NCBI GenBank assembly: GCA_017464345.1
Contig: JAFUAH010000027.1
Location: forward strand, 1 to 64,000
Direction: 5' to 3'
From: Bacteroidaceae bacterium
Lineage (GTDB): Bacteria > Bacteroidota > Bacteroidia > Bacteroidales > Bacteroidaceae
Length of the DNA stretch: 64,000 nt
The notes under the pieces are model-generated. The model ran no database searches. It was not told where the DNA came from and saw nothing but the letters and a program-made list of their open reading frames with translations. Both the position numbers and the translations under genes were made by a program. Positions 1 through 64,000 of the stretch are shown here, in pieces; positions within the stretch are counted from its first letter, which is position 1; each line of letters begins with the position of its first letter.

Positions 1-1
1 A

Positions 2-1219
2 ATCGAATTTGAGAATTTCTTTTCTATTAGAGATAGAATAAGAATCGACTTCAGAGCAGGAAACATCAATACAGCTCTTGCACGGGAGTTAAGCCATAAT
101 GTGATGGAGTGGAACGGTGTGCCCGTACTTAAAACTATTGGCCTGTTTGGGCCTAATGCTTCTGGCAAATCGAATATTCTGAAAGCCATTACTTTTTGCT
201 GTAGAATGATTTTGGAGTCACACCTCTACAACGAAGGTGCGACATTCAATTTCGAGCCTTTCAAATTTGATGGCTGGCAAGATAGATCAAGTAAGTTCTT
301 GATTGATTTTGTGTACGATGGAGTGGAATACGAATATGCTTTTGAATTAACACATGATCATATCATCAGTGAAAGTCTATATCATTACCCAGTTGGCAGA
401 CGTGCAAAAATCTTTGTTCGCGACGCTGACGGAAAATACAGCTTTGGTACAGGCGTTATGGCTAAGCCTTCGGATGTGGTTACAAACACCAGTGAAAAGA
501 ACCTTTTCCTAAGTCGTGCCAGCTCTATGAACCGTGATATAGCACAAAAGTTATATCGTTATTTCATGAATCAATTCCTGCTGGGGCTTGTGAACGTAAA
601 CGATATGATGGTGCTGGATAGTTTCAATGCCTACAAGAAGGTGATACTTAAAGCACTTGAAATATGCGATACAGATATTACTGACATCGAGGCAAGGAAA
701 GAGCAAATGCCTGCTCCTGTAGTTGTTCCTGGTCAAACAGAACTATCATACAAACTGGTGGATGTGCTTCGCTTCAAGACGTACCATCGCAACCAAAAGG
801 ACATTATGTTCGACATGGACATGGAAGAATCTAATGGTACAAGAAAACTATTCCAGATTCTGATACGACTCTTGGATGTGGTAAAGAATAAGAAGAGCAT
901 CATGATGGACGAGTTTGACATGGGATTGCACACTCGTCTAGCTGATTTCATTCTCGACTTGATTCATGCTTCAGAAAGCAGTCAGTTATTGTTCACGTCC
1001 CACAACACGAACCTTATCGATGTCAAACGACTGAGACGTGACCAGATTGTTTTTGTCAACAAGTCGGAACAAGGTGCAACGGAAGTGTATTCATTATACG
1101 ACTTCAAGGATTTCCGTGAGAATATGGATGCCGAAAAGGGATATATACAAGGACGCTTTGATGCTGTGCCTTATATTGATTCATCGGTATCAAGTATCAA
1201 ACAATTATTGGAAGATTGA
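2..1219 (+). CDS. AAA_15/AAA_21-type ATPase (RloA/AbiLi-like), 5'-truncated
   Basis: ABC/SMC-like P-loop ATPase of the kind that serves as the sensor half of two-gene defence modules. The frame is open back to base 2 with no stop, so the gene starts left of the window; the GTG/ATG at 101/104 is internal, because the upstream residues (IEFENFFSIRDRI...) are the usual N-terminal strand of this family. Walker A is GPNASGKSN (about 148-174). Walker B is IMMDEFD (about 898-918), followed by a TSHN switch histidine near 1000. Stop and next start are 2 nt apart, so it is co-transcribed with the RloB-like gene. Family precedent (RloA/RloB, AbiL, the analogous AriA/AriB of PARIS) suggests it holds a Toprim nuclease in check until a phage trigger. 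The family is clear; the defence role is inferred. Confidence 0.82.
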   Translation: MEFENFFSIRDRIRIDFRAGNINTALARELSHNVMEWNGVPVLKTIGLFGPNASGKSNILKAITFCCRMILESHLYNEGATFNFEPFKFDGWQDRSSKFLIDFVYDGVEYEYAFELTHDHIISESLYHYPVGRRAKIFVRDADGKYSFGTGVMAKPSDVVTNTSEKNLFLSRASSMNRDIAQKLYRYFMNQFLLGLVNVNDMMVLDSFNAYKKVILKALEICDTDITDIEARKEQMPAPVVVPGQTELSYKLVDVLRFKTYHRNQKDIMFDMDMEESNGTRKLFQILIRLLDVVKNKKSIMMDEFDMGLHTRLADFILDLIHASESSQLLFTSHNTNLIDVKRLRRDQIVFVNKSEQGATEVYSLYDFKDFRENMDAEKGYIQGRFDAVPYIDSSVSSIKQLLED

Positions 1220-1221
1220 TT

Positions 1222-1782
1222 ATGGCAAGCAAAAGAGAGCCGTCACCATCTTTGCGAATGCGAAAGATTGCCCTTGTTATTTGCGAGGGCGAGACAGAGG
1301 TCTGCTATATCAACCTTCTAAAATCGTGGCATAAGTCACCCATCAGAATCATTTCGCACATAGAAGGTACAAAGATCACACCATCGTTGGTTGAGAAGCG
1401 TACAAAGGAACTCAAAATCTCACAATGGGATAAGGTGCACACATTCCTCATGTACGACATGGATGTGCAGGCCATCAATGAGAAATTGCAGAAATGTAAG
1501 GCAGAAATGCTGCTTAGCAATCCTTGTTTTGAAATATGGCTGCTACTTCATGCCAAAGACCAAAAGGCTGCAATCGAAACGGACGCCCTCATCAAAGAGT
1601 TGAAGAAAAGCGCTCCCGTGTGGAAGAATTATTCTAAATCGGCTTTTACCGACACACAAAAGGCATACTTGAATGACAATACTGACTTGGCTGTTACAAG
1701 AGCCAAAAAACTATGCGAGTTCCAGAATCCTTCAACTGGGATTTACAGATTAATCGAACTCCTTAAAGAAAATAACAAATAA
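1222..1782 (+). CDS. RloB-like Toprim-fold protein (AbiLii-like putative nuclease)
   Basis: 186-aa protein of the RloB family, the usual partner of the ATPase just upstream. Visible motifs are an acidic strand-turn CEGETE (residues 21-26), an acidic pair in YDMD (78-81), and the family signature SNPCFEIWLLLH (99-110). Together they fit a Toprim-type metal centre (Glu plus DxD). The ATG at 1222 is chosen over the TTG at 1216 because GGAAG lies 7 nt upstream of it and the TTG overlaps the previous stop. In AbiL-like and PARIS-like systems the Toprim partner is the toxic effector released after infection; that role is inferred here. The family call is fairly secure. Confidence 0.8.
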   Translation: MASKREPSPSLRMRKIALVICEGETEVCYINLLKSWHKSPIRIISHIEGTKITPSLVEKRTKELKISQWDKVHTFLMYDMDVQAINEKLQKCKAEMLLSNPCFEIWLLLHAKDQKAAIETDALIKELKKSAPVWKNYSKSAFTDTQKAYLNDNTDLAVTRAKKLCEFQNPSTGIYRLIELLKENNK

Positions 1783-1785
1783 GAT

Positions 1786-4674
1786 ATGAGCCATATAGAA
1801 TCTGTTTTTGAAAGTAAATCAAAAGAAAATGCGGAAGCAGGAAAGTATCTGCAGCAATGGCATGTAGCAAAAACTCATGTACCTCAATTGTTGAATACTA
1901 TTTCTCACTATTTCCCTCATTATAGTTTGCATGACTCAACTCATTCGGAGACCATACTAAATAACATCGAACTTATAATGGGGGCGGAGGTAATAGATAA
2001 GTTATCTATCGTCGATTTGTGGTTATTATTATCGGCATCATATTATCATGATTTAGGGATGGTGATAACTCGTGATGATAAGTTGGAATGCTTGAAGGAA
2101 GGATCTGCGTTTATCAACTATGTAAGAAGTAAGCAGAACGATGAGACATCACCAATGCACAACTATGCTCTTTGTTTTGAAATAAAGGACAACAAACTTT
2201 TTCATAAGAATAATGAGATAACTCCTGAGAACATAGATGCTCAAAAATTTTTGTTCGCAGACTATATAAGACAAGAACATGCTAATAGGGCTACTGCTCG
2301 TATTCAACATGAGGGGTCAATGCACCTACCGGGAAGTAGTATTCCTGAAAGAATTATCAGAATACTTGGGAATATATGTAAAGCTCATGGACAAAAGCAG
2401 AAAGACCTACTGGAATTAGCTCAAGAAGAGAATTCTGGATGTGGCACGGAAAAATGTCATCCTTTGTTTGTCGCATGCATGTTGCGGTTAGGAGATCTGC
2501 TTGATGTTGATACAAATAGGGTATCCAAAGTCTTGCTGAGTTCACTGACCAGCATTCCTTCTGACTCTTTGCTGTATAACCAAACGAATAGGGACATTAC
2601 TCATATCAATATAGGACGCAAACTGATAGAAATTTCAGCAGAATGTGAAGACATTAAAGTGGCTAATCTTTTAAACGACTGGTTTAAAATGATTGACGTT
2701 GAGTTACAATTTCAAAGTAGGAATTGGTATAAGATAGCTCCGTCTATTGATTTTGGTTCTCTACCATCTGCCGGAAAACTAATCGTGAGACTGAAAGGAT
2801 ATGATGATATCAGTGGAAAGAACAGACCACGATTTGAGATAAATTCATTGAAGGCCATTGAAATGTTGCAAGGAGCTGGATTATACAATGATGCAAGTCA
2901 GAGTATACGGGAACTGCTGCAAAACGCAGTAGATGCCACCTACATCCGCGTCTTCATGGAGAATCCGACTCTTTCTGATAGAAGCGAGTTTAGAAAGAAA
3001 TGCGCTGAACACGTAATTAACGTCGAACTTAACAAATTGGCAGTAGAGGTGAATCGTGTAAAGTGGCATTTGAAAATACAAGATCAAGGTGTTGGTATAG
3101 CTCCAGATGAGGTCATATACCTAACACGAACTGGTAGCTCGAGCCAAAATCAAAAAAAGAATGATATCTGTAAGAAAATGCCTTCTTGGATGCGTCCATC
3201 TGGTGCATTTGGTATTGGATTTCAAAGCATTTTCCTTATAACGGATAAAGTCACCTTAGTCACTAGAAAATGGGGCACTGATGATGTTGTTAAATTGGAA
3301 ATGTGGAACCCATCTGGCAATGAAAAAGGCAATATTTTACAAAAAACTTACAAAGACGAATTTACGAATTTCGGCACCATTATAGACTGTGACTTATATT
3401 TTGACATGCATTCAGGATGGACTGTACACTCTAATGAAAAGGTGTCATTGGAGACAATAGGAAATTTTGACTTTGCCGTTGATGAATCTTTAGATATACA
3501 AGCTGCTAAACTTATTGATGAGATTAATAAATTTGCAGAGCAAACCAATGTTGGTATTCATTTCAAGATGAATAACAAAGAGTATGACTTTGCCGTTAAA
3601 GAAGAAGATGCATACGACTATTATGATGAGGAAACAGGCTATGAAGTAAGAATAGGGTCTCAATACAGAAAGACAGCTTTATATTACAGGAATCAGTATG
3701 TAGAAAAATTCAATAGCAATATTGAGTTACTAAATTTTAGTGTCAATATCTTAAGTGGCAAAGCAACAGAACTACTAGAGTTGAGTCGAAATAATGTCTT
3801 GAAGGAAAAGAAAGAAGAAATTTCTGAAAATGTACTTAAAGCAGTTCTCAGATATTTGATATCAAAATATGAATTACTAGACAAAGAGATTAAAGACCCG
3901 ATAACCAAGCTCAAACCATTGGCTGCTGCTATATTGGAAGAAAACCGTGAATATATAGAAACACACAACATAGAAACCAACGGTTCCTTGCCAAACGACT
4001 GGATGTCGTTAGATTTTTTGGGGAAATATGCTGGTGTTGACGAGAAAAAATCTATCGGACAATTATTCCAATTTGGCAGAGCTGAATTTTGGAATAACGC
4101 TAATTCTGAATTGCGTTTTTATAATAAGAAAAACAAAAAGTCGCCATTTGTTATAAGTCAAAATGGTTTAAATACTCAACCGGAATGCTTTGACTTCCTG
4201 AAATTCGTACTTGGTCGGCATTTAACAAATCTTGTATACACCTCTGAGTGTATAGTTCTTTCAAAAGACAGTGACAAGGAACTTATCGCAGATACAAAAG
4301 AAGCAAAGCTAAGATGGTTTAAGAACTATCTAAATGGTGGAACTTATGCCAGAGGTTACATGCCCTGTTTGAAAAAGTATTCAAGCCTAAGGCTGAAAGA
4401 TATTAGTCATGAGTCTACATTCCGTAATTTTGGGGCGACATACCCAGTCATGATATGCCCATACGTAAAAACATCAACAGAAATCTTATCTGTATTCTTT
4501 ACCCATAGAAGTTTAGAATTTAGGGCAGACGAAAAGGTAGTTGATTATATCTACAATCACCGCTATAGTGAGGAAATTTCTAGGGAGCAGATAAAGGATA
4601 AGTTAAAAGAGTTCCAGGAAGAGTTCCAGCCTATAGTTGACGAGATAAATTCTTCTATCAATAAAAAGAGGTAA
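1786..4674 (+). CDS. HD-domain plus Hsp90/GHKL-type ATPase, large defence-like protein
   Basis: 962 aa. The N-terminus has an HD metal-site pattern: H53 (HDSTHSE), then YYHDLGM with H88-D89, then LRLGDLLDVD. The middle carries a GHKL (Hsp90/MutL/histidine-kinase type) ATP site: N-box ELLQNAVDA (E376, N380, D383), G1 box DQGVGIAPDE (D433, G435, G437) and G2/lid GAFGIGFQS (473-481). The last ~400 residues match no domain I recognise. The spacing after RloB is 3 nt and before the next gene 3 nt, so it is one transcription unit. It could be an ATP-gated HD nucleotidase or nuclease. It is often mis-called HtpG from the ATP site alone, but the HD region and overall layout do not fit the chaperone. 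The domains are clear; the function is unknown. Confidence 0.75.
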   Translation: MSHIESVFESKSKENAEAGKYLQQWHVAKTHVPQLLNTISHYFPHYSLHDSTHSETILNNIELIMGAEVIDKLSIVDLWLLLSASYYHDLGMVITRDDKLECLKEGSAFINYVRSKQNDETSPMHNYALCFEIKDNKLFHKNNEITPENIDAQKFLFADYIRQEHANRATARIQHEGSMHLPGSSIPERIIRILGNICKAHGQKQKDLLELAQEENSGCGTEKCHPLFVACMLRLGDLLDVDTNRVSKVLLSSLTSIPSDSLLYNQTNRDITHINIGRKLIEISAECEDIKVANLLNDWFKMIDVELQFQSRNWYKIAPSIDFGSLPSAGKLIVRLKGYDDISGKNRPRFEINSLKAIEMLQGAGLYNDASQSIRELLQNAVDATYIRVFMENPTLSDRSEFRKKCAEHVINVELNKLAVEVNRVKWHLKIQDQGVGIAPDEVIYLTRTGSSSQNQKKNDICKKMPSWMRPSGAFGIGFQSIFLITDKVTLVTRKWGTDDVVKLEMWNPSGNEKGNILQKTYKDEFTNFGTIIDCDLYFDMHSGWTVHSNEKVSLETIGNFDFAVDESLDIQAAKLIDEINKFAEQTNVGIHFKMNNKEYDFAVKEEDAYDYYDEETGYEVRIGSQYRKTALYYRNQYVEKFNSNIELLNFSVNILSGKATELLELSRNNVLKEKKEEISENVLKAVLRYLISKYELLDKEIKDPITKLKPLAAAILEENREYIETHNIETNGSLPNDWMSLDFLGKYAGVDEKKSIGQLFQFGRAEFWNNANSELRFYNKKNKKSPFVISQNGLNTQPECFDFLKFVLGRHLTNLVYTSECIVLSKDSDKELIADTKEAKLRWFKNYLNGGTYARGYMPCLKKYSSLRLKDISHESTFRNFGATYPVMICPYVKTSTEILSVFFTHRSLEFRADEKVVDYIYNHRYSEEISREQIKDKLKEFQEEFQPIVDEINSSINKKR

Positions 4675-4677
4675 TAC

Positions 4678-5685
4678 ATGATTAGAAAATCCATCATATT
4701 CACCGATGTACCACTGCTAAAGGCATTCCAGTATAGGGAATTATTTCAATTGGTGCCGTTCTTCTATTTTGAGGGAATGCCATTTTCGAAGTATTCTAGA
4801 CATTTCCCTGCTGTACTAGAATATGAGTGCGAAGATAAGGAAGAGGCTCTGCCTATGGAGGCCGAACTGCTGAATCGTGGTCTCAGCGAAGATGTGGTGA
4901 AACTTGGAAGAACTCTACCAGAGTCGCAACGGGTTAAGCGCGAAATATTGCATCTGTTGACTGCATTGACCAATTATTGTTTCTTTGAATATAATGCAAG
5001 CGTGGGATACTATGGTGTTCAGGCTCCGATGGGTGATTTTAGCACTTTATCTCCCAAAGAAACCGAGAAGTTCAATAATCAAATAAGTCATTGGACGATT
5101 CCTGCATATTTGTACCCAAAGGTTGGGGAAGTACTTCAACAACAAACGTTCACGGATTGCACTGAATTTTGTGAAGAGGCAACAAACTTTATGGACTATT
5201 ATACCAATAATCCGGAAGCAGACCATCAAAAGCAAATACAGTTTCCTCCGGCTATGGAGTTCTGCCTAGACAGATATATTGCTATGCGAGGCGATATGCG
5301 CAAAGGCGTAAGACATTGCATCTCATTACTGGCTGATGGCGTGGAGTCCTTTAATTATAAGCGAAGTGTATCAACAATGGCGACCATAGCTTCTATCGAG
5401 GGTATGGCTAATATTGATTTCAAACTATATGGAACGGCAGACGAAACAAATAGGCCGACTGCACGTTTCATTAGGTATTTGAAACGATATGTTGCTGGAC
5501 GTTCAGAGGAAAAATACAAACAGTATTACAGTAGGCGTGGTGAAATCTGCCATGATGGGAGCATATTCCTCGGTGACGATGATCTCTATGGAGATATCAC
5601 TGAACAAGATAGAGATTGGTTACTTAGACTTGAGATACAACAAGCAGCGCGAATTGCTTTGTATAATTGGTTAAGAAGAAATTAG
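4678..5685 (+). CDS. Uncharacterised protein with C-terminal HEPN RNase motif
   Basis: 335 aa. I do not recognise the N-terminal ~200 residues. The C-terminus has the HEPN-type catalytic pattern RxxxxH followed by D-G: R287-GEIC-H292-DG, preceded by a tyrosine/arginine-rich helix and followed by a helix (EIQQAARIALYNWL) as in Apea-like HEPN domains. HEPN domains of this kind are mostly metal-independent RNases used in abortive-infection and toxin systems. An RBS (AAAGAGGT) precedes the ATG, and the gap to the HD/GHKL gene is 3 nt, so these two proteins are very likely partners. No signal peptide or membrane segment. The motif is visible; RNase activity and defence role are inferred. Confidence 0.65.
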   Translation: MIRKSIIFTDVPLLKAFQYRELFQLVPFFYFEGMPFSKYSRHFPAVLEYECEDKEEALPMEAELLNRGLSEDVVKLGRTLPESQRVKREILHLLTALTNYCFFEYNASVGYYGVQAPMGDFSTLSPKETEKFNNQISHWTIPAYLYPKVGEVLQQQTFTDCTEFCEEATNFMDYYTNNPEADHQKQIQFPPAMEFCLDRYIAMRGDMRKGVRHCISLLADGVESFNYKRSVSTMATIASIEGMANIDFKLYGTADETNRPTARFIRYLKRYVAGRSEEKYKQYYSRRGEICHDGSIFLGDDDLYGDITEQDRDWLLRLEIQQAARIALYNWLRRN

Positions 5686-5757
5686 AAACAATCCAACACT
5701 GCTACGCATTATAGGGAAAAAAACTTAGGACAACATGAAACATGAGGATGTCAATTG

Positions 5758-5782
5758 TTACTGCTACATGGAATAGCAGTAA
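5758..5782. repeat. Perfect 9-bp inverted repeat downstream of the defence operon
   Basis: TTACTGCTA and TAGCAGTAA flank a 7-nt loop, 73 nt after the last stop of the defence operon. No U-run follows, so it is not a classic terminator. It could stabilise the mRNA 3' end or mark the island boundary. Confidence 0.45.
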
Positions 5783-5829
5783 GACATTCAAGAAAAATCA
5801 TCAGGTTTGTGAATTTTTCTGTGTTTTCT

Positions 5830-5861
5830 TTTGGTTGTTTGGGGAGAAATATGTACCTTTG
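5830..5861 (+). promoter_or_regulatory. Bacteroidetes sigma-ABfr-type promoter
   Basis: TTTG at 5830-5833, 20-nt spacer, perfect TACCTTTG at 5854-5861. Predicted start near 5868. It reads into a stretch with no gene that ends at the terminator at 6001-6045. Confidence 0.65.
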
Positions 5862-5867
5862 CAGTGA

Positions 5868-6044
5868 TTTTGTAACATGTTGATTATCAATGGTTATTTC
5901 CGTTTTTGCGACATGTGTGCAACATCCGGTGCTAACGCATTGATAGTCAGTTAAAGTCGTTTTCGAGGAGGTGAAGTAAACAGAAAATTTCAAGTCTATG
6001 GGTATGGCCCTCTGTGCAATGATACACAGAGGACCATACTTTTT
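5868..6044 (+). ncRNA. Candidate small RNA (or short-peptide transcript) in the 5686-6314 gap
   Basis: A consensus promoter and a strong intrinsic terminator bracket about 177 nt with no recognisable gene. Inside are inverted arms TGATTATCAATG (5881-5892) and CATTGATAGTCA (about 5938-5949), 11 of 12 complementary, and near-direct repeats TTGTAACATGT and TTGCGACATGT. A 25-codon ORF (5877-5954, starting ATG TTG ATT) sits almost at the predicted 5' end but has no RBS. This may be a free-standing sRNA or a site-like remnant at the island edge. No known RNA family is recognised. Confidence 0.4.
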
Positions 6045-6045
6045 G
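6001..6045 (+). terminator. Strong rho-independent terminator
   Basis: Arms 6002-6016 and 6025-6039 (GTATGG/CCATAC ends, CCTCTGTG/CACAGAGG core) pair over 15 positions with one mismatch, an 8-nt loop, then TTTTT. It ends the short transcript from the 5854 promoter. Confidence 0.75.
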
Positions 6046-6090
6046 CTTCTCTTTAGGCTTGGGGCTTGCAAAAGAAAAGCGTGAAAATTC

Positions 6091-6121
6091 TTTGCATGTC
6101 TATTGTTTTTTTGTAATTTTG
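6091..6121 (+). promoter_or_regulatory. Promoter of the Ig-like repeat protein gene
   Basis: TTTG at 6091-6094, 19-nt spacer, perfect TAATTTTG at 6114-6121. Predicted start near 6128 leaves a ~187-nt untranslated leader before the ATG at 6315. The leader contains small hairpins (for example GGGCA/TGCCC just after the start). Confidence 0.65.
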
Positions 6122-6314
6122 TGGCGCAAAAGGGCAGGCGTGCCCGATAATATATGGATTTGGTGAGGAATGTGTGAGCACAAAGCTCTGTAGGTGCTGA
6201 ATTTAGCAAATGAGATGTGGAAAATGGATTATCCACGTCTTTTGCATATTTTATTTTAGCCCAAATTCATCCCTAACATGATAAATAAAAGGTACATTAC
6301 TAAATAAAACTATT

Positions 6315-9300
6315 ATGACTAAACTTTTACAATTAAAATCATGGCTCCTATTACTGCTAATGCTTATAGGAGCCAGGGGTGCGTGGGCGGATGATGCATA
6401 TTATACGCTTGATACGACTAATTCAAAAAATGAAACGACAAACAACGGCTATGCGGCCTCTGGTACTGTTACTGTCGGAGGAATAGGATGGACTTTCGAA
6501 GGTAATGGGAAAATAGAGCCTTGGCGTTTAGGAGGTAAAAGTATAACTAAAATTGATCGTACAGCATATACGACAACAGCCATGGGCGCCGCAATAAGCA
6601 AAGTGGACTTAACCGTTGGTGAAGCTTCGAGCATCACGGTTAATTCGTTGAAATTGGTTGTAGCAAGTGACGCTTCGTTTAATAAGGTTATTGATGAAGT
6701 TTCCAAAACTTTTAAAGCTTCCTCTACAATTACTTTTACCCCTACAAGTGGTGATAGTTGGGCAGAAAAAGCTTATTATAAATTCGTTTTTAATGTAACT
6801 GTATCGGGCTCCAGTAATAAATTTGTCGAGTTCAAAAAAGTGGAGTTTTATGCAGCTGCCGCAGATGTCTCTGTTACTGGCGTTTCGTTGAATAAGACTT
6901 CTACCTCTCTCGTTGTGGGTGGTACGGAAACCTTGACCGCTACCGTTGCTCCCGACGATGCAACGAATAAGAACGTTACCTGGGCATCCAGTGATGAAAA
7001 CGTTGCCACGGTTGTCGATGGTGTAGTTACCGCTATTGCTGCCGGGACGACCGATATTACCGTAACGACCGAGGATGGTAGCTATACGGCCACTTGTAAA
7101 GTTACGGTGACGGCTGGAGCTGTAGCCGTTACGGGCGTGTCATTGAACAAGGAAACAACAACCCTACTTGTGGGGGGGGGGGTAGAAACCTTAACGGCTA
7201 CGATTGCTCCCGACGATGCGACGAATAAGAACGTTATCTGGGCATCCAGTGACGAAACAGTTGCCACGGTGGATGAGAGTGGCAAGGTGACTGCTGTAGG
7301 TGTGGGTACGGCTAATATTACCGTAACTACGGTGGATGGTGGTAAGACGGCTACTTGTGCCGTTACTGTGAATCCCGTAGTCGTGGAGAGCGTATCACTG
7401 AACAAAACAGAGACTTCCATCACGGTTAGTGCCACTGAGACTCTGACAGCTACGATTACTCCAGACAATGCAACGAACAAGAACGTTACGTGGACTTCAA
7501 ATGACGAATCCGTAGCCACCGTGGACGGTGGTGTGGTTACCGGTGTTGCTGTTGGTACGGCTACTATCACCGTAACTACCACAGACGGAAGTAAGACTGC
7601 CACTTGCGCAGTGACTGTTGCAGCTGCTCCTTCTGAAGAAACGATTACATTCTCTGAACTTGAATATGCCAATGCAGCAGAAGTAACAACGGTAAATGGA
7701 ACCAATGCAACATTAACATTTGATAAAGGTACGAATAGTAATGCTCCCAAGTATTATACCTCTGGTACAGCTTTGCGCATGTATGGCGGTAACACGATGA
7801 CCGTTACAGCAACAAAGACGATTAAGAAGATTGAACTCACATTTGGATCCAGTGATGGCTCAAATACTATTACGACAGATGTAGATACCTACAGTGATGG
7901 AACCTGGTTGGGTAGCGCAAAGAGTGTTACATTCACTATCGGCGGTTCGACTGGTAACAGACGCTTGAGTAGCGTTAAAATTACTTATGCCCCAGAAGGC
8001 CCTGCTGTTAATGTTACTGGCGTATCGCTGAAGGAATCAACCACGCTCTATGTGGGTGGTACAGAGACCTTGACGGCTATTATAACTCCCGACAATGCAA
8101 CGAACAAGAATGTTACTTGGACATCCAGCAATGAAGCAGTCGCCACGGTTTCCAATGGCGTTGTTACTGCTGTAGCCGTAGGTACGGCCACCATCACGGT
8201 GACTACCGTGGATGGCAGCAAGACCGCTACCTGCTCTGTTACCGTAACCGCTGCCCCCGGTTCGGAGGCACGTCCCTATACCGTGGCAGAGGCTATTGCT
8301 GCCATTGACGCAGGTACTGGTGCTGGTGTGACAGGCGTATATGCCACAGGTATTGTATCGGAAATCGTTACCGCCTATAGTTCTCAGTACGGTAACATTT
8401 CCTACAACATCTCTGCTGACGGCTTAACCACTAGCGCCCAGTTGCAGGCCTATCGTGGTAAGAGTTACAATGGTGTGAACTTCACCAGCGAAGACGATAT
8501 TCAGGTCGGCGACGTAGTAGTTATCTATGGTGATCTGCAAAAATATGGCTCCACATACGAGTTTGGTGCTGGAAACAGTTTGGTATCGCTCGTTCGCAAG
8601 GCCGTTGCCGGTCTGTCCTACGAAACGACTTCGTATAATGCCAACCTTGGTAGTGCTTTTGCTACTCCAGAACTGACGAATCCCCATGACTTGGCAGTAA
8701 ACTACAGCAGTAGCAATACGGGTGTTGCTACCGTGGATGCAGAGACTGGTGCCGTTACTCTCGTGGCTGCCGGTGAGACCACCATCACGGCAACGTTTGC
8801 AGGCAATGCCTCTTATCAGGCAGGCAGTGCATCGTACACACTGACCGTGATAGACCCCAGCGAGCCTGTCGATATCTGCGTGCTCAATAGCATTACGCCC
8901 ACCACATTGACTGTTGGTGACATGGGTGATTTCGTCTTGAGCGCAGATTTCGTAGATGGTGTAGTAGAGGATGATGACTACGAAATCAGTTGGAGCAGTA
9001 GTGATTCTGATATTCTGGAAGTTGCTGGAACAACCTATGAAGCCAAGGCCGCAGGCAAGGTGACTGTAACCGTTCGCGTTGAAGTCCTTGACGAAGACAT
9101 TTATAATAATGTAGAGAAAGCCTTTGAGGTCACCGTAAAAGCTCCCAAGACATACGTTGCTTTGGTGGCAGAGTATGATGGTAAGTTCTATGCATTAAAT
9201 TCTACGTTTAGCAGTAATACCTTTAGCGCAACAGTCGTGAATATTGTTAATCATAAGGTAATTAACGGTCAGACAGATGCTGTTTCATGGTTAGTTACTG

Positions 9301-10133
9301 AAACTGATGGTATGGCAACTATTCTTAATAAGGACGAATGCACATATGTAGGTTTTTCAGGAAAAAACCTTACGACAAGCGAGTCTGACTGGACTGTAGA
9401 TAATACAAATTCCACATGGAATACAGGTGCTAATAGAACTATTCTCTATCGTGAAAGTGCAAATGGATTTAAGAATTATGCAACATCTAATGTCAATAGT
9501 TCGGACTACTCTGGTTACACTACGGCCTACACCTTTGCTGACGGTTACACCCGTGAGGTGACGGGTGGCAACTTTGGTACCATCTGCCTGCCCTATGATG
9601 TGGCTGCCGATGATTTCTGTGGTGTGAACTTCTACCAGATTGCCGCCAAGACGATGAATGGCGAAAAACTGAAGTCTGTCACGCTGGAAGAAGTGACGGA
9701 ACTGGTGGGCGGTGCTGCCTATCTGTTCCAGGCCGACGAAGAGGCAACAAAACTGGTTGCAGCCTACAGCGGTAGTGAGGCTGATGAAGAGATTCCCGCA
9801 GATGTTAGCGGCACGGGTCTGACAGGAACCTACGCCAAGCAGTACATTCCCAAAGGCATGTATATGTTGAAGAATGGTAAACTCTACTATGTAGATGCCG
9901 AAAATTACGTGTATTCGGGTGTCAACAAGGCCTATATCGATTTGACCGATGTTCCTGAGGCTGGAGCCAACGTAAAGGGTATCGAACTCTTCAGCGGCGA
10001 CCTGGAAACGGGTATCCAGTCGGTAGGGGACGAGACTACGGAACGTGTTGTCTATAACCTTTCCGGCCAGCGTGTACAGAAGCCTGTTCGTGGCGTGTAT
10101 GTGGTGAATGGTCAGAAGATTGTAGTGAAGTAA
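6315..10133 (+). CDS. Secreted protein with repeated bacterial Ig-like (BIG2) domains
   Basis: 1272 aa. A signal peptide covers about residues 1-25 (LLLLLMLIGARGAWA). Next comes a beta-rich N-terminal domain (~26-183). BIG2-type repeats lie at about 185-266, 270-352, 355-436 and 566-649, each built around 'GVSLN...GG-ETLTATIxPDxATNKNVTW'. A further domain at ~440-560, an OB-like DUF6359-type segment at ~650-760 and a divergent Ig-like repeat at ~765-848 follow. The C-terminus (YNLSGQR...VVNGQKIVVK) resembles the short type IX-type sorting tail of Prevotella. It is probably a surface or exported adhesive or carbohydrate-associated protein; no catalytic site is seen. An 11-G run (7172-7182) lies in the second repeat and keeps frame at this length. 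Confidence 0.8.
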   Translation: MTKLLQLKSWLLLLLMLIGARGAWADDAYYTLDTTNSKNETTNNGYAASGTVTVGGIGWTFEGNGKIEPWRLGGKSITKIDRTAYTTTAMGAAISKVDLTVGEASSITVNSLKLVVASDASFNKVIDEVSKTFKASSTITFTPTSGDSWAEKAYYKFVFNVTVSGSSNKFVEFKKVEFYAAAADVSVTGVSLNKTSTSLVVGGTETLTATVAPDDATNKNVTWASSDENVATVVDGVVTAIAAGTTDITVTTEDGSYTATCKVTVTAGAVAVTGVSLNKETTTLLVGGGVETLTATIAPDDATNKNVIWASSDETVATVDESGKVTAVGVGTANITVTTVDGGKTATCAVTVNPVVVESVSLNKTETSITVSATETLTATITPDNATNKNVTWTSNDESVATVDGGVVTGVAVGTATITVTTTDGSKTATCAVTVAAAPSEETITFSELEYANAAEVTTVNGTNATLTFDKGTNSNAPKYYTSGTALRMYGGNTMTVTATKTIKKIELTFGSSDGSNTITTDVDTYSDGTWLGSAKSVTFTIGGSTGNRRLSSVKITYAPEGPAVNVTGVSLKESTTLYVGGTETLTAIITPDNATNKNVTWTSSNEAVATVSNGVVTAVAVGTATITVTTVDGSKTATCSVTVTAAPGSEARPYTVAEAIAAIDAGTGAGVTGVYATGIVSEIVTAYSSQYGNISYNISADGLTTSAQLQAYRGKSYNGVNFTSEDDIQVGDVVVIYGDLQKYGSTYEFGAGNSLVSLVRKAVAGLSYETTSYNANLGSAFATPELTNPHDLAVNYSSSNTGVATVDAETGAVTLVAAGETTITATFAGNASYQAGSASYTLTVIDPSEPVDICVLNSITPTTLTVGDMGDFVLSADFVDGVVEDDDYEISWSSSDSDILEVAGTTYEAKAAGKVTVTVRVEVLDEDIYNNVEKAFEVTVKAPKTYVALVAEYDGKFYALNSTFSSNTFSATVVNIVNHKVINGQTDAVSWLVTETDGMATILNKDECTYVGFSGKNLTTSESDWTVDNTNSTWNTGANRTILYRESANGFKNYATSNVNSSDYSGYTTAYTFADGYTREVTGGNFGTICLPYDVAADDFCGVNFYQIAAKTMNGEKLKSVTLEEVTELVGGAAYLFQADEEATKLVAAYSGSEADEEIPADVSGTGLTGTYAKQYIPKGMYMLKNGKLYYVDAENYVYSGVNKAYIDLTDVPEAGANVKGIELFSGDLETGIQSVGDETTERVVYNLSGQRVQKPVRGVYVVNGQKIVVK
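7172..7182 (+). repeat. G11 homopolymer inside a BIG2 repeat
   Basis: Eleven consecutive G fall in codons ~286-290. The corresponding place in the sister repeats reads GTGGGTGGTACG, and this repeat has one extra residue. Long poly-G inside a surface-protein gene is a classic slipped-strand phase-variation site. A read or assembly artefact is the alternative. Confidence 0.7.
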
Positions 10134-10166
10134 TAGTAGTAATTACACGATAAAGCATAAAGACAC

Positions 10167-10367
10167 ATGAAAAAGATATATTTGCAACCCACAACGACGG
10201 AAACTCCGTTGCTCCTCGTACAGTTCCTCGCCCATAGCATCGAGGGCGCAGAATCGGTAACGGAAAGCGATGACATCAATGAAGATGATGAGGGCGATGC
10301 CAAGTCCGACAAGGATTGGGACATTTGGGAAGACGAATACGATTACGACCATTACTATTACGATTGA
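10167..10367 (+). CDS. Small acidic protein, hypothetical
   Basis: 66 aa. It starts MKKIYLQP, an opening common to small Prevotella/Bacteroides proteins of unknown function, and ends in a very acidic, aromatic tail (DWDIWEDEYDYDHYYYD, residues ~50-66). There is no signal peptide. It begins 33 nt after the Ig-like protein gene and precedes a terminator, so it is probably the second gene of that operon. The opposite strand has comparable open frames, but the start, the family-like N-terminus and the operon position favour this strand. Function not recognised; the acidic tail could bind cations or a basic partner. Confidence 0.6.
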   Translation: MKKIYLQPTTTETPLLLVQFLAHSIEGAESVTESDDINEDDEGDAKSDKDWDIWEDEYDYDHYYYD

Positions 10368-10390
10368 CCGTATCTGTCTGCTGTAGGATA

Positions 10391-10430
10391 GGGGAGACTA
10401 TGTCGATAGGGCGGCACAGTCTCCCCTTAT
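10391..10430 (+). terminator. Terminator after the small acidic protein gene
   Basis: GGGGAGACT (10391-10399) pairs with AGTCTCCCC (10418-10426), followed by TTATTTA. A weak U-tract but a strong stem. Confidence 0.6.
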
Positions 10431-10515
10431 TTAATTCATAATGAAGGAAACGAATATGTTTTTATCAATTTTTATCAATTTTGATGTACTTATCTTGAAA
10501 ATGGCAGGAAATAAT

Positions 10516-10546
10516 TTTGAAGTATGAAAAGAAAATCGTACCTTTG
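10516..10546 (+). promoter_or_regulatory. rplU-rpmA promoter and leader
   Basis: TTTG at 10516-10519, 19-nt spacer, perfect TACCTTTG at 10539-10546. The ~83-nt leader (to 10635) contains a hairpin, GGGTCAC pairing with GTGAAACCC with an AA bulge, which could serve ribosomal-protein feedback. Confidence 0.65.
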
Positions 10547-10635
10547 TGCCCGATTTATGCCGCAGAGGCTTAGATAAGTGGGTCACGAATGGCTCCGCCT
10601 CACGGTGAAACCCGTTAAAAATAAACAAATAAAAA

Positions 10636-10953
10636 ATGTACGCAATCGTAGAGATTAACGGTCAGCAGTTCCGCACGGAAGCCGGAAAAAAACTTTTCGT
10701 ACACCACATTGTGGGGGCGGAAGCCGGTCAGACTGTTGAGTTTGAGAGAGTGTTGTTGGTAGACAACGACGGTGCCATCACCGTAGGTGCTCCCGAGATT
10801 GAGGGCGCCAAGGTTGTAGCCGAGGTAGTTACTCCCCTGGTGAAGGGTGACAAAGTGCTCGTCTTCCATAAGAAGCGTCGCAAGGGATATCGTAAGCTGA
10901 ATGGCCATCGTCAGCAGTTCACGGAGTTGACTATCAAAGAAGTTATTGCTTAA
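10636..10953 (+). CDS. rplU: 50S ribosomal protein L21
   Basis: 105 aa, the normal length for L21. It starts [20 protein letters not shown], the standard N-terminus, and contains the conserved [23 protein letters not shown] region near the C-terminus, split here only for length. It binds 23S rRNA in the large subunit. It is followed after 27 nt by rpmA, the universal partner, and preceded by a consensus promoter with an ~83-nt leader. Nothing unusual in the protein. Confidence 0.97.
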
Positions 10954-10980
10954 CAATTAATTTAGGAAGGAGAACAAATT

Positions 10981-11238
10981 ATGGCACATAAAAAAGGTGT
11001 TGGTAGTTCTAAGAACGGCCGCGAAAGTGCAGCCCAAAGATTAGGCGTTAAGATTTTTGGTGGTGAGAAGTGCATTGCAGGCAATATCATCGTTCGTCAG
11101 CGTGGTAATCGTCACTATGCTGGCCAGAACGTGGCAGAGGGAAAGGACAATACCCTATATGCCTTGACTGATGGCATTGTATGCTTCAAGAAAGGTCGTC
11201 GCGACCGTAGCACTGTCAGCGTACTGCCTGAGGCCTGA
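10981..11238 (+). CDS. rpmA: 50S ribosomal protein L27
   Basis: 85 aa, full length. It begins [16 protein letters not shown] directly, without the cleavable N-terminal extension seen in Firmicutes L27, so the mature N-terminus that reaches the peptidyl-transferase centre is made straight from the start codon. The RBS GGAAGGAG precedes the ATG. It is in an operon with rplU and ends at a long, perfect terminator hairpin. Confidence 0.97.
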
Positions 11239-11263
11239 CCTCGACAACGCACACATCAGACAG

Positions 11264-11310
11264 AGAAAAAGGGAACTATGTCGCACGACATAGTTCCCTT
11301 TTTCTTTATT
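11264..11310 (+). terminator. Perfect long terminator after rpmA
   Basis: Arms 11264-11283 and 11286-11305 are fully complementary (AAAAAGGGAACTATGTCG paired with its reverse complement), with a minimal loop and flanking A- and T-runs. It would work in both directions. Confidence 0.85.
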
Positions 11311-11359
11311 TAGAAAAATCTAACCATTATACGCTTTTTTATGAAAAAATGGGTCGGAA

Positions 11360-11391
11360 TTTGCTTGTTTCAAAAAAAATGCGTATTATTG
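11360..11391 (+). promoter_or_regulatory. Promoter of the 39-aa peptide gene
   Basis: TTTG at 11360-11363, 20-nt spacer, TATTATTG at 11384-11391 (7 of 8 to TAnnTTTG). The predicted start near 11398 gives a ~40-nt leader ending in a strong RBS. Confidence 0.55.
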
Positions 11392-11438
11392 TCCCCGAGA
11401 AACACTATTATTAACCCATTAACCAAAGGAGGATTGTT

Positions 11439-11558
11439 ATGAACAAAACGGTTTTTGCCTATGATGAGGCTTACGAGCTGGACAATGTTTACAACTGTGA
11501 CAATAACGAACTCTATGCTACTCAGAGTGGTGGAGAATCCTCAGTCTGGTACAATTAA
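11439..11558 (+). CDS. 39-aa peptide gene, hypothetical
   Basis: A short ORF starting MNKTVFAYDEAYELDN and ending TQSGGESSVWYN. It is supported by a near-perfect RBS (AAAGGAGG, 11426-11433) 5 nt before the ATG and by its own promoter, after a strong terminator, so it is an independent monocistronic unit. The N-terminal part is acidic and aromatic; a Gly-Gly pair sits nine residues from the end. The shape is that of a leader plus short core peptide (a RiPP- or signalling-type precursor), but no maturation or export gene lies next to it. The last 4 nt overlap the convergent oxidoreductase gene. No family is recognised. Confidence 0.55.
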   Translation: MNKTVFAYDEAYELDNVYNCDNNELYATQSGGESSVWYN

Positions 11559-12646
11559 GGGTTCTTCGTAAAATCTGGTATTTCTATGGGCTTGCTGCCT
11601 GCAGATGCACTGAGGGCTGACAATTCCGTGACACACGACCATAGCGCTGCGTCACAAACGGTGATGTCGGGGGCTATTCCGTGGCGTAGAGCGTGGACGA
11701 GACGGCGATCCATGACGTAGTTCATTAGGTTCTCCACTCCAAGGTGGCGGCCTTCTGTGATGAGCTGGCGCATTTCGCTGCTCCAGTGACTTTCTATCTT
11801 GGCTTCAGCTTCGGCACCTGTAATAGGTGGTTGTCCGTCGAACTGCAGAGTGGGAAGTGGGTATTTTTGTGCGAAACCCAGTGTACCACATAGTGTTTGC
11901 AGACGATTGTAAGGACGTGGAGTACGTTCATCAAACTGCAACAAAATGGTTCGGCCGCGTTCTGTCTTAATGAGAGTATTATTGATGTGTCCTGGAGCAC
12001 TCATACTGACGAGCGATCGAAGATGATCGGAACTTCCAATGTCCATCAGCTGGCATACGGGACCCAGTCCATGAGTCGGATATGGGTTTCCTAGATGGTC
12101 ACGGACTGTGTATGACATCCACCCTTGGTCTGTACGCAAATCGTGGATATAGGCTCCCTCGCAGTGGCTGATTTCACCAAATAGCCCCTTCCTGTTCATT
12201 TCCATTATGCCCAAGTGGAAAGTGTCGTAGCAACAATTCTCGAGCATTGTACAGTAACGTCCCGTCTCTCGGGACGTAAGCACGAGTTGCCAGCATTCCT
12301 GTACTGTCATAGCAGCTGGCACTTCCAATGCCACGTGCTTACCCTGCTGCATGGCATAGACGGCCATGCGGGCGTGGCTGCCCCAGTCTGTACAGATGTA
12401 TACAATATCTATTTGCGTATTCTGGCACAGCAAGCGCCACTGGCTTTCACCTTGAAAGAGGGCTATGTTATGCTGCCCACCCTGTTCCAACAATGCCTGT
12501 CCCTGTCGGAGCGCATCGGCTGAGAGGTCGGCCAAGGCTATAATTTCGGCATCTGGTATGCAGGCATATCGTCGGAGGGTGGCCGTGCCACGTTGTCCCA
12601 GGCCGATGAGTCCAATCTTTACTTTCGTAGGCTGAATGTTTTCCAT
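11555..12646 (-). CDS. Gfo/Idh/MocA-family protein, GH109-like
   Basis: 363 aa with an N-terminal Rossmann fold (IGLIGLGQRG) and a C-terminal domain carrying signatures of the GH109 branch: NCCYDTFHLGIMEMN, GEISHCEGAYIHDL and YPTHGLGPVCQ. GH109 enzymes use bound NAD+ to cleave alpha-N-acetylgalactosaminides; family membership is clear, substrate is inferred. The start is set at the ATG at 12646 (MENIQPTKV) because a TAACTTTG -7 box at 12667-12674 puts transcription start near 12660, which excludes the longer frame beginning at 12679. No clear signal peptide, so it is probably cytoplasmic. It is divergent from the GDP-fucose operon. Confidence 0.82.
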   Translation of the reverse strand: MENIQPTKVKIGLIGLGQRGTATLRRYACIPDAEIIALADLSADALRQGQALLEQGGQHNIALFQGESQWRLLCQNTQIDIVYICTDWGSHARMAVYAMQQGKHVALEVPAAMTVQECWQLVLTSRETGRYCTMLENCCYDTFHLGIMEMNRKGLFGEISHCEGAYIHDLRTDQGWMSYTVRDHLGNPYPTHGLGPVCQLMDIGSSDHLRSLVSMSAPGHINNTLIKTERGRTILLQFDERTPRPYNRLQTLCGTLGFAQKYPLPTLQFDGQPPITGAEAEAKIESHWSSEMRQLITEGRHLGVENLMNYVMDRRLVHALRHGIAPDITVCDAALWSCVTELSALSASAGSKPIEIPDFTKNP

Positions 12647-12666
12647 ATTATTCTGCTTCGTGAATG

Positions 12667-12674
12667 CAAAGTTA
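12667..12674 (-). promoter_or_regulatory. -7 box of the GH109-like gene
   Basis: TAACTTTG on the minus strand, with ATTG about 19 nt upstream. Back-to-back with the manC promoter; the region between holds repeated (A)ATTGACAATTG units that could bind a shared regulator. Confidence 0.5.
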
Positions 12675-12695
12675 TACAATAATTGACAATTGACA

Positions 12696-12726
12696 ATTGA
12701 TTATTGCCAATTTATTCGTATCTTTG
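12696..12726 (+). promoter_or_regulatory. Promoter of the GDP-fucose operon
   Basis: ATTG at 12696-12699, 19-nt spacer, perfect TATCTTTG at 12719-12726. Start near 12733, giving a ~14-nt leader that contains the GGAAAG RBS. Confidence 0.6.
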
Positions 12727-12746
12727 TAAGCGAATATGGAAAGAAC

Positions 12747-13814
12747 ATGCAGAAAAGTGACAATCATCTTGTGATAATGGCGGGCGGTATCGGCAGCCGT
12801 TTCTGGCCTATGAGTACGCAGGAACGTCCCAAACAATTTGTGGATGTGCTGGGTACTGGACGAACGTTGATACAACTGACCTTGGATCGTTTCAGGGGTA
12901 TATTGCCTATCGAAAATGTATGGGTTGTGACTTCAGCGGCATATGCTGCGATAGTGCACGAGCAATTGCCAGAAGTGCCTGAGTGTAATATCTTGCAAGA
13001 ACCCTGTCGTCGCAATACAGCTCCTTGTGTGGCCTATGTGAGCTGGCGCATAAAAGCCACTAATCCCCATGCAAATATTGTGGTGTCGCCCAGCGACCAC
13101 GTTGTACTTGATACAGAAGAGTTTCGTCGTGTTATCATTTCCAGTCTTAAGTTTGCCAACGAAACTGATGCCATCATCACTTTGGGTATGAAACCCACAC
13201 GGCCTGAGACGGGCTACGGATATATTCAGGCAGATCTCTCGACAGCCAGTGTACGTAATCGTGAACTCTACCGTGTAGATCGCTTTCGTGAAAAACCGGA
13301 TGTAGGTACTGCCCGAGAGTACATCAAGCAAAATAATTTCTTTTGGAATGCAGGCATTTTTGTTTGGAATGTTAATACTATAATTAGCGCATTCCGCATT
13401 TATGCACCAGGGATATCCAACATCTTTGAACGTCTGTTGCCATATTATGGTAAATCGAAGGAACAGGCCCTCATCAACGAATGGTACCCTCAGTGCGAGA
13501 GCATATCGGTAGATTACGCCATCATGGAGCATGCCGAAGAAATCTTCTGTTTCCCCGCCAGTTTCGGCTGGAGCGACCTCGGCACTTGGGGCTCGTTGCG
13601 CGAGAACTCGGAGCGCGACCAGGCTGGCAATGCCCTGATAGGCCCCCGTGTGGAGGTCTACGGTTGCCGGAATTGCATTGTCCATGCCACCGACGAGCAT
13701 CGCGTGGTCGTAGAGGGATTGGACGGCTACATCGTGGCCGAGAAGGACGACGTGCTGCTTATCTGCCCTTTGGAGCACGAGCAAGACATCAAAAAATACA
13801 GTGAAGAACGATGA
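12747..13814 (+). CDS. manC: Mannose-1-phosphate guanylyltransferase
   Basis: 355 aa. Makes GDP-mannose from mannose-1-phosphate and GTP, the precursor for GDP-fucose. Nucleotidyl-transferase signature [14 protein letters not shown] followed by PKQF at residues 11-31; FWNAGIFVW and the [11 protein letters not shown] motif are also present. It is the short form without the C-terminal phosphomannose isomerase domain. The start is ATG 12747, after GGAAAG and downstream of the promoter. It overlaps gmd by 4 nt (ATGA). By eye the last ~270 bases become much more GC-rich than the first ~800, with a fairly sharp change near 13545. Confidence 0.93.
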
Positions 13815-14905
13815 ACAAGAATATAGCACTGATAACGGGTGTGACGGGTCAGGATGGCTCGTACCTAAGTGAATTCCTGTTGGAGAAGGGTTACGAGGTT
13901 CACGGACTGATACGTCGCAGTTCGGTGGATTTCCGTGAGCGCATCGCCCATCTGGAGGGAACGCCCAACTTCCACCTCCACTATGCCGACATGAACGACT
14001 CGATGTCGCTCGTCAAGCTGGTGGGGACCGTCCGTCCGACGGAGATTTACAACTTGGCGGCCCAGAGCCACGTACAGGTCAGCTTCGATGCACCGGAATA
14101 CACGGCCAATGTAGATGCCGTCGGTGTCCTGCGCATCCTGGAGGCCGTGCGCACCAACCATCTGGAGCAGACGTGTCGCATCTACCAGGCCAGTACGTCG
14201 GAGCTCTACGGTAAGGTGGAAGAGGTGCCCCAGAACGAGAGCACCCCCTTCCATCCCTACAGCCCCTATGCCGTGGCCAAGCTCTACGGCTACTGGATAG
14301 TGAAGGAGTACCGCGAGGCCTACGGCATGTACTGCTGTTCCGGCATACTCTTCAACCACGAGTCGGAGCGCCGTGGCGAGACCTTCGTCACCCGCAAGAT
14401 AACCCTCGCTGCAGCTCGCATCGCACAGGGCAAGCAAGAGCGCCTCTATCTGGGCAACCTCAGCAGCCTGCGCGACTGGGGCTATGCCAAGGACTATGTG
14501 GAGTGCATGTGGCTCATCCTGCAGCAGAAGCAGGCCGAGGACTTCGTCATTGCCACCGGCGTGCAGCACTCGGTGCGCGAGTTCTGCTACCTGGCCTTCC
14601 GGGAGGTGGGCATCGAACTGGAGTTCCAGGGCGAAGGCGCCGAGGAGAAGGGCATAGAGAAGGGCACCGGTCGCGTGCTTGTGGAGGTGAGTCCCGACTT
14701 CTACCGTCCTACGGACGTCGTGAACCTTTGGGGCGACCCCACCAAGGCCAAGACCAAGCTGGGCTGGAACCCTGGTAAGACCTCCTTCGAGCAACTGGTC
14801 TCCATCATGGTGCAGCACGACATGAAGAAGGTGGCCGGCGACAGCGCCGCCAGTCATGTCCGCATGAACCTGGCCGAGTACCTGGAGAAGGGCGTGGTGA
14901 AGTGA
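13811..14905 (+). CDS. gmd: GDP-mannose 4,6-dehydratase
   Basis: 364 aa, normal for Gmd. First committed step of GDP-L-fucose synthesis: GDP-mannose to GDP-4-keto-6-deoxymannose, NADP-dependent. Rossmann motif [11 protein letters not shown] near the N-terminus; [11 protein letters not shown]-type active-site segment ([11 protein letters not shown] here) and catalytic [12 protein letters not shown] (YxxxK) are intact; [17 protein letters not shown] is the family's cofactor-loop signature. Translationally coupled to manC (4-nt overlap); fcl follows after 61 nt. Strongly GC-rich codon use. Confidence 0.97.
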
Positions 14906-14966
14906 ATAATCGTTAGGACAATAAATAGCCCATAACCCATGAGGATATTTATCATTTACTGATTTA

Positions 14967-15908
14967 ATGGAAAAGAATGCAAAGATATATGTGGCCGGAC
15001 ACCGGGGCATGGTGGGTTCGGCCATCGTGCGTGAACTGGAGCGTCAAGGCTACCACAACACCATTACGCGCACACACCGCGAACTCGACCTCTGCCGGCA
15101 GACTGAGGTCGAAGAGTTCTTCGCACAGGAACGCCCTGAATACGTCTTTCTGGCTGCCGCCAAGGTCGGTGGCATCGAGGCCAACCAGAGCGCACTGGCC
15201 GACTTCATGTACGACAACATGATATTGGAAATGAACGTCATCCATGCCGCCTGGAAGAATGGCTGCAAGAAACTGGAGTTCCTAGGCTCCTCCTGTATTT
15301 ACCCGCGCATGGCTCCCCAGCCCATGCCCGAGAGTTGCCTGCTGACCAGTGAACTGGAGAAGACCAACGAGGCCTATGCACTGGCTAAGATAAGCGGACT
15401 GAAGTACTGCGAGTTCCTGAACCGCCAGTACGGCACAGACTACATTTCCGTCATGCCCACCAACCTCTATGGCCCCAACGACAACTACCATCCCACCCAC
15501 AGCCACGTGCTACCGGCACTGATACGCCGTTTCCACGAGGCCAAGGAGAGCGGCGCTCCCACCGTCACCTGCTGGGGCGACGGCAGTGCACTCCGCGAGT
15601 TCCTCTATGTCGATGATCTGGCCAACCTCTGCGTCTTCCTGATGAACAACTACAGCGGCAACGAGACCGTAAACGCCGGCACGGGCAAGGAACTCAGTAT
15701 ACGTCAGCTGACCCAGCTCGTGGCCAAGGTTGTTGGCTACGAGGGCGAAATCCTCTGGGATACTACGAAACCTAACGGCACACCGCGCAAACTGCTCGAT
15801 GTGAGCAAGGCCACCCGCCTGGGCTGGACCTACAAGACCGAGTTGGAGGACGGCATCCGTCTGGCCTACGCCGACTTCCTGAATAATCCCATGCGGGCCG
15901 AGCGTTGA
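14967..15908 (+). CDS. fcl: GDP-L-fucose synthase
   Basis: 313 aa. Epimerase/reductase turning GDP-4-keto-6-deoxymannose into GDP-L-fucose with NADPH. N-terminal GHRGMVGSA dinucleotide motif, LGSSCIYPR serine region, and catalytic YALAKISGLKYCE (YxxxK). NLYGPNDNYHPTHSHVLPAL is a hallmark of Fcl. The gene begins 61 nt after gmd and ends 3 nt before fkp, so de novo synthesis and salvage share one mRNA. It acts in the cytoplasm and feeds capsule or glycoprotein fucosylation. Confidence 0.97.
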   Translation: MEKNAKIYVAGHRGMVGSAIVRELERQGYHNTITRTHRELDLCRQTEVEEFFAQERPEYVFLAAAKVGGIEANQSALADFMYDNMILEMNVIHAAWKNGCKKLEFLGSSCIYPRMAPQPMPESCLLTSELEKTNEAYALAKISGLKYCEFLNRQYGTDYISVMPTNLYGPNDNYHPTHSHVLPALIRRFHEAKESGAPTVTCWGDGSALREFLYVDDLANLCVFLMNNYSGNETVNAGTGKELSIRQLTQLVAKVVGYEGEILWDTTKPNGTPRKLLDVSKATRLGWTYKTELEDGIRLAYADFLNNPMRAER

Positions 15909-15911
15909 ACG

Positions 15912-18767
15912 ATGAAGAAGCTCCTTTCCCTGCCGCCCAACCTTGTCTCCTCCTTCCATGCGATTGAGGGCGTTTCCCCGGACGAGTTCTTCTGCATCAG
16001 CGACCCCATAGGCTATCGCGTAGGGTCGGGTGGGGGCACCCATTGGCTCCTGCGCCAATGTTGGCAGACCGAGACGGCAGCCGCCTCCGGCGACGAATAT
16101 CCGGGCTTCATGGACTGGCTCGCACGAGAGAAGCGCATCCTCCTCCATGCCGGCGGCCAGAGCCGTCGCCTACCAGGCTATGCGCCCAGTGGAAAGGTGC
16201 TCACGCCAATACCCGTCTTCCGATGGGCCCGTGGGCAACGACTCTCGCAGGACTTGCTGCAACTGCAGTTGCCCCTCTACGAGCGCATCATGAAGGCGGC
16301 TCCTGCCGGGCTGCATACATTGGTGGCTTCCGGCGATGTGCTCATCCGTGCAGGCCAGCTACAGGAGATTCCCGATGCCGACGTCGTTTGTTACGGTCTC
16401 TGGGTGGAGCCCACGCTGGCCAAGAACCACGGTGTCTTCCTGTCGCGGCGAGAGTCGCCCGAACAGCTTGACTTCATGCTGCAAAAGCCCTCGGTGGAGA
16501 CGCTGGGCCGGCTCATGCACACCCACTTCTGCATGATGGACGTGGGCATCTGGCTCCTGAGCGACAGGGCCGTAGAGCACCTGATACAGCGTAGCACGAC
16601 GGGCGAAGGTATTTGTAATTACGACTTGTATAGTGACTTCGGCCAGGCACTGGGCAACCATCCTACGAAACCAGACCCCACGCTGGGCAGACTGACGGTG
16701 GCCATCCTGCCCTTGCCTGACGGCGAATTCTACCACTACGGTACCAGCCGCGAACTGCTCAGTAGCACGCAGGCCGTACAGAGCCTGGTGTGCGACCAGC
16801 GTGAAATCATGCACCTGCGCGTGAAGCCGAAACCTTCCATCTTCATACAGAATGCCCATTGTGAGGTGGCTCTGACTGCCGAGAACCCGAACACGTGGAT
16901 TGAAAACGCCTGGGTCGGCCCTCACTGGCAACTGGCCCAGAACCATATCATTACGGGCGTGCCCCTCAACGACTGGCAATTGGCTTTGCCCGAGGGCGTA
17001 TGTGTGGATGTTGTGCCGGTGGGCGAGCAGGCTTATGCCCTGCGACCTTACGGCTTCGACGATAGTTTCCGTGGTCTGATGACCGACGGGCAGACTACCT
17101 ACCTTGGCCGTCCGGCCCATCGTTGGTTGGAGAACCGACGTCTGCAGGATGAGGAATGGGCCGCGACGCTCGATATCCAGCTAGTCCCCCTCTTCCCGGT
17201 CTCTGAGGACATCGCCCTGCTGGGACGGATGCTGGACTGGATGATAAGTGAGCAACCCTCGACGGACATCCGTCGCCAGTGGCTGGAGCTGCCACGCCTG
17301 TCCGCCGACGAACTGAGCGAGCGTGCCAATCTGCAACGTCTCCATGCCCAGCGGCTGGAACTACGGCGCGAAGTCTTGCCCGAACTGGCTCGCAACCATC
17401 GGAGGAGCGTCTTCTACCAGACCAACCTCGATGCCATGGCGCGTGAATTCCACGCCCTGGGCGTGCCCATGCCCGCACCTCTGAGCGATGATGAGCCCCT
17501 GCTGAAGCGCATGGGCGATGCCATGTTCCGCAGCCAGTTGTTGCGCCTGCGGGGTGAGGACGGCAACGCGCAGGAGGCACGTGCCTTTGCCCTCCTGCGC
17601 GAGGGACTGACGGAGCATGTGCTGGCTCATCGGCAGTCGCCCCGGCTCGATGTCTATAGCGACCAGATTGTCTGGGGACGTAGTCCCGTACGCATCGACA
17701 TAGCGGGCGGATGGACGGACACGCCACCTCATTGCCTGACGCACGGAGGAAACGTGGTAAACCTGGCCATAGAACTGAACGGGCAGCCGCCATTGCAGAC
17801 CTATATAAAACCTTGTCGCGAACCGAAAATTATCCTGCGCAGCATCGACCTCGGGGCAACCGAGGAGGTACGCACTTACGAGGAGTTGCAGGACTTCGTC
17901 CGTATCGGAAGTCCCTTCTCCATACCCAAGGCCGCCCTGTGTTTGGCAGGTTTCCTGCCACGCTTCTCGTCGGTAGCCTATCCCACACTGGAAGCCCAGT
18001 TGCGTGACTTCGGCTGCGGCATCGAGCTTACCCTGCTCAGTGCCATTCCGGCCGGTAGCGGCTTGGGCACTAGCAGCATCTTGGCTGCCACGGTACTGGG
18101 AGCCGTCAGTGACTTCTGTGGGCTGGCTTGGGACAAGGCCGAGATTTGTAACCGGACGCTCGTTCTGGAGCAGTTGCTTACGACGGGCGGCGGCTGGCAG
18201 GATCAGTACGGTGGTGTGCTGCACGGTGTCAAACTCTTGCAGACCCGGCCGGGATTCGAGCAGACACCACAAGTGCGCTGGTTGCCCGACACCCTATTCA
18301 CCGACCCGCAGTACTTGCCCTGTCATCTGCTATACTACACTGGCATCACGCGCACGGCCAAGGAGATACTGGCCGAAATCGTGCGGGGGATGTTCCTGTC
18401 CGAAACGCAGCGACTGGCCTTGCTCGACGAGATGAAGCAACATGCCCTCGACCTCTACGACACCATTCAGCAGGGCAACTTCCAGCGTATGGGGCATCTC
18501 ATAGCTAAGACGTGGGAGCAGAACAAGGCTCTGGACAATGGCACCAATCCCCCGGCAGTGGAGCAGATTGTGCGTCAGGTGGAAGACCTCTGCTTGGGCC
18601 TGAAGTTGCCCGGAGCCGGTGGCGGCGGTTTCCTCTACATGGTGGCCAAGGACCCCGATGCCGCCCTGCGCATCCGTCAGATACTGACACAGAACCAGTC
18701 CAACTCGCGTGCCCGTTTCGTGGAAATGTCCCTGAGCCGTACGGGACAACAAATTAGTCGGAGCTAA
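15912..18767 (+). CDS. fkp: Bifunctional fucokinase / L-fucose-1-P guanylyltransferase
   Basis: 951 aa, essentially the length of Bacteroides fragilis Fkp. It salvages free L-fucose to GDP-fucose. The N-terminal half is the pyrophosphorylase: GSGGGTHWLL (~39-48) and LLHAGGQSRRLPGYAPSGK (~77-95). The C-terminal half is a GHMP kinase: SPVRIDIAGGWTDTPP (~579-594), the glycine-rich PAGSGLGTSS (~714-723) and GAGGGGFLY near the end. Fkp supplies fucose for surface glycan and glycoprotein mimicry of the host in Bacteroides (established). Here it lies 3 nt behind fcl, an arrangement that puts two routes to the same product in one operon. Confidence 0.96.
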   Translation: MKKLLSLPPNLVSSFHAIEGVSPDEFFCISDPIGYRVGSGGGTHWLLRQCWQTETAAASGDEYPGFMDWLAREKRILLHAGGQSRRLPGYAPSGKVLTPIPVFRWARGQRLSQDLLQLQLPLYERIMKAAPAGLHTLVASGDVLIRAGQLQEIPDADVVCYGLWVEPTLAKNHGVFLSRRESPEQLDFMLQKPSVETLGRLMHTHFCMMDVGIWLLSDRAVEHLIQRSTTGEGICNYDLYSDFGQALGNHPTKPDPTLGRLTVAILPLPDGEFYHYGTSRELLSSTQAVQSLVCDQREIMHLRVKPKPSIFIQNAHCEVALTAENPNTWIENAWVGPHWQLAQNHIITGVPLNDWQLALPEGVCVDVVPVGEQAYALRPYGFDDSFRGLMTDGQTTYLGRPAHRWLENRRLQDEEWAATLDIQLVPLFPVSEDIALLGRMLDWMISEQPSTDIRRQWLELPRLSADELSERANLQRLHAQRLELRREVLPELARNHRRSVFYQTNLDAMAREFHALGVPMPAPLSDDEPLLKRMGDAMFRSQLLRLRGEDGNAQEARAFALLREGLTEHVLAHRQSPRLDVYSDQIVWGRSPVRIDIAGGWTDTPPHCLTHGGNVVNLAIELNGQPPLQTYIKPCREPKIILRSIDLGATEEVRTYEELQDFVRIGSPFSIPKAALCLAGFLPRFSSVAYPTLEAQLRDFGCGIELTLLSAIPAGSGLGTSSILAATVLGAVSDFCGLAWDKAEICNRTLVLEQLLTTGGGWQDQYGGVLHGVKLLQTRPGFEQTPQVRWLPDTLFTDPQYLPCHLLYYTGITRTAKEILAEIVRGMFLSETQRLALLDEMKQHALDLYDTIQQGNFQRMGHLIAKTWEQNKALDNGTNPPAVEQIVRQVEDLCLGLKLPGAGGGGFLYMVAKDPDAALRIRQILTQNQSNSRARFVEMSLSRTGQQISRS

Positions 18768-18819
18768 GCACGCTTAGCCACGAATTGCATATTTGTAGTT
18801 TGTATATTAGTGTCGGCGG

Positions 18820-20427
18820 TTACTTTTTTGGATAAGTTTCGCCGTTCGCTGTCAATTCCAGTGCACGCTTAACGGTCTTGTCGTCCTCGTTAAGGAAGCG
18901 GATGTAGTCCTCCGCATCGCGTATGTCGTAGATGATGTTGCCGTAGATGGCGCGCTCGAAGAGTTGGCGACTGCGGTACAGCATCAGGTTACGGCGGCGC
19001 AGGCCTTGCTTCTCGGCGTATGCGGCGAATTTCTCCAGCAGGCCCTGTTTGGCAAGGTAGGCTTTCAGTTCTTCCAAGGTGCCGCACTTATTGAGTTCGC
19101 TGCGGTTCTCGTCGCAATAGTCGAAGGCGAATTGCCGGATGTGTCCCTCATAGACGGCCTCCCGGAAGTAGGAGGTCACGTAACTGGTGTCCTCGGGAAC
19201 GAAGATGTCTGGCGTGATGCCGCCCCCTCCATAGACGGTGCGCCCGATGCGGGTCTTGTAGGCATCGCCGGTCTGGCGGATGCTGTCTTCGATGAAATAT
19301 TCGCCACGCTCGTAGCGTTCGATGAGTTCGTTCTCGTAGTCTTCGCCGTGACCGGGCTCATACGGCTTCTGGATACAGCGTCCCGAAGGTGTGTAGTAGC
19401 GTGCCACTGTCAGGCGCACCACGCTACCATCCTTGAATTCCATGGGTTGCTGTACCAGTCCCTTGCCGAAGGAGCGGCGACCGACCACCATGCCACGGTC
19501 GTTGTCCTGTATGGCTCCGGCAAATATCTCGCTACTGGAGGCCGAGCCCTCGTCTATAAGCACGACCAGAGGCATACGCTGGAAACTGCCGTGCCCGTCG
19601 CAGCGGAAGTCCTCGCGCGGCGACTTACGCCCTTCCTTATATACAATCAGCTGTCCCTTGGACAGGAATTCGTTGGCCAGTTCGATGGGAACATCCATGT
19701 AGCCGCCACGGTTGCCGCGCAGGTCGATAATCAGGCTCTCCATGCCCTCTACGCTCAGCTCGGCCAGGGCTATCATAAACTCGGCGTACGTCTGTTCGCC
19801 GAAACTCTTTACACGGATATAGCCCGTCTGCTTGTCAATGAGATAGGCTGCATCGATGCTCTTGACGGGAATGTCGCCACGAACCACCGTGAAGTAGAGA
19901 GGATTCAGACGGCCACGGCGCACAACTTCCAGACGGACGGTGGTACCCTTCGGCCCCTTCAGGTACTTCTTCACGTCCATCTGGTCGATGCCTACGAGGT
20001 TGATGGTATCGGCCTTGACGATGCGGTCGCCGGCCATAATGCCGACGCGCTCGGCCGGCCCGCCTTTGATGGGCATACTCACGCAGACGCTGTCGTTGGG
20101 CATGGTGAAACTGATGCCGATGCCCGAGAAACTGCCTTTTAGGTCTTCGCTCGCTTCCTCGGCATCATTGGCCGGGATGTACGACGAGTGCGGGTCGAGC
20201 TCGGAGAGTATCTTCGGCATAGCCTGTTCGACGAGCGAGTTCATATCGACGGTATCGACGTACTGGTTATCAACCATCTGTAAGAGATAGTTAATCTTGT
20301 TGCTACCCGTGTTGATGATGCTCAGTCGGTTGCCCGAGAAGTGGTTGGCATAGAAAGTGCCAATGAGTATGCCGGCGATGAGGCTCAAGGCTATAAGTAA
20401 CGGGGTAAGACGTGATTTATTGTTCAT
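18820..20427 (-). CDS. S41-family carboxyl-terminal processing protease
   Basis: 535 aa, CtpA-like periplasmic protease. N-terminal membrane anchor (~8-25), PDZ domain around residues 85-175 (SFSGIGISFTMPNDSV...GGPAERVGI), and an S41 core with the catalytic Ser in GSASSSEIFAGA and the Lys in RRSFGKGLVQQ. Trims or degrades envelope proteins by their C-termini. The ATG at 20427 is preferred over the GTG at 20436. Last gene of the long minus-strand operon that begins at 26695; a spacer with repeated TTCAATC-like motifs separates it from the dCMP deaminase gene. Confidence 0.92.
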   Translation of the reverse strand: MNNKSRLTPLLIALSLIAGILIGTFYANHFSGNRLSIINTGSNKINYLLQMVDNQYVDTVDMNSLVEQAMPKILSELDPHSSYIPANDAEEASEDLKGSFSGIGISFTMPNDSVCVSMPIKGGPAERVGIMAGDRIVKADTINLVGIDQMDVKKYLKGPKGTTVRLEVVRRGRLNPLYFTVVRGDIPVKSIDAAYLIDKQTGYIRVKSFGEQTYAEFMIALAELSVEGMESLIIDLRGNRGGYMDVPIELANEFLSKGQLIVYKEGRKSPREDFRCDGHGSFQRMPLVVLIDEGSASSSEIFAGAIQDNDRGMVVGRRSFGKGLVQQPMEFKDGSVVRLTVARYYTPSGRCIQKPYEPGHGEDYENELIERYERGEYFIEDSIRQTGDAYKTRIGRTVYGGGGITPDIFVPEDTSYVTSYFREAVYEGHIRQFAFDYCDENRSELNKCGTLEELKAYLAKQGLLEKFAAYAEKQGLRRRNLMLYRSRQLFERAIYGNIIYDIRDAEDYIRFLNEDDKTVKRALELTANGETYPKK

Positions 20428-20467
20428 AACGTTCACTATTCAATCTTCAATACGCAATCTTCACAGC

Positions 20468-20893
20468 TTAATCTTCAATCTTCAAAAGAACAACCTCAAT
20501 TCCCGCGCGGCGCAAGAGGTCGATGCCATCGGTGAGCCGGTAGGAACGGGAATAGATGACGCGCTTGATGCCAGCCTGAATGATGAGCTTCGAGCACTCG
20601 ATACAGGGCGAGTCGGTGACGTAGAGCGTGGCCCCGTCGCTGTTGTTGCCCGAACGGGCTATCTTGGTGATGGCATTGGCCTCGGCATGGAGCACGTAGG
20701 GCTTTGTCAAGTTGTTTTCGTCCTCGCAGACGTTCTCGAAGCCAGAGGGCGTGCCGTTGTAGCCGTCGCTGATAATCATCTTATCCTTGACGATGAGGGC
20801 GCCGACCTGGCGGCGCTTGCAGTAGCTGTTCTCAGCCCAGATGCTTGCCATGCGCAAGTAGCGCAGATCCAGTTCTTTTTGCTTCTTATCCAT
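20468..20893 (-). CDS. dCMP deaminase family protein
   Basis: 141 aa. Zinc-dependent cytidine/deoxycytidylate deaminase fold: H69-A-E71 (LHAEANA) and PCIEC (C97, C100) form the metal site. Family role is dCMP to dUMP for thymidylate supply; ComEB-like proteins are the nearest relatives. The start is taken as MDKKQKELD at 20893, which overlaps the upstream peptidase stop by 8 nt; an in-frame ATG at 20905 (MESNMDKK) is possible. Sits between the M3 peptidase and the S41 protease in the same operon, with no obvious functional link to them. Confidence 0.9.
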   Translation of the reverse strand: MDKKQKELDLRYLRMASIWAENSYCKRRQVGALIVKDKMIISDGYNGTPSGFENVCEDENNLTKPYVLHAEANAITKIARSGNNSDGATLYVTDSPCIECSKLIIQAGIKRVIYSRSYRLTDGIDLLRRAGIEVVLLKIED

Positions 20894-22964
20894 GTTTGAT
20901 TCCATTTCTCTTGAGTAGGGCATCGATGGTGGGCTCCTGTCCGCGGAAGCGACGGTAGAGCGTCATGGGAGCTTCGGTCGCACCACGGGACAGAACCTCA
21001 TTACGGAAGCGGTTGGCCGTTTCGCGGTCGAAGATGCCGTGCTCCTTGAAAACGGCAAAGGCATCGGCATCAAGCACTTCCGCCCATTTGTAACTGTAGT
21101 AGCCTGCGGCATAGCCACCGCTCATGATGTGGCTGAACTGTACGCTCATGCAGGTGCCCTCGACGGGCCGCATCAACTGGGCGTCTTTCCACGCCTCCTG
21201 CTCAAAGGCCAGGACATCGGCATCGAAGTCCTGTTCCAGAGTGTAGTAGGCCAAGTCCAGCAGTCCCAGACTGACTTGTCGTACGCAAGCATAGCCGCAC
21301 ATGAAGTTCTTGCTGCGGATGATACGGTCTATCAGTTCCTGCGGCATCGATTCGCCGGTTTCGTAGTGGCGGGCAAAGGTGTTCAGGAACTCGGGTTCGG
21401 TGACGTAGTTCTCCATGAACTGGCTTGGCAGTTCCACGAAGTCCCAATAGACGTTCGTGCACGAGAGACTTTCGAAGCGCACCTTCGAGAATAGGGCGTG
21501 GAGCGAGTGCCCGAACTCGTGTAGGAAAGTCTCCACCTCACCCAGTGTCAGCAGGGCTGGCTTCGTATCTGTGGGCTTTGTGAAGTTCATCGTCACGGAG
21601 GCGTGGGGACGGCTCTCGCTGCCGTCGTCCTCGTCAATCCATTGTTCCTTGTAGGTGGTCATCCACGCGCCGCTTTGCTTCGAAGCACGTGGGTGGAAAT
21701 CGGTGTATAAGATGCCCAGATAACTGCCGTCTTCGTCCTGCACTTCCCAAGCCTCCACGTCAGGGTGATAGACGGCTATGTCCGTGCGCTTGTGGAAGGT
21801 GATGCCGTAGAGGCGTGTCGCCAGTCCGAAGATACCCTGTTTTACCTGCGACAGTTCGAAGTAGGGGCGCAGCATCTCGCTGTCGATATTGTAACGTAAC
21901 ATGCGCAGTTTGTGGCTATAGTACGAGAAGTCCCAGGGCTTGAGTTCGTAGTCTGGGCCTTCGGTCTCGCGGGCCAGGGCCGTCACCTCCTCCATCTCGC
22001 GGCGTGCCGCAGGCATGTAGGCTTCCAGTAGTTCGCGGAGCAGTCGTTCCACGTTCTGTATGTTCTCGGCACAGCGCTTTACGAGGATGAAGTCGGCAAA
22101 GGTCTTATAGCCGAGGATGTTGGCCAGCTGGCGGCGCAGATTTACGATGCGCGGTACCAGTGGTAGGTTGTTATTCTCGTTGTCGTGGGTACAGATGGTC
22201 ATGTGGGCCATGTACATCTGGCGGCGCAGCTCCCGGTCGTCGGCGTACATCATGAACGGCCCGTAGCTGGGAGCGTGGAGGGTGAAGAGCCAGCCCTCCT
22301 TACCTTGTTCGCGTGCGGCCAGAGCTGCTGCCTCGCGCTGGCTGTCGGGCAGACCACAGAGTTGCGTCTCTTCGGTCAGCAGCAACTGGAAGGCATTGGT
22401 GTCCTTCAGTACGTTCTGCTGGTATTGCAGCGTCACTTGCGATAGTTCCATCTGCAAGCGCATAAACTCCTCCTTCTCCTCTGGTGACAGCAGCGCGCCG
22501 TGCCGTACGAATGACTGGTACATGTTGTCCAGCAGCGTCTGTTCCTCGGGCTCTAAGGGACGGTGGTCGGCATGGATGGCCTGCACGCGCTGCCACAGGG
22601 CCTCATTGAACATTATCTTGTTGCTGTGTTCCGTCAGGATGGGCGACATCTTTTGTGCCAGGGCATCCATCTCGTCGTTGGTGTCGGCACTGATAAGGTT
22701 GAAGAAGACGTTGGATACACGTGTTAGCGTGCGATCGCCCTTCGGTATGATGGTGTTCTCGAAGGTCGGTAGTTCTGGGTTGGAGGTGATGCGCTCGATG
22801 TCGGCGTCGTCGCGCTTCATGCCCTCCATCATGGCCTCTTCGTAGTGCTCGAAGCGTATCTTGTCGAATGGCACGGTCTCGTACGGAGTGCCAAAGGTCT
22901 TGTTTAGAAAGGGGTTAGCAGATATATTACTATTCATATTTTCTTTATCCATGATATCTTCCAT
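20886..22964 (-). CDS. M3-family metallopeptidase (dipeptidyl carboxypeptidase-like)
   Basis: 692 aa, typical of Dcp/oligopeptidase A. Zinc motif HEFGH at residues 482-486 within TFLHEFGHSLHALF, and the downstream M3 signature GYACVRQVSLGLLDLAYY. No signal peptide (starts MEDIMDKENMNSN), so probably a cytoplasmic peptide-recycling enzyme. The ATG follows directly on the apbE stop (TAA-ATG) and its own stop overlaps the deaminase start, showing tight coupling. Confidence 0.94.
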   Translation of the reverse strand: MEDIMDKENMNSNISANPFLNKTFGTPYETVPFDKIRFEHYEEAMMEGMKRDDADIERITSNPELPTFENTIIPKGDRTLTRVSNVFFNLISADTNDEMDALAQKMSPILTEHSNKIMFNEALWQRVQAIHADHRPLEPEEQTLLDNMYQSFVRHGALLSPEEKEEFMRLQMELSQVTLQYQQNVLKDTNAFQLLLTEETQLCGLPDSQREAAALAAREQGKEGWLFTLHAPSYGPFMMYADDRELRRQMYMAHMTICTHDNENNNLPLVPRIVNLRRQLANILGYKTFADFILVKRCAENIQNVERLLRELLEAYMPAARREMEEVTALARETEGPDYELKPWDFSYYSHKLRMLRYNIDSEMLRPYFELSQVKQGIFGLATRLYGITFHKRTDIAVYHPDVEAWEVQDEDGSYLGILYTDFHPRASKQSGAWMTTYKEQWIDEDDGSESRPHASVTMNFTKPTDTKPALLTLGEVETFLHEFGHSLHALFSKVRFESLSCTNVYWDFVELPSQFMENYVTEPEFLNTFARHYETGESMPQELIDRIIRSKNFMCGYACVRQVSLGLLDLAYYTLEQDFDADVLAFEQEAWKDAQLMRPVEGTCMSVQFSHIMSGGYAAGYYSYKWAEVLDADAFAVFKEHGIFDRETANRFRNEVLSRGATEAPMTLYRRFRGQEPTIDALLKRNGIKHG

Positions 22965-24026
22965 TTATTTAGGGAGGTTGTCGGTCTGCCAGGTCTGCAT
23001 GTCGCCATGCTCGTCGCTGTAGATGAAGTAGGCTTGCAGTTCGGGATGTCGTGCCAGCACCTTGCGGGCCTTGTCCAGTCCCATGACCATGAACGACGTG
23101 GCGAAGGCATCGGCCATGGAACAGGTCGGGGCAAGAACGGTACTGGATAGTATGCTGTGCTGGACGGGATAGCCCGTATGCGGGTCGATGGTGTGTGCCA
23201 GCTTGCGTCCGTCACGGCTGATGTAGTATTTGCGGTAGTTGCCGCTTGTGGCCATGGCGCAGTCGGTGAGATGAAGGATGGTCTGTAGTTCTTGGTTGGT
23301 GCTAGTGGAGTCCTCGACGGGCTTATTCACACCGATGTTCCATTTATCTCCCTTGGGATTGTGGCCGCCGACGATGATCTCTCCGCCAATTTCTATCATA
23401 TAGTTCTGTATGCCACGACGGCGGAAGAGACTGGCCACCTGATCTACACCGAAGCCCTTGGCTATAGCGCTGAAGTCGATGACCATGTGTGGGTCGCCCT
23501 TTACCAGCCGGGTGTTGTCTAGGCTGATGCCCTGCCAGCCCACGTATTGCAATAGCGAATCTACCTGGGCAGAGTCGGGCAATGCGCCGTTCTTGAACCC
23601 AAAGCCCCAGGCATTGACCAGCGGCGCCACGGTCACGTCGAAGCATCCGTCGGTGGCCTGGCTGATTTGTTGGCTCTGGATGAGCACGATGCGCAGCAGA
23701 CTGTCGGTCTCGTCGCTCGTGCCGGCGTTAATCTGGCTTAGGGTAGAATGGGGGTTGAACATCGAGAGCGATGCATCGACACGTTGGAGTTCGGCCATAA
23801 TCTCGCTGTGTAGCACCATGTCCGATTGGTACGTGGCGTGCCAAACGGTGCCGAAGATTGTTCCTTCATCGTGCTGGAAGGAAGGGGGATGGGGACGGTT
23901 GCGCCCGATAATGAACGCCGTGGCGACAATCAGAAAGAGGAGGAAGGGAACTTTCCACCATCCGCCTCGTTGCCTGCCGTTGGCCTGTTGTGGGTTATCT
24001 TTCAAGGAGTCCATGTTGCTTTGCAT
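22965..24026 (-). CDS. apbE: FAD:protein FMN transferase
   Basis: 353 aa with an N-terminal membrane anchor (~26-41, FLLFLIVATAFIIG) and a periplasmic ApbE domain. Signatures: GTVWHATY near the start, FSAIAKGFGVDQVA, AMATSGNYRKYY, and HTIDPHTGYPV with SMADAFATSFMVMG (Mg site). Covalently attaches FMN to Thr in the D-x-x-(S/T)-G-A-T motif of exported flavoproteins. The clear clients in this window are NqrC (Thr182) and NqrB (Thr223). The 5' end overlaps the DUF6048 gene by 32 nt. Confidence 0.94.
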   Translation of the reverse strand: MQSNMDSLKDNPQQANGRQRGGWWKVPFLLFLIVATAFIIGRNRPHPPSFQHDEGTIFGTVWHATYQSDMVLHSEIMAELQRVDASLSMFNPHSTLSQINAGTSDETDSLLRIVLIQSQQISQATDGCFDVTVAPLVNAWGFGFKNGALPDSAQVDSLLQYVGWQGISLDNTRLVKGDPHMVIDFSAIAKGFGVDQVASLFRRRGIQNYMIEIGGEIIVGGHNPKGDKWNIGVNKPVEDSTSTNQELQTILHLTDCAMATSGNYRKYYISRDGRKLAHTIDPHTGYPVQHSILSSTVLAPTCSMADAFATSFMVMGLDKARKVLARHPELQAYFIYSDEHGDMQTWQTDNLPK

Positions 24027-24714
24027 TCAGTTTCTTGCTGGTTCGACCTACGTCGAATATCAGATTTATTGTTCCGCCGAAGGTGCTGCTGCCATTCTTG
24101 CCGAAGCCCGGTGTGTAGTAGGGTGCGCCGTAACTGCTGACCGACTGGTGGAGGCGAGCCTTGAAGCGCAGGTTCCAGCCGAGGCGGATAAACGACCAGA
24201 GTTTGGTCTCGCAACCGACCGAAAACTCCAGCCATTGCATACGGCCCTTGAGGTCTTGCATGTCGAAGCCACTGCTTCCGCCCCACACTGCGTCGGTGAA
24301 GTCGGGGTCGGCGAAGTCATACTTAAAGGAGGAAAAACCATAGCGCACGCCAGCCATCAGACGATTGCCATTGTGTTTCTTGTTGAGGTTATAGTCCATG
24401 CCTATGCGGAAATAGGGTGCTCGGGTGTGAAACGTATTGTTGTTCTCGCGCCCTTCGCGGTCGCTCTCGCCAATGCCCAGTTCGCAGAGGGGGAAGAAAT
24501 GATCACGGAAGTTCAGGCGTGCACCCACCTCTATTTGGTCGAATTTGCTGCCGACAGCCTTCATCACGGGTCCTGCAAGGTCTGCTTGAACGGCCACGCC
24601 GCAGAAAAGTGGAGCCTTGGGTATCACCTCTTTATTGTCCTTGGCTAGGAGAGGCAGGGCGACGAGACTAATCGTCAGTATGCAGATATATCTTGATATT
24701 CTCCAGTGAAGCAT
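23995..24714 (-). CDS. DUF6048-type outer-membrane-like protein
   Basis: 239 aa. Signal peptide ~1-24 (ICILTISLVALPLLA), then alternating short amphipathic strands rich in Gly and aromatic residues ending in NLIFDVGRTSKK, as in a small outer-membrane beta-barrel or barrel-associated protein. I place it in the Bacteroidetes DUF6048 family from the sequence and its neighbour. It overlaps the DUF6452-like lipoprotein gene by 47 nt and apbE by 32 nt, so the three are translationally coupled. Function unknown; an envelope role is inferred. Confidence 0.72.
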   Translation of the reverse strand: MLHWRISRYICILTISLVALPLLAKDNKEVIPKAPLFCGVAVQADLAGPVMKAVGSKFDQIEVGARLNFRDHFFPLCELGIGESDREGRENNNTFHTRAPYFRIGMDYNLNKKHNGNRLMAGVRYGFSSFKYDFADPDFTDAVWGGSSGFDMQDLKGRMQWLEFSVGCETKLWSFIRLGWNLRFKARLHQSVSSYGAPYYTPGFGKNGSSTFGGTINLIFDVGRTSKKLNAKQHGLLER

Positions 24715-25162
24715 AGTTTACCGCGGTGTTGGCAATGACAATGGAATCGACGTAGCTGTCGGCATCGTCGTAGTCGATGGCCGTTAGTGTGTGGAACATG
24801 GTGGTGGGGCAGTCGGGCGACTCGAAATGCTGGAAGTTCGTCTTTTGGACGCGCAGTACGACATCGTAGGAGAGATCGTACTCCCATTTATAGAAACTGA
24901 AGGTGAGCGTGTCGGCTTCCTGCCAGTAGCTCATGGGCAGAGTGATGGCCGTCTGCCGTATGCCCCGGTTATAGAGCACGGAGTCTGTGCCTTGGGCTGT
25001 GACGGTCAGTGTGTCGGTGAAGGCATAGCTGTTACCCGTCTGTGAGTCGTAGAACCCGACGTTCAGCATGACCACGTTGTTCAGCGTGCAGTCAATGCTC
25101 TCACAGGCTCCAATGGCAAGCATAAGGAGCCCTGTCACGAATATGCCAAATGCCTTACGCAT
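24668..25162 (-). CDS. DUF6452-type lipoprotein
   Basis: 164 aa with a lipoprotein signal: hydrophobic segment then AIGAC at Cys19, so anchored in the membrane on the periplasmic side. The rest is a beta-rich domain with no catalytic motif seen. DUF6452 and DUF6048 commonly lie together in Bacteroidales. Its start overlaps the glycosyltransferase stop by 1 nt. Probably an envelope-assembly partner of the next protein; that is inference. Confidence 0.72.
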   Translation of the reverse strand: MRKAFGIFVTGLLMLAIGACESIDCTLNNVVMLNVGFYDSQTGNSYAFTDTLTVTAQGTDSVLYNRGIRQTAITLPMSYWQEADTLTFSFYKWEYDLSYDVVLRVQKTNFQHFESPDCPTTMFHTLTAIDYDDADSYVDSIVIANTAVNYASLENIKIYLHTDD

Positions 25163-26121
25163 CAGATTTCCTTCTCGATATGGTATTTGTTACGCTCGCT
25201 TGAGTTGCGGCTGACCAGTTCGCCCAGGAAACCGGCCACGAACAACTGTGTGCCCAATATCATCATTGTCAGTGCAATATAGAAATAGGGATTGTCGGTG
25301 ACCAGACGTGCCGGTACGCCATGCATCAGACAATATACCTTGTTGGCACCGACAGCGGCTGCGGCCACGAAGCCCAGCATAAACATGAGCGTGCCGATGA
25401 AGCCGAAAACGTGCATGGGCTTCAGCCCGAAGCTGTCAAGGAACCACAAACTAAGCAGGTCGAGATAACCATTGACGAAGCGGTTCCAGCCCATGAACTT
25501 CGACTTGCCGAACTTTCGGGCCTGATGGTGCACGGGCTTTTCGCCAATTTTTGCAAAGCCTGCGTTCTTGGCCAGATAGGGGATGTAGCGGTGCATCTCA
25601 CCATAGACCTCAATGTTCTTCACGACATCACGGCGGTAGGCTTTCAGTCCGCAGTTGAAGTCGTGAAGATTATGTATGCCACTCACCATACGGGCCGTAG
25701 CGTTGAAGAGTTTCGTGGGGATGGTCTTCGACAGGGGGTCACCCTTCCGGCGGTTCATCTTGTAGCCGCTCACCAGGTCGTAGCCGTCCTCCACAATCAT
25801 ACGGCGAAGTTCGGGAATCTCGTCGGGCGAGTCTTGAAGGTCGGCATCCATGGTGATGACGACATCGCCTTCGGCTCGTTCAAATCCGCAATAGAGGGCT
25901 GGGCTCTTGCCGTAATTGCGGCGGAACTTAATGCCCTTCACCTCGGGATGCTCGCTTTGCAACTGTTCAATGACTTGCCATGAGCGGTCGGTGCTGCCGT
26001 CATTTACGAAGATGATTTCGTACGAAAACCCGTTGGCCAGCATTACGCGCTGAATCCAGGCTTGCAATTCGGGCAGCGACTCTTCCTCATTAAACAAGGG
26101 GATAATGACAGAAATATCCAT
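25162..26121 (-). CDS. Family 2 glycosyltransferase, polyprenyl-phosphate type
   Basis: 319 aa. GT-A fold opening ISVIIPLFNEEESLPEL; metal/sugar-nucleotide motif TMDADLQDSPDE (~93-104); then FNCGLKAYRRD and a QARKFGKSKF segment typical of DPM1/GtrB/ArnC-like enzymes; two transmembrane helices in the last ~90 residues. Expected to move a sugar from a nucleotide donor to undecaprenyl phosphate at the inner face of the membrane. Second gene of the minus-strand operon after DUF4199, a pairing common in Bacteroidetes. Confidence 0.9.
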   Translation of the reverse strand: MDISVIIPLFNEEESLPELQAWIQRVMLANGFSYEIIFVNDGSTDRSWQVIEQLQSEHPEVKGIKFRRNYGKSPALYCGFERAEGDVVITMDADLQDSPDEIPELRRMIVEDGYDLVSGYKMNRRKGDPLSKTIPTKLFNATARMVSGIHNLHDFNCGLKAYRRDVVKNIEVYGEMHRYIPYLAKNAGFAKIGEKPVHHQARKFGKSKFMGWNRFVNGYLDLLSLWFLDSFGLKPMHVFGFIGTLMFMLGFVAAAAVGANKVYCLMHGVPARLVTDNPYFYIALTMMILGTQLFVAGFLGELVSRNSSERNKYHIEKEI

Positions 26122-26152
26122 ATTGTGGCTTTACTAAATAAGGCTAATTATT

Positions 26153-26695
26153 TCATTTATTGTGCATTGTCTTTTTGCCAATCAGTCCTAGTAACGTTGT
26201 GGGTATCGTAAGAATGAAGGCTAGAAGCGTATTCATCCATAACATCTGCATTGTAGCCTTGGCTGGAATGCGGAAGACGGTCAGCACTTGTTGCACTATA
26301 GTTTGGGTATCCTCTGAATCAAACATTTGCTCCAGCATCTGATGATATTCTGGTATTGCTAATAGTTGCTCCATTTGCATAGCCAGACGACCATGGTCAA
26401 GAAATGCAAAATAAGTATATTGTACAGCTGCCGTCAGCAATATAGCGTAGAAATAGATGCCTAAGACCATTCGCCATGTATGCCCGAAGGTGAGGCTTGG
26501 CTCCACCTGTAGCCTCCATCGACGAATGCTGAATATGGCTATAGCCCAAGCTAATAGGGCCAGTAAATTGCTTATATGTCCCACTGGGATATTGTTCAGC
26601 CCATACATTGATGCTAAAAAGCTCATACTTGTCGTAATGCCTACTAACGTACCACGCTCCATGCAGTATTGTCGTATAGTGTAGCCTTCCCTCAT
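26153..26695 (-). CDS. DUF4199 membrane protein
   Basis: 180 aa with four predicted transmembrane helices (LVGITTSMSFLASM, LLALLAWAIAIFSI, MVLGIYFYAILLTAA and a C-terminal one). The start is MREGYTI at 26695, preceded by AAAAGGAGA and lying after a TATCTTTG -7 box; the longer frame to 26758 would begin upstream of the transcript. Family function unknown; usually adjacent to a GT2 gene as here. First gene of the eight-gene minus-strand operon. Confidence 0.82.
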   Translation of the reverse strand: MREGYTIRQYCMERGTLVGITTSMSFLASMYGLNNIPVGHISNLLALLAWAIAIFSIRRWRLQVEPSLTFGHTWRMVLGIYFYAILLTAAVQYTYFAFLDHGRLAMQMEQLLAIPEYHQMLEQMFDSEDTQTIVQQVLTVFRIPAKATMQMLWMNTLLAFILTIPTTLLGLIGKKTMHNK

Positions 26696-26716
26696 TCTCC
26701 TTTTATTAATTGCGTG

Positions 26717-26724
26717 CAAAGATA
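26717..26724 (-). promoter_or_regulatory. -7 box of the DUF4199-to-S41 operon
   Basis: Perfect TATCTTTG on the minus strand, ~22 nt upstream of the ATG at 26695. The -33 element is weak. It diverges from the SRP RNA promoter about 40 nt away. Confidence 0.6.
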
Positions 26725-26762
26725 CAAATAAAGTATGAGATAAGAAAAAAACTATCATAATA

Positions 26763-26794
26763 TTTGGCCATATGACGGTAAATGACTATCTTTG
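26763..26794 (+). promoter_or_regulatory. Promoter of the SRP RNA / tRNA-Thr transcript
   Basis: TTTG at 26763-26766, 20-nt spacer, perfect TATCTTTG at 26787-26794; start predicted near 26801, a few bases before the SRP RNA stem. Confidence 0.7.
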
Positions 26795-26806
26795 CAGTCG
26801 CAAAAA

Positions 26807-26904
26807 TGGGAAAGTCCCATACGGCATGCTCCCTTGGAATCCCCCAGGGCTTGACCGCAGCAAGGGTACTTGGTTGTAGCGGCGCGATATGGTAAGCTTT
26901 CCCA
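26807..26904 (+). ncRNA. ffs: Signal recognition particle RNA (small bacterial type)
   Basis: About 98 nt folding into one long hairpin. The ends TGGGAAAG and CTTTCCCA pair, then CCATA with TATGG. The apical part holds the Ffh-binding features: CCAGGGCTTGACC, then GCAGCAAGGGTA. The 3' side (TGTAGCGGCGCGATATGG) follows the layout of 4.5S RNA. A consensus promoter lies just upstream and tRNA-Thr begins 4 nt after it. The identification rests on structure and motifs, not a search. Confidence 0.78.
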
Positions 26905-26907
26905 CCC

Positions 26908-26981
26908 GCCTCTTTAGCTCAGTTGGCCAGAGCACGTGATTTGTAATCTCGGGGTCGTTGGTTCGAATCCGACAAGAGGCT
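26908..26981 (+). tRNA. tRNA-Thr (anticodon TGT)
   Basis: 74 nt. Acceptor arm GCCTCTT / AAGAGGC, D-arm GCTC/GAGC, T-arm GTCGTTGGTTCGAATCCGAC region with TTCGAATCC. The anticodon loop TTTGTAA gives TGT (26942-26944), which reads ACA/ACG. The third pair of the anticodon stem is a T-T mismatch. CCA is not encoded. Co-transcribed with the SRP RNA. Confidence 0.93.
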
Positions 26982-26988
26982 CAAAGTT

Positions 26989-27693
26989 ATGTCAAACGAC
27001 AAACATTACAACCCTGCCATTTATGCACGTCTGCAAAAATTTGCAGCAGAGCATGACTGGCAGGGGATTTTTTTGTATCTATGCACCCTTTCCAATGCAT
27101 ACTTTCGAACAGCGGGATATATTCTGGGGGAACGCATCTTTCCAGTGCTTCCCGAGGACGAGTCATGGGCCTTGGCGATAACTCTAGTCCGAGAACAGCC
27201 AAAGGCTTTTCTTGTAACGATGCTAAAGGCTATATATGAGGGACTTACATCTGGTTCTCTACACCTACGCTCTAATGGCTCAAAAATTTTCTTGGTGCAG
27301 GTGAAAGACCATCCGCTGGATGTGCAAAAGACGTTGTTAAAACTGCTTCCGGCAATGAGGCGTCCGGAAGATGTGATATGGCTGTTCCGCCAATTGGAGA
27401 TGGAGGAGGGGGAACCGCGGTTGCCATATCTGATGCGTACCCCGACCTTGCCTTCAGCCTACGTGCTGTTCCGTACGCTGCACTACATAGAGCACGACCG
27501 TGCCCTGCTCGTCCGCATGGCGCACTTCCTGATGAAGCGTGGCGACGGTCCTTCGTTTAACCTAGCTAGCTTGATGAAGGTATATTACGGGCTGGACGAA
27601 CTGAAGGGAACCTTTTCGTTGCGACTGGAACCCTTTCAATTGGCACGAATCGACAATTCCTACGATGCCTTTTGTGAAATCATGCGTCGTTGA
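26989..27693 (+). CDS. Hypothetical protein behind tRNA-Thr
   Basis: 234 aa, soluble, no signal peptide, mostly helical, with no motif I recognise. It opens MSNDKHYNPAIYARLQKFAAEHDW. The start codon is only 7 nt past the tRNA 3' end with no RBS and no room for a promoter, so it must be expressed from the SRP RNA/tRNA transcript and released by tRNA 3' processing. By eye the first half is AT-rich and the second GC-rich. It ends 14 nt from the convergent mutS2 stop. Lineage-specific unknown. Confidence 0.68.
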   Translation: MSNDKHYNPAIYARLQKFAAEHDWQGIFLYLCTLSNAYFRTAGYILGERIFPVLPEDESWALAITLVREQPKAFLVTMLKAIYEGLTSGSLHLRSNGSKIFLVQVKDHPLDVQKTLLKLLPAMRRPEDVIWLFRQLEMEEGEPRLPYLMRTPTLPSAYVLFRTLHYIEHDRALLVRMAHFLMKRGDGPSFNLASLMKVYYGLDELKGTFSLRLEPFQLARIDNSYDAFCEIMRR

Positions 27694-27707
27694 ACTCGGG
27701 GGAGTAT

Positions 27708-30257
27708 CTACCTGAATTCTACGACGGTAATGCCGGCTCCTCCGAACTGCACGTGTTCGTCGTGGGCATTGCGAACCTGAGGGACGGTGCGCAGGTATTG
27801 GCGGATGAGCTGGCGCAGGATACCGTTGCCCGTACCGTGGAGGATGCGCACTTGGGCGCTGCCGACGAGGATGGCATCGTCAATGTAGCTGGTAATGGTC
27901 TGTATGGCTTCATCACCGCGCATACCGCGTACGTCAATTTCCTGTTGGAAGTTCAGCTGTGTTTTGTGCATCTGTTCCAGAGTGGAGCGACTGATGTATT
28001 GGTTCGTCTGTGGAGCGGCCTGTGGCTTCTTCTCCCCTTTGGCTGGTTCCAACAAGTCTAAGGAAATGGTGGTGCGAATCATACCGAACATCACAATGGC
28101 TTTCTTGCCCTTGATTTCTTCGATGGTGCCGATGCCTGTCTGTCCCTTAATGCGGACAGTGGAGCCAGCAGATAGGGCAACCCCACCCCCCAGTCCTTCC
28201 CGAGAGGGGGGAGTAGATACATTCGTTCCCTGAATTATTTGGTCTAGTGCGTGTCCACTCCCATCCCCCGAGAGGGACTGGGGAGTGGAACTTTTCTTCT
28301 TTTTTCTCTCTTCTTGTCGTTGCTTGCGGGCCATGATCTGCTGCATCTTGCGTTCGATGGCGGCATCCCGCTCTTGCTCTTCGGCAGAAAGCTGGGCTCG
28401 GAACTCAGCCAGTTCCTGACGCACTTCTCGTGTACGCTCCCGTTCGGCCTGTGCCTCCTTTATTTCGCGTATGGTATTTTCCACCATGGCGTTGCTCTGT
28501 GCCAGTATATCCTCCGCTTTGCGCTTGGCATCGGCAATGATTTCCTTGCGCTTGCGCTGTAGCTCGGCTATTTCCTCCTCGTATTTGGACAGAGTGCGCT
28601 CCATGTCCTTTTCACGCTGGTGAATGGTCTGGCGTTTGCCTTCCCAGTAACGTTTGTCGCGGACGATGTCCAGTAGGTACTTATCTGCATTAATGTAGTC
28701 CTGGCCTACAATCTCCGACGCGTCGGCAATCACCTCTTCGGGAATGCCTATCTTGCGGGCAATCTCAATGGCAAAGGAACTGCCGGGATTGCCAATCTCC
28801 AGACGGAAGAGGGCTTGCATCTGTTGGCGGTCGTAGAGCATACTGCCGTTAATAATGCCTTCGTGTGAGTCGGCATATTGTTTGAGGTTCTGGTAATGGG
28901 TGGTGATGACACCGTAGGCTCCCTTGTGCACGAACTGGCGGAGCATGGCCTCGGCCAGGGCACCACCGATGGTAGGCTCAGTGCCGCTACCGAACTCATC
29001 GATGAGGAGCAGACTCTGCGGGGAGCAGCCACGCATCATCTGCTTCATGTTCATCAGGTGCGACGAGTAGGTGGAGAGGTCGTCGTTAATGCTCTGCTGG
29101 TCGCCAATGTCGATGAAGATGTCGCGGAAGATACCCATCCGTGAGCTCTCGCCTACGGGGATGGGCAGAGCACATTGGAGCATGTATTGTAGTAGGCCCA
29201 CGGTCTTCAGGCAGACGCTTTTGCCGCCAGCGTTGGGGCCACTGATGATGAGAATGCGTTCTTTCGGAGTCAGGGTGATGTCGAGTGGGACAATCTTCTT
29301 CTGGTGGCGGCGAAGTTGTAATTCCAGCAAAGGATGGCGTGCCAGTGTCCAGTCAATCAGCGGGTGGTCGGTTACCTGTGGGACGACGGCGTTCAGTTGT
29401 TGCCCAAGGCGATATTTGGCCAGTGCCAGTTCAATGTCGGCCAAGAACTCGTATGCCCGCAGGAATTCAGGCACATTCACCCGTATCTCGTCCGTGAAGG
29501 ATTGCAGGATGCGGATGATTTCGCGCTTCTCCTCAGCCTCTAACTCACGCAGGTTATTGTTGGCCTCTACAACGGCAGTGGGTTCAACGAAGATGGTCTT
29601 TCCCGTTGCGCTCTCACCGTGTACGATGCCCCGGATGCGACGTTTCAGGGCTGGTGCCACGGGGATGACTAGGCGTCCGTCGCGGATGGTGGGCATCACG
29701 TGACTGTCAATGAGTCCTTCCTTTTTGGCACTCTCCAGTATGGCATTCAGGGTACGGCTGACGCTGCCTTCCGTTCGGCTCAGTTCGCGTCGGATACGTG
29801 TCAGTTCGGGACTGGCCGTATCCTTCACGTGGCCGTATTTGTCGAGAATGGCCTCAATACGTTTCGTCACGGCATGGAAAGTGAAAACACCCTCGGCCAA
29901 CTGGTTTAGGGCAGGGTAGGGGCTCTCTTCCGCCCGTATGACCTCTATCCACAAGTGCAGCGTGTCCAGTGAACGTTTCAGTTCCCACATCTCCTGCTCT
30001 TCGAGATAGACTCCCTGTACCTTGATGCGGTGCATGGGCAGGCGCATGTCGAAGAAGTCTTCGCCAGGCAGTTGTAGTTCGGTGTCGATGATGAGGCTGA
30101 TCTCGGTAACAAGGCTCAGCCGGAAGCGCACTTCTGTGGCATCGGTCAGGAACGCCATGTCATCTACCCGTTCTGTCCCGAGCCTGCTGATGCAGTGCCC
30201 CTTCAGCAGTGTCCGTATTTCGTCAAAGGCAAGCTTATGTTCGATGTCTTTAGTCAT
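27708..30257 (-). CDS. mutS2: Endonuclease MutS2
   Basis: 849 aa. MutS-type ATPase core with Walker A GPNAGGKSV and Walker B region LLLIDEFGSGTEP; a long charged coiled coil with RKRKEIIADAKRKAEDIL; and a C-terminal Smr nuclease domain (IDVRGMRGDEAI ... VRILHGTGNGILRQ). Acts on branched DNA and, in some bacteria, on collided ribosomes; not a mismatch-repair protein. The ATG at 30257 overlaps the upstream peptidase stop (ATGA), which excludes the 29-residue longer frame. Residues ~656-692 are encoded by an inserted inverted-repeat sequence. Confidence 0.95.
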   Translation of the reverse strand: MTKDIEHKLAFDEIRTLLKGHCISRLGTERVDDMAFLTDATEVRFRLSLVTEISLIIDTELQLPGEDFFDMRLPMHRIKVQGVYLEEQEMWELKRSLDTLHLWIEVIRAEESPYPALNQLAEGVFTFHAVTKRIEAILDKYGHVKDTASPELTRIRRELSRTEGSVSRTLNAILESAKKEGLIDSHVMPTIRDGRLVIPVAPALKRRIRGIVHGESATGKTIFVEPTAVVEANNNLRELEAEEKREIIRILQSFTDEIRVNVPEFLRAYEFLADIELALAKYRLGQQLNAVVPQVTDHPLIDWTLARHPLLELQLRRHQKKIVPLDITLTPKERILIISGPNAGGKSVCLKTVGLLQYMLQCALPIPVGESSRMGIFRDIFIDIGDQQSINDDLSTYSSHLMNMKQMMRGCSPQSLLLIDEFGSGTEPTIGGALAEAMLRQFVHKGAYGVITTHYQNLKQYADSHEGIINGSMLYDRQQMQALFRLEIGNPGSSFAIEIARKIGIPEEVIADASEIVGQDYINADKYLLDIVRDKRYWEGKRQTIHQREKDMERTLSKYEEEIAELQRKRKEIIADAKRKAEDILAQSNAMVENTIREIKEAQAERERTREVRQELAEFRAQLSAEEQERDAAIERKMQQIMARKQRQEERKKKKSSTPQSLSGDGSGHALDQIIQGTNVSTPPSREGLGGGVALSAGSTVRIKGQTGIGTIEEIKGKKAIVMFGMIRTTISLDLLEPAKGEKKPQAAPQTNQYISRSTLEQMHKTQLNFQQEIDVRGMRGDEAIQTITSYIDDAILVGSAQVRILHGTGNGILRQLIRQYLRTVPQVRNAHDEHVQFGGAGITVVEFR
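28181..28289. repeat. Inverted repeat pair inserted in mutS2
   Basis: Copy A (28181-28214, CACCCCCCAGTCCTTCCCGA core) and copy B (28256-28289, read on the opposite strand as CACTCCCCAGTCCCTCTCGG) are imperfect inverted copies separated by 41 nt. Both are in frame and encode low-complexity Ser/Pro/Gly text (TPQSLSGDGSG, TPPSREGLGGG) between the coiled coil and the Smr domain. Confidence 0.65.
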
Positions 30258-32692
30258 AGGTTCTTCTCTGGATACATTGTGTTCCACCAGGTCGGGTCGT
30301 CTTTCAGCCAACGCTCGAACCAGGCGTAGATGGTGTTCTGCCACTTGATGCGCTTCGAGTAGTCGAGGATATGGTGGTTCTGTCCCTTGACGGTTACGAA
30401 GGCCGTTTCGCGTCCCAGAATCTTCAGGGCCGTAAAGAGCTGAATGCTCTCGTTGATGGGCACGTTGGTATCGTCCGAACCGTGCATGAAGAGGATGGGC
30501 GTGTGGATGCGGTCGGCCAGGGTGAGCGGAGCATGATCGGTGAAGAGTTCACGGTTGTTCCAAGGGTAGCTGTTGGCCGCAGAGATGGTGCTATAGGAAT
30601 AGCCCCAGTAGCCGTAGCCCCAGTAGCTGGTGGGGTCGCTGATGCCGGCGTGGCTCATGGCGGCGGCGAAAATGTCGGTCTGCGTTTGCAGGTACATGGT
30701 CATGAATCCGCCGTAGGAGGCACCCAGGCAGCCAATCTTTTCTTTGTTCACGAACGGATGCTCCTGACAGAACTGCTTGGTGCCCTGGATTATGTCATCG
30801 GCTGTATAATCGCCATAGGCATTCACGTGGCGGGCGGCAAACTCTTGTCCGAAGCCCGTGCAGCCCGAGGGCTGAATAACATAAACCACATAGCCCATGG
30901 CAGCCCAGCCGTGGAACGAATAGTAACTGTCGAGGTAGCGGCCCACAGGCGAGCAACCGCCGTAATAATAGACCAGCATGGGGTATTGCTTCGAAGCATC
31001 GAAGTGGGGGGGGAGATAGTAGCGACCGTAGATGGTGTCTCCCCGTTCAGCACGGAAGTTCCATTCGCCGAACTCACCCAACTCGATGTCCTTCATGCGC
31101 ACGGCATCCAAGTCCTCTACCAGTGTCTCGCGGTTCTTCTTTAGGTCGAAGACGTAGAGGCGGTCGCTGTTAGAATGGCCCTGTCCGTAGTAGGTGAGCA
31201 GGGGACGCTCTTCGGCAATATCGAAGCGCAGCACGTAGCGTTCCGTCAGCGGCAGGCGCTCGGCCTTGGCCGTTTGGGGATTGATGCGGAATATGTCCTG
31301 ATTATCGCGGTTCTCGCACAGTGCGTATATCATGCCGTCGGCCTTCGACCATTGCCAGCTGACGATGCTCGGGTCAAGGTCGGCAGTCAGTGGGGTTATC
31401 TTGTGGCTGGCCAGGTCATAGCGGAACAACTCCTGTTGAATCATGCTCGCCGTCATGCCTTCTGGCGTACGGTTGCCGATTCCACCGAAGGCTTCGGGGC
31501 TGCCTTGGAAGACGATGCTCTGTCCGTCGGGGCTCCACTGTCCACTGCCGGCGAACCCATCGTGTGCGTAGAGGGTGTCGGCTTGCATGGTCTGTAGGTT
31601 GAGTACAACGGCAGTCGTGAAAGTGAAGGGGCGCTTCGTGAAGTCGTTTGCGTAAATGTGCAACAAAATTTGCTTACCGTCGGGGGAAACTACACCGGAT
31701 ACGTTGTGCTGGCCCAATGTCAGTTGGCGCAGTTGCCCAGTGGCAATGTCCAGTAATTTTAGGTTCGAGCGGTTGCGCCACCCTGGCTGACGGTCGTCGG
31801 GCGTGAGCACCTGGAACACCTCTTCGTCCTCTTTCGGCCCTTGTGTCTGGTCATAGACAAGCATCTGCTGTTCGCCAGGCAGGAACCATCCCGACTGGTT
31901 GGAGAGGTCGTTGAACAATGCCGTGTGCACACTCGTTTCGGCATCCACCGTCTCGTATTGTGTGGTCATGTTCGCCAACGTGTGTGCGGCGATGTAGTTG
32001 TGTCCCTTGCTGGTCCATTGGCGGAAGTCCGATATTATGCTGCGGTGTCCCGTCTTCAGGTCGATGAGATATTTGGTGCGGTCGCTGTTGGCGTCGGTGT
32101 GGGTCAGGCTTTTGTCGAGGGTGAGGAAACGTCCGTCGGCGCTGATGCTGACACCGTTCATACGCTCGCCGTACATCAGCGTTTTCAGTGTGTAGGGAGC
32201 CTTTCCCGTGGGGTTCAGTGTTAGGTGCTGTTGGCAGTCGATGCTCACCCGTAAGGTGTCAGCCTCGTTGGCCGTCTGGCGAATCTTCAGCACCACATCA
32301 TGGCGTCCTGGCACCAGATTCTGGTCGGCTCCCTGCTGGCCGTTGATGTAGATTTGGAAGTCCTTGGGACCGCTGACTTTCACACTGACTTTCGCAAAGT
32401 TCTGGTTCTCCACGGTGAAGCCTGCCAGACGTACAGCATCAGTGGCAGGTGCCGCCAGCACAGAGTCCTCCGTCACGGTGCCCTGTTTCCAGGCCAGCGG
32501 ACTGACACTGTTATCCATCAGGTTTTTACTCAAGTCCCATGCTTTTCCGTTGACGTCGGCAGTATCTGTCATGAAAGGACGTTCGGAGGTATAGGGTTGT
32601 GTGATGCGTAGTTTTTTTACCTGCACTTCTTCTGCACTCAGTGTGATGCCAGTAATGATGAGGAAAGTCAGAGTCGGAAATAGGTGTTTCAT
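30254..32692 (-). CDS. S9-family prolyl oligopeptidase (DPP4-like)
   Basis: 812 aa. Signal peptide ~1-20 (LFPTLTFLIITGITLSA), an N-terminal region and beta-propeller, then an alpha/beta-hydrolase domain. The catalytic triad is visible: Ser in GCLGASYGGFM, Asp in HGSDDTNVPINES, His in GQNHHILDYSKR. Expected to remove X-Pro dipeptides from peptides in the periplasm or at the surface. Its own -7 box lies at 32717-32724, and it is translationally coupled to mutS2 by a 4-nt overlap. A C8 run (31006-31013) is present in the coding strand. Confidence 0.92.
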   Translation of the reverse strand: MKHLFPTLTFLIITGITLSAEEVQVKKLRITQPYTSERPFMTDTADVNGKAWDLSKNLMDNSVSPLAWKQGTVTEDSVLAAPATDAVRLAGFTVENQNFAKVSVKVSGPKDFQIYINGQQGADQNLVPGRHDVVLKIRQTANEADTLRVSIDCQQHLTLNPTGKAPYTLKTLMYGERMNGVSISADGRFLTLDKSLTHTDANSDRTKYLIDLKTGHRSIISDFRQWTSKGHNYIAAHTLANMTTQYETVDAETSVHTALFNDLSNQSGWFLPGEQQMLVYDQTQGPKEDEEVFQVLTPDDRQPGWRNRSNLKLLDIATGQLRQLTLGQHNVSGVVSPDGKQILLHIYANDFTKRPFTFTTAVVLNLQTMQADTLYAHDGFAGSGQWSPDGQSIVFQGSPEAFGGIGNRTPEGMTASMIQQELFRYDLASHKITPLTADLDPSIVSWQWSKADGMIYALCENRDNQDIFRINPQTAKAERLPLTERYVLRFDIAEERPLLTYYGQGHSNSDRLYVFDLKKNRETLVEDLDAVRMKDIELGEFGEWNFRAERGDTIYGRYYLPPHFDASKQYPMLVYYYGGCSPVGRYLDSYYSFHGWAAMGYVVYVIQPSGCTGFGQEFAARHVNAYGDYTADDIIQGTKQFCQEHPFVNKEKIGCLGASYGGFMTMYLQTQTDIFAAAMSHAGISDPTSYWGYGYWGYSYSTISAANSYPWNNRELFTDHAPLTLADRIHTPILFMHGSDDTNVPINESIQLFTALKILGRETAFVTVKGQNHHILDYSKRIKWQNTIYAWFERWLKDDPTWWNTMYPEKNL

Positions 32693-32716
32693 CGAGTCGT
32701 AAGATTAATTTGTGTG

Positions 32717-32724
32717 CAAAGATA
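32717..32724 (-). promoter_or_regulatory. -7 box of the DPP4-like gene
   Basis: Perfect TATCTTTG on the minus strand in the 42-nt gap between relA and the peptidase gene. The -33 region lies inside the relA 3' end and is weak. Confidence 0.5.
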
Positions 32725-32734
32725 ATAAATAAAG

Positions 32735-34945
32735 TTAAATGCGAGTGACGTTCTTGACGCCTTTTATGGTTTTAAGTTTTCGTATGAGGACATTCAGTCG
32801 GTCCGTGTTCTCCAGCATGACGGTCAGGTGACCGGAGAAGAGCCCGTCGTGGCTGTCGATGCTGATGGAGCGCATGAGCATCTTTTCCTCCTTGGAGATT
32901 ACTGAGGTGATATTGTTCACAATGCCCATGTCGTCCTGCCCCACGATGTGTAGCGTGATGCTGTACTGGCTGCCGTGCTTCGATGCCCAGCGGGCACGCA
33001 CCACGCGCCACGGTGAGCGTTCCTGCATCTGGCGGGCGTTGGGGCAATCCACACGATGAATCTTAATGCCGCCCTGACTGCCGACAAAGCCAAAGACCTC
33101 GTCGCCGTAGATGGGGTGGCAGCACTTGGCCAACTGGAAGTCGATGCCTTTCAGGTTCTGGTCGATGACCAGCACGTCGCCGCTCGGCTGGTGGCGGTCA
33201 GTGTCGTCCTCCGTCGGCATCACAAAGTTGGCTGCCGAACGTGTCTCCACGGCATCCTCTCCGCGTTCGTGACGCTGCTGCGCCAGATAGGCCTCCAGCA
33301 CTTGGTTCACGTCCAGCCGTTCCTCGGCGATGGCGCGATAAAAGTCCGTGACGACCTTGAACCCCAGTCGCTTGATGGTGTGCATCAGCGTGGGTTCCGA
33401 ATATTCGAGCTTGCGGTTCTTCATCTTCCGCTCCAGCAGTTCCTTGGCCAGCGTGGTTTGTCCGGCCTCAGCCTCTTTCAGACTCTGGCGTATCTTGGAA
33501 CGGGCACGCCCCGTGGTGACAATGTTCAACCAGTCCTGTTTAGGAGTTTGGTTGTTAGCAGTCAGAATCTCCACTTGGTCGCCGCTTTGCAGTTTGTAGC
33601 GCAGGTTCACGTTCTTGTGTCCGATTTTGGCTCCGGTGCAGCGGTTGCCCACTTTGGTGTGTATGGCGTATGCAAAGTCGAGCACCGTGGCTCCCATGGG
33701 CAGTTTGAAGAGGTCGCCCCGAGGGGTGAAGACAAATACCTCGTCCTCCACCAGATCCATCTTGAACTGCTCCATCATCTGCATGTCGTCGCCCGTCTCC
33801 AGGGCAGCACGGATGTTGGCCAGCCACTCATCGACTCCGCCCTGGCTGCCCTTGACACCCTTGTAGCGCCAATGGGCGGCCAGACCGTGCTCGGCGATGT
33901 CGTCCATGCGCTCGGTGCGGATTTGCACCTCCACCCATTTCTGTTCGGGGCCCAGCACGGTGATGTGCAGGCTCTCGTAGCCATTGGACTTCGGAACGGA
34001 GAGCCAGTCGCGCATACGTTTGGGATTGCTTTGGTACATGTCCGTGATGATGGAGAACACCTGCCAGCATTCGGCACGTTCCCGCTCCAGCGGCGAGTCG
34101 AGGATGATGCGGATGGCAAAGAGGTCGAACACGCCATCGACATCTACTTTCTGTTTCTTCATCTTCTGCCAAATGCTGTGGATGGACTTCGTGCGGCCCT
34201 TCATGTGGTACTTTAGTCCAGCGGCTTGCAACTTTTCGTCGATGGGGCGGATGAAGTTCTCGATGTATGCGTCTCGGCTCTTCTTCGTCTCGTTCAGCAT
34301 GTCCTTGATGTGGTAGTAGGCATCGTGTTCCAGATACTTCAGGCTCAAGTCCTCCAGTTCGCTCTTCAGCTTGTACAGCCCCAATTTGTGGGCCAGCGGT
34401 GCATAGAGGTACGATGCCTCAGTGGATACGCGCTGCTGTGCCTCCTGGTTCTCGGCATCCTTGATTTGGCGCATCAGGTTCACGCAACTGGCTATCATGA
34501 TGAGTATGACGCGCATGTCCTCGGCAAAGGTGACCAGCAGCGAGCGGAAGTTCTCTGTCTCGATGGTGGCCGACTTGGCATAGAGTTCCTTGATGCGTAC
34601 TAGCCCATGCAGAATGACACCCACGTCCTGCCCAAAGTCGCGTGCCACCTCCTCGCTGGTGATGGCGCCGGCCAGCGTGGCACTGCTTAGCATGACACCC
34701 AACACCAGGCTGCGGCTCAGCCCGATTTCCTGTGCCACAATGTGCGCCGTCTGGATGTCCATGACGATTGGATTCAGGCCGAAGACGTTGCGTTGCAGCA
34801 TTCCGCTCTCAACGGCCCGTGCCAGGTGTTCCTTGACATGTTTGTAATCTTCCAGGCTCAGGGCATCGCCCAGTGTCCCGAGCAGCTCCTGTTCCAGCTG
34901 CTTATATGTTTCCCGTTCCTCGGGGGTGAAGAATTCTTTTTCCAT
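32735..34945 (-). CDS. relA: RelA/SpoT-family (p)ppGpp synthetase with degenerate hydrolase domain
   Basis: 736 aa, long-RSH layout: HD-like domain (~30-200), synthetase (~230-370), TGS (EDEVFVFTPRGDLFKLP..., ~395-455), helical/zinc-finger region and C-terminal ACT (YSITLHIVGQDDMGI...). The synthetase motifs look intact (KGRTKSIHSIWQKM, VPKSNGYESLHITV, VEVQIRTERMDDIAEHG). In the N-terminal domain the HD-x-x-ED of active hydrolases is replaced by SSATLA (residues 87-92), and the first His is also missing, so ppGpp breakdown is unlikely. This implies a synthetase-only RelA and a separate bifunctional Rel/SpoT elsewhere. Confidence 0.9.
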   Translation of the reverse strand: MEKEFFTPEERETYKQLEQELLGTLGDALSLEDYKHVKEHLARAVESGMLQRNVFGLNPIVMDIQTAHIVAQEIGLSRSLVLGVMLSSATLAGAITSEEVARDFGQDVGVILHGLVRIKELYAKSATIETENFRSLLVTFAEDMRVILIMIASCVNLMRQIKDAENQEAQQRVSTEASYLYAPLAHKLGLYKLKSELEDLSLKYLEHDAYYHIKDMLNETKKSRDAYIENFIRPIDEKLQAAGLKYHMKGRTKSIHSIWQKMKKQKVDVDGVFDLFAIRIILDSPLERERAECWQVFSIITDMYQSNPKRMRDWLSVPKSNGYESLHITVLGPEQKWVEVQIRTERMDDIAEHGLAAHWRYKGVKGSQGGVDEWLANIRAALETGDDMQMMEQFKMDLVEDEVFVFTPRGDLFKLPMGATVLDFAYAIHTKVGNRCTGAKIGHKNVNLRYKLQSGDQVEILTANNQTPKQDWLNIVTTGRARSKIRQSLKEAEAGQTTLAKELLERKMKNRKLEYSEPTLMHTIKRLGFKVVTDFYRAIAEERLDVNQVLEAYLAQQRHERGEDAVETRSAANFVMPTEDDTDRHQPSGDVLVIDQNLKGIDFQLAKCCHPIYGDEVFGFVGSQGGIKIHRVDCPNARQMQERSPWRVVRARWASKHGSQYSITLHIVGQDDMGIVNNITSVISKEEKMLMRSISIDSHDGLFSGHLTVMLENTDRLNVLIRKLKTIKGVKNVTRI

Positions 34946-34977
34946 ATTCTTTCTTGTCGCAATAGTCTAATGCACTG

Positions 34978-34985
34978 CAAAGTTA
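34978..34985 (-). promoter_or_regulatory. -7 box of relA
   Basis: TAACTTTG on the minus strand ~33 nt upstream of the ATG; a TTTG lies 22 nt further upstream, slightly long spacing. Confidence 0.5.
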
Positions 34986-35074
34986 CGAAATAAATGCCGG
35001 AATCGGACAAAATCCAAGAAAATAATATCAAGTTTATGCTGTCCGACATTAAGTGGCAATTTTACTCCCAAACG

Positions 35075-35106
35075 TTTCGGCGTTTCGCCAACTTTTTGTA
35101 TCTTTG
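35075..35106 (+). promoter_or_regulatory. Promoter of the DUF4301 gene
   Basis: TTTC at 35075-35078, 20-nt spacer, perfect TATCTTTG at 35099-35106, start near 35113. Confidence 0.55.
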
Positions 35107-35135
35107 GGCATTGTTTCCATATAAACGTTACAGTT

Positions 35136-36650
35136 ATGACAGCAGCAGACAAGGCTCAGCTGGAGGCCAAGGGCATCACGGAAGCCCAAATCGAGCAACA
35201 GTTGAAGGATTTCCAGACAGGATTCCCATTCCTCAAGTTGGCTGGTGCAGCCGCCATCGGGAAGGGTATCATTGCCCCAGACCAGACCGCACAGGAGGAT
35301 AGCGTGAAGGTCTGGGAGGCCTATAAGCAGGAGGGACACCACGTGACGAAGTTTGTGCCAGCCAGCGGTGCTGCCAGCCGTATGTTCAAGGATATGTTTG
35401 AGTTCTTGTCGGCCGACTACGATGTGCCGACGAAGGATGCAGAGAGGCGCTTTTTCGAGGGTATTCACGATTTTGCATTTTTCTCGGCCCTGGACGATGC
35501 CTGTATGGTGAACGAGGGCGAGGGCGTGGATGCTTTGCTGGACGAGGGGCGCTACAAGGATGTCGTGCGCTGTATGCTTGAGGAAGAGGGACTGAACTAC
35601 GGCCAGTTGCCAAAGGGACTCCTCCAGTTCCATGCCTACGACGAGGAGATTCGCACTCCGCTGGAGGAACATCTGGTGGAGGCAGCCCTGTATGCCTCGT
35701 CGAAGGGAGAGGCTGACGTACATTTTACTGTTAGTGCCGAGCATCGTGAACTGTTCGAGGCGCTGGTGGAACGCATTCTGCCCGACTATGAAGCTCGCTT
35801 TGGCATTCGCTACCACGTGACCTTTTCGGAGCAGAAGCCCAGCACGGACACCGTGGCTGCCAACATGGACAATACGCCCTTCCGCAACGAGGACGGTAGC
35901 CTGCTGTTCCGTCCGGGCGGACATGGTGCACTGATTCAGAATCTTGGCGATTTGGAGAGCGATGTTGTCTTCATTAAGAATATAGATAATGTGGTGCCCG
36001 ACCGCATGAAGCCCGTCACCACGCAGTGGAAACAGGTGATTGCCGGCATCCTGGTGAAGACACAGCAGCAGGCTTTCGACTATCTGCGCCTGCTCGATAC
36101 GGGACGCTATACCCATGCCCAGATAGAGGAGATGATTCGCTTCGTCCGCCATACGCTTTGCATAGACATCCCAGACCTGAAGGAACTGGAGGATGCCAAT
36201 CTGGTGAGCGTACTGCGTCGCAAACTGAATCGCCCGATGCGTGTCTGTGGTGTAGTCCGCAACGTCGGCGAACCAGGCGGTGGCCCCTTCCTGGCAACGA
36301 ACCCCGACGGAAGCGTTTCGCTGCAAATCCTTGAAAGCAGCCAGATAGACAAGGGGAATCCCGAATACGTGCGGATGTTCACCGAGGGCACTCACTTCAA
36401 TCCCGTAGATCTTGTCTGCGGCATTCGCAACTATAAGGGGGAACGCTTCGACCTGCCCCGTTTTGTCGATCCGGCCACGGGCTTCATTTCCTACAAGAGC
36501 AAGAACGGCCGCGAACTGAAAGCTCTGGAATTGCCTGGTCTCTGGAACGGTGCCATGAGCGACTGGAATACGCTCTTCGTAGAAGTGCCCCTGGAGACGT
36601 TCAATCCCGTGAAGACCGTAAACGACCTGCTCCGCCCAGAGCATCAATAA
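35136..36650 (+). CDS. DUF4301 family protein
   Basis: 504 aa, a Bacteroidetes-specific family without assigned function. Contains KFVPASGAASRMFKDMFEFL (~70-89), a glycine-rich nucleotide-binding-like segment resembling sugar nucleotidyltransferases, and GGHGALIQNLGDL further on. No signal peptide or membrane helix. It stands alone between divergent relA and the convergent stress cassette, with its own promoter. A nucleotidyltransferase-like role is a guess from the N-terminal motif. Confidence 0.8.
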   Translation: MTAADKAQLEAKGITEAQIEQQLKDFQTGFPFLKLAGAAAIGKGIIAPDQTAQEDSVKVWEAYKQEGHHVTKFVPASGAASRMFKDMFEFLSADYDVPTKDAERRFFEGIHDFAFFSALDDACMVNEGEGVDALLDEGRYKDVVRCMLEEEGLNYGQLPKGLLQFHAYDEEIRTPLEEHLVEAALYASSKGEADVHFTVSAEHRELFEALVERILPDYEARFGIRYHVTFSEQKPSTDTVAANMDNTPFRNEDGSLLFRPGGHGALIQNLGDLESDVVFIKNIDNVVPDRMKPVTTQWKQVIAGILVKTQQQAFDYLRLLDTGRYTHAQIEEMIRFVRHTLCIDIPDLKELEDANLVSVLRRKLNRPMRVCGVVRNVGEPGGGPFLATNPDGSVSLQILESSQIDKGNPEYVRMFTEGTHFNPVDLVCGIRNYKGERFDLPRFVDPATGFISYKSKNGRELKALELPGLWNGAMSDWNTLFVEVPLETFNPVKTVNDLLRPEHQ

Positions 36651-36679
36651 GGGGCAATTATACCTCTATTTTAATTTTG

Positions 36680-36801
36680 TGCACGTACGCGCATACGCGT
36701 GGGCGTTGTTAAGTCGGGGGCGAGACCTGTATAGGTTTCGCCCCCGACCCGTATAGGATGAAGCCAAGACCCGTACGGGACGGGCTCCCATCCTGTACGG
36801 G
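36680..36801. repeat. 22-bp-phased palindrome array with Z-DNA-like flank (copy 1)
   Basis: Four decamers, CCTGTATAGG (36726), CCCGTATAGG (36748), CCCGTACGGG (36770) and CCTGTACGGG (36792), are spaced exactly 22 bp start to start with unrelated 12-bp spacers. Seven bases before the first is TAAGTCGGG (36710-36718), and before that an alternating purine-pyrimidine tract (about 36679-36700, GTGCACGTACGCGCATACGC). Copy 2, inverted, is at 47338-47474 with the same geometry. No protein is plausible here. Confidence 0.8.
36714..36747. terminator. Long GC-rich hairpin between convergent genes
   Basis: Arms 36714-36728 and 36733-36747 (TCGGGGGCGA ... TCGCCCCCGA) pair over 15 bp with one G-T, with a GTAT loop. 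It may act as a bidirectional transcription stop between DUF4301 and the minus-strand cassette, though no U-run follows. It overlaps the phased array. Confidence 0.4.
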
Positions 36802-36869
36802 GCAGTAGATAGGGCCGGAAAAGAGTTGAAAACAGGACAAAAAAGAGTACAGAACAAAGGTCCTGACTC

Positions 36870-37073
36870 TTATCGGATGCGAGCAGCCAACAATCGGCGG
36901 AAGTGTTCCAGCTGTTCCCGGAAGTGCTCATTATCCAGATTGGGGTGGAACTGATGCAGATAGTCCTCAAAGGCCTTCAGAGCGTGCATATTGCCCATGG
37001 CCTTGCCTGCCTTCAGTCCACTTTGGTAGGGGGTGTGGGGGAGGAGGGAGCGATTGAAGTTACCGTCACTCAT
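36870..37073 (-). CDS. Small conserved-looking protein of the YtxH/holin-X cassette
   Basis: 67 aa, MSDGNFNRSLLPHTPYQSG... then KAFEDYLHQFHPNLDNEHF, a soluble helical protein. The start overlaps the membrane-protein gene stop by 4 nt (ATGA), which strongly supports it as real and co-translated. No domain recognised. Third gene of a three-gene minus-strand cassette of envelope-stress type. Confidence 0.7.
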   Translation of the reverse strand: MSDGNFNRSLLPHTPYQSGLKAGKAMGNMHALKAFEDYLHQFHPNLDNEHFREQLEHFRRLLAARIR

Positions 37074-37657
37074 TTTTTGCGGCGACGTTTATGGCCGAAA
37101 ATATTGCCCAAAGCTCGCATTATGGATAGTCCGATACGAAGCCCTTCGTAGACGGCCAGACCACGGTTTACCCAGTTGCCCAGAGTCTCTACATTGCTTA
37201 CGCGCTGGTCGCTGGGATTCATGAGCTGACTGAAGTCCTCCGAAACGCGATTGCGGCTCTCCTCCAACTGCTGGTTGGCCAATTTGGAATCGATGGGTTC
37301 ATCATTTACGGTGAACTGTTCGTACAGTAAGTCAGTGATAGGACGGACTACCCACTGCTGGCGCTTGACCCAGAAGATGAGCAGCAAAGCCACCACCATG
37401 GCCGTGACACAGGCAAAACCCAGCGCGGTGTTGTCCAGTGCCTGTCCGATGATGTAGGCCAGAAAGAAAGAGAAAAAAAGCAAAACCATGCCGCCCAACA
37501 CCAGACAGACTACGGCAATGGCCAGATAGGAAAGAATGATGGACAGTTTGTCCCTCGTTTCTGCAATGAAGACCTGCTTCTGGAGACCCACGTAGACACG
37601 GGTCTCCAGAAGCAGGTCTTGCATTTGCTTTTGTGTGTCGGCAAAGAGGTTGAGCAT
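37070..37657 (-). CDS. Holin-X/DUF1469-like membrane protein
   Basis: 195 aa. Cytoplasmic N-terminal helix (LFADTQKQMQDLLLETR), two adjacent transmembrane helices (~45-70 and ~78-98), then a charged C-terminal tail ending GHKRRRKK. This matches the 'putative Actinobacterial Holin-X / phage holin superfamily III' group, which outside phages accompanies YtxH-type stress proteins; no phage genes are nearby. Overlaps YtxH by 1 nt and the small gene by 4 nt. Confidence 0.8.
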   Translation of the reverse strand: MLNLFADTQKQMQDLLLETRVYVGLQKQVFIAETRDKLSIILSYLAIAVVCLVLGGMVLLFFSFFLAYIIGQALDNTALGFACVTAMVVALLLIFWVKRQQWVVRPITDLLYEQFTVNDEPIDSKLANQQLEESRNRVSEDFSQLMNPSDQRVSNVETLGNWVNRGLAVYEGLRIGLSIMRALGNIFGHKRRRKK

Positions 37658-37860
37658 TATTCCTCGGGTTGCAGTTCTTCAGCAATATCGTCTACCAGGT
37701 TGCTCATCTCCTTCGGGCTGAGACGGATGCCACGCTTGCGCAGTGCCTCAGCAATCTTCTCGCGCAGGTCCGAACCCTTCTCAGGAGCCAACAGAAGGCC
37801 AGCGGCTGCACCGATAGCTGCACCACCGACAAACGCTACTAAATAATTCAATGCTTTCAT
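37657..37860 (-). CDS. YtxH domain-containing protein
   Basis: 67 aa. N-terminal glycine-rich membrane segment (YLVAFVGGAAIGAAAGLLLAP) followed by the YtxH signature PEKGSDLREKI and a short amphipathic tail. General-stress membrane protein family of unknown mechanism. First gene of the cassette; a TATATTTG -7 box lies upstream at 37906-37913. Confidence 0.9.
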   Translation of the reverse strand: MKALNYLVAFVGGAAIGAAAGLLLAPEKGSDLREKIAEALRKRGIRLSPKEMSNLVDDIAEELQPEE

Positions 37861-37905
37861 AGTCGTACTTTTGTTTTAAATTAATAAAAAGTGTAATCTC
37901 ACGGA

Positions 37906-37913
37906 CAAATATA
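37906..37913 (-). promoter_or_regulatory. -7 box of the YtxH cassette
   Basis: TATATTTG (fits TAnnTTTG) on the minus strand, 46 nt upstream of the ATG; no clear -33 element. Confidence 0.45.
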
Positions 37914-37987
37914 CGGAATATTTTGTAATGCCATATTCTTCTTTCGCATAAAATATCAGTTTTTAACGTTTTTTTTGAAGTCAAGGC

Positions 37988-38018
37988 TTTGTCATGTGCA
38001 GAAGAAATGGTAAATTTG
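37988..38018 (+). promoter_or_regulatory. Promoter of the SPOR lipoprotein gene
   Basis: TTTG at 37988-37991, exactly 19 nt, perfect TAAATTTG at 38011-38018; start near 38025 with a ~70-nt leader. Confidence 0.7.
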
Positions 38019-38095
38019 TAGCGGTAAAGAGTGTGAAACTGCATCTTCGAACAGATAAAGTATAGATAGAAAACAAATACATATAAACAAGAACT

Positions 38096-38599
38096 ATGAA
38101 AAAAGTGTTATTCATGGGCTCTGCCCTGATGATGGTTTTAGCCATGACATCGTGTAAAAGTAACGAGAGTGCCTATAAGAAGGCGTATGAGAAGGCTCAG
38201 GCAGCACAGACGACTCCTGCTCAGGTGGTGACGACAACCCCGACACAGCAGACTACTCCCGTACAGGTGACTCCCGTGACACCCAATACCAACACGCAGA
38301 CCACGACGGACTATAGCAATGTCACTGTGCGCACAGAGGCCGTTTCTCTGGTTAGTGGTGCCGGACTGCGTGCATTCAGCGTAGTGGTGGGCTCCTTCGG
38401 TTTGCAGAGCAACGCACAAACCCTCCAGAGTAAGCTCGCTAGCCAAGGCTATGCTGCACAGATAGTATCGGCAGTCGTGAATGGCATGGTCTATTATCGT
38501 GTGGTAGCCTCCACTCATGACACTAAGGAACAGGCCGCACAGAGCCGTGCTGCTCTGTTGGGTACCTATAGCGACGCCTGGCTACTCTATCAGAAGTAA
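38096..38599 (+). CDS. SPOR-domain lipoprotein
   Basis: 167 aa. Lipoprotein signal with lipobox AMTSC (Cys20). A Thr/Gln/Pro-rich linker follows (~38-80), then a C-terminal SPOR domain (~95-165: RAFSVVVGSFGLQSNAQTL ... YYRVVAST). SPOR domains bind denuded glycan strands of septal peptidoglycan, so it probably acts at the division site in the periplasm. It precedes ruvX by 16 nt. Confidence 0.9.
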   Translation: MKKVLFMGSALMMVLAMTSCKSNESAYKKAYEKAQAAQTTPAQVVTTTPTQQTTPVQVTPVTPNTNTQTTTDYSNVTVRTEAVSLVSGAGLRAFSVVVGSFGLQSNAQTLQSKLASQGYAAQIVSAVVNGMVYYRVVASTHDTKEQAAQSRAALLGTYSDAWLLYQK

Positions 38600-38615
38600 A
38601 CAGAGGAGCCAGAGC

Positions 38616-39029
38616 GTGGGCAGAGTTCTCGCCATCGATTACGGGGTCCGTCGCACAGGCATTGCTGTGACGGACCCTTTGCAGATAATCCCCAATGGAC
38701 TGACCACGGTGGATTCTCGCCAGTTGCTGACTTTCCTCCGCGACTATGTCGGCCGTGAGCCGGTCGAGCGCATCGTTGTTGGGAAACCCATGCAGACCAA
38801 TGGGCGCGAGAGCGAAAATCTGGCCCATGTACGTCGCTTCGTGGAGAAACTACAGCAGGCCATGCCCGAGATGCCAGTGGAGTGGTGGGACGAACGATAT
38901 ACCAGCGTCCTTGCCCATCAAACAATGATTGAGAGTGGCATAGGACGCATGGCACGGCGCAACAAGGCACTCGTGGATGAAATCTCTGCTTGCATCATCC
39001 TTCAGGGCTGGATGGAGCGCCGAAGATAA
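38616..39029 (+). CDS. ruvX: Putative pre-16S rRNA nuclease / Holliday junction resolvase-like YqgF
   Basis: 137 aa, normal for YqgF/RuvX. GTG start at 38616 (VGRVLAIDYG) chosen because AGAGGAG lies 7 nt upstream and the family starts there; the longer frame runs into the SPOR gene. RNase H-like motifs: AIDYGVRRTGIAVTDP, VVGKPMQTNGRES, WWDERYTSVLA and the C-terminal DEISACIILQGWM. Probably matures the 5' end of 16S rRNA. Confidence 0.92.
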   Translation: MGRVLAIDYGVRRTGIAVTDPLQIIPNGLTTVDSRQLLTFLRDYVGREPVERIVVGKPMQTNGRESENLAHVRRFVEKLQQAMPEMPVEWWDERYTSVLAHQTMIESGIGRMARRNKALVDEISACIILQGWMERRR

Positions 39030-39079
39030 TCAGTGGAGTCTCTTTTTCATATTTGATACATTTTACATTTCACATTCCG

Positions 39080-39640
39080 ATGATATTGCCAATTTACACC
39101 TATGGTCAGCCTGTCTTGCGCCAGGTGGCAGAAGACATTGACGAGACCTACCCCGAGTTGCCCCAGCTCATACAGAACATGTGGGACACATTGGCCCGCA
39201 GTGAGGGCATCGGCTTGGCAGCCCCCCAGGTGGGATTGAGTATCCGTCTGATAGTCATAGACCTAGATGTCCTGTCTGACGACATGCCTCAGTATAAAGG
39301 CTTCCGCCAAGCATACATCAATCCCTATATCGAAGAGTATGACGACACCGAAACCGATGTCAGTGAAGAGGGATGCCTTTCCCTGCCAGGCGTACATGAA
39401 AAAGTCCGTCGCCCGACTCGCGTGCGTCTCACTTGGCTGGACGAACAGTTCCAGGAGCATGACGAGTGGATTGACGGTTACCTGGCCCGGGTGGTGCAAC
39501 ACGAGGTTGACCACCTGGATGGTGAGGTCTTTACGGACCATCTCAAGGGCCTACGCCGGCAGATGGTGAAAGGCCAGCTGAACGACCTGCTCAAAGGACG
39601 CTTCTCGTGCTCCTATAAAGTAAAATTGAAGAGAATTTGA
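39080..39640 (+). CDS. def: Peptide deformylase
   Basis: 186 aa. Removes the formyl group from nascent N-termini. All three motifs intact: GIGLAAPQ (43-50), EGCLSL (97-102) and QHEVDH (140-145), giving metal ligands Cys99, His141, His145. Start MILPIYTYG at 39080 matches the family; the longer frame overlaps ruvX. Follows ruvX by 50 nt and precedes a TPR protein, a common Bacteroidales order. Confidence 0.97.
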   Translation: MILPIYTYGQPVLRQVAEDIDETYPELPQLIQNMWDTLARSEGIGLAAPQVGLSIRLIVIDLDVLSDDMPQYKGFRQAYINPYIEEYDDTETDVSEEGCLSLPGVHEKVRRPTRVRLTWLDEQFQEHDEWIDGYLARVVQHEVDHLDGEVFTDHLKGLRRQMVKGQLNDLLKGRFSCSYKVKLKRI

Positions 39641-39667
39641 ATGTCGTAAGTTGAATGTTGAAAAGTT

Positions 39668-41683
39668 ATGAAGAAACAGCGCTTTGCTCTTTTTGTCTGG
39701 TTGCTGTGTGCAGTCCAGTTTTCAATATTCAACTTTCAGTTTTCAACGTGTAAGGCCCAGATTAATACCGACCGTGTGATGCTCATGGGGCGCAATGCGC
39801 TCTATTATGAGGACTATGTGCTCTCCATACAGCGTTTCAACATGGTAATTTCGGCTAAGCCCTTTCTTGCAGAACCCTACTTCTATCGTGGTCTGGCCAA
39901 GTTCTATCTTGAAGATTACAAAGGTGCCGAGCAAGATTGCACCAGTGCCATAGAACGTAATCCGTACACGGAGGACAGTTATGTACTTCGCGGCCTATGT
40001 CGTGTCAATCTTCAAGATTATGTACAAGCTGAACAGGACTATGTGAAGTCCACTCGTATCAATCCCCAAAACAAGGGCTCGTGGCACAATATGGTGCTTT
40101 GTCAAATGGAGCAGAAAGCCTATGTCCGCGCCGACTCAGCCTTAGATGTAATGATTCGGCAGTGGCCGCGCGAAGCCGAGAACTATACGTTGAAGGCACA
40201 GGTGCGCTTTGCTGTGGAGGATACCGCCCGTGCCGAAGAATGGATAACTCGTGCCCTGGAAGTGAATCCCTATGAAGGCCCAGCATGGAGCATGAAGGCC
40301 ATGGTGGACCTGAATCGAGGACATTACGCCGATGGAGAACAGGATCTGGACAAAGCCATCTTGCAATTACCTCGAAATGCCAGTCTGTATGTCAATCGCG
40401 CACTGGCTCGCTATCATCAGCAAAATCTACGGGGGGCTATGACGGACTACGACGCAGCACTGGAGATAGAACCAGGTAACTATCTAGGGCACTTCAATCG
40501 TGGACTCCTACGCGCCCAGGTGGGGGATGACAACCGTGCCATAGAGGACTTCAATTTTGTTTTGGAACAGGAGCCGGATAATATGATTGCACTTTACAAT
40601 CGGGCATTGTTGCTTGATCAAACGGGGGACTACCGGGGAGCGATACGCGACATTTCGGCCGTCATTAGTGAGTATCCGGAGTTCTGGACCGGGTATCAGA
40701 CTCGGGCACAGATACGTCGTAAGATAGGCGATATTTATGGTGCTGAGCGTGATGAATTCCGGGTGCTGAAAGCAGAAATGGAGAAACGTACGGGTACCTA
40801 TAAGAGTCGTACAAAGACACGCAAAAAGAGCGAACGCAATCCTGAAGATTATAATAAACTGGTGGAAGAGGATGCACAACAGCCCGAGCGTGAGAACTAC
40901 ACGAGCGAATATCGGGGACGAGTACAGGATCGCCAGACCGACCTCACCATTCTACCTTTCTACGTGATGACGTATTACAAGCACACCAGTGCAGTCTCTA
41001 CTTTTATACCCTTCCATCGCACAGTGGATAATTTTAATCGTTCCGGGCAATTGCCCTTGCCGCTCCATATCTCCAATGGTGAAGCCAACGCATCGGAAGA
41101 CCGCATACAACAGCATTTTCAGGATATACAGGCCGTGACAGAGGTACTGGGCGACTCCCCTGAGACCACGGGGCTCTATTTGCGTCGGGCGATGGACTAT
41201 TACCATGTGCGAGACTTTGAGTCTTGTATCCTAGACCTTACCCGTGCCATAGCCCTTCAGCCACGTGTGGCACTCAGTTATTATCTTCGTGCTCAAGTCC
41301 GCTGTGCACAAATCTCGTCGCAAACCTCACTTCCTGGAACATCTTCCTCTCAACCCCTTTCACCCACCACTGAGGCGAAAATCGGGTATGGTCAGGCTCT
41401 GGATGATTTACAGCAGGTGATGCAGTTGGAGCCCGACATGCTCTATGCTCAATACAATATCGGAAATATCTATGTCCAGCTTCATGAGTATGACCATGCC
41501 GAAGAAGCCTATACTCAGGCACTGAAGATAGACCCGCGCTTCCCTGATGCCTATTATAACCGGGGTATCGTACGTCTGCTTGACGGCAATACTCAGGATG
41601 GCCTTTCAGACTTAAGTCAGGCAGGTGAATATGGGCTGTATGGTGCTTACAACCTTATCAAACGCTATTCCAAGAAGCATTAG
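39668..41683 (+). CDS. Secreted tetratricopeptide-repeat protein
   Basis: 671 aa. Signal peptide ~1-30, then at least ten TPR units: about 35-370 (for example ALYYEDYVLSIQRFN, AEPYFYRGLAKFYLEDY, ASLYVNRALARYHQQN) and again ~500-660. A charged Lys/Arg-rich linker (~375-420) separates the two blocks. Probably a periplasmic or outer-membrane scaffold. The signal peptide contains FSIFNFQFST, encoded by a DNA stretch of TTCAA-type repeats like those in intergenic regions here. In the same run as ruvX and def. Confidence 0.85.
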   Translation: MKKQRFALFVWLLCAVQFSIFNFQFSTCKAQINTDRVMLMGRNALYYEDYVLSIQRFNMVISAKPFLAEPYFYRGLAKFYLEDYKGAEQDCTSAIERNPYTEDSYVLRGLCRVNLQDYVQAEQDYVKSTRINPQNKGSWHNMVLCQMEQKAYVRADSALDVMIRQWPREAENYTLKAQVRFAVEDTARAEEWITRALEVNPYEGPAWSMKAMVDLNRGHYADGEQDLDKAILQLPRNASLYVNRALARYHQQNLRGAMTDYDAALEIEPGNYLGHFNRGLLRAQVGDDNRAIEDFNFVLEQEPDNMIALYNRALLLDQTGDYRGAIRDISAVISEYPEFWTGYQTRAQIRRKIGDIYGAERDEFRVLKAEMEKRTGTYKSRTKTRKKSERNPEDYNKLVEEDAQQPERENYTSEYRGRVQDRQTDLTILPFYVMTYYKHTSAVSTFIPFHRTVDNFNRSGQLPLPLHISNGEANASEDRIQQHFQDIQAVTEVLGDSPETTGLYLRRAMDYYHVRDFESCILDLTRAIALQPRVALSYYLRAQVRCAQISSQTSLPGTSSSQPLSPTTEAKIGYGQALDDLQQVMQLEPDMLYAQYNIGNIYVQLHEYDHAEEAYTQALKIDPRFPDAYYNRGIVRLLDGNTQDGLSDLSQAGEYGLYGAYNLIKRYSKKH

Positions 41684-41716
41684 AGCCGTGGACGCCCCGA
41701 CTTTTCCATGTGAATA

Positions 41717-41748
41717 TTTGGATGCGTAGTCAGAATGGCTTATCTTTG
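41717..41748 (+). promoter_or_regulatory. Promoter of the threonine aldolase gene
   Basis: TTTG at 41717-41720, 20-nt spacer, perfect TATCTTTG at 41741-41748; start near 41755, a 14-nt leader. Confidence 0.7.
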
Positions 41749-41768
41749 TATCCGTAAATCAGTATGTT

Positions 41769-42815
41769 ATGAGAAAAACTTCGTTTGAGAGCGATTATAA
41801 TAACGGAGCGCACCCAGAGGTGTTGCGTCATTTGCTGGAAACCAATTGTGAGTCGAGTGCATCTTATGGCTACGACGAGTGGAGTGAAAGTGCACGGAAA
41901 AAGATACGTGAAGCTACAGAGTGCCCGGAGGCTGACATTTACTTCTTGGCAGGTGGCACACAGACCAACGCAACGGTCATCGATGCGCTAGTCAGGCCCT
42001 ATCAAGCGGTCTTGGCTGTAGAAACAGCACACATCAATGTACATGAGTCAGGGGCCGTAGAGGCAAGTGGACATAAGGTGGTGGCGCTACCTTCGTACGA
42101 AGGGCGAATGGAGGCTGAGGTGCTGGAAAATTATCTGCGTCGTTTCTATTCTGACCCTACATGGGAACACATGGCGGTGCCGGGGATGGTCTATGTGACG
42201 ATGCCCACGGAGTTGGGCACAATCTATAGCAGAGAAGAACTAGAACGTATTTGGCAGGTGTGTCAGGCATTTGGGATGAAACTTTATGTGGATGGTGCCC
42301 GCCTGGGTTATGGACTGATGGCGGAAGGGTGTGACTTTGACTTACCATGGTTGGGACACCACTGCGATGTATTCTACATTGGCGGCACGAAAGTCGGAGC
42401 GCTCTGTGGCGAAGCGGTGGTGTTCCCACAGGGAGCTCCGAAGGGCTTCTTCACACACATGAAGGCTCATGGTGCTCTGCTAGCCAAAAGCCGCGTGGCC
42501 GGAGTTCAGTTTGATGCTCTCTTCACGGACGAACTTTATTTCCGTATCGGACACCATGCTATAGACATGGCCATGCAGTTACGTGACATATTTCTAAAGG
42601 CGGGCTATGAAATGAAAAATTCACCCACGAACCAGCAGTTCGTAGTGTTGGATAATGCCGAGGTGAATTTGCTTATGCAGAAAATACTTTTCGAGACGTG
42701 GGAACCTATCGATGAGCAACGGATGCTCTGTCGTTTTGTCACCAGTTGGGCCACTACTGAGTCTGACTTGGAGGAACTACGCGAGGCGTTGCATAGTCTT
42801 TCCGCTTGCGCTTAG
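41769..42815 (+). CDS. ltaE: Low-specificity L-threonine aldolase
   Basis: 348 aa. PLP fold-type I enzyme splitting threonine/allo-threonine into glycine and acetaldehyde. Opens with the family pattern SDYNNGAHPEVL; contains LAGGTQTNATVID, LYVDGARLGYGL and the PLP-lysine in YIGGTKVGAL (Lys208). Own promoter. The last 62 nt overlap the end of the convergent tamB gene; both reading frames are convincing to their stops. Confidence 0.92.
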   Translation: MRKTSFESDYNNGAHPEVLRHLLETNCESSASYGYDEWSESARKKIREATECPEADIYFLAGGTQTNATVIDALVRPYQAVLAVETAHINVHESGAVEASGHKVVALPSYEGRMEAEVLENYLRRFYSDPTWEHMAVPGMVYVTMPTELGTIYSREELERIWQVCQAFGMKLYVDGARLGYGLMAEGCDFDLPWLGHHCDVFYIGGTKVGALCGEAVVFPQGAPKGFFTHMKAHGALLAKSRVAGVQFDALFTDELYFRIGHHAIDMAMQLRDIFLKAGYEMKNSPTNQQFVVLDNAEVNLLMQKILFETWEPIDEQRMLCRFVTSWATTESDLEELREALHSLSACA

Positions 42816-45800
42816 TCATGAGGTCACGCCATGAGGTGAAGTCTTTCTTTAGCAGAATGCCGATGCCTTGTGTGGTGAGGCTGGATTTGGTGAAATAGCG
42901 ATCGTTGGTTTCAGAATAGGCTTTCAGGGCCACAGTGCCAGAGCGTGTCAGCAGATACTTGACATCAAAGTCACCTATGAAGTTACTGGTGGCAACAGGA
43001 TTGTCCCGGTAGCCGAAGTTGCCGTTGAGAAGCAGACGGTTATTGAGTAGTCGTCCCTGTAACATACCCTCTACGTCCATATCATTCCATCCGTCCACGC
43101 CAGTGCGAAGATTGGTGCCGAAGTTCCAGCTTGTTGTCCCCATCATGTTGGATAGTGCCTGATTGATTGTTCCAGACAGCGTGCTGGAGAGCAGTGAGTT
43201 CATGGCAGTTGTACCCTGCGTCTGATTATCATTGGCGTAATCGTAGACATAAAACCGCCCTATACCCAAGAGATAAATAACCTGCATGTTACGCTCTTCT
43301 TCAGTAGAAATGAGCGAGCGCACCATTTGCTTTTCATCCTCGTTGGCGTTGGGGATGTCGAAGTCGAAGGTGATGCGTGGTGCGCGAGCCTTCCCACCAA
43401 TGTTCATGAGACAGTTTACACGCGTCGTTGCATTGGAGAAGTTGGCTTTAGGATTAATGTCGTTGAGTGAGACACTGTTTACAGTATGGACGGCCTGCAG
43501 GTTGAGGTCGGCTCCGTAAGGCTCGCCATTGAAGGTGATGGTACCGTCGGAGGAGAATTCAAACTTCTTGTGGATGATTTCTTGTAACGATAGGTTGTAA
43601 GTGCCACGACTGACCCGATAGGTTCCAAAGAGGTCGAACGAACCTTTGTTGTAATAATGGGCTAACATGTGACCGCTACCATTTATGGCTATTTTGTCAC
43701 CTGCGCGAGCATCCATCAGTAGATTCATAGTGGACTGCTCGTCAATGTCGAGGTCGAAATCGATGTGTAAGTCGCCAGAGGCATCGGGAAGTGGACTCTC
43801 CTCTGTCCCTTCTTTTATAGAGAGGGCCGTAGCTTTCTTCTCATCATCTTTTGTAGTGTCTGTTATCCGCTCTGCCGAGGAGGAATTGGAGCTGGGCCTA
43901 TAAGTAATGAATGGCGTCTCAGTGAGTTTGTCAGGGGACGTGGCATTGTAGGTGAAAGTTGTGCCACGTTCTGGATGCGCCTGTATGTTAATTCGTACGT
44001 TGCCCGGCGAGCCTTGAATTCCGACTTTGCCCGTGGCATATACGGTGCCGTAGAAATTCATGTCGGCGAAATCTGTGAAGTTGTAGCCTAAGATGTTATT
44101 GCCGTCAATGTTGATGTCGTAGGTCAGGTCCTTGAAACTGTTGTGGTGCAGACGTCCGCTGACCAGTGCAGAGTGCCCGGTGACGTTGGGAGCCCCCTGC
44201 GGGTCGTAGAGGCGGGCATTGTGGAAATAGATATTGTCAGGGCGGAGTTGTACGGAATCGTTTAGGAGGCGGTAGCGCACACCGATGAAGGGTATGCCGA
44301 CAGAAGCCTCATTTACTATGGCATCTCCCTCGATGTTCAACTGTTTGAAGGGGCCAAAGATATGCACCCAGCCAGTGGCACGTCCTTCCAGGTCATCGAA
44401 AATAACCTCTGTCCATTTATTGATGAAATACAGGTTTACACGTTGTGCTTGCACATTCAGGTCTATGCCGTGGTAGTCGATGTCTTTCTTCGGTGTGATG
44501 TACCCTTGGACAAGTGTCTGTCCCTGATGGGGTAGGTCTGTGATATTTCCGTCCAAATAGATGGAGTAGGGACGTTGGCCCCAATTGATGTGGATGTCCA
44601 GATTACCTAGTGGGCCATAGTTTAGTGCGAATTGTGGAATGTGGATATAGGCATCGGCATGAGGGGAGGAGAATAGCGAATGGGCATAGGCGTGACCAGT
44701 GGCCTCCCCAGTCAATTCAACAGCGTGGAAGTTGATGAGTGAGAATATATACTCCAGATTGATGCGCTGCAATTGTGCATGCAGCGTGTCGCTCTCTAAT
44801 GCCGAGGCTCGGCCGTTAAGACGTATGAAACGATCCTTTTGGCTCACGGCAAAACTGTCTATTTGCAGAACTTTGTTGTAATAGGTAAGGTGTCCTGGGT
44901 GGACGGTCCAAAGCGTGTCACGAATGATGAAGTTGCTGCTCAGGATTTTTCCTTCAAAGCCCTGCCGGCCTTCCGCATCCTGCCATAGGCGGGAGATAAT
45001 GTTTACGTCGCCAGTGTAGAGACCCTCTTTGTCCCGCCCGTTATTGAAGGAAATGTTGGTTGTAAGCGTACCCTTCTCGCCTTGTGTGTTGAGGCCGAAG
45101 TCCACCCAGTGCCCTTTCATCTGGCGCTTTAACCGGACGGATGCCAGCAGTTGTTCATAGTTGCTTTCCAGACGCAGTGAAATGTCGTGGATGTGCTCCT
45201 TGCCGTACTGCAGTCCGGGTGCACTCAGGTTCATCCATAGCGCATTTTGCTTGCTATCCATTTCGCCATATGCCACGATGGGACCATCTAAAGAAAGGGG
45301 GATGTCCAGAAGGCGATGGAGGGGTTCCATGTTGTAGGCACGCAGAGTGAAGGAAGCCTGTCCCTCAGTTTCCTTCAGTTCCCTGCCACTTTGGATGGTT
45401 GGCAAATATTGACTTACCATGCGTCGTATCTGACCCATGAGTACGTGAGGCTTGAAGTCGCCCTGTATTTGTCCCTCCAAAAATGGGGAAATAAGTAGTA
45501 TATTGTGTTCATTGCCCCTGGGGCGCGAGGTGATGTGTATGTCTCCTGGCCGATAGACACCAGTGGAATCTTCCATCGAAAAACGGTTAAGTTGCACCAT
45601 TCCTGCCATATTCTCAGGCTCCCGGCCTTGTACATCTGCCAGAAGTTCGCCAGAGAATGATGTACCAATATATTTAGTTGTGAGATTCAGTGTGTTAGGT
45701 GCCATGCGCTGAATCTCTGCTTTTATGTTATAGCGATGCTCTTTCAGATTGGCATGGGCCAACATGTCTATCATGGCATTGGGGTCGGTGAGGCCCAGTT

Positions 45801-47220
45801 GAATAGTGTAGTCGTCATCGTGTAGCCGAGCGTGGGTGACATCTATATTCCGATAGCGATAACCACGATAATCAAATACTGGGAGTCTGCCGTTAATGGT
45901 AAGGTCGGGGTGAGGACCAACGTGCCCCTGTGCCGACAAATCAAAGGCTGCCAAATCGAGGTCTTTATGGGCAAGCAGATCGCCAAGGTGGAATCCTTCG
46001 CTCTTCACTGTAGCTTGGACTGCTCCATTCTTGGTATCACCGTTTCCGCTGATGGCAACGTTGCCCAGCTGTGTGTGCAGGTCGATGTGCCCGGTTGCCT
46101 TATGTTGGGCCCATCCGGCATTGCCAGAAGCACTGACTCGGCCCATACGTTGCAAAATGTCCGATTGCAGATAGGGCTGTAGTATGCTGAGGTCAGCATA
46201 TAGCTGGGTAATATCTGCTGCGACGCAGATGCTATCAGGGCCTAATGCCAGACCGTCGGCCCAGCCTGATGCAATCAATCGTACGCGCCCCTCCTCGTCT
46301 TGCAAGCGTAGGGCTTCGATGTCCACATGATCCTTTGCACCATGGAAGTCAGCGTGCAGATTGGCGACATTGGATAGGCTGGTCAGTTGGGGAAGTATGA
46401 AGGTTAAATCCGAAGGCGACAGGTGCAAATCCAGTGTCCCGCGATAGCGGCCAGGTATGTGTCTCATACCGTCCATTTCTTCTATGTTCAGCGAGGGTAT
46501 ACGCAGGCTGGAGTGGGGCATCTCCAACAGGAAATCTTGCAATTGTGCATTTCCTTTATTACTTTTTGCAAAGAATGATAATGACTTTATTTTCAGTCCG
46601 CTATGATTCTCTATAAAGTCTAATCTCCGAACATGTACATTTAGAGAATCGTCGGTCAGTGCATTCAACTGAGCCGTAATGTTGAGGTCTGCAATGTCTA
46701 AGTGTGCAGGGCTGATCGTGGCGGGAACGGATTTCCAGCGCTGAGTCCACTGTACGTGTCCCCGCCTCACCAATATTTGGCTAATGCGTAGGTCCAGCGG
46801 TGTGCGTGTCGTTGTGTCTCGGGAGGCGAAGGCCTCAATGAGGAATCTGAAGTTTGGGGGGCATTGGGGACAGTCTTGATAGAGATTGGCATGTAGGCCA
46901 AATAGCTGCGCATTGCCAATCCGGATGCGCCGATGAAGAAGGTCGCCGATGCTGATTCGGGCTGCAACGCGCGTCACATGCAGCATTTCCTCCTGCTGCT
47001 GGTCCCAGACTGCCAAATCGTCCACTACGATGCGCCCGTTCCATCCCAGGCCTATACGTCCCACTTCCACGCGTGTATCCAGCACTTTCTCCAGTGCCTG
47101 GGCCGTACCGTGGGCCATCCATCGCTGCACGATGGGCAGCATGGGCAAAAGCACCAGTGCAAGGTATATCCCTACGCCGATGCCAGCTATCCACCGTAAT
47201 ATGTGTTTCGCCCGGTTCAT
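42754..47220 (-). CDS. tamB: TamB/DUF490 translocation and assembly protein
   Basis: 1488 aa. A single N-terminal transmembrane anchor (~8-28, IAGIGVGIYLALVLLPML), then a very long series of beta-strand repeats, and a C-terminal DUF490 domain (~1250-1460; DLNLQAVHTVNSVSL, MNIGGKARAPRITFD, VIYLLGIGRF). AsmA-like bridge proteins of this type span the periplasm and carry lipids or help insert outer-membrane proteins. Start set at 47220 because the in-frame GTG at 47232 lies inside the -7 box; transcription would begin only a few bases before the ATG. No TamA partner is adjacent. Confidence 0.9.
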   Translation of the reverse strand: MNRAKHILRWIAGIGVGIYLALVLLPMLPIVQRWMAHGTAQALEKVLDTRVEVGRIGLGWNGRIVVDDLAVWDQQQEEMLHVTRVAARISIGDLLHRRIRIGNAQLFGLHANLYQDCPQCPPNFRFLIEAFASRDTTTRTPLDLRISQILVRRGHVQWTQRWKSVPATISPAHLDIADLNITAQLNALTDDSLNVHVRRLDFIENHSGLKIKSLSFFAKSNKGNAQLQDFLLEMPHSSLRIPSLNIEEMDGMRHIPGRYRGTLDLHLSPSDLTFILPQLTSLSNVANLHADFHGAKDHVDIEALRLQDEEGRVRLIASGWADGLALGPDSICVAADITQLYADLSILQPYLQSDILQRMGRVSASGNAGWAQHKATGHIDLHTQLGNVAISGNGDTKNGAVQATVKSEGFHLGDLLAHKDLDLAAFDLSAQGHVGPHPDLTINGRLPVFDYRGYRYRNIDVTHARLHDDDYTIQLGLTDPNAMIDMLAHANLKEHRYNIKAEIQRMAPNTLNLTTKYIGTSFSGELLADVQGREPENMAGMVQLNRFSMEDSTGVYRPGDIHITSRPRGNEHNILLISPFLEGQIQGDFKPHVLMGQIRRMVSQYLPTIQSGRELKETEGQASFTLRAYNMEPLHRLLDIPLSLDGPIVAYGEMDSKQNALWMNLSAPGLQYGKEHIHDISLRLESNYEQLLASVRLKRQMKGHWVDFGLNTQGEKGTLTTNISFNNGRDKEGLYTGDVNIISRLWQDAEGRQGFEGKILSSNFIIRDTLWTVHPGHLTYYNKVLQIDSFAVSQKDRFIRLNGRASALESDTLHAQLQRINLEYIFSLINFHAVELTGEATGHAYAHSLFSSPHADAYIHIPQFALNYGPLGNLDIHINWGQRPYSIYLDGNITDLPHQGQTLVQGYITPKKDIDYHGIDLNVQAQRVNLYFINKWTEVIFDDLEGRATGWVHIFGPFKQLNIEGDAIVNEASVGIPFIGVRYRLLNDSVQLRPDNIYFHNARLYDPQGAPNVTGHSALVSGRLHHNSFKDLTYDINIDGNNILGYNFTDFADMNFYGTVYATGKVGIQGSPGNVRINIQAHPERGTTFTYNATSPDKLTETPFITYRPSSNSSSAERITDTTKDDEKKATALSIKEGTEESPLPDASGDLHIDFDLDIDEQSTMNLLMDARAGDKIAINGSGHMLAHYYNKGSFDLFGTYRVSRGTYNLSLQEIIHKKFEFSSDGTITFNGEPYGADLNLQAVHTVNSVSLNDINPKANFSNATTRVNCLMNIGGKARAPRITFDFDIPNANEDEKQMVRSLISTEEERNMQVIYLLGIGRFYVYDYANDNQTQGTTAMNSLLSSTLSGTINQALSNMMGTTSWNFGTNLRTGVDGWNDMDVEGMLQGRLLNNRLLLNGNFGYRDNPVATSNFIGDFDVKYLLTRSGTVALKAYSETNDRYFTKSSLTTQGIGILLKKDFTSWRDLMTKRKRKDYATPRVVPPSQTQ

Positions 47221-47229
47221 TCGTCTGTG

Positions 47230-47237
47230 CAAAGGTA
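47230..47237 (-). promoter_or_regulatory. -7 box of tamB
   Basis: Perfect TACCTTTG on the minus strand, 9 nt upstream of the ATG at 47220, implying a nearly leaderless mRNA. No clear -33. Confidence 0.5.
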
Positions 47238-47337
47238 CTGATTTTTTTACATAATCCTTTTGCTTTCATCATTTATTTATAGAAAATCTTCTTCTCGCTC
47301 CATGTGCGGCTGCAGGCATTGGCCACCTATTTTCCGT

Positions 47338-47474
47338 TCCGTATAGGATGCCCCTCCGTTCCGTACGGGCCGTGGCTTAGTCTCGGGCGGGACGCTCCTC
47401 CATCCCGTACGGGACAGGAGCCCGACTTACCTATGCGTGCGTGCATGTGCGTATACTCATGCATGTGCGCGTGC
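47338..47474. repeat. 22-bp-phased palindrome array with Z-DNA-like flank (copy 2, inverted)
   Basis: Decamers TCCGTATAGG (47338), TCCGTACGGG (47360), a degenerate CTCGGGCGGG (47382) and CCCGTACGGG (47404), again exactly 22 bp apart. After 7 nt comes CCCGACTTA (47421-47429), the reverse complement of TAAGTCGGG in copy 1. Then a long alternating purine-pyrimidine tract (about 47431-47474, with GCGTGCGTGCATGTGCG). Lies upstream of tamB and of the candidate leader RNA. Confidence 0.8.
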
Positions 47475-47602
47475 GAAAATATGAAATGTATCCAACTTTG
47501 CCGTGCGCAGGGCTGGATGCCGCTCCATATCCTGCTTGCGTGGTCTATGGAATATTTGACACCCTGCATTTTTGTCGATTTTGTAAAAATGTTGTCATAA
47601 TA

Positions 47603-47634
47603 TTTGCAGAGGTGGATTTTAGTTACTAATTTTG
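47603..47634 (+). promoter_or_regulatory. Promoter of the structured leader/ncRNA
   Basis: TTTG at 47603-47606, 20-nt spacer, perfect TAATTTTG at 47627-47634; start predicted near 47641. Confidence 0.7.
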
Positions 47635-47640
47635 CATTGC

Positions 47641-47890
47641 TAAAGGTCTGGTGAGACCAACAAGAGCAAGAGTTAATGGAAAGGACGTTACTGAACGTTA
47701 ATCTTCTGCATCTGAATCTCGCAAATTCTAAGCAAAGGAAGATAAGCGCAACAGACGTCTGCGTTGGAGAGTTTATACTTGTACGTATAGTCTCTATCGG
47801 CGTGGGCTATCGGTTGCCTATCCTTTTGCAAGGCAATGCGAGAGCCCAGATGCGAGATAGGCAGAAGTATTGGCTCCACGTCTTTTTTTT
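47641..47890 (+). ncRNA. Structured ~250-nt RNA, free-standing or leader of the DUF975 gene
   Basis: Begins after a consensus promoter and ends in T8 (47883-47890). Hairpins seen: GGTCT/AGACC, ACGTT/AACGT, and TATAC/GTATA. A final domain is closed by GGCGTGGG (~47800) with TCCACGTC just before the T-run. Inside it GCT-TCG-TTGCC pairs with GGCAA-GCGA-AGC; alternatively TGCCTATC pairs with GATAGGCA, and TGGGCT with AGCCCA, crossing each other as a pseudoknot. No ORF of merit and no known family recognised (not tmRNA, RNase P or rRNA). Either an sRNA or an attenuator/riboswitch-like leader for the gene at 47963. Confidence 0.5.
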
Positions 47891-47962
47891 ACAATTATCC
47901 CAGTCCGAGAACAGAGCCTAGTCTGGGGCCCAGGGCTTGCATAAAAAAAGTTTTTAGTCATT

Positions 47963-48790
47963 ATGGACGCAGTATTAAATTATCAGGACAGGGCCGCAGA
48001 GTCCCTGAAGGGCAAATGGCTGAGGAGCATTGGAGTGATGTTTGTCTTTATGAATGTTGTGAATGCATTGTTGTTTCTGGCCATGATACCCATAGTCGGT
48101 GCTTTGATCGCCCTCTTGGCCTTACTTCCCCTTTCTCTGGGTCCGTTGCTCTATTGTCTGAATGTGGCCAAGGGACAATCAGCAGGGGTGGGGAACCTCT
48201 TTGAGGGTTTCAGGCGTTTGGGGCAGATCCTTTCCACGATGTTGCTTATGGCAGGATACATGCTGCTTTGGTCCATCCCATACCTTTTAGCTTTTCTGAT
48301 ACCCGTCGCTGGCCTTTCCTACCTGGGCATGTCGGGCAGTATGCCTTCACCCACTTTGCTCGTTGCAGGCGGCCTATGCTCCTTGGTGCTGGGCATTGTC
48401 GGTATATCGTGCATCATGAACCGCTCTTACGCCTATGCCCTTGTCGGCTACATTCTCGCATAAGACAATTCCATCCGCAACAATGCTGCCATCAATCGGA
48501 GCATTGCTTTGATGAAGGGTTTCAAGGTGAAATTGTTCCTTCTGGATCTCAGTTTCATCACTTATCCTATTCTGATGGCCATTTTTGTTCTGCTGGCCGT
48601 TCTGCTGTGTGCCATTTCCCATTGGAATGTCATCGTAAGCGCTATCGCCATTGTTGTCTTTGGCTTGGCATTAGCCATGGCCTTATATTGTATGATTGCA
48701 CATCTGCACACTGCAAGGGCCCATTTCTACCTGGATCGCAGGCGCGAAATGGAGGGGGACGCTGAGTGCAGCCTGCCAGTTGAACAGTAA
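47963..48790 (+). pseudogene. DUF975-type membrane protein, interrupted by an in-frame stop
   Basis: One continuous frame of 276 codons except for a TAA at 48461-48463. Upstream part: a multi-helix membrane protein (MNVVNALLFLAMIPIVGALI...) ending SYAYALVGYILA. Downstream part continues DNSIRNNAAINRSIALMKGFKVKLFLLDLSFITYP, the conserved DUF975 ending, in the same frame. The usual family text at this point is YxLAE-D, so the stop is best explained as GAA changed to TAA. The downstream piece has no good start of its own (ATG 48509 lies in the conserved helix). Broken gene, sequencing error or readthrough. Confidence 0.75.
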
Positions 48791-48884
48791 AACGTGAGAC
48801 AGATGAATATGTGCTCCTTCCCTTACGGCATCAAGCGGCTATAGAGGGGGCACATATCAGGATACGTCCCCTGAAAAAAGTTTA

Positions 48885-48930
48885 TTAGGCTTTCCCTGTG
48901 TAGTCTGACAGTGGGAAAGCCTAATTTTTT
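48885..48930 (+). terminator. Perfect terminator before nqrA
   Basis: TTAGGCTTTCCC (48885-48896) pairs fully with GGGAAAGCCTAA (48913-48924), followed by six T. Isolates the nqr operon from the DUF975 unit. Confidence 0.88.
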
Positions 48931-48951
48931 GTCCGATATTCATGCCATTAT

Positions 48952-48982
48952 TTTGTCATGTCGTTAAAATTTATTAATTTTA
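48952..48982 (+). promoter_or_regulatory. Promoter of the nqr operon
   Basis: TTTG at 48952-48955, 19-nt spacer, TAATTTTA at 48975-48982 (7 of 8); start near 48989, ~32 nt before the nqrA ATG. Confidence 0.55.
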
Positions 48983-49020
48983 CGCCCGTTTTAGGACACT
49001 CTATTTTTATTAATCACTAT

Positions 49021-50355
49021 ATGACAAAAGTAATCAAGTTGCGCAAGGGCCTTGACGTCAATCTAAAAGGACGCGCCACGAGGGAGCTGGGTCAGGTCGG
49101 TTGTCCGGGCGAGTACGCACTCGTTCCCGATGACTTTGCTGGCATGAAGCCCAAAGTGGTCGTAAAGGAGGGAGACCAGGTTCTTGTGGGTGATGCACTG
49201 TTTGTAGATAAACTGCATCCCGAAGTGAAGTTTACGTCGCCTGTGAGTGGTGTTGTCAGTCTGGTAGAGCGCGGCGACCGTCGCAAGTTGCTCTCCGTTC
49301 GCGTGAAGCCGGACGGCGAGCAGAAGGCACGGGAGTTCGGCGTGACCGAGGACGTGAAGGCACTGCTCCTGGAGAGCGGTCTGTTCGGATTCTTCCGCAG
49401 TCGCCCCTACGACGTGGTGGCCAATCCCGAGGACAAGCCTAAGGCCGTCTTCGTCAGTGCCTTCAACTCCATGCCCCTCAGCCAGGACTTCGAGTACGTG
49501 CTGGAAGGGCAAGAGAAGGAGTTCCAGGCTGGTATCTCCGCACTCGCCAAACTGGCAAAGGTGCACCTGGGCGTGAGCAGCAAGCAGACCGCCAAGGCAC
49601 TGCTGGAGGCCAAGGACTGCGAGGTGACCGTTTTCGACGGGCCCGCTCCCGCTGGTAACGTGGGCGTGCAGATTAATCACATCAGCCCCATCAACAAGGG
49701 AGAGGTGGTCTGGACGCTGGGTGCCGAGGAGGTTATCTTCGTTGGCCGTCTATTGCTCACCGGTAAGCTCGACCTGACACGTACCGTCGCTTTAGCAGGC
49801 AGTGAGGTAGTGGCCCCCAAGTACTATAAAATGTTGGTAGGCCAAAAGCTGACAACCCTCGTGGAAGGCAAGCTGGTGAAGGCCGATCATCACCAGCGCA
49901 TCATTGACGGCAACGTCATGACGGGCCTGAAGACCACGGCTGAAGGTTTCTTGGGCGCACACCACACGGAGGTGAATGTTATCCCCGAGGGCGACGACAA
50001 CGCCGAGATGCTGGGTTGGATTATGCCCCGCCTGAACGAGTTCTCCACCAGTCGCAGCTACTGCTCTTGGCTCTTCGGACGGAAGAAGGAATACACGCTC
50101 GATGCCCGTATCAAGGGTGGCGAACGCCACATCATCATGTCGGGCGAGTACGACCGCGTCTTCCCGATGGACATCTTCGCCGGCTATCTCGTGAAGGCCA
50201 TCATCACGGGCGACATCGACCGCCAAGAGGCACTGGGTATCTACGAAGTAGCTCCCGAGGACTTCGCCATTGCAGAGTTCGTCGATAGCTCGAAGTTGGA
50301 ACTCCAGCGCATCGTTCGCGAAGGCTTGGATATATTGAGAAAGGAAAACGCATAA
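49021..50355 (+). CDS. nqrA: Na+-translocating NADH:quinone reductase subunit A
   Basis: 444 aa peripheral subunit on the cytoplasmic face of the Na+-NQR complex, involved in quinone binding. Start MTKVIKLRKGLDVNL at 49021 matches the family; the 21-residue longer frame runs into the promoter. Typical segments: KPKVVVKEGDQVLVGD (biotinyl-lipoyl-like), SPVSGVVSLVERGDRR, and TSRSYCSWLFGRKKEY. First gene of nqrABCDEF; separated from nqrB by 117 nt containing an AT-rich inverted repeat. Confidence 0.96.
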   Translation: MTKVIKLRKGLDVNLKGRATRELGQVGCPGEYALVPDDFAGMKPKVVVKEGDQVLVGDALFVDKLHPEVKFTSPVSGVVSLVERGDRRKLLSVRVKPDGEQKAREFGVTEDVKALLLESGLFGFFRSRPYDVVANPEDKPKAVFVSAFNSMPLSQDFEYVLEGQEKEFQAGISALAKLAKVHLGVSSKQTAKALLEAKDCEVTVFDGPAPAGNVGVQINHISPINKGEVVWTLGAEEVIFVGRLLLTGKLDLTRTVALAGSEVVAPKYYKMLVGQKLTTLVEGKLVKADHHQRIIDGNVMTGLKTTAEGFLGAHHTEVNVIPEGDDNAEMLGWIMPRLNEFSTSRSYCSWLFGRKKEYTLDARIKGGERHIIMSGEYDRVFPMDIFAGYLVKAIITGDIDRQEALGIYEVAPEDFAIAEFVDSSKLELQRIVREGLDILRKENA

Positions 50356-50356
50356 A

Positions 50357-50472
50357 TCAATTCAAAATTCAAAATTAAAAATTCAAAATGAGGCTAACGC
50401 CATGATAGTAAACTAACAACGCCGAAGGCCAATTTTGGATTTTGAATTTATTAAATTTGAATTTAACTAAGT
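50357..50472. repeat. AT-rich inverted repeat between nqrA and nqrB
   Basis: Direct copies of (A)ATTCAAA at 50360-50386 face the opposite-strand text TTTTGAATTT...TTTGAATTT at 50433-50465, with GAGGC/GCC just inside. The RNA would form a long imperfect AU-rich stem in the operon's only sizeable gap. Confidence 0.6.
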
Positions 50473-51648
50473 ATGAATGCATTAAGAAATTATCTGGACA
50501 AGATAAAGCCGAACTTCGAGGAGGGAGGCAAGCTTCACGCATTCCACAGCCTGTTCGACGGACTGGAGACCTTTGCCTTCGTGCCCCGGACAACCAGTCG
50601 TGTGGGAAGCGTGAACATTCACGATGCCATTGACAGCAAGCGCATTATGAGTTTCGTAGTGATAGCCCTGATGCCCGCCCTGTTCTTCGGCATGTACAAC
50701 GTGGGTTATCAGAACGCACTGGCAGCTGGACAACTGGAGCAGGCCACCTTCTGGGGCATGTTCTTCTATGGTTTCCTGGCCGTTCTGCCCAAGATTATCG
50801 TATCGTATGTAGTGGGTCTGGGCATCGAGTTCGTCGTGGCCCAGTGGAAGAAGGAAGAGATTCAGGAGGGATTCCTCGTGTCGGGTATCCTCATCCCCAT
50901 GATTGTGCCCGTAACCACACCGCTGTGGATGCTGGCCATCGCCGTGGCCTTCAGTGTCATACTCGCAAAGGAGATATTTGGCGGTACGGGCATGAACATC
51001 TTCAACCCCGCACTCATTACGCGTGCGTTCCTCTTCTTCTCCTACCCGTCGGCAATGACAGGCGACAGCACCGTTTGGGTCAGTCAGCAGAGTATTCTCG
51101 GTCTGGGTTTCACGGCCCCCGAGGCCTACACCGCAGCCACGCCTTTGGGACAGGCTGCAGCTGAAGGCTTCAATGGATTCGACTGCGGTACCATCGAGAA
51201 CGCCATCACGGGGCTTATCCCTGGTGCCATCGGTGAGACTTCGGTCATCGCCATTGCACTGGGAGCTATCCTGCTCCTCTGGACGGGCGTGGCTTCCTGG
51301 AAGACCATGTGCAGCGTCTTCGTCGGCGGTGGTCTGATGGGCTGGCTGATGCAGGCACTGGAGTTGTCTGATATCGAGTGGTGGCACCACTTCGTACTGG
51401 GCGGATTTGCCTTCGGTGCCGTGTTCATGGCCACCGACCCTGTGACCTCTGCCCGTACCGAGTGCGGAAAGTATGTTTATGGTTTGCTGATAGGTGTCGT
51501 TGCCGTCATGGTTCGCGTCCTGAACCCCGGTTATCCCGAGGGCATGATGCTGGCCATCCTGCTCATGAACCTGTTTGCTCCGCTCATCGACTACTGTGTA
51601 GTGGATCGCAACATCTCCATGCGTGCGAAACGTGCTAATAACAAATAA
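50473..51648 (+). CDS. nqrB: Na+-NQR subunit B
   Basis: 391 aa, about ten transmembrane helices. Forms the membrane core, carries a covalent FMN and riboflavin, and takes part in Na+ translocation. Conserved KEIFGGTGMNIFNPAL and the periplasmic loop are present. The FMN-carrying threonine should be Thr223 in EAYTAATPLGQ; compared with the canonical D-G-x-S/T-G-A-T, the Asp is Glu and the Gly is Ala, a noticeable deviation. Good match elsewhere and normal length. RBS not obvious. Confidence 0.96.
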   Translation: MNALRNYLDKIKPNFEEGGKLHAFHSLFDGLETFAFVPRTTSRVGSVNIHDAIDSKRIMSFVVIALMPALFFGMYNVGYQNALAAGQLEQATFWGMFFYGFLAVLPKIIVSYVVGLGIEFVVAQWKKEEIQEGFLVSGILIPMIVPVTTPLWMLAIAVAFSVILAKEIFGGTGMNIFNPALITRAFLFFSYPSAMTGDSTVWVSQQSILGLGFTAPEAYTAATPLGQAAAEGFNGFDCGTIENAITGLIPGAIGETSVIAIALGAILLLWTGVASWKTMCSVFVGGGLMGWLMQALELSDIEWWHHFVLGGFAFGAVFMATDPVTSARTECGKYVYGLLIGVVAVMVRVLNPGYPEGMMLAILLMNLFAPLIDYCVVDRNISMRAKRANNK

Positions 51649-51666
51649 AGTAGGGAGGACAAGACA

Positions 51667-52284
51667 ATGAAAGTAAACACAAATGGTAACGTTTATACGT
51701 TCGTCTATGCAACCGTAATGGTTGTCATCGTAGCCTTCCTGCTGGCCTTCGTGGCTTCGGCACTGAAGCGCATGCAGGACGCCAATGTAGCACGCGACAC
51801 GAAGAACCAGATTCTCACGAGCCTGAACATCACGGGACTGTCGGGCGATGCCATCGACAAGAAGTATGCCGAGGTCATTACCGACGAACTCCAGGAAAAG
51901 GGCGGCAAGGTATTCGTGGCCACAGTGGATGGCGCAACGAAGTATGTGCTCCCCGTCAAGGGGCGTGGCCTCTGGGGTGGCCTCTGGGGCTACATATCCA
52001 TTGACGAGGACAAGCAGCACGTCTTTGGCACTTACTTTGACCATGAGAGTGAAACCGCAGGTCTGGGAGCCCGCATCAAGGAGCGTTGGTTCCAGGAGCA
52101 GTTCAACGGCAAGCCCATCTTTACGGACAACCCACAGCAGGTGGCCTTGACCGTAGTTAAGCAGGGCCAGTCGAAGACGGAAACCGAAATCGACGGCGTG
52201 ACGGGTGCCACCCTCACCTCGAAGGGCGTGGCTGGTATGGTCACGGACGGACTGCAGGCCTACATCGAATTCCTAAACAAGTAA
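51667..52284 (+). CDS. nqrC: Na+-NQR subunit C
   Basis: 205 aa. One N-terminal transmembrane helix (~11-33) and a periplasmic FMN-binding domain. ApbE target motif DGVTGATLTS with the FMN threonine at Thr182 is canonical. LWGYISIDEDKQHVFG and HESETAGLGARI are typical of the domain. RBS GGGAGGA precedes the ATG. Passes electrons between the other flavins on the periplasmic side. Confidence 0.96.
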   Translation: MKVNTNGNVYTFVYATVMVVIVAFLLAFVASALKRMQDANVARDTKNQILTSLNITGLSGDAIDKKYAEVITDELQEKGGKVFVATVDGATKYVLPVKGRGLWGGLWGYISIDEDKQHVFGTYFDHESETAGLGARIKERWFQEQFNGKPIFTDNPQQVALTVVKQGQSKTETEIDGVTGATLTSKGVAGMVTDGLQAYIEFLNK

Positions 52285-52300
52285 TAGAGGAGGAAAGAAT

Positions 52301-52927
52301 ATGAGTAAACTGTTTTCTAAGGAGAATTGCGAAGTCTTTTCCAATCCTCTGAACCTGAACAACCCCATTGCGGTGCAGGTGCTGGGTATCTGCTCGGCAT
52401 TGGCCGTGACGAGCCAACTGGAACCCGCCATTGTGATGGGACTCTCTGTGACGGTCATTACGGCGTTCAGCAACGTGATTATATCACTCATCCGTAAGAG
52501 CATCCCCAACCGCATCCGCATTATCGTACAACTGGTGGTTGTGGCTGCTCTGGTAACCATTGTCAGCCAGATACTGAAGGCCTTTGCCTACGATGTCAGC
52601 GTACAGCTCTCTGTCTATGTCGGTCTTATCATCACCAACTGTATCCTGATGGGCCGTTTGGAGGCATTCGCCATGATGAATGGTCCCTGGGAGTCGTTCC
52701 TCGACGGTATTGGTAACGGTCTGGGATATGCGCTGATTCTCGTCATCGTGGGCTTTGTCCGCGAATTGCTGGGCTTCGGCACGCTGTTCGGTATCCAGAT
52801 CGTCCCCGACTTCTGCTACGAGAACGGCTATATGAACAACGGTATGATGACCATGCCCGCCATGTCGCTCATCATCGTTGGATGTGTAATCTGGGCTCAC
52901 CGCTCAATAAACAAGGAGGAGAAGTAA
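52301..52927 (+). CDS. nqrD: Na+-NQR subunit D
   Basis: 208 aa, six transmembrane helices, inverted-repeat partner of NqrE. The cysteines that, with NqrE, hold the intramembrane iron centre are present: Cys31 (LGICSALAVTS) and Cys114 (IITNCILMGR). RBS GAGGA precedes the ATG. Starts 16 nt after nqrC and ends 3 nt before nqrE. Confidence 0.96.
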   Translation: MSKLFSKENCEVFSNPLNLNNPIAVQVLGICSALAVTSQLEPAIVMGLSVTVITAFSNVIISLIRKSIPNRIRIIVQLVVVAALVTIVSQILKAFAYDVSVQLSVYVGLIITNCILMGRLEAFAMMNGPWESFLDGIGNGLGYALILVIVGFVRELLGFGTLFGIQIVPDFCYENGYMNNGMMTMPAMSLIIVGCVIWAHRSINKEEK

Positions 52928-52930
52928 AGT

Positions 52931-53560
52931 ATGGAACACATGATTAGCCTTTTTGTCCGCTCGATTTTCGTGGACAACATGATTTTCGCCTTCTTCCTCG
53001 GTATGTGCTCCTACTTGGCCGTATCGAAGACCGTGAAGACGAGCCTCGGCCTGGGCGTGGCAGTAACCTTCGTGCTGCTCATTACCGTGCCCGTCGATTA
53101 CGCTTTGCAGATGTACGTCCTCGGCCCCAACGCTCTCGTGGAGGGTGTCGATCTGACGTTCCTGGCCTTCATCCTCTTCATCGCCGTCATTGCCGGTATC
53201 GTGCAGTTGGTGGAGATGCTCGTAGAGCGCTTCAGCCCATCGCTGTATGCCGCCCTGGGCATCTTCTTGCCGCTGATTGCCGTGAACTGCGCCATCATGG
53301 GTGCCTCTCTGTTCATGCAACAGCGCGTGCAGATGGATCCCGAGACTAGCAGCCAGGCCATCGCCTCCTTCGGCGATGCCATAGCCTATGCGCTGGGTAG
53401 CGGTATTGGTTGGCTGCTGGCCATCGTCGGCTTGGCCGCCATTCGCGAGAAAATGGCCTACACAGACGTGCCCAAGCCTCTCCAGGGCCTCGGCATCACG
53501 TTTATTACCGTGGGTCTGATGGCTATGGCCTTTATGTGCTTCTCAGGTCTTAACATATAA
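52931..53560 (+). CDS. nqrE: Na+-NQR subunit E
   Basis: 209 aa, six transmembrane helices. Cys26 ([10 protein letters not shown]) and Cys120 ([12 protein letters not shown]) are the iron-centre ligands and fall at the numbering known for Vibrio Nqr[19 protein letters not shown] near the C-terminus is family-typical. RBS GGAGGAG overlaps the nqrD end. Confidence 0.96.
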
Positions 53561-53579
53561 TAAAAGGAGGACATTGACT

Positions 53580-54869
53580 ATGGATATGAATTTGATTCTT
53601 ACCAGTATGGGTGTCTTCCTGGGCATCATACTGATTTTGGTTGCAATATTGCTTGTGGCAAAGGCCTACCTGAGCCCGAGCGGTAATGTGAACATCACGA
53701 TTAACGGCAAGGACTCCGTCAGCGTACCCCAAGGTGCCAGCCTGCTCTCCACGTTGAGTGCTGAAGGCATCTACCTCCCCAGTGCCTGCGGTGGTAAGGG
53801 CTCCTGCGGACAGTGCAAACTGCAAGTCACAGAGGGCGGTGGCGACATTCTCGACTCGGAGAAGGGCCACTTCACTCGCAAGCAGATTAAGGACCACTGG
53901 CGTCTGGGTTGCCAGTGCAAGGTGAAGGGTGACCTTGGCATTCAGGTAGACGACAGCGTTATGGGCGTCAAGGAATGGGAGTGCACCGTTATTGGTAACA
54001 AGAACGTGGCAACCTTCATCAAGGAGTACAAGGTGGCTCTGCCTCCTGGCGAACACATGGACTTCGAGCCCGGTTCGTATGCACAGATTCGCATTCCTGC
54101 CTTCGACTGCATCGACTACGACAAGGACTTCGACAAGAGCCTAATTGGCGACACCTATCTGCCCGCATGGGAGAAGTTCGGGTTGTTCCCCCTCAAGTGC
54201 ACAAACCCCGAGGCTACCATCCGTGCTTACTCTATGGCCAATTACCCCGACGAGGGCGACATCATCACCCTGAACGTCCGTATCGCCACGCCTCCCTTCA
54301 AGCCGAAGGACCAGGGCCCAGGCTTCATGGACGTGAATCCCGGTATCGCTTCGTCGTACATTTTCTCGCTGAAGCCCGGCGACAAGGTCATCATGTCGGG
54401 TCCCTACGGAGAGTTCCGTCCTCAGTACGGCACAGGCCGCGAGATGATATGGGTCGGCGGTGGTGCCGGTATGGCTCCCCTGCGTGCCCAGATTATGCAC
54501 ATGCTGAAAGGTCACGGTGTCAGTGACGAAGACCGCAAGCGTCCCATGCACTACTTCTATGGTGCCCGTGCGTTGGAGGAGATTCCCTTCCTCGACGACT
54601 TCCTACAGTTGGAGAAGGACTTCCCCAACTTCCATTTCCACCTGGCACTGGACCGTCCCGACCCCAAGGCCGACGCAGCAGGTATCAAGTACACACCGGG
54701 CTTCGTGGCTCCTGTGATGGGCGATACCTATCTGAAGGCTCACGAGGCTCCCGAGGATTGCGAGTATTATCTCTGCGGACCTCCAATGATGGCCAAGACG
54801 GTGCTTGACCTGCTCCACTCCCTCGGTGTCGAGGACGATATGATTCGCTTCGACAACTTCGGCGGATAA
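53580..54869 (+). CDS. nqrF: Na+-NQR subunit F (NADH dehydrogenase subunit)
   Basis: 429 aa. One N-terminal transmembrane helix, a plant-type 2Fe-2S ferredoxin domain and a C-terminal FAD/NADH reductase domain. Cluster ligands Cys70, Cys76, Cys79 (SACGGKGSCGQCK) and Cys111 (GCQCK) fall exactly at the numbering of Vibrio NqrF, which supports ATG 53580 as the start (AAAGGAGG ends 9 nt upstream; a TTG at 53574 is excluded). RAYSMANYP (FAD), GGGAGMAPLRAQI (NADH) and YLCGPPMM are intact. Entry point of electrons from NADH. Confidence 0.97.
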   Translation: MDMNLILTSMGVFLGIILILVAILLVAKAYLSPSGNVNITINGKDSVSVPQGASLLSTLSAEGIYLPSACGGKGSCGQCKLQVTEGGGDILDSEKGHFTRKQIKDHWRLGCQCKVKGDLGIQVDDSVMGVKEWECTVIGNKNVATFIKEYKVALPPGEHMDFEPGSYAQIRIPAFDCIDYDKDFDKSLIGDTYLPAWEKFGLFPLKCTNPEATIRAYSMANYPDEGDIITLNVRIATPPFKPKDQGPGFMDVNPGIASSYIFSLKPGDKVIMSGPYGEFRPQYGTGREMIWVGGGAGMAPLRAQIMHMLKGHGVSDEDRKRPMHYFYGARALEEIPFLDDFLQLEKDFPNFHFHLALDRPDPKADAAGIKYTPGFVAPVMGDTYLKAHEAPEDCEYYLCGPPMMAKTVLDLLHSLGVEDDMIRFDNFGG

Positions 54870-54877
54870 CATGCTTA

Positions 54878-54922
54878 GTGCCCCATAGGCGTACGTATGC
54901 GTCTATGGGGCATTACTTTTAT
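54878..54922 (+). terminator. Terminator after nqrF
   Basis: TGCCCCATAGGCG (54879-54891) pairs with CGTCTATGGGGCA (54900-54912) with one G-T, followed by TTACTTTTATT. Confidence 0.8.
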
Positions 54923-54954
54923 TCTCACTTGTTATCTCCTTAAATCTCATAAAC

Positions 54955-56916
54955 ATGAAAAAATTCCTTTTCCTATTTGCTCTATCATTGGTTCCTCGCA
55001 TGATGTGGGCAGTGACCGACTATGATGCAGTACGGCTGACGTTTCATCGGACGGGAACGGATGTCGGCAGTGTCGAGGTGACCGTAACGGATGCCGACGA
55101 AAAGGCGCTGACGGGTGTGACAGCCACACTGGAGAGTACTTCTTTTGCCACACTGAAGTCGGTCGGGGCAGATGCCATCATCAACGGTAGTGTCCTAGCC
55201 CCCGACACATACGAGAATGGCGAGGGCTCACAGATAACCTACCTCTTTCGCATTGACGGTCTGTCTGGTGACTTTGCTTTCGACTCTGCAGACCTCGATG
55301 TCTATGCGCTTAACGCCGGCGGTAATGCACAGGGCAACACGGGTAGCACGGTTCGCTATTTCCAGTTTGGCGTGGCTACGGGTACATCGGCCGATGGCGT
55401 TCAGACCTTCGCGCAGAAGAATATCGATACGGACATCTGTACTGTTCCCAACCAGTCAAACGGACTGTACCACAGCACGCAGACCATGAGTGCCGAAAAG
55501 GCTGCCAATGCCACCAGTCCGCTCTACCTGCAAGTAAGTTTGATTAAGACTTCATCGTTGGGATGTTATGCGGGCATCGGAATGGTTATGCTCTATACGA
55601 AGGACGGCGGAGGCGATGAGCCCATAGAAGAAACGACCTTCTCGGCTGACAAGTTCTACACCATCCACCGCAACAACAATACCTCGGCTTATATCTACCA
55701 GAACGGCAACACGATGGGCACGGCTATGTTTGACAATTCGAAGTCATTCTGGTGGGTGTTGGAACCGACCGGTACAGAGGACTGTTATTATATAAAGAAT
55801 GCGACGACGGGGCGCTATGTTCAGAGTTCGGTGCAGACGCTGAGCAGTCTGGTTCCCATGGGCGATACACCTGTAGAGTTTCAGATTAAGAAGGACGAAA
55901 CGCCAGGGGCCGCAACGAATGGCTATTACTATATGGCCAGCACGGACCAGGAAATTTCCCTGGCTACCGACGGGTCGCTGGGCCTGAACTTCGGTGCGAC
56001 GGGTGTCGTAGCCTACTATATCCGGACAGGCCGAGGCAACTCGTACTGGGAGATAGAAGAGAGCGAATATGCCTACGATCCTCCAACGGTTGAAGTCACT
56101 GACTTCTCTCGGACTGCACAGATTTATTCTTATCCCTGCGGCAGTGCGGGCAAGGCTTATCTGACCACAGCCGATATGGAAGGGGACGATGTCCTTTCTG
56201 AGATTCACTATGCGACAGCGACATCCCCCAGCAGTTATTACACCGTCTATGTCGCTCAAAAGGCAGATGTGCGCCAAGGTGGCACGTTGCCCATCGCCAT
56301 CAGCGTGGCGAACGACGGTAGCGGAATCCAGACGTTTGCCTATGCCGACTGGGACAAGGATGGCGTATTCGAAGAGGGTGTGGAGCTGGATGGTAAAAAA
56401 ACAGCGTTCAAGGTACCTGAATCGGCAGCCATCGGTCAGTACCGCATCCGCATTCGCGTTACCGAAACAGGGACCGACGGAGCAGAGGACGACGTGATAG
56501 GGGCCTGCTACGACTTTGTCATCCGTGTGGTGCCAGCTGAAACAATGCTGACATGGAGCGTGGAGGTGAACGACGCTACCCGTGGCACGGCCAAGGCAGA
56601 AGAGGACGGTGGCATCCTACGGCTGGAGGCTACGCCCTTTGGCGACGCGACCTTCGTCGGATGGAAACTGATGCGCAACCACTTCATAGGCGAAATTTTG
56701 AGTCAAGATACCCAATTTGAGTATCCGCTTACGCAGAGTGCCCGCATCGTGGCTGTCTTTACGCCCAATACGCAAAGTCTGCCCGATGCCATCGATGGCG
56801 TAGGCAGCGGAGAGCAAAACGGGACATCGCGCACATTCGACCTCTCAGGCCGTAAGGCCACCACGACCGTCCGGGGTATTGTCGTATCGAATGGTAAAAA
56901 GAGAATCAACAAATAA
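54955..56916 (+). CDS. Secreted multidomain protein with GEVED-like domain and sorting tail
   Basis: 653 aa. Signal peptide ~1-19 (FLFLFALSLVPRMMWA). N-terminal beta domain (~20-220). A ricin-like/carbohydrate-binding-looking segment follows (~230-380; KFYTIHRNNNTSAYIYQNG, YYIKNATTGRYVQ), then a GEVED-type domain (~385-545; FAYADWDKDGVFEEGVEL). A Gly-rich 'divergent InlB' style piece (~550-610) precedes the C-terminal tail FDLSGRKATTTVRG..., like type IX sorting tails. It precedes a sulfatase gene by 12 nt, so it may help bind a sulfated or complex glycan outside the cell. The domains are reasonable; substrate unknown. Confidence 0.72.
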   Translation: MKKFLFLFALSLVPRMMWAVTDYDAVRLTFHRTGTDVGSVEVTVTDADEKALTGVTATLESTSFATLKSVGADAIINGSVLAPDTYENGEGSQITYLFRIDGLSGDFAFDSADLDVYALNAGGNAQGNTGSTVRYFQFGVATGTSADGVQTFAQKNIDTDICTVPNQSNGLYHSTQTMSAEKAANATSPLYLQVSLIKTSSLGCYAGIGMVMLYTKDGGGDEPIEETTFSADKFYTIHRNNNTSAYIYQNGNTMGTAMFDNSKSFWWVLEPTGTEDCYYIKNATTGRYVQSSVQTLSSLVPMGDTPVEFQIKKDETPGAATNGYYYMASTDQEISLATDGSLGLNFGATGVVAYYIRTGRGNSYWEIEESEYAYDPPTVEVTDFSRTAQIYSYPCGSAGKAYLTTADMEGDDVLSEIHYATATSPSSYYTVYVAQKADVRQGGTLPIAISVANDGSGIQTFAYADWDKDGVFEEGVELDGKKTAFKVPESAAIGQYRIRIRVTETGTDGAEDDVIGACYDFVIRVVPAETMLTWSVEVNDATRGTAKAEEDGGILRLEATPFGDATFVGWKLMRNHFIGEILSQDTQFEYPLTQSARIVAVFTPNTQSLPDAIDGVGSGEQNGTSRTFDLSGRKATTTVRGIVVSNGKKRINK

Positions 56917-56928
56917 ATAAGCACGAAT

Positions 56929-58437
56929 ATGGACGCAAAGAAACTATTATACAGCCTGACCATGGCACCAGTGCTGGCCAGCGCACAAGGCGAGAAGCCG
57001 AATATTATCTTCATCCTCTGCGACGATATGGGCTGGGGCGACCTCGCCTGTTATGGGCAGCAGTACATCTCCACACCCAACATCGACCGCCTGGCCTCAC
57101 AGGGTATGCAATTCATGCAGGCCTACGCAGGCAGTCCCGTTTCGGCTCCTTCACGAGCATCCTTGATGACGGGACAGCATACGGGCCACTGCGAAATTCG
57201 CGGCAATAAGGAATATCGTTCGGGATCTGTCACTTACGGCAAGGCCACGGACTATGCCGTCACGGGCCAGCATCCGCTCGACACGGCCCATGTCGTCCTG
57301 CCTGAAATCATGAAGGACTACGGCTATACGACAGGCCAGTTCGGCAAGTGGGCCGGTGGCTACGAGGGCAGTGTCTCTACGCCCGACAAGCGCGGTGTGG
57401 ATGAGTTCTACGGCTACATTTGCCAGTTCGAAGCGCATACTTACTATCCTAACTTCCTTAATAAATATAGTGCGCGTACGGGAGACACTGGTGTTACTCG
57501 TGAGCTCATGACGGAGAACATCCAGCACGAGTTTTACGGCGAGGACTACTACCGTCGTCCTCAGTACAGTGCCGACATCATTCACCAGAAGGCAATGGAA
57601 TGGCTTGACCGCCAAGACGGCAGCCAGCCCTTCTATGGTCTCTTCACCTACACCATCCCACATGCCGAACTGCTTCAGCCCGAGGACTCTATCCTGATTT
57701 CATACAGGGCGAAGTTCTGTCAGGATAAGTCCTACGGTGGCGACAATGGTAGTTGGTATCATGCCGTGACCAATGTCCATGCCCAGTTCGCCGGCATGAT
57801 TACCCGACTGGATGCCTACGTGGGTGAGATAATGGCCAAACTGGAAGAGAAAGGCATGACCGACAACACCATCCTCATCTTCTCCAGCGACAATGGACCT
57901 CACGAGGAGGGTGGGGCAGATCCGACCTTCTTCAACCGCGACGGCGTGCTGAAGGGACTGAAGCGCTCGTGCCACGAGGGTGGCATCCGTATTCCGTTCA
58001 TCGTACGCTGGCCGGGCCACGTGCCTGCCGGCGTGAAGAATGACCATCAGATAGCCTTCTATGACGTGATGCCCACCTTTGCCGACATCCTCGGCATTCA
58101 GGACTACGTCGGAAAATACAGAAATCCCCGTCTGGGAGCCGCTGATCACTTCGACGGCATCTCTTTCCTGCCGACGCTGACCGGTAACGAGGCCGACCAG
58201 AAGTCCCACGACTTCCTTTACTGGGAGTTTAACGAGACTGACCAGATTGGCGTGCGACAGGGCAACTGGAAACTAATTGTTAAGAGAGGTGTCTGTGAAC
58301 TCTACGACTTGGCAACCGATATCCATGAGGACACGAACCTAGCCAATGAGTATCCCGAGAAGGTGAAGGAACTGAAGGAACTCGTCGTTCAGTCGCACAT
58401 CGACAACCCGAACTTTAAGGTGACGCTGCCCAAGTAA
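56929..58437 (+). CDS. Ser-type (anSME-dependent) sulfatase
   Basis: 502 aa. Signal peptide ~1-19 (LLYSLTMAPVLASAQ). Alkaline-phosphatase-fold sulfatase: metal motif NIIFILCDDMGWGDLACYG, then the active-site signature S-A-P-S-R with Ser72 as the formylglycine precursor followed by ASLMTGQHTGH, and SSDNGPHEEGG. A serine rather than cysteine needs a radical-SAM anSME maturase, which is not in this window. Probably desulfates a host or dietary glycan in the periplasm or at the surface. In an operon with the preceding secreted protein. Confidence 0.92.
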   Translation: MDAKKLLYSLTMAPVLASAQGEKPNIIFILCDDMGWGDLACYGQQYISTPNIDRLASQGMQFMQAYAGSPVSAPSRASLMTGQHTGHCEIRGNKEYRSGSVTYGKATDYAVTGQHPLDTAHVVLPEIMKDYGYTTGQFGKWAGGYEGSVSTPDKRGVDEFYGYICQFEAHTYYPNFLNKYSARTGDTGVTRELMTENIQHEFYGEDYYRRPQYSADIIHQKAMEWLDRQDGSQPFYGLFTYTIPHAELLQPEDSILISYRAKFCQDKSYGGDNGSWYHAVTNVHAQFAGMITRLDAYVGEIMAKLEEKGMTDNTILIFSSDNGPHEEGGADPTFFNRDGVLKGLKRSCHEGGIRIPFIVRWPGHVPAGVKNDHQIAFYDVMPTFADILGIQDYVGKYRNPRLGAADHFDGISFLPTLTGNEADQKSHDFLYWEFNETDQIGVRQGNWKLIVKRGVCELYDLATDIHEDTNLANEYPEKVKELKELVVQSHIDNPNFKVTLPK

Positions 58438-58511
58438 GCTGCAGAATCCCTCTTTGAGTCAGGCATCTTGTTGCTTTTGTGATTCCAAAGTGGGAGTATT
58501 TATACGTTCTT

Positions 58512-58549
58512 CCCCGTCAAAGGCCCAGCGACCGTTGACGGGGATTTTT
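58512..58549 (+). terminator. Terminator after the sulfatase gene
   Basis: CCCCGTCAA (58512-58520) pairs with TTGACGGGG (58535-58543), then ATTTTT. Confidence 0.82.
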
Positions 58550-58611
58550 CATTCTCTCCCTCTTTCCGATTGTCAATATTTTTCGTTTTCCCCTCAGATA
58601 CCCCTATACAG

Positions 58612-58693
58612 GGGGGCATAACCCTTTGGCCAAGGGTTGCATAACTTCCACCCCGATGGTTACATAACCCTTAGGGGGGATGATTGCATAACC
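58612..58693. repeat. 23/24-bp-phased pseudo-palindrome array
   Basis: Four related 12-mers, GGGGGCATAACC (58612), GGTTGCATAACT (58635), GGTTACATAACC (58658) and GATTGCATAACC (58682), are spaced 23, 23 and 24 bp with unrelated 11-12-bp spacers. The spacers contain their own small palindromes (for example TTGGCCAA). Lies in the 404-bp gap between the sulfatase and DUF5063 genes. Different core sequence from the arrays at 36726 and 47338 but the same design. Confidence 0.7.
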
Positions 58694-58803
58694 CCGTTTC
58701 CCCGTCTCCCCCAGATGTAAGTTTTTTTTACTTGTTTCGATAATTTTTCCATGCTTGTCCTGCAAAAATTGTGCTTCATAGTGAGTGTGTCGTGTTTTTT
58801 TCG

Positions 58804-58811
58804 TATCTTTG
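58804..58811 (+). promoter_or_regulatory. -7 box of the DUF5063 operon
   Basis: Perfect TATCTTTG, 30 nt before the ATG at 58842; no clear -33. Confidence 0.5.
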
Positions 58812-58841
58812 TACGCATATATTGAACCATGCTGTCATCAA

Positions 58842-59402
58842 ATGAACGCTACCGAACATAAGAAAACCATTTATGGCCGCGATGTCCTGGAATTCGTGAC
58901 CGTGGCCATCGAATATTGTGCCTTTCTGGAGAAGTCGCAAGGTCGCCCGAAGTCCGACTTTACGGGTACGATGCTCAAACTCCTGCCTCTGCTGTATGTC
59001 AAGGCGCAGTTGCTGCCCAAGGTGGAAACTGATGGCACATTCCTGCCCAATGGGAAGGTGACAGAGGATGATTACAACTATATCTTGCGAACGGTTTACG
59101 ACATAATGGGCAATGCAGACCAATATCTGGATGTTTCCTATGAGGATGAGATGGAAACAGATGAAACACAGTGGAAGTCCGTTTCGGAACATTTGGCAGA
59201 CATCTATCAGTCCGTACGCAACTTCTTGGCAGTCTATCAAGATGGGGTGGAGGAATGCATGGCCGATGCGCTGTGGGCTGTGCAGGAAAGTTTCGAAACC
59301 TACTGGGGGACGGCCGTGGTAGATGCATTGAAGCGCCTGCACAAAATTCATTATTCCGCTTCGTCGGACGAAGAGGACGACACTACTCCATATTATGACT
59401 AA
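58842..59402 (+). CDS. DUF5063 domain-containing protein
   Basis: 186 aa, soluble, helical and acidic at the C-terminus (SSDEEDDTTPYYD). Starts MNATEHKKTIYGRDVLEFV; the longer frame to 58785 would begin upstream of the -7 box. The gene next to it, overlapping by 8 nt, is a 3'-5' exonuclease, a pairing common in Bacteroidales. No catalytic motif seen; function unknown. Confidence 0.8.
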   Translation: MNATEHKKTIYGRDVLEFVTVAIEYCAFLEKSQGRPKSDFTGTMLKLLPLLYVKAQLLPKVETDGTFLPNGKVTEDDYNYILRTVYDIMGNADQYLDVSYEDEMETDETQWKSVSEHLADIYQSVRNFLAVYQDGVEECMADALWAVQESFETYWGTAVVDALKRLHKIHYSASSDEEDDTTPYYD

Positions 59403-60033
59403 GCAATTGTGGAATAAGTTCGACAAAGCATGGTTGGCCAATTTGCCTCGTGTGCTTTTTGACGGGCGTATCATCGTGGTGCAGACCGAGGGCGAGGCCG
59501 AAAGGGCCGTCCGTTATTTGCAGGCACATTCCCTCTTAGGCTTTGATACGGAGACGCGTCCCACCTTCCGTCCTGGAGCCATGCATCCCGTGGCCCTGTT
59601 ACAAGTGGCTACGAGGGACACGTGTTTCCTTTTCCGGCTGTGTCATATCGGTATTCCCGATTGTTTGGCGGAACTCCTGTCGGACACGTGTGTCACGAAG
59701 GTGGCCCTCTCGTGGGGCGATGATACCCATCAACTCCTTCGGCGCAGGAAGTTCACGATGGGGAGTTTTGTCGAATTGCAGACTTACGTTCGCCAGTTCG
59801 GCATCGAAGACATGAGTTTGCAAAAACTATACGGTAATGTTTTCGGCCAGAAAGTGTCAAAGGGTCAACAGTTGTCGAACTGGGAGGCCGATGTCCTCAC
59901 TGAGGCACAGAAACGCTATGCAGCAACGGATGCATGGGCTTGTGTACGGCTGTACGAGGAACTGGAGCGCTTGAGAGTGTCCCGTGACTGGGAAATAAGG
60001 AAAGTCTTGGAAATAAAAGAAGAAAGGATATGA
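59395..60033 (+). CDS. 3'-5' exonuclease domain protein (RNase D/DnaQ-like)
   Basis: 212 aa. DEDDy-type exonuclease: motif I GFDTETRP, middle motif around LSWGDDTHQL, motif III YAATDAWACVRLYEEL (Tyr...Asp). Single-domain form without HRDC. Substrate could be RNA or DNA 3' ends. Overlaps DUF5063 by 8 nt and rlmI by 4 nt. Confidence 0.88.
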   Translation: MTKQLWNKFDKAWLANLPRVLFDGRIIVVQTEGEAERAVRYLQAHSLLGFDTETRPTFRPGAMHPVALLQVATRDTCFLFRLCHIGIPDCLAELLSDTCVTKVALSWGDDTHQLLRRRKFTMGSFVELQTYVRQFGIEDMSLQKLYGNVFGQKVSKGQQLSNWEADVLTEAQKRYAATDAWACVRLYEELERLRVSRDWEIRKVLEIKEERI

Positions 60034-61223
60034 TAAATCTTTATCTGAACAAAGGCAAGGAGGAGAGCCTGCGCCGCTTCCATCCCTGGGTGTTCTCGGG
60101 TGCAGTACATCATATTGAGGGCCATCCGCAGGAGGGCGATTTAGTGAGAGTCCTGACCAGTCAGGGGGAATTTATCGCTGTGGGCCATTGGCAAGTGGGC
60201 AGTATTGCAGTCCGTGTACTCTCATTTATGGAAGTCCCCATTGACCATGCCTTTTGGGTCGGTCGTTTATCCCAAGCCTATAGTGTGCGTCAGGCCATCG
60301 GACTCTGTGGCCGGGCAGAGAATACCACCTTCCGTCTGGTACATGGCGAGGGAGACAATCTGCCTGGGCTGGTCATCGACATCTATGGGTCGACGGCTGT
60401 CATGCAGGCCCATAGCGTGGGGATGCACGTCTGCCGCATGGAGGTGGCCGAGGCTCTTAAGGAAGTCATGGGCGACCAATTGCAGAGTGTTTACTATAAG
60501 AGCGAAACTACGTTGCCTTTCAAGGCGGAACTGGGGCAGCAAGATGGGTTCCTCATCCGGCAGCCGGCATTGGCCGACGAGCAATTAAACATTGCTGTGG
60601 AGAATGGCTTACGGTTCCATATTGACTGGCTAAAGGGTCAGAAGACGGGATTCTTTGTAGACCAACGAGATAACCGTAGTCTGGTGGAGCATTACTCTAA
60701 GGGAAGAAATGTACTGAACATGTTCTGCTATACAGGCGGATTCAGTGTCTACGCCTTGCGTGGCGGAGCTCGTCTGGTACACTCTGTAGACAGCAGCCAG
60801 AAGGCTGTGGACCTAGTGAACGCTAACGTAGAACTGAACTTTCCAGACGACACACGCCATCGTGCCTTTGCCGAAGATGCCTTTAAGTTTTTGGATACAA
60901 TGGCGGAGGCCTACGACCTTGTGATTCTCGACCCACCGGCCTTTGCCAAACATCGGGATGCCGTGCGCCATGCCATCAAGGGATATACAAAACTCAATGC
61001 CCGAGCGATGGAGAAAATACAACCCGGTGGCATCTTGTTCACCTTCTCCTGCTCCCAAGCCATTTCGAAGGAACAGTTCCGCATGGCAGTCTTCACGGCT
61101 GCCACCTTGGCTCGGCGCAATGTGCGTATCCTGCATCAACTCCATCAGCCAGCCGACCATCCCGTGAATATCTACCATCCCGAAGGTGAATACCTGAAGG
61201 GGCTGGTGCTATATGTCGAATAA
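60030..61223 (+). CDS. rlmI: 23S rRNA m5C methyltransferase, RlmI-like
   Basis: 397 aa. N-terminal PUA domain (~1-75; RRFHPWVFSGAVHHIEG), central domain and a Rossmann methyltransferase: SAM motif NMFCYTGGFSVYALRGGA, VDSSQKAVDLVNANVELN, catalytic ILDPPAFAKHRD and the cysteine in FTFSCSQAIS. Expected to methylate a 23S rRNA cytosine. Start overlaps the exonuclease stop (ATGA). Confidence 0.9.
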   Translation: MINLYLNKGKEESLRRFHPWVFSGAVHHIEGHPQEGDLVRVLTSQGEFIAVGHWQVGSIAVRVLSFMEVPIDHAFWVGRLSQAYSVRQAIGLCGRAENTTFRLVHGEGDNLPGLVIDIYGSTAVMQAHSVGMHVCRMEVAEALKEVMGDQLQSVYYKSETTLPFKAELGQQDGFLIRQPALADEQLNIAVENGLRFHIDWLKGQKTGFFVDQRDNRSLVEHYSKGRNVLNMFCYTGGFSVYALRGGARLVHSVDSSQKAVDLVNANVELNFPDDTRHRAFAEDAFKFLDTMAEAYDLVILDPPAFAKHRDAVRHAIKGYTKLNARAMEKIQPGGILFTFSCSQAISKEQFRMAVFTAATLARRNVRILHQLHQPADHPVNIYHPEGEYLKGLVLYVE

Positions 61224-61239
61224 CCTAAAAATCAATATT

Positions 61240-62502
61240 ATGAATATTAAGATTCGTCTATCGCTTTTCTTCTTCTTGGAGTTTGCCGTCTGGGGGGCCT
61301 ATCTCATATCTATGGGTCTCTATCTGGGCAAGGAAGGTTTAGGGACCAACATTGGCTGGTTCTACAGCGTACAGGGATTCGTATGCATCTTCATGCCTGC
61401 TCTCATGGGCATCGTGGCCGACAAGTGGATGCAGGCGCAGCGCCTGCTGGGACTTTGCCACGCAGTAGCTGGAGCGGCCATGCTTGCCGCATGCTCCTAC
61501 GGGGTGTCCTCTGCCGGGCACGTTGGCTTTGGCCCGCTCTTCACACTTTATACCATCAGCGTGGCCTTTTTTATGCCCACCATAGCCCTCACCAATTCCG
61601 TCGCCTACAATGCTTTGGAAAAGGAAGGGCTCGATACCGTCAAGGCCTTCCCACCCATTCGCGTCTGGGGAACCATCGGTTTCATCGCCATGATGTGGAC
61701 CGTCAATCTGCTAGGATTCAAGAACACGCCCTATCAGTTTGCCCTTTCCGGGGGCCTGAGTCTCGTGATGGCCGTTTATTCGCTCACGATGCCTGCATGC
61801 CCCACCGGTGCAAGCGGCGAACGCAAGTCGCTGGTGGATGCGTTAGGCCTACGCGCCTTCACTCTCTTCCGGGACTATCGCATGGCCGTTTTCTTCATCT
61901 TCTCCATGTTGCTGGGCTCCTGCCTGCAAATCACCAACGGTTATGCTACATCATACCTCGAAGCATGGGGCGCCCTGCCTCAATACGCAGACTCGCCGAT
62001 GGTGGAATATAGCGTTATCGTTACTTCTATATCGCAGATGAGCGAGGCCCTCTGCATTCTGCTTATTCCTTTCTGTCTCAGTCGCTTCGGCATCAAGAAT
62101 GTCATGCTCATGGCCATGATGGCATGGGTGTTCCGCTTCGGTTTCTTCGCCATTGGTAATCCAGGAGCAGGCTTCGCGTTCATCATCCTTTCGATGATTG
62201 TTTACGGTGTCGCTTTCGACTTTTTCAATATCTCTGGCTCGCTCTTTGTCGACAAGGAGACTGACCTCTCGATTCGTAATTCGGCGCAGGGCCTGTTCAT
62301 GATGATGACCAATGGCTTTGGTGCCACCTTGGGTATGCTGTGTGCGCAGGAAGTTGTCAATCACTATGTCTTCAATCTGCCAGAGGGGGCTGACGTATTA
62401 CCAGGTTGGCAGACCTGTTGGTGGATATTCTCCGCTTATGCGCTAGTGGTAGCCGTGCTGTTTGCTATTCTGTTTCGCTATAAACACCAACCTGAGGAAT
62501 AA
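61240..62502 (+). CDS. nupG: MFS nucleoside permease, NupG-like
   Basis: 420 aa, twelve predicted transmembrane helices. Begins MNIKIRLSLFFFLEFAVWGAYLISMG, the usual opening of the nucleoside:H+ symporter branch, so ATG 61240 is preferred to the in-frame ATG at 61213, which overlaps rlmI. GWFYSVQGFVCIFMPALMG and VRVWGTIGFIAM-like (IRVWGTIGFIAMMW) segments fit the family. Imports nucleosides. Ends 1 nt into rsmE. Confidence 0.88.
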   Translation: MNIKIRLSLFFFLEFAVWGAYLISMGLYLGKEGLGTNIGWFYSVQGFVCIFMPALMGIVADKWMQAQRLLGLCHAVAGAAMLAACSYGVSSAGHVGFGPLFTLYTISVAFFMPTIALTNSVAYNALEKEGLDTVKAFPPIRVWGTIGFIAMMWTVNLLGFKNTPYQFALSGGLSLVMAVYSLTMPACPTGASGERKSLVDALGLRAFTLFRDYRMAVFFIFSMLLGSCLQITNGYATSYLEAWGALPQYADSPMVEYSVIVTSISQMSEALCILLIPFCLSRFGIKNVMLMAMMAWVFRFGFFAIGNPGAGFAFIILSMIVYGVAFDFFNISGSLFVDKETDLSIRNSAQGLFMMMTNGFGATLGMLCAQEVVNHYVFNLPEGADVLPGWQTCWWIFSAYALVVAVLFAILFRYKHQPEE

Positions 62503-63239
62503 TGAAGGAAGAGCGTTTCTTTTATCAGTCGAACATCGAGGCAGGTGAACTCACCAAGGAGGATACCCAACATGCCGTCAGAGTGCTGCGTATGGCGGCA
62601 GGCGACGAGATGTGGCTCATGGACGGGTGCGGTACGTTTTATCGTGCCCGGATAACCGCGGCCTCAAACCATCGGTGCGCCTACAGTATCGAGGAACGAC
62701 TACCTCAGTCGCCTGCCTGGCAAGGGCATATCCATCTGGCCGTTGCTCCCACGAAACTCAACGACCGCATCGAATGGTTGGCAGAGAAAGCTACAGAGAT
62801 CGGATTGAACGAACTGTCTTTCCTTGATTGCCAATATTCCGAACGGCACGTGCTGAAGATCGAGCGCATCGACAAAATTGTAGTTTCGGCCATGAAGCAG
62901 AGCCGAAAGGCTTGGAAACCCGTGGTGAACGACATGTTCAGATTCCGTGCATTCATTGAGCAAGAGAGGGTCGGGCAGAAATTCATCTGTCATTGCTATG
63001 AGGAGGAAGATGTCCAGATTCAGATGGCTGGTGACAAACCTTTTTTGTTGGATGTTCTGAAGCCTGGCGAGGATGCCACGGTCTTGATAGGCCCTGAGGG
63101 TGACTTCTCTATTGGCGAGGTGCGTATGGCCATGACCAATGGTTGGCGGAGCGTCAGTTTGGGTCGCAGCCGTTTGCGAACCGAAACCGCGGCCCTCGTG
63201 GCTGTGCATCTAATGCAGATAAGAAATCAAAATTTGTAA
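62502..63239 (+). CDS. rsmE: 16S rRNA m3U1498 methyltransferase
   Basis: 245 aa, normal length. SPOUT methyltransferase: APTKLNDRIEWLAEKATEIG, LIGPEGDFS and the trefoil-knot end SLGRSRLRTETAALVAVHLM. The start overlaps the permease stop by one base (TAATG). Confidence 0.94.
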   Translation: MKEERFFYQSNIEAGELTKEDTQHAVRVLRMAAGDEMWLMDGCGTFYRARITAASNHRCAYSIEERLPQSPAWQGHIHLAVAPTKLNDRIEWLAEKATEIGLNELSFLDCQYSERHVLKIERIDKIVVSAMKQSRKAWKPVVNDMFRFRAFIEQERVGQKFICHCYEEEDVQIQMAGDKPFLLDVLKPGEDATVLIGPEGDFSIGEVRMAMTNGWRSVSLGRSRLRTETAALVAVHLMQIRNQNL

Positions 63240-63256
63240 ACTGAGAATTTAAGATT

Positions 63257-64000
63257 ATGAAGAAGTATGGACTCATTGCGGTCTTGGTGGCTCTTCTTGG
63301 AGCAGGCGTATGGGCTTGGCTGTATCTGCGCAGCAACATTGATGATATGGCCGATTCACTGCCTGCAGACCTCACGATGGTGGGGCGTTGGGACCTAAAA
63401 CGTGCAATGGCAGAATATGGCATTGAACAAGAGAAGGTAGAGCAGTTTGTGGAGGAACTGGGAGAGACTGGTATCGACTATACGATACCGGGCTATGTCT
63501 TTGCCGTACAAGGTTACCTGGGGGCAATTGTTCCCTTGGACGACGATGCTGCGTTTGAGAACTTTCTACTCAAAAAAAGTCATCCCACGCAACGACAGCG
63601 TGGGATGAAATGGAGTGGCATCGATGGTAAATGGATTATCGGCTACGATGAAAATCGTGCAATGATTATGGGACCTGCTTTGGGGGCAGAATTAGACAAC
63701 TTGCGCAACACTATAGCACAATGCATGCATCAACGAAAGGGCGACAGCGGCAAGAAAAGTCCTCTTTATGCCATATTGGCTCAGTGTGAGGAACCTATAG
63801 CCATGGCTGGCAGTCTCCAGCTACTCTGCAATTTGCCTGCTATAGGTGAAACGCTGAAGCCCTTGGCTGAATTGCCAATTAATCTGACGATGGGATTTCA
63901 TGCTGAAAAGAAAAGGCTTAATCTAAGTCTTACATTGATGTCTGAGAATGCCAATGCCAATAAATTCTTTGATCAGTTGGATGAAGCCTTTCGCCCCATC
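63257..64000 (+). CDS. Membrane-anchored DUF4836-like protein, 3'-truncated by the window
   Basis: 248 codons visible with no stop before the right edge. Starts MKKYGLIAVLVALLGAGVWAWLYL, a signal anchor, then SLPADLTMVGRWDLKRAM and SGIDGKWIIGYDENRAMIMGP, which resemble the DUF4836 family of Bacteroidales envelope proteins. Seventeen nt after rsmE, probably co-transcribed. Contains a perfect hairpin at 63581-63607. Family call tentative. Confidence 0.65.
   Translation, partial: MKKYGLIAVLVALLGAGVWAWLYLRSNIDDMADSLPADLTMVGRWDLKRAMAEYGIEQEKVEQFVEELGETGIDYTIPGYVFAVQGYLGAIVPLDDDAAFENFLLKKSHPTQRQRGMKWSGIDGKWIIGYDENRAMIMGPALGAELDNLRNTIAQCMHQRKGDSGKKSPLYAILAQCEEPIAMAGSLQLLCNLPAIGETLKPLAELPINLTMGFHAEKKRLNLSLTLMSENANANKFFDQLDEAFRPI
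63581..63607. repeat. Perfect 10-bp inverted repeat within the last gene
   Basis: CATCCCACGC and GCGTGGGATG flank AACGACA; seven A lie two bases upstream. In frame and coding (SHPTQRQRGMK). Confidence 0.6.

Follow-up and report, generated by a model that had tools for sequence, protein, structure and literature searches.

The start of the analysed stretch of DNA (termed the window here, and corresponding to bases 1-64,000 of contig C17 in a 1.9 Mb assembly with a completeness of 61%) was found to carry what is probably a composite antiphage locus, in which an AbiL/RloA-RloB backbone is combined with an exchangeable cargo slot, occupied here by two genes designated ORF3 and ORF4. We assign this reading a probability of roughly 0.55. 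The defence assignment is supported by protein families and genomic context, both derived from sequence comparison. Dense packing of defence genes is ordinary; what is unexpected is the bordered slot behind RloAB, together with an HD-Hsp90 protein that is a candidate of its own. The locus is to be read as a fixed antiviral pair followed by a variable slot with visible exchange points, and HD-Hsp90 proteins, with their invariant residues, are a specific candidate for defence by a single gene. A literature search, the coverage of which excluded most subscription papers, retrieved neither an HD-Hsp90 antiphage protein nor an RloAB pair with exchangeable cargo. In the available portions of the respective papers, DefensePredictor (PMC13092281) includes HATPase among its predicted systems without detail, and no HD-Hsp90 protein is named by the BREX paper PMC12839542 or the MORC paper PMC2292703.

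The locus comprises four genes on the plus strand, i.e. rloA (positions 2..1219), rloB (1222..1782), ORF3 (1786..4674; 962 aa) and ORF4 (4678..5685; 335 aa), which were re-identified with intergenic gaps of 2, 3 and 3 nt. The tight four-gene operon described in an initial annotation of this DNA was thereby confirmed, as was its lower GC content compared with the rest of the window (0.37-0.40 in 1-6000 versus 0.44-0.61 in 6001-64000); the contrast is smallest with the adjoining 6 kb (0.44-0.48). As the window starts at base 1 of the contig, the 5' end of rloA is cut and approximately four codons are missing, relatives starting with MILKIEFENFF and the window with IEFENFF. A TTG at 1216 precedes the ATG start codon of rloB at 1222.

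The classification of the first two genes as an RloA/RloB-type pair was also upheld. The rloA product matched AAA_21 (Pfam, 5.9e-27) and AbiLi (PADLOC, 5.5e-77), while that of rloB matched RloB (Pfam, 6.9e-27) and AbiLii (PADLOC, 3.6e-23), and an AbiLi-type ATPase gene followed by an AbiLii/RloB gene is the arrangement of AbiL / RloA-RloB. The latter is known as a two-gene system, whereas two further genes are present in the operon described here and other genes are found downstream of the pair in other genomes. RloA additionally matched the AriA model of PARIS (AriA-AriB; PADLOC, 1e-24), but scored far better with AbiLi, and membership of PARIS was rejected because the AriB (DUF4435) partner is absent, the second gene matching RloB and AbiLii only. 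A search for RloB returned matches in 52 of 399 family genomes, a count that contains the window's own genome and many weak matches, and the flanks of 12 RloB places were retrieved for comparison. RloA identity to the window was 98.8% for L186, 97.0% for L187, 85.9% for L188 and 85.7% for L189.

Alignment of these sequences revealed that the RloAB backbone is followed by a slot of differing content, bordered by the 3' end of rloB on one side and a recurrent right end on the other. The cargo of L186 and L191 includes a 745-aa AAA ATPase as well as a protein of 337-342 aa, among others, while that of L187 is a 586-aa protein matching SEFIR (5y8e, E 1.1e-17) and that of L188 a 288-aa protein. The 0.8 kb after rloB in L197 are devoid of plus-strand ORFs of at least 70 aa, and L189 contains RloAB with neither the right end nor evident cargo; L191 and L197 start within rloB at a contig edge. 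The spacing between rloB and cargo was shown to be 3 nt in the window and L057, 17 nt in L188 and 118 nt in L187, with a 4-nt overlap in L186 and L191. These loci offer different cargoes next to RloAB pairs of close kinship, a naturally occurring series with which it can be asked whether the pair controls its cargo. Searches of the 288-aa (L188) and 745-aa (L191) proteins against PDB sequences returned no match; by eye, the 288-aa protein appears RES-like and the 337-aa protein WYL-like.

Evidence for exchange was obtained from a comparison of the window with L057, in which rloA and rloB exhibit 86% and 88% identity, respectively, as opposed to 99.6% for ORF3 and 99.5% for ORF4 (gap columns counted). 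The final difference within rloB is located at 1731 and the following one at 1986, and this jump in identity at the rloB end indicates that the HD-Hsp90 gene and ORF4 were exchanged as a block. The 3' tail of rloB thus represents the left exchange border, homology between the window and L186 stopping at 1769. L186 itself combines a window-like backbone (95.3% identity over 1-1769; right-end core 99.1%) with an L191-like cargo (93.6% over 5065 nt), while the rloB tail and right end of L191 are 80-83% identical to those of the window and L186; identities of the L186 and L191 rloB tails to other loci are out of register (rloB runs on) and were left unused. In both mosaics, window/L057 and L186, the cargo has a history different from that of the backbone. 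The exchange is most simply accounted for by homologous recombination within the conserved flanks, and no integrase gene was seen in the RloAB-cargo unit. On the left side, L057, L186 and L187 share homology over only 117-138 nt before rloA, and neither a left boundary nor terminal repeats or a target duplication were established among these three. In L057, rloA is split into two ORFs, so that the cargo persists there without an intact RloA, unless the split reflects an assembly error.

The right end (5802..5979; approximately 178 bp, with no strand assigned) was observed to recur after the cargo in L057, L186, L187, L188, L191 and L197 at 80-99% identity, beyond which the sequences diverge: no homology at E 1e-3 was detected in the following 1.5 kb in any of 21 pairs. 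It is also present in L170 and L172, where rloB has shrunk to its last ~29 codons. Among 198 loci, a set that includes duplicates, was largely picked by RloB, ORF3 and ORF4 searches and is thus not unbiased, it occurs only beside RloA/RloB sequence. Five of the 12 RloB flanks contain it, L189 and the more distant RloAB loci L190 and L192-L196 do not, and the window's genome has a single copy. The right-end core was not found in viral contigs, nor the whole right end in plasmids. One strand is predicted to form a long hairpin (z -2.45; matched in stability by 4 of 200 shuffles), for which covariation provided no support, both partners having changed in 1 of 36 pairs (covariation term +0.58). 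A search for known RNAs yielded two snoRNA matches, both below the gathering score, and such an identity was rejected. A promoter-like TAnnTTTG was noted by eye within the right end.

Such mosaic histories bear on the initial proposal that the last two genes form their own sensor-effector pair or, alternatively, that all four act as one two-tier system. The former holds in that ORF3 and ORF4 have a history apart from rloA and rloB, as judged by the identity jump, but an obligate pairing is not supported, since relatives of the two occur apart. The latter finds no support in the distribution of the genes: tblastn detected ORF4, RloA and RloB at L057 alone among 80 ORF3 loci and none of the three at the other 79 (where some contigs end close by and the match of six viral loci, L142-L147, is confined to the ATPase part), and RloAB elsewhere precedes other genes. 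A single conserved four-gene system was rejected, given that ORF3 loci, ORF4 loci and RloAB flanks all occur with other neighbours. L058, which encodes the nearest ORF3 relative after L057 (58%), contains no ORF4 in its downstream flank of ~9 kb.

ORF3 was shown to consist of an HD-CE domain (aa 43-307), Hsp90-type N and middle domains (~aa 353-720) and a C-terminal part. The HD site and GHKL ATPase attributed to this gene by the initial annotation are both borne out, the latter being sharpened to an Hsp90-type ATPase by profile and structure searches. Pfam reported HD-CE (2.4e-46) and HATPase_c_3 (4.4e-6), and HD-CE was matched by all 14 ORF3 relatives scanned. Hsp90 chains match the ATPase part with a profile E of ~1e-14, and a structure search also places aa 353-720 with the Hsp90 N and middle domains; these structural matches stop at ~720, and the predicted model is poor over 700-850. 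The HD part yielded no significant match among PDB sequences (best E 0.086, phosphodiesterase 8A), and the HD call is based on profile and residues, the fold-search lists being filled by Hsp90.

The candidate active sites of ORF3 proved invariant in an alignment of 33 rows, made up of the window and 32 of the 54 genome loci. H49, H88, D89, H165, H201 and D237 of the HD site are identical in all rows. The same applies to N380, which together with E376 and the DxGxG and GxG motifs defines a Bergerat ATP-binding N domain; residues 433, 437, 476 and 478 of the Hsp90 motifs were likewise kept in 33/33 rows and G435 in 32/33. The middle domain contains a catalytic arginine loop (LNVSRE) with an invariant R668. 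ORF3 therefore resembles Hsp90 (HtpG, TRAP1) in its N and middle domains, including this arginine, but differs from it by an additional N-terminal HD-CE domain, and no Hsp90 C-terminal dimerisation domain was identified. As described in the accessible part of PMC12137116, VcSduA (Shedu type I-D, paraMORC3) is a validated antiphage protein in which, as in ORF3, a GHKL ATPase is joined to a catalytic domain, and a precedent for the control of a defence nuclease by such an ATPase; its effector is, however, a DUF4263 nuclease, as opposed to an HD domain in ORF3, the ATPase of which is closest to Hsp90. Shedu type I-D membership was rejected, as Pfam detected no DUF4263 nuclease in ORF3. Membership of DRT (RT_UG24) was also discarded, since ORF3 matches that model in the HD region only (query 40-252, profile 693-883); a Pfam scan of the ORFs revealed no reverse transcriptase domain. 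The PADLOC model TmtA was matched by 3 of the 33 rows and by none of nine rows when rescanned singly, and no explanation of this name was found in the literature.

Relatives of ORF3 were retrieved from one genome per species (84,980 species, 54 loci) and from viral contigs (26 loci). In a tree of the 33 aligned rows, phylum labels require nine changes, with six being the minimum possible (stray contigs in bins may contribute). Relatives were also found on 11 plasmid records, in one case over 80% or more of the query, and on a single phage-labelled scaffold of faecal origin. Pfam scans of ten neighbours chosen by eye, followed by ten more, identified type I restriction subunits adjoining ORF3 in L059, L060 and L070, DNA methylases in L063, L065, L068 and L066 (in the last case on the opposite strand, at a distance of ~2.2 kb) and a ResIII/T5orf172 protein in L093. 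The second ten included TIR/SEFIR (L101), AbiEii (L105), an MNT-HepT pair (L075) and Eco57I enzymes (L077, L106), with two lacking a match. A MUG113 match was also recorded in L063, which alone does not denote restriction. After removal of same-locus hits, 13 restriction-modification-like ORFs were counted within 3 kb of ORF3 (8 of 53 loci; 260 kb) and none beyond 5 kb (315 kb), a comparison that favours the near set, from which the queries were taken; 45 of the 53 loci have no counted restriction-modification neighbour.

In L126, the ORF3 relative is positioned between a P2-type gpA gene (phrog_91) and the portal gene, an interval that, according to the available part of PMC9122126, is a hotspot for antiphage genes in P2-like phages of E. 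coli; a distant blastn search of E. coli genomes with L126 found no relative. The P2/P4 prophage hotspots, as presented there, resemble the RloAB locus in having fixed flanks and exchangeable antiphage cargo, but one flank of the latter is itself formed by a pair of defence genes, and neither phage nor integrase genes were observed within the unit. Several ORF3 relatives are located next to restriction-modification genes or within prophages, and the check for housekeeping neighbourhoods proposed in the initial annotation did not overturn the defence reading.

ORF4 is a putative HEPN ribonuclease. Its R287-x4-H292 conforms to the HEPN motif R-x4-6-H, and both residues are kept in all 11 aligned rows, which include the window and its near-twin L057 and exclude L050 (gap over R) and the fragment L053. 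The HEPN assignment therefore stands with regard to motif conservation, but not at the level of a family profile, as searches of Pfam, PADLOC, NCBIfam, PHROG and PDB sequences returned no match to a HEPN family; an AlphaFold model, built from two near-identical rows, reached a mean pLDDT of 32, too low to be of use. The family is rare, being detected in 8/393 genomes of the order, 4/399 of the family (two of these by the C-terminal part only) and 4/395 of the phylum, in each case counting the window's own genome. No ORF3, RloA or RloB was found in the 13 loci retrieved with ORF4 (5-17 kb per locus), 11 of which have a tblastn-detectable relative, one being a 63-residue fragment. Neighbours of ORF4 relatives include a DEAD helicase with DUF559 (L047), AIPR (L149) and a Schlafen AlbA_2 protein, located directly upstream in L048 and three genes upstream in L115. 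No relatives were found in viral contigs, phage records or plasmids, the last also being searched with the relative from L052.

With regard to function, ORF3 may be capable of defence on its own: a dimerising clamp of the Hsp90 type, driven by ATP, would sense infection and gate the N-terminal HD phosphohydrolase, acting on a nucleotide or another phosphoester. ORF4 could contribute RNA cleavage as a second, growth-arresting output, while RloAB would act from the same transcript as an ATPase-nuclease abortive pair of its own or, with lower probability, would trigger the cargo. Such coupling between clamp and effector is rendered plausible by VcSduA (PMC12137116) and by combinations of GHKL or Hsp90-type ATPases with HEPN domains, i.e. 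sacsin and the paraMORC-HEPN (Ymh) fusions, the latter occurring in restriction-modification neighbourhoods according to the accessible part of PMC3710099. ORF3 and ORF4 differ from these proteins in being separate genes, with an extra HD domain and a HEPN assignment that is putative.

One point against such independence is that the cargo begins 3 nt after rloB, which makes translational coupling to RloAB possible. RloAB could be a shared sensor or trigger, with the swapped downstream cargoes serving as plug-in effectors that need RloAB or a right-end transcript. The closest RloAB pairs indeed have different genes at short distance (3 nt to 118 nt, or a 4-nt overlap), and the right end holds its place behind each cargo. 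This is nevertheless considered unlikely, as all 79 other loci encode ORF3 relatives without RloAB, L057 retains its cargo next to a broken rloA, L189 carries RloAB with no evident cargo and PADLOC models AbiLi/AbiLii as a system of their own.

Less likely still, the slot may be a recombination hotspot only, and ORF3, instead of being an immune effector, may assist adjacent restriction or Abi proteins in the manner of a chaperone. While the identity of the HD site in 33/33 rows argues for a catalytic output and against a helper, and many loci, including prophages, have no adjacent client gene as judged by eye from ORF lists, the exchange points are located in conserved flanking sequence, the ATPase half of ORF3 is a chaperone-type Hsp90 N and middle domain, and ORF3 lies within the type I restriction operons of L059, L060 and L070.

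Finally, HD-CE or ORF3 genes were observed beside AAA ATPase genes outside the RloAB setting: in L046, an AAA_21 ATPase gene and a gene for a 266-aa protein lacking a Pfam match come after an HD-CE gene, and AAA-type genes precede ORF3 in L074. Both arrangements hint at a functional link with such ATPases.

A Prevotella MAG (L101, 1273-5156 in the coordinates of that locus, as for all L-numbered loci below) contains a divergent HD-Hsp90 gene, i.e. a relative of ORF3, together with a TIR/SEFIR gene, its domain assigned by a Pfam scan. The TIR/SEFIR gene is positioned 5 nt upstream of the HD-Hsp90 gene, and the two possibly represent a separate two-gene system. In two Acidobacteria MAGs (L098, 1475-4663; L103, 3-2939), a divergent HD-Hsp90 gene is immediately followed by the same gene, specifying a 193-aa protein for which a Pfam scan returned no match. 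On a phage-labelled faecal scaffold (L046, 483-6537), genes for an AAA_21 ATPase and a 266-aa protein come after an HD-CE gene. For ORF4, the putative HEPN protein, a relative in locus L047 (544-4958) overlaps by 4 nt with a DEAD-helicase/DUF559 gene, and this pair may constitute a two-gene defence unit.

The same neighbouring genes were present in two copies (7053-8821 and 12959-14982) on either side of an ORF3 relative in Pectobacterium (L082), as if this gene had arrived with duplication of the target region. An ORF3 relative in L077 (83-6435) is located between two methylase-like ORFs, a layout resembling insertion into a restriction-modification gene.

In L057, which carries a near-twin of the ORF3-ORF4 cargo, rloA (8138-9434) is broken close to the P-loop into ORFs of 81 and 369 aa that overlap each other; rloB and the cargo genes are both intact.

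By visual inspection, the sequence just past the conserved right end of the locus (window 6001-6050) could form a strong hairpin with a T tract behind it, as in a terminator, and several relatives each possess their own, differing hairpin at this position. Further downstream is a gene for a repetitive 1272-aa protein (6315-10133) with Ig-like repeats, judged by eye to be BIG_2-type, followed by the ribosomal protein genes for bL21 and bL27, likewise assigned by eye.
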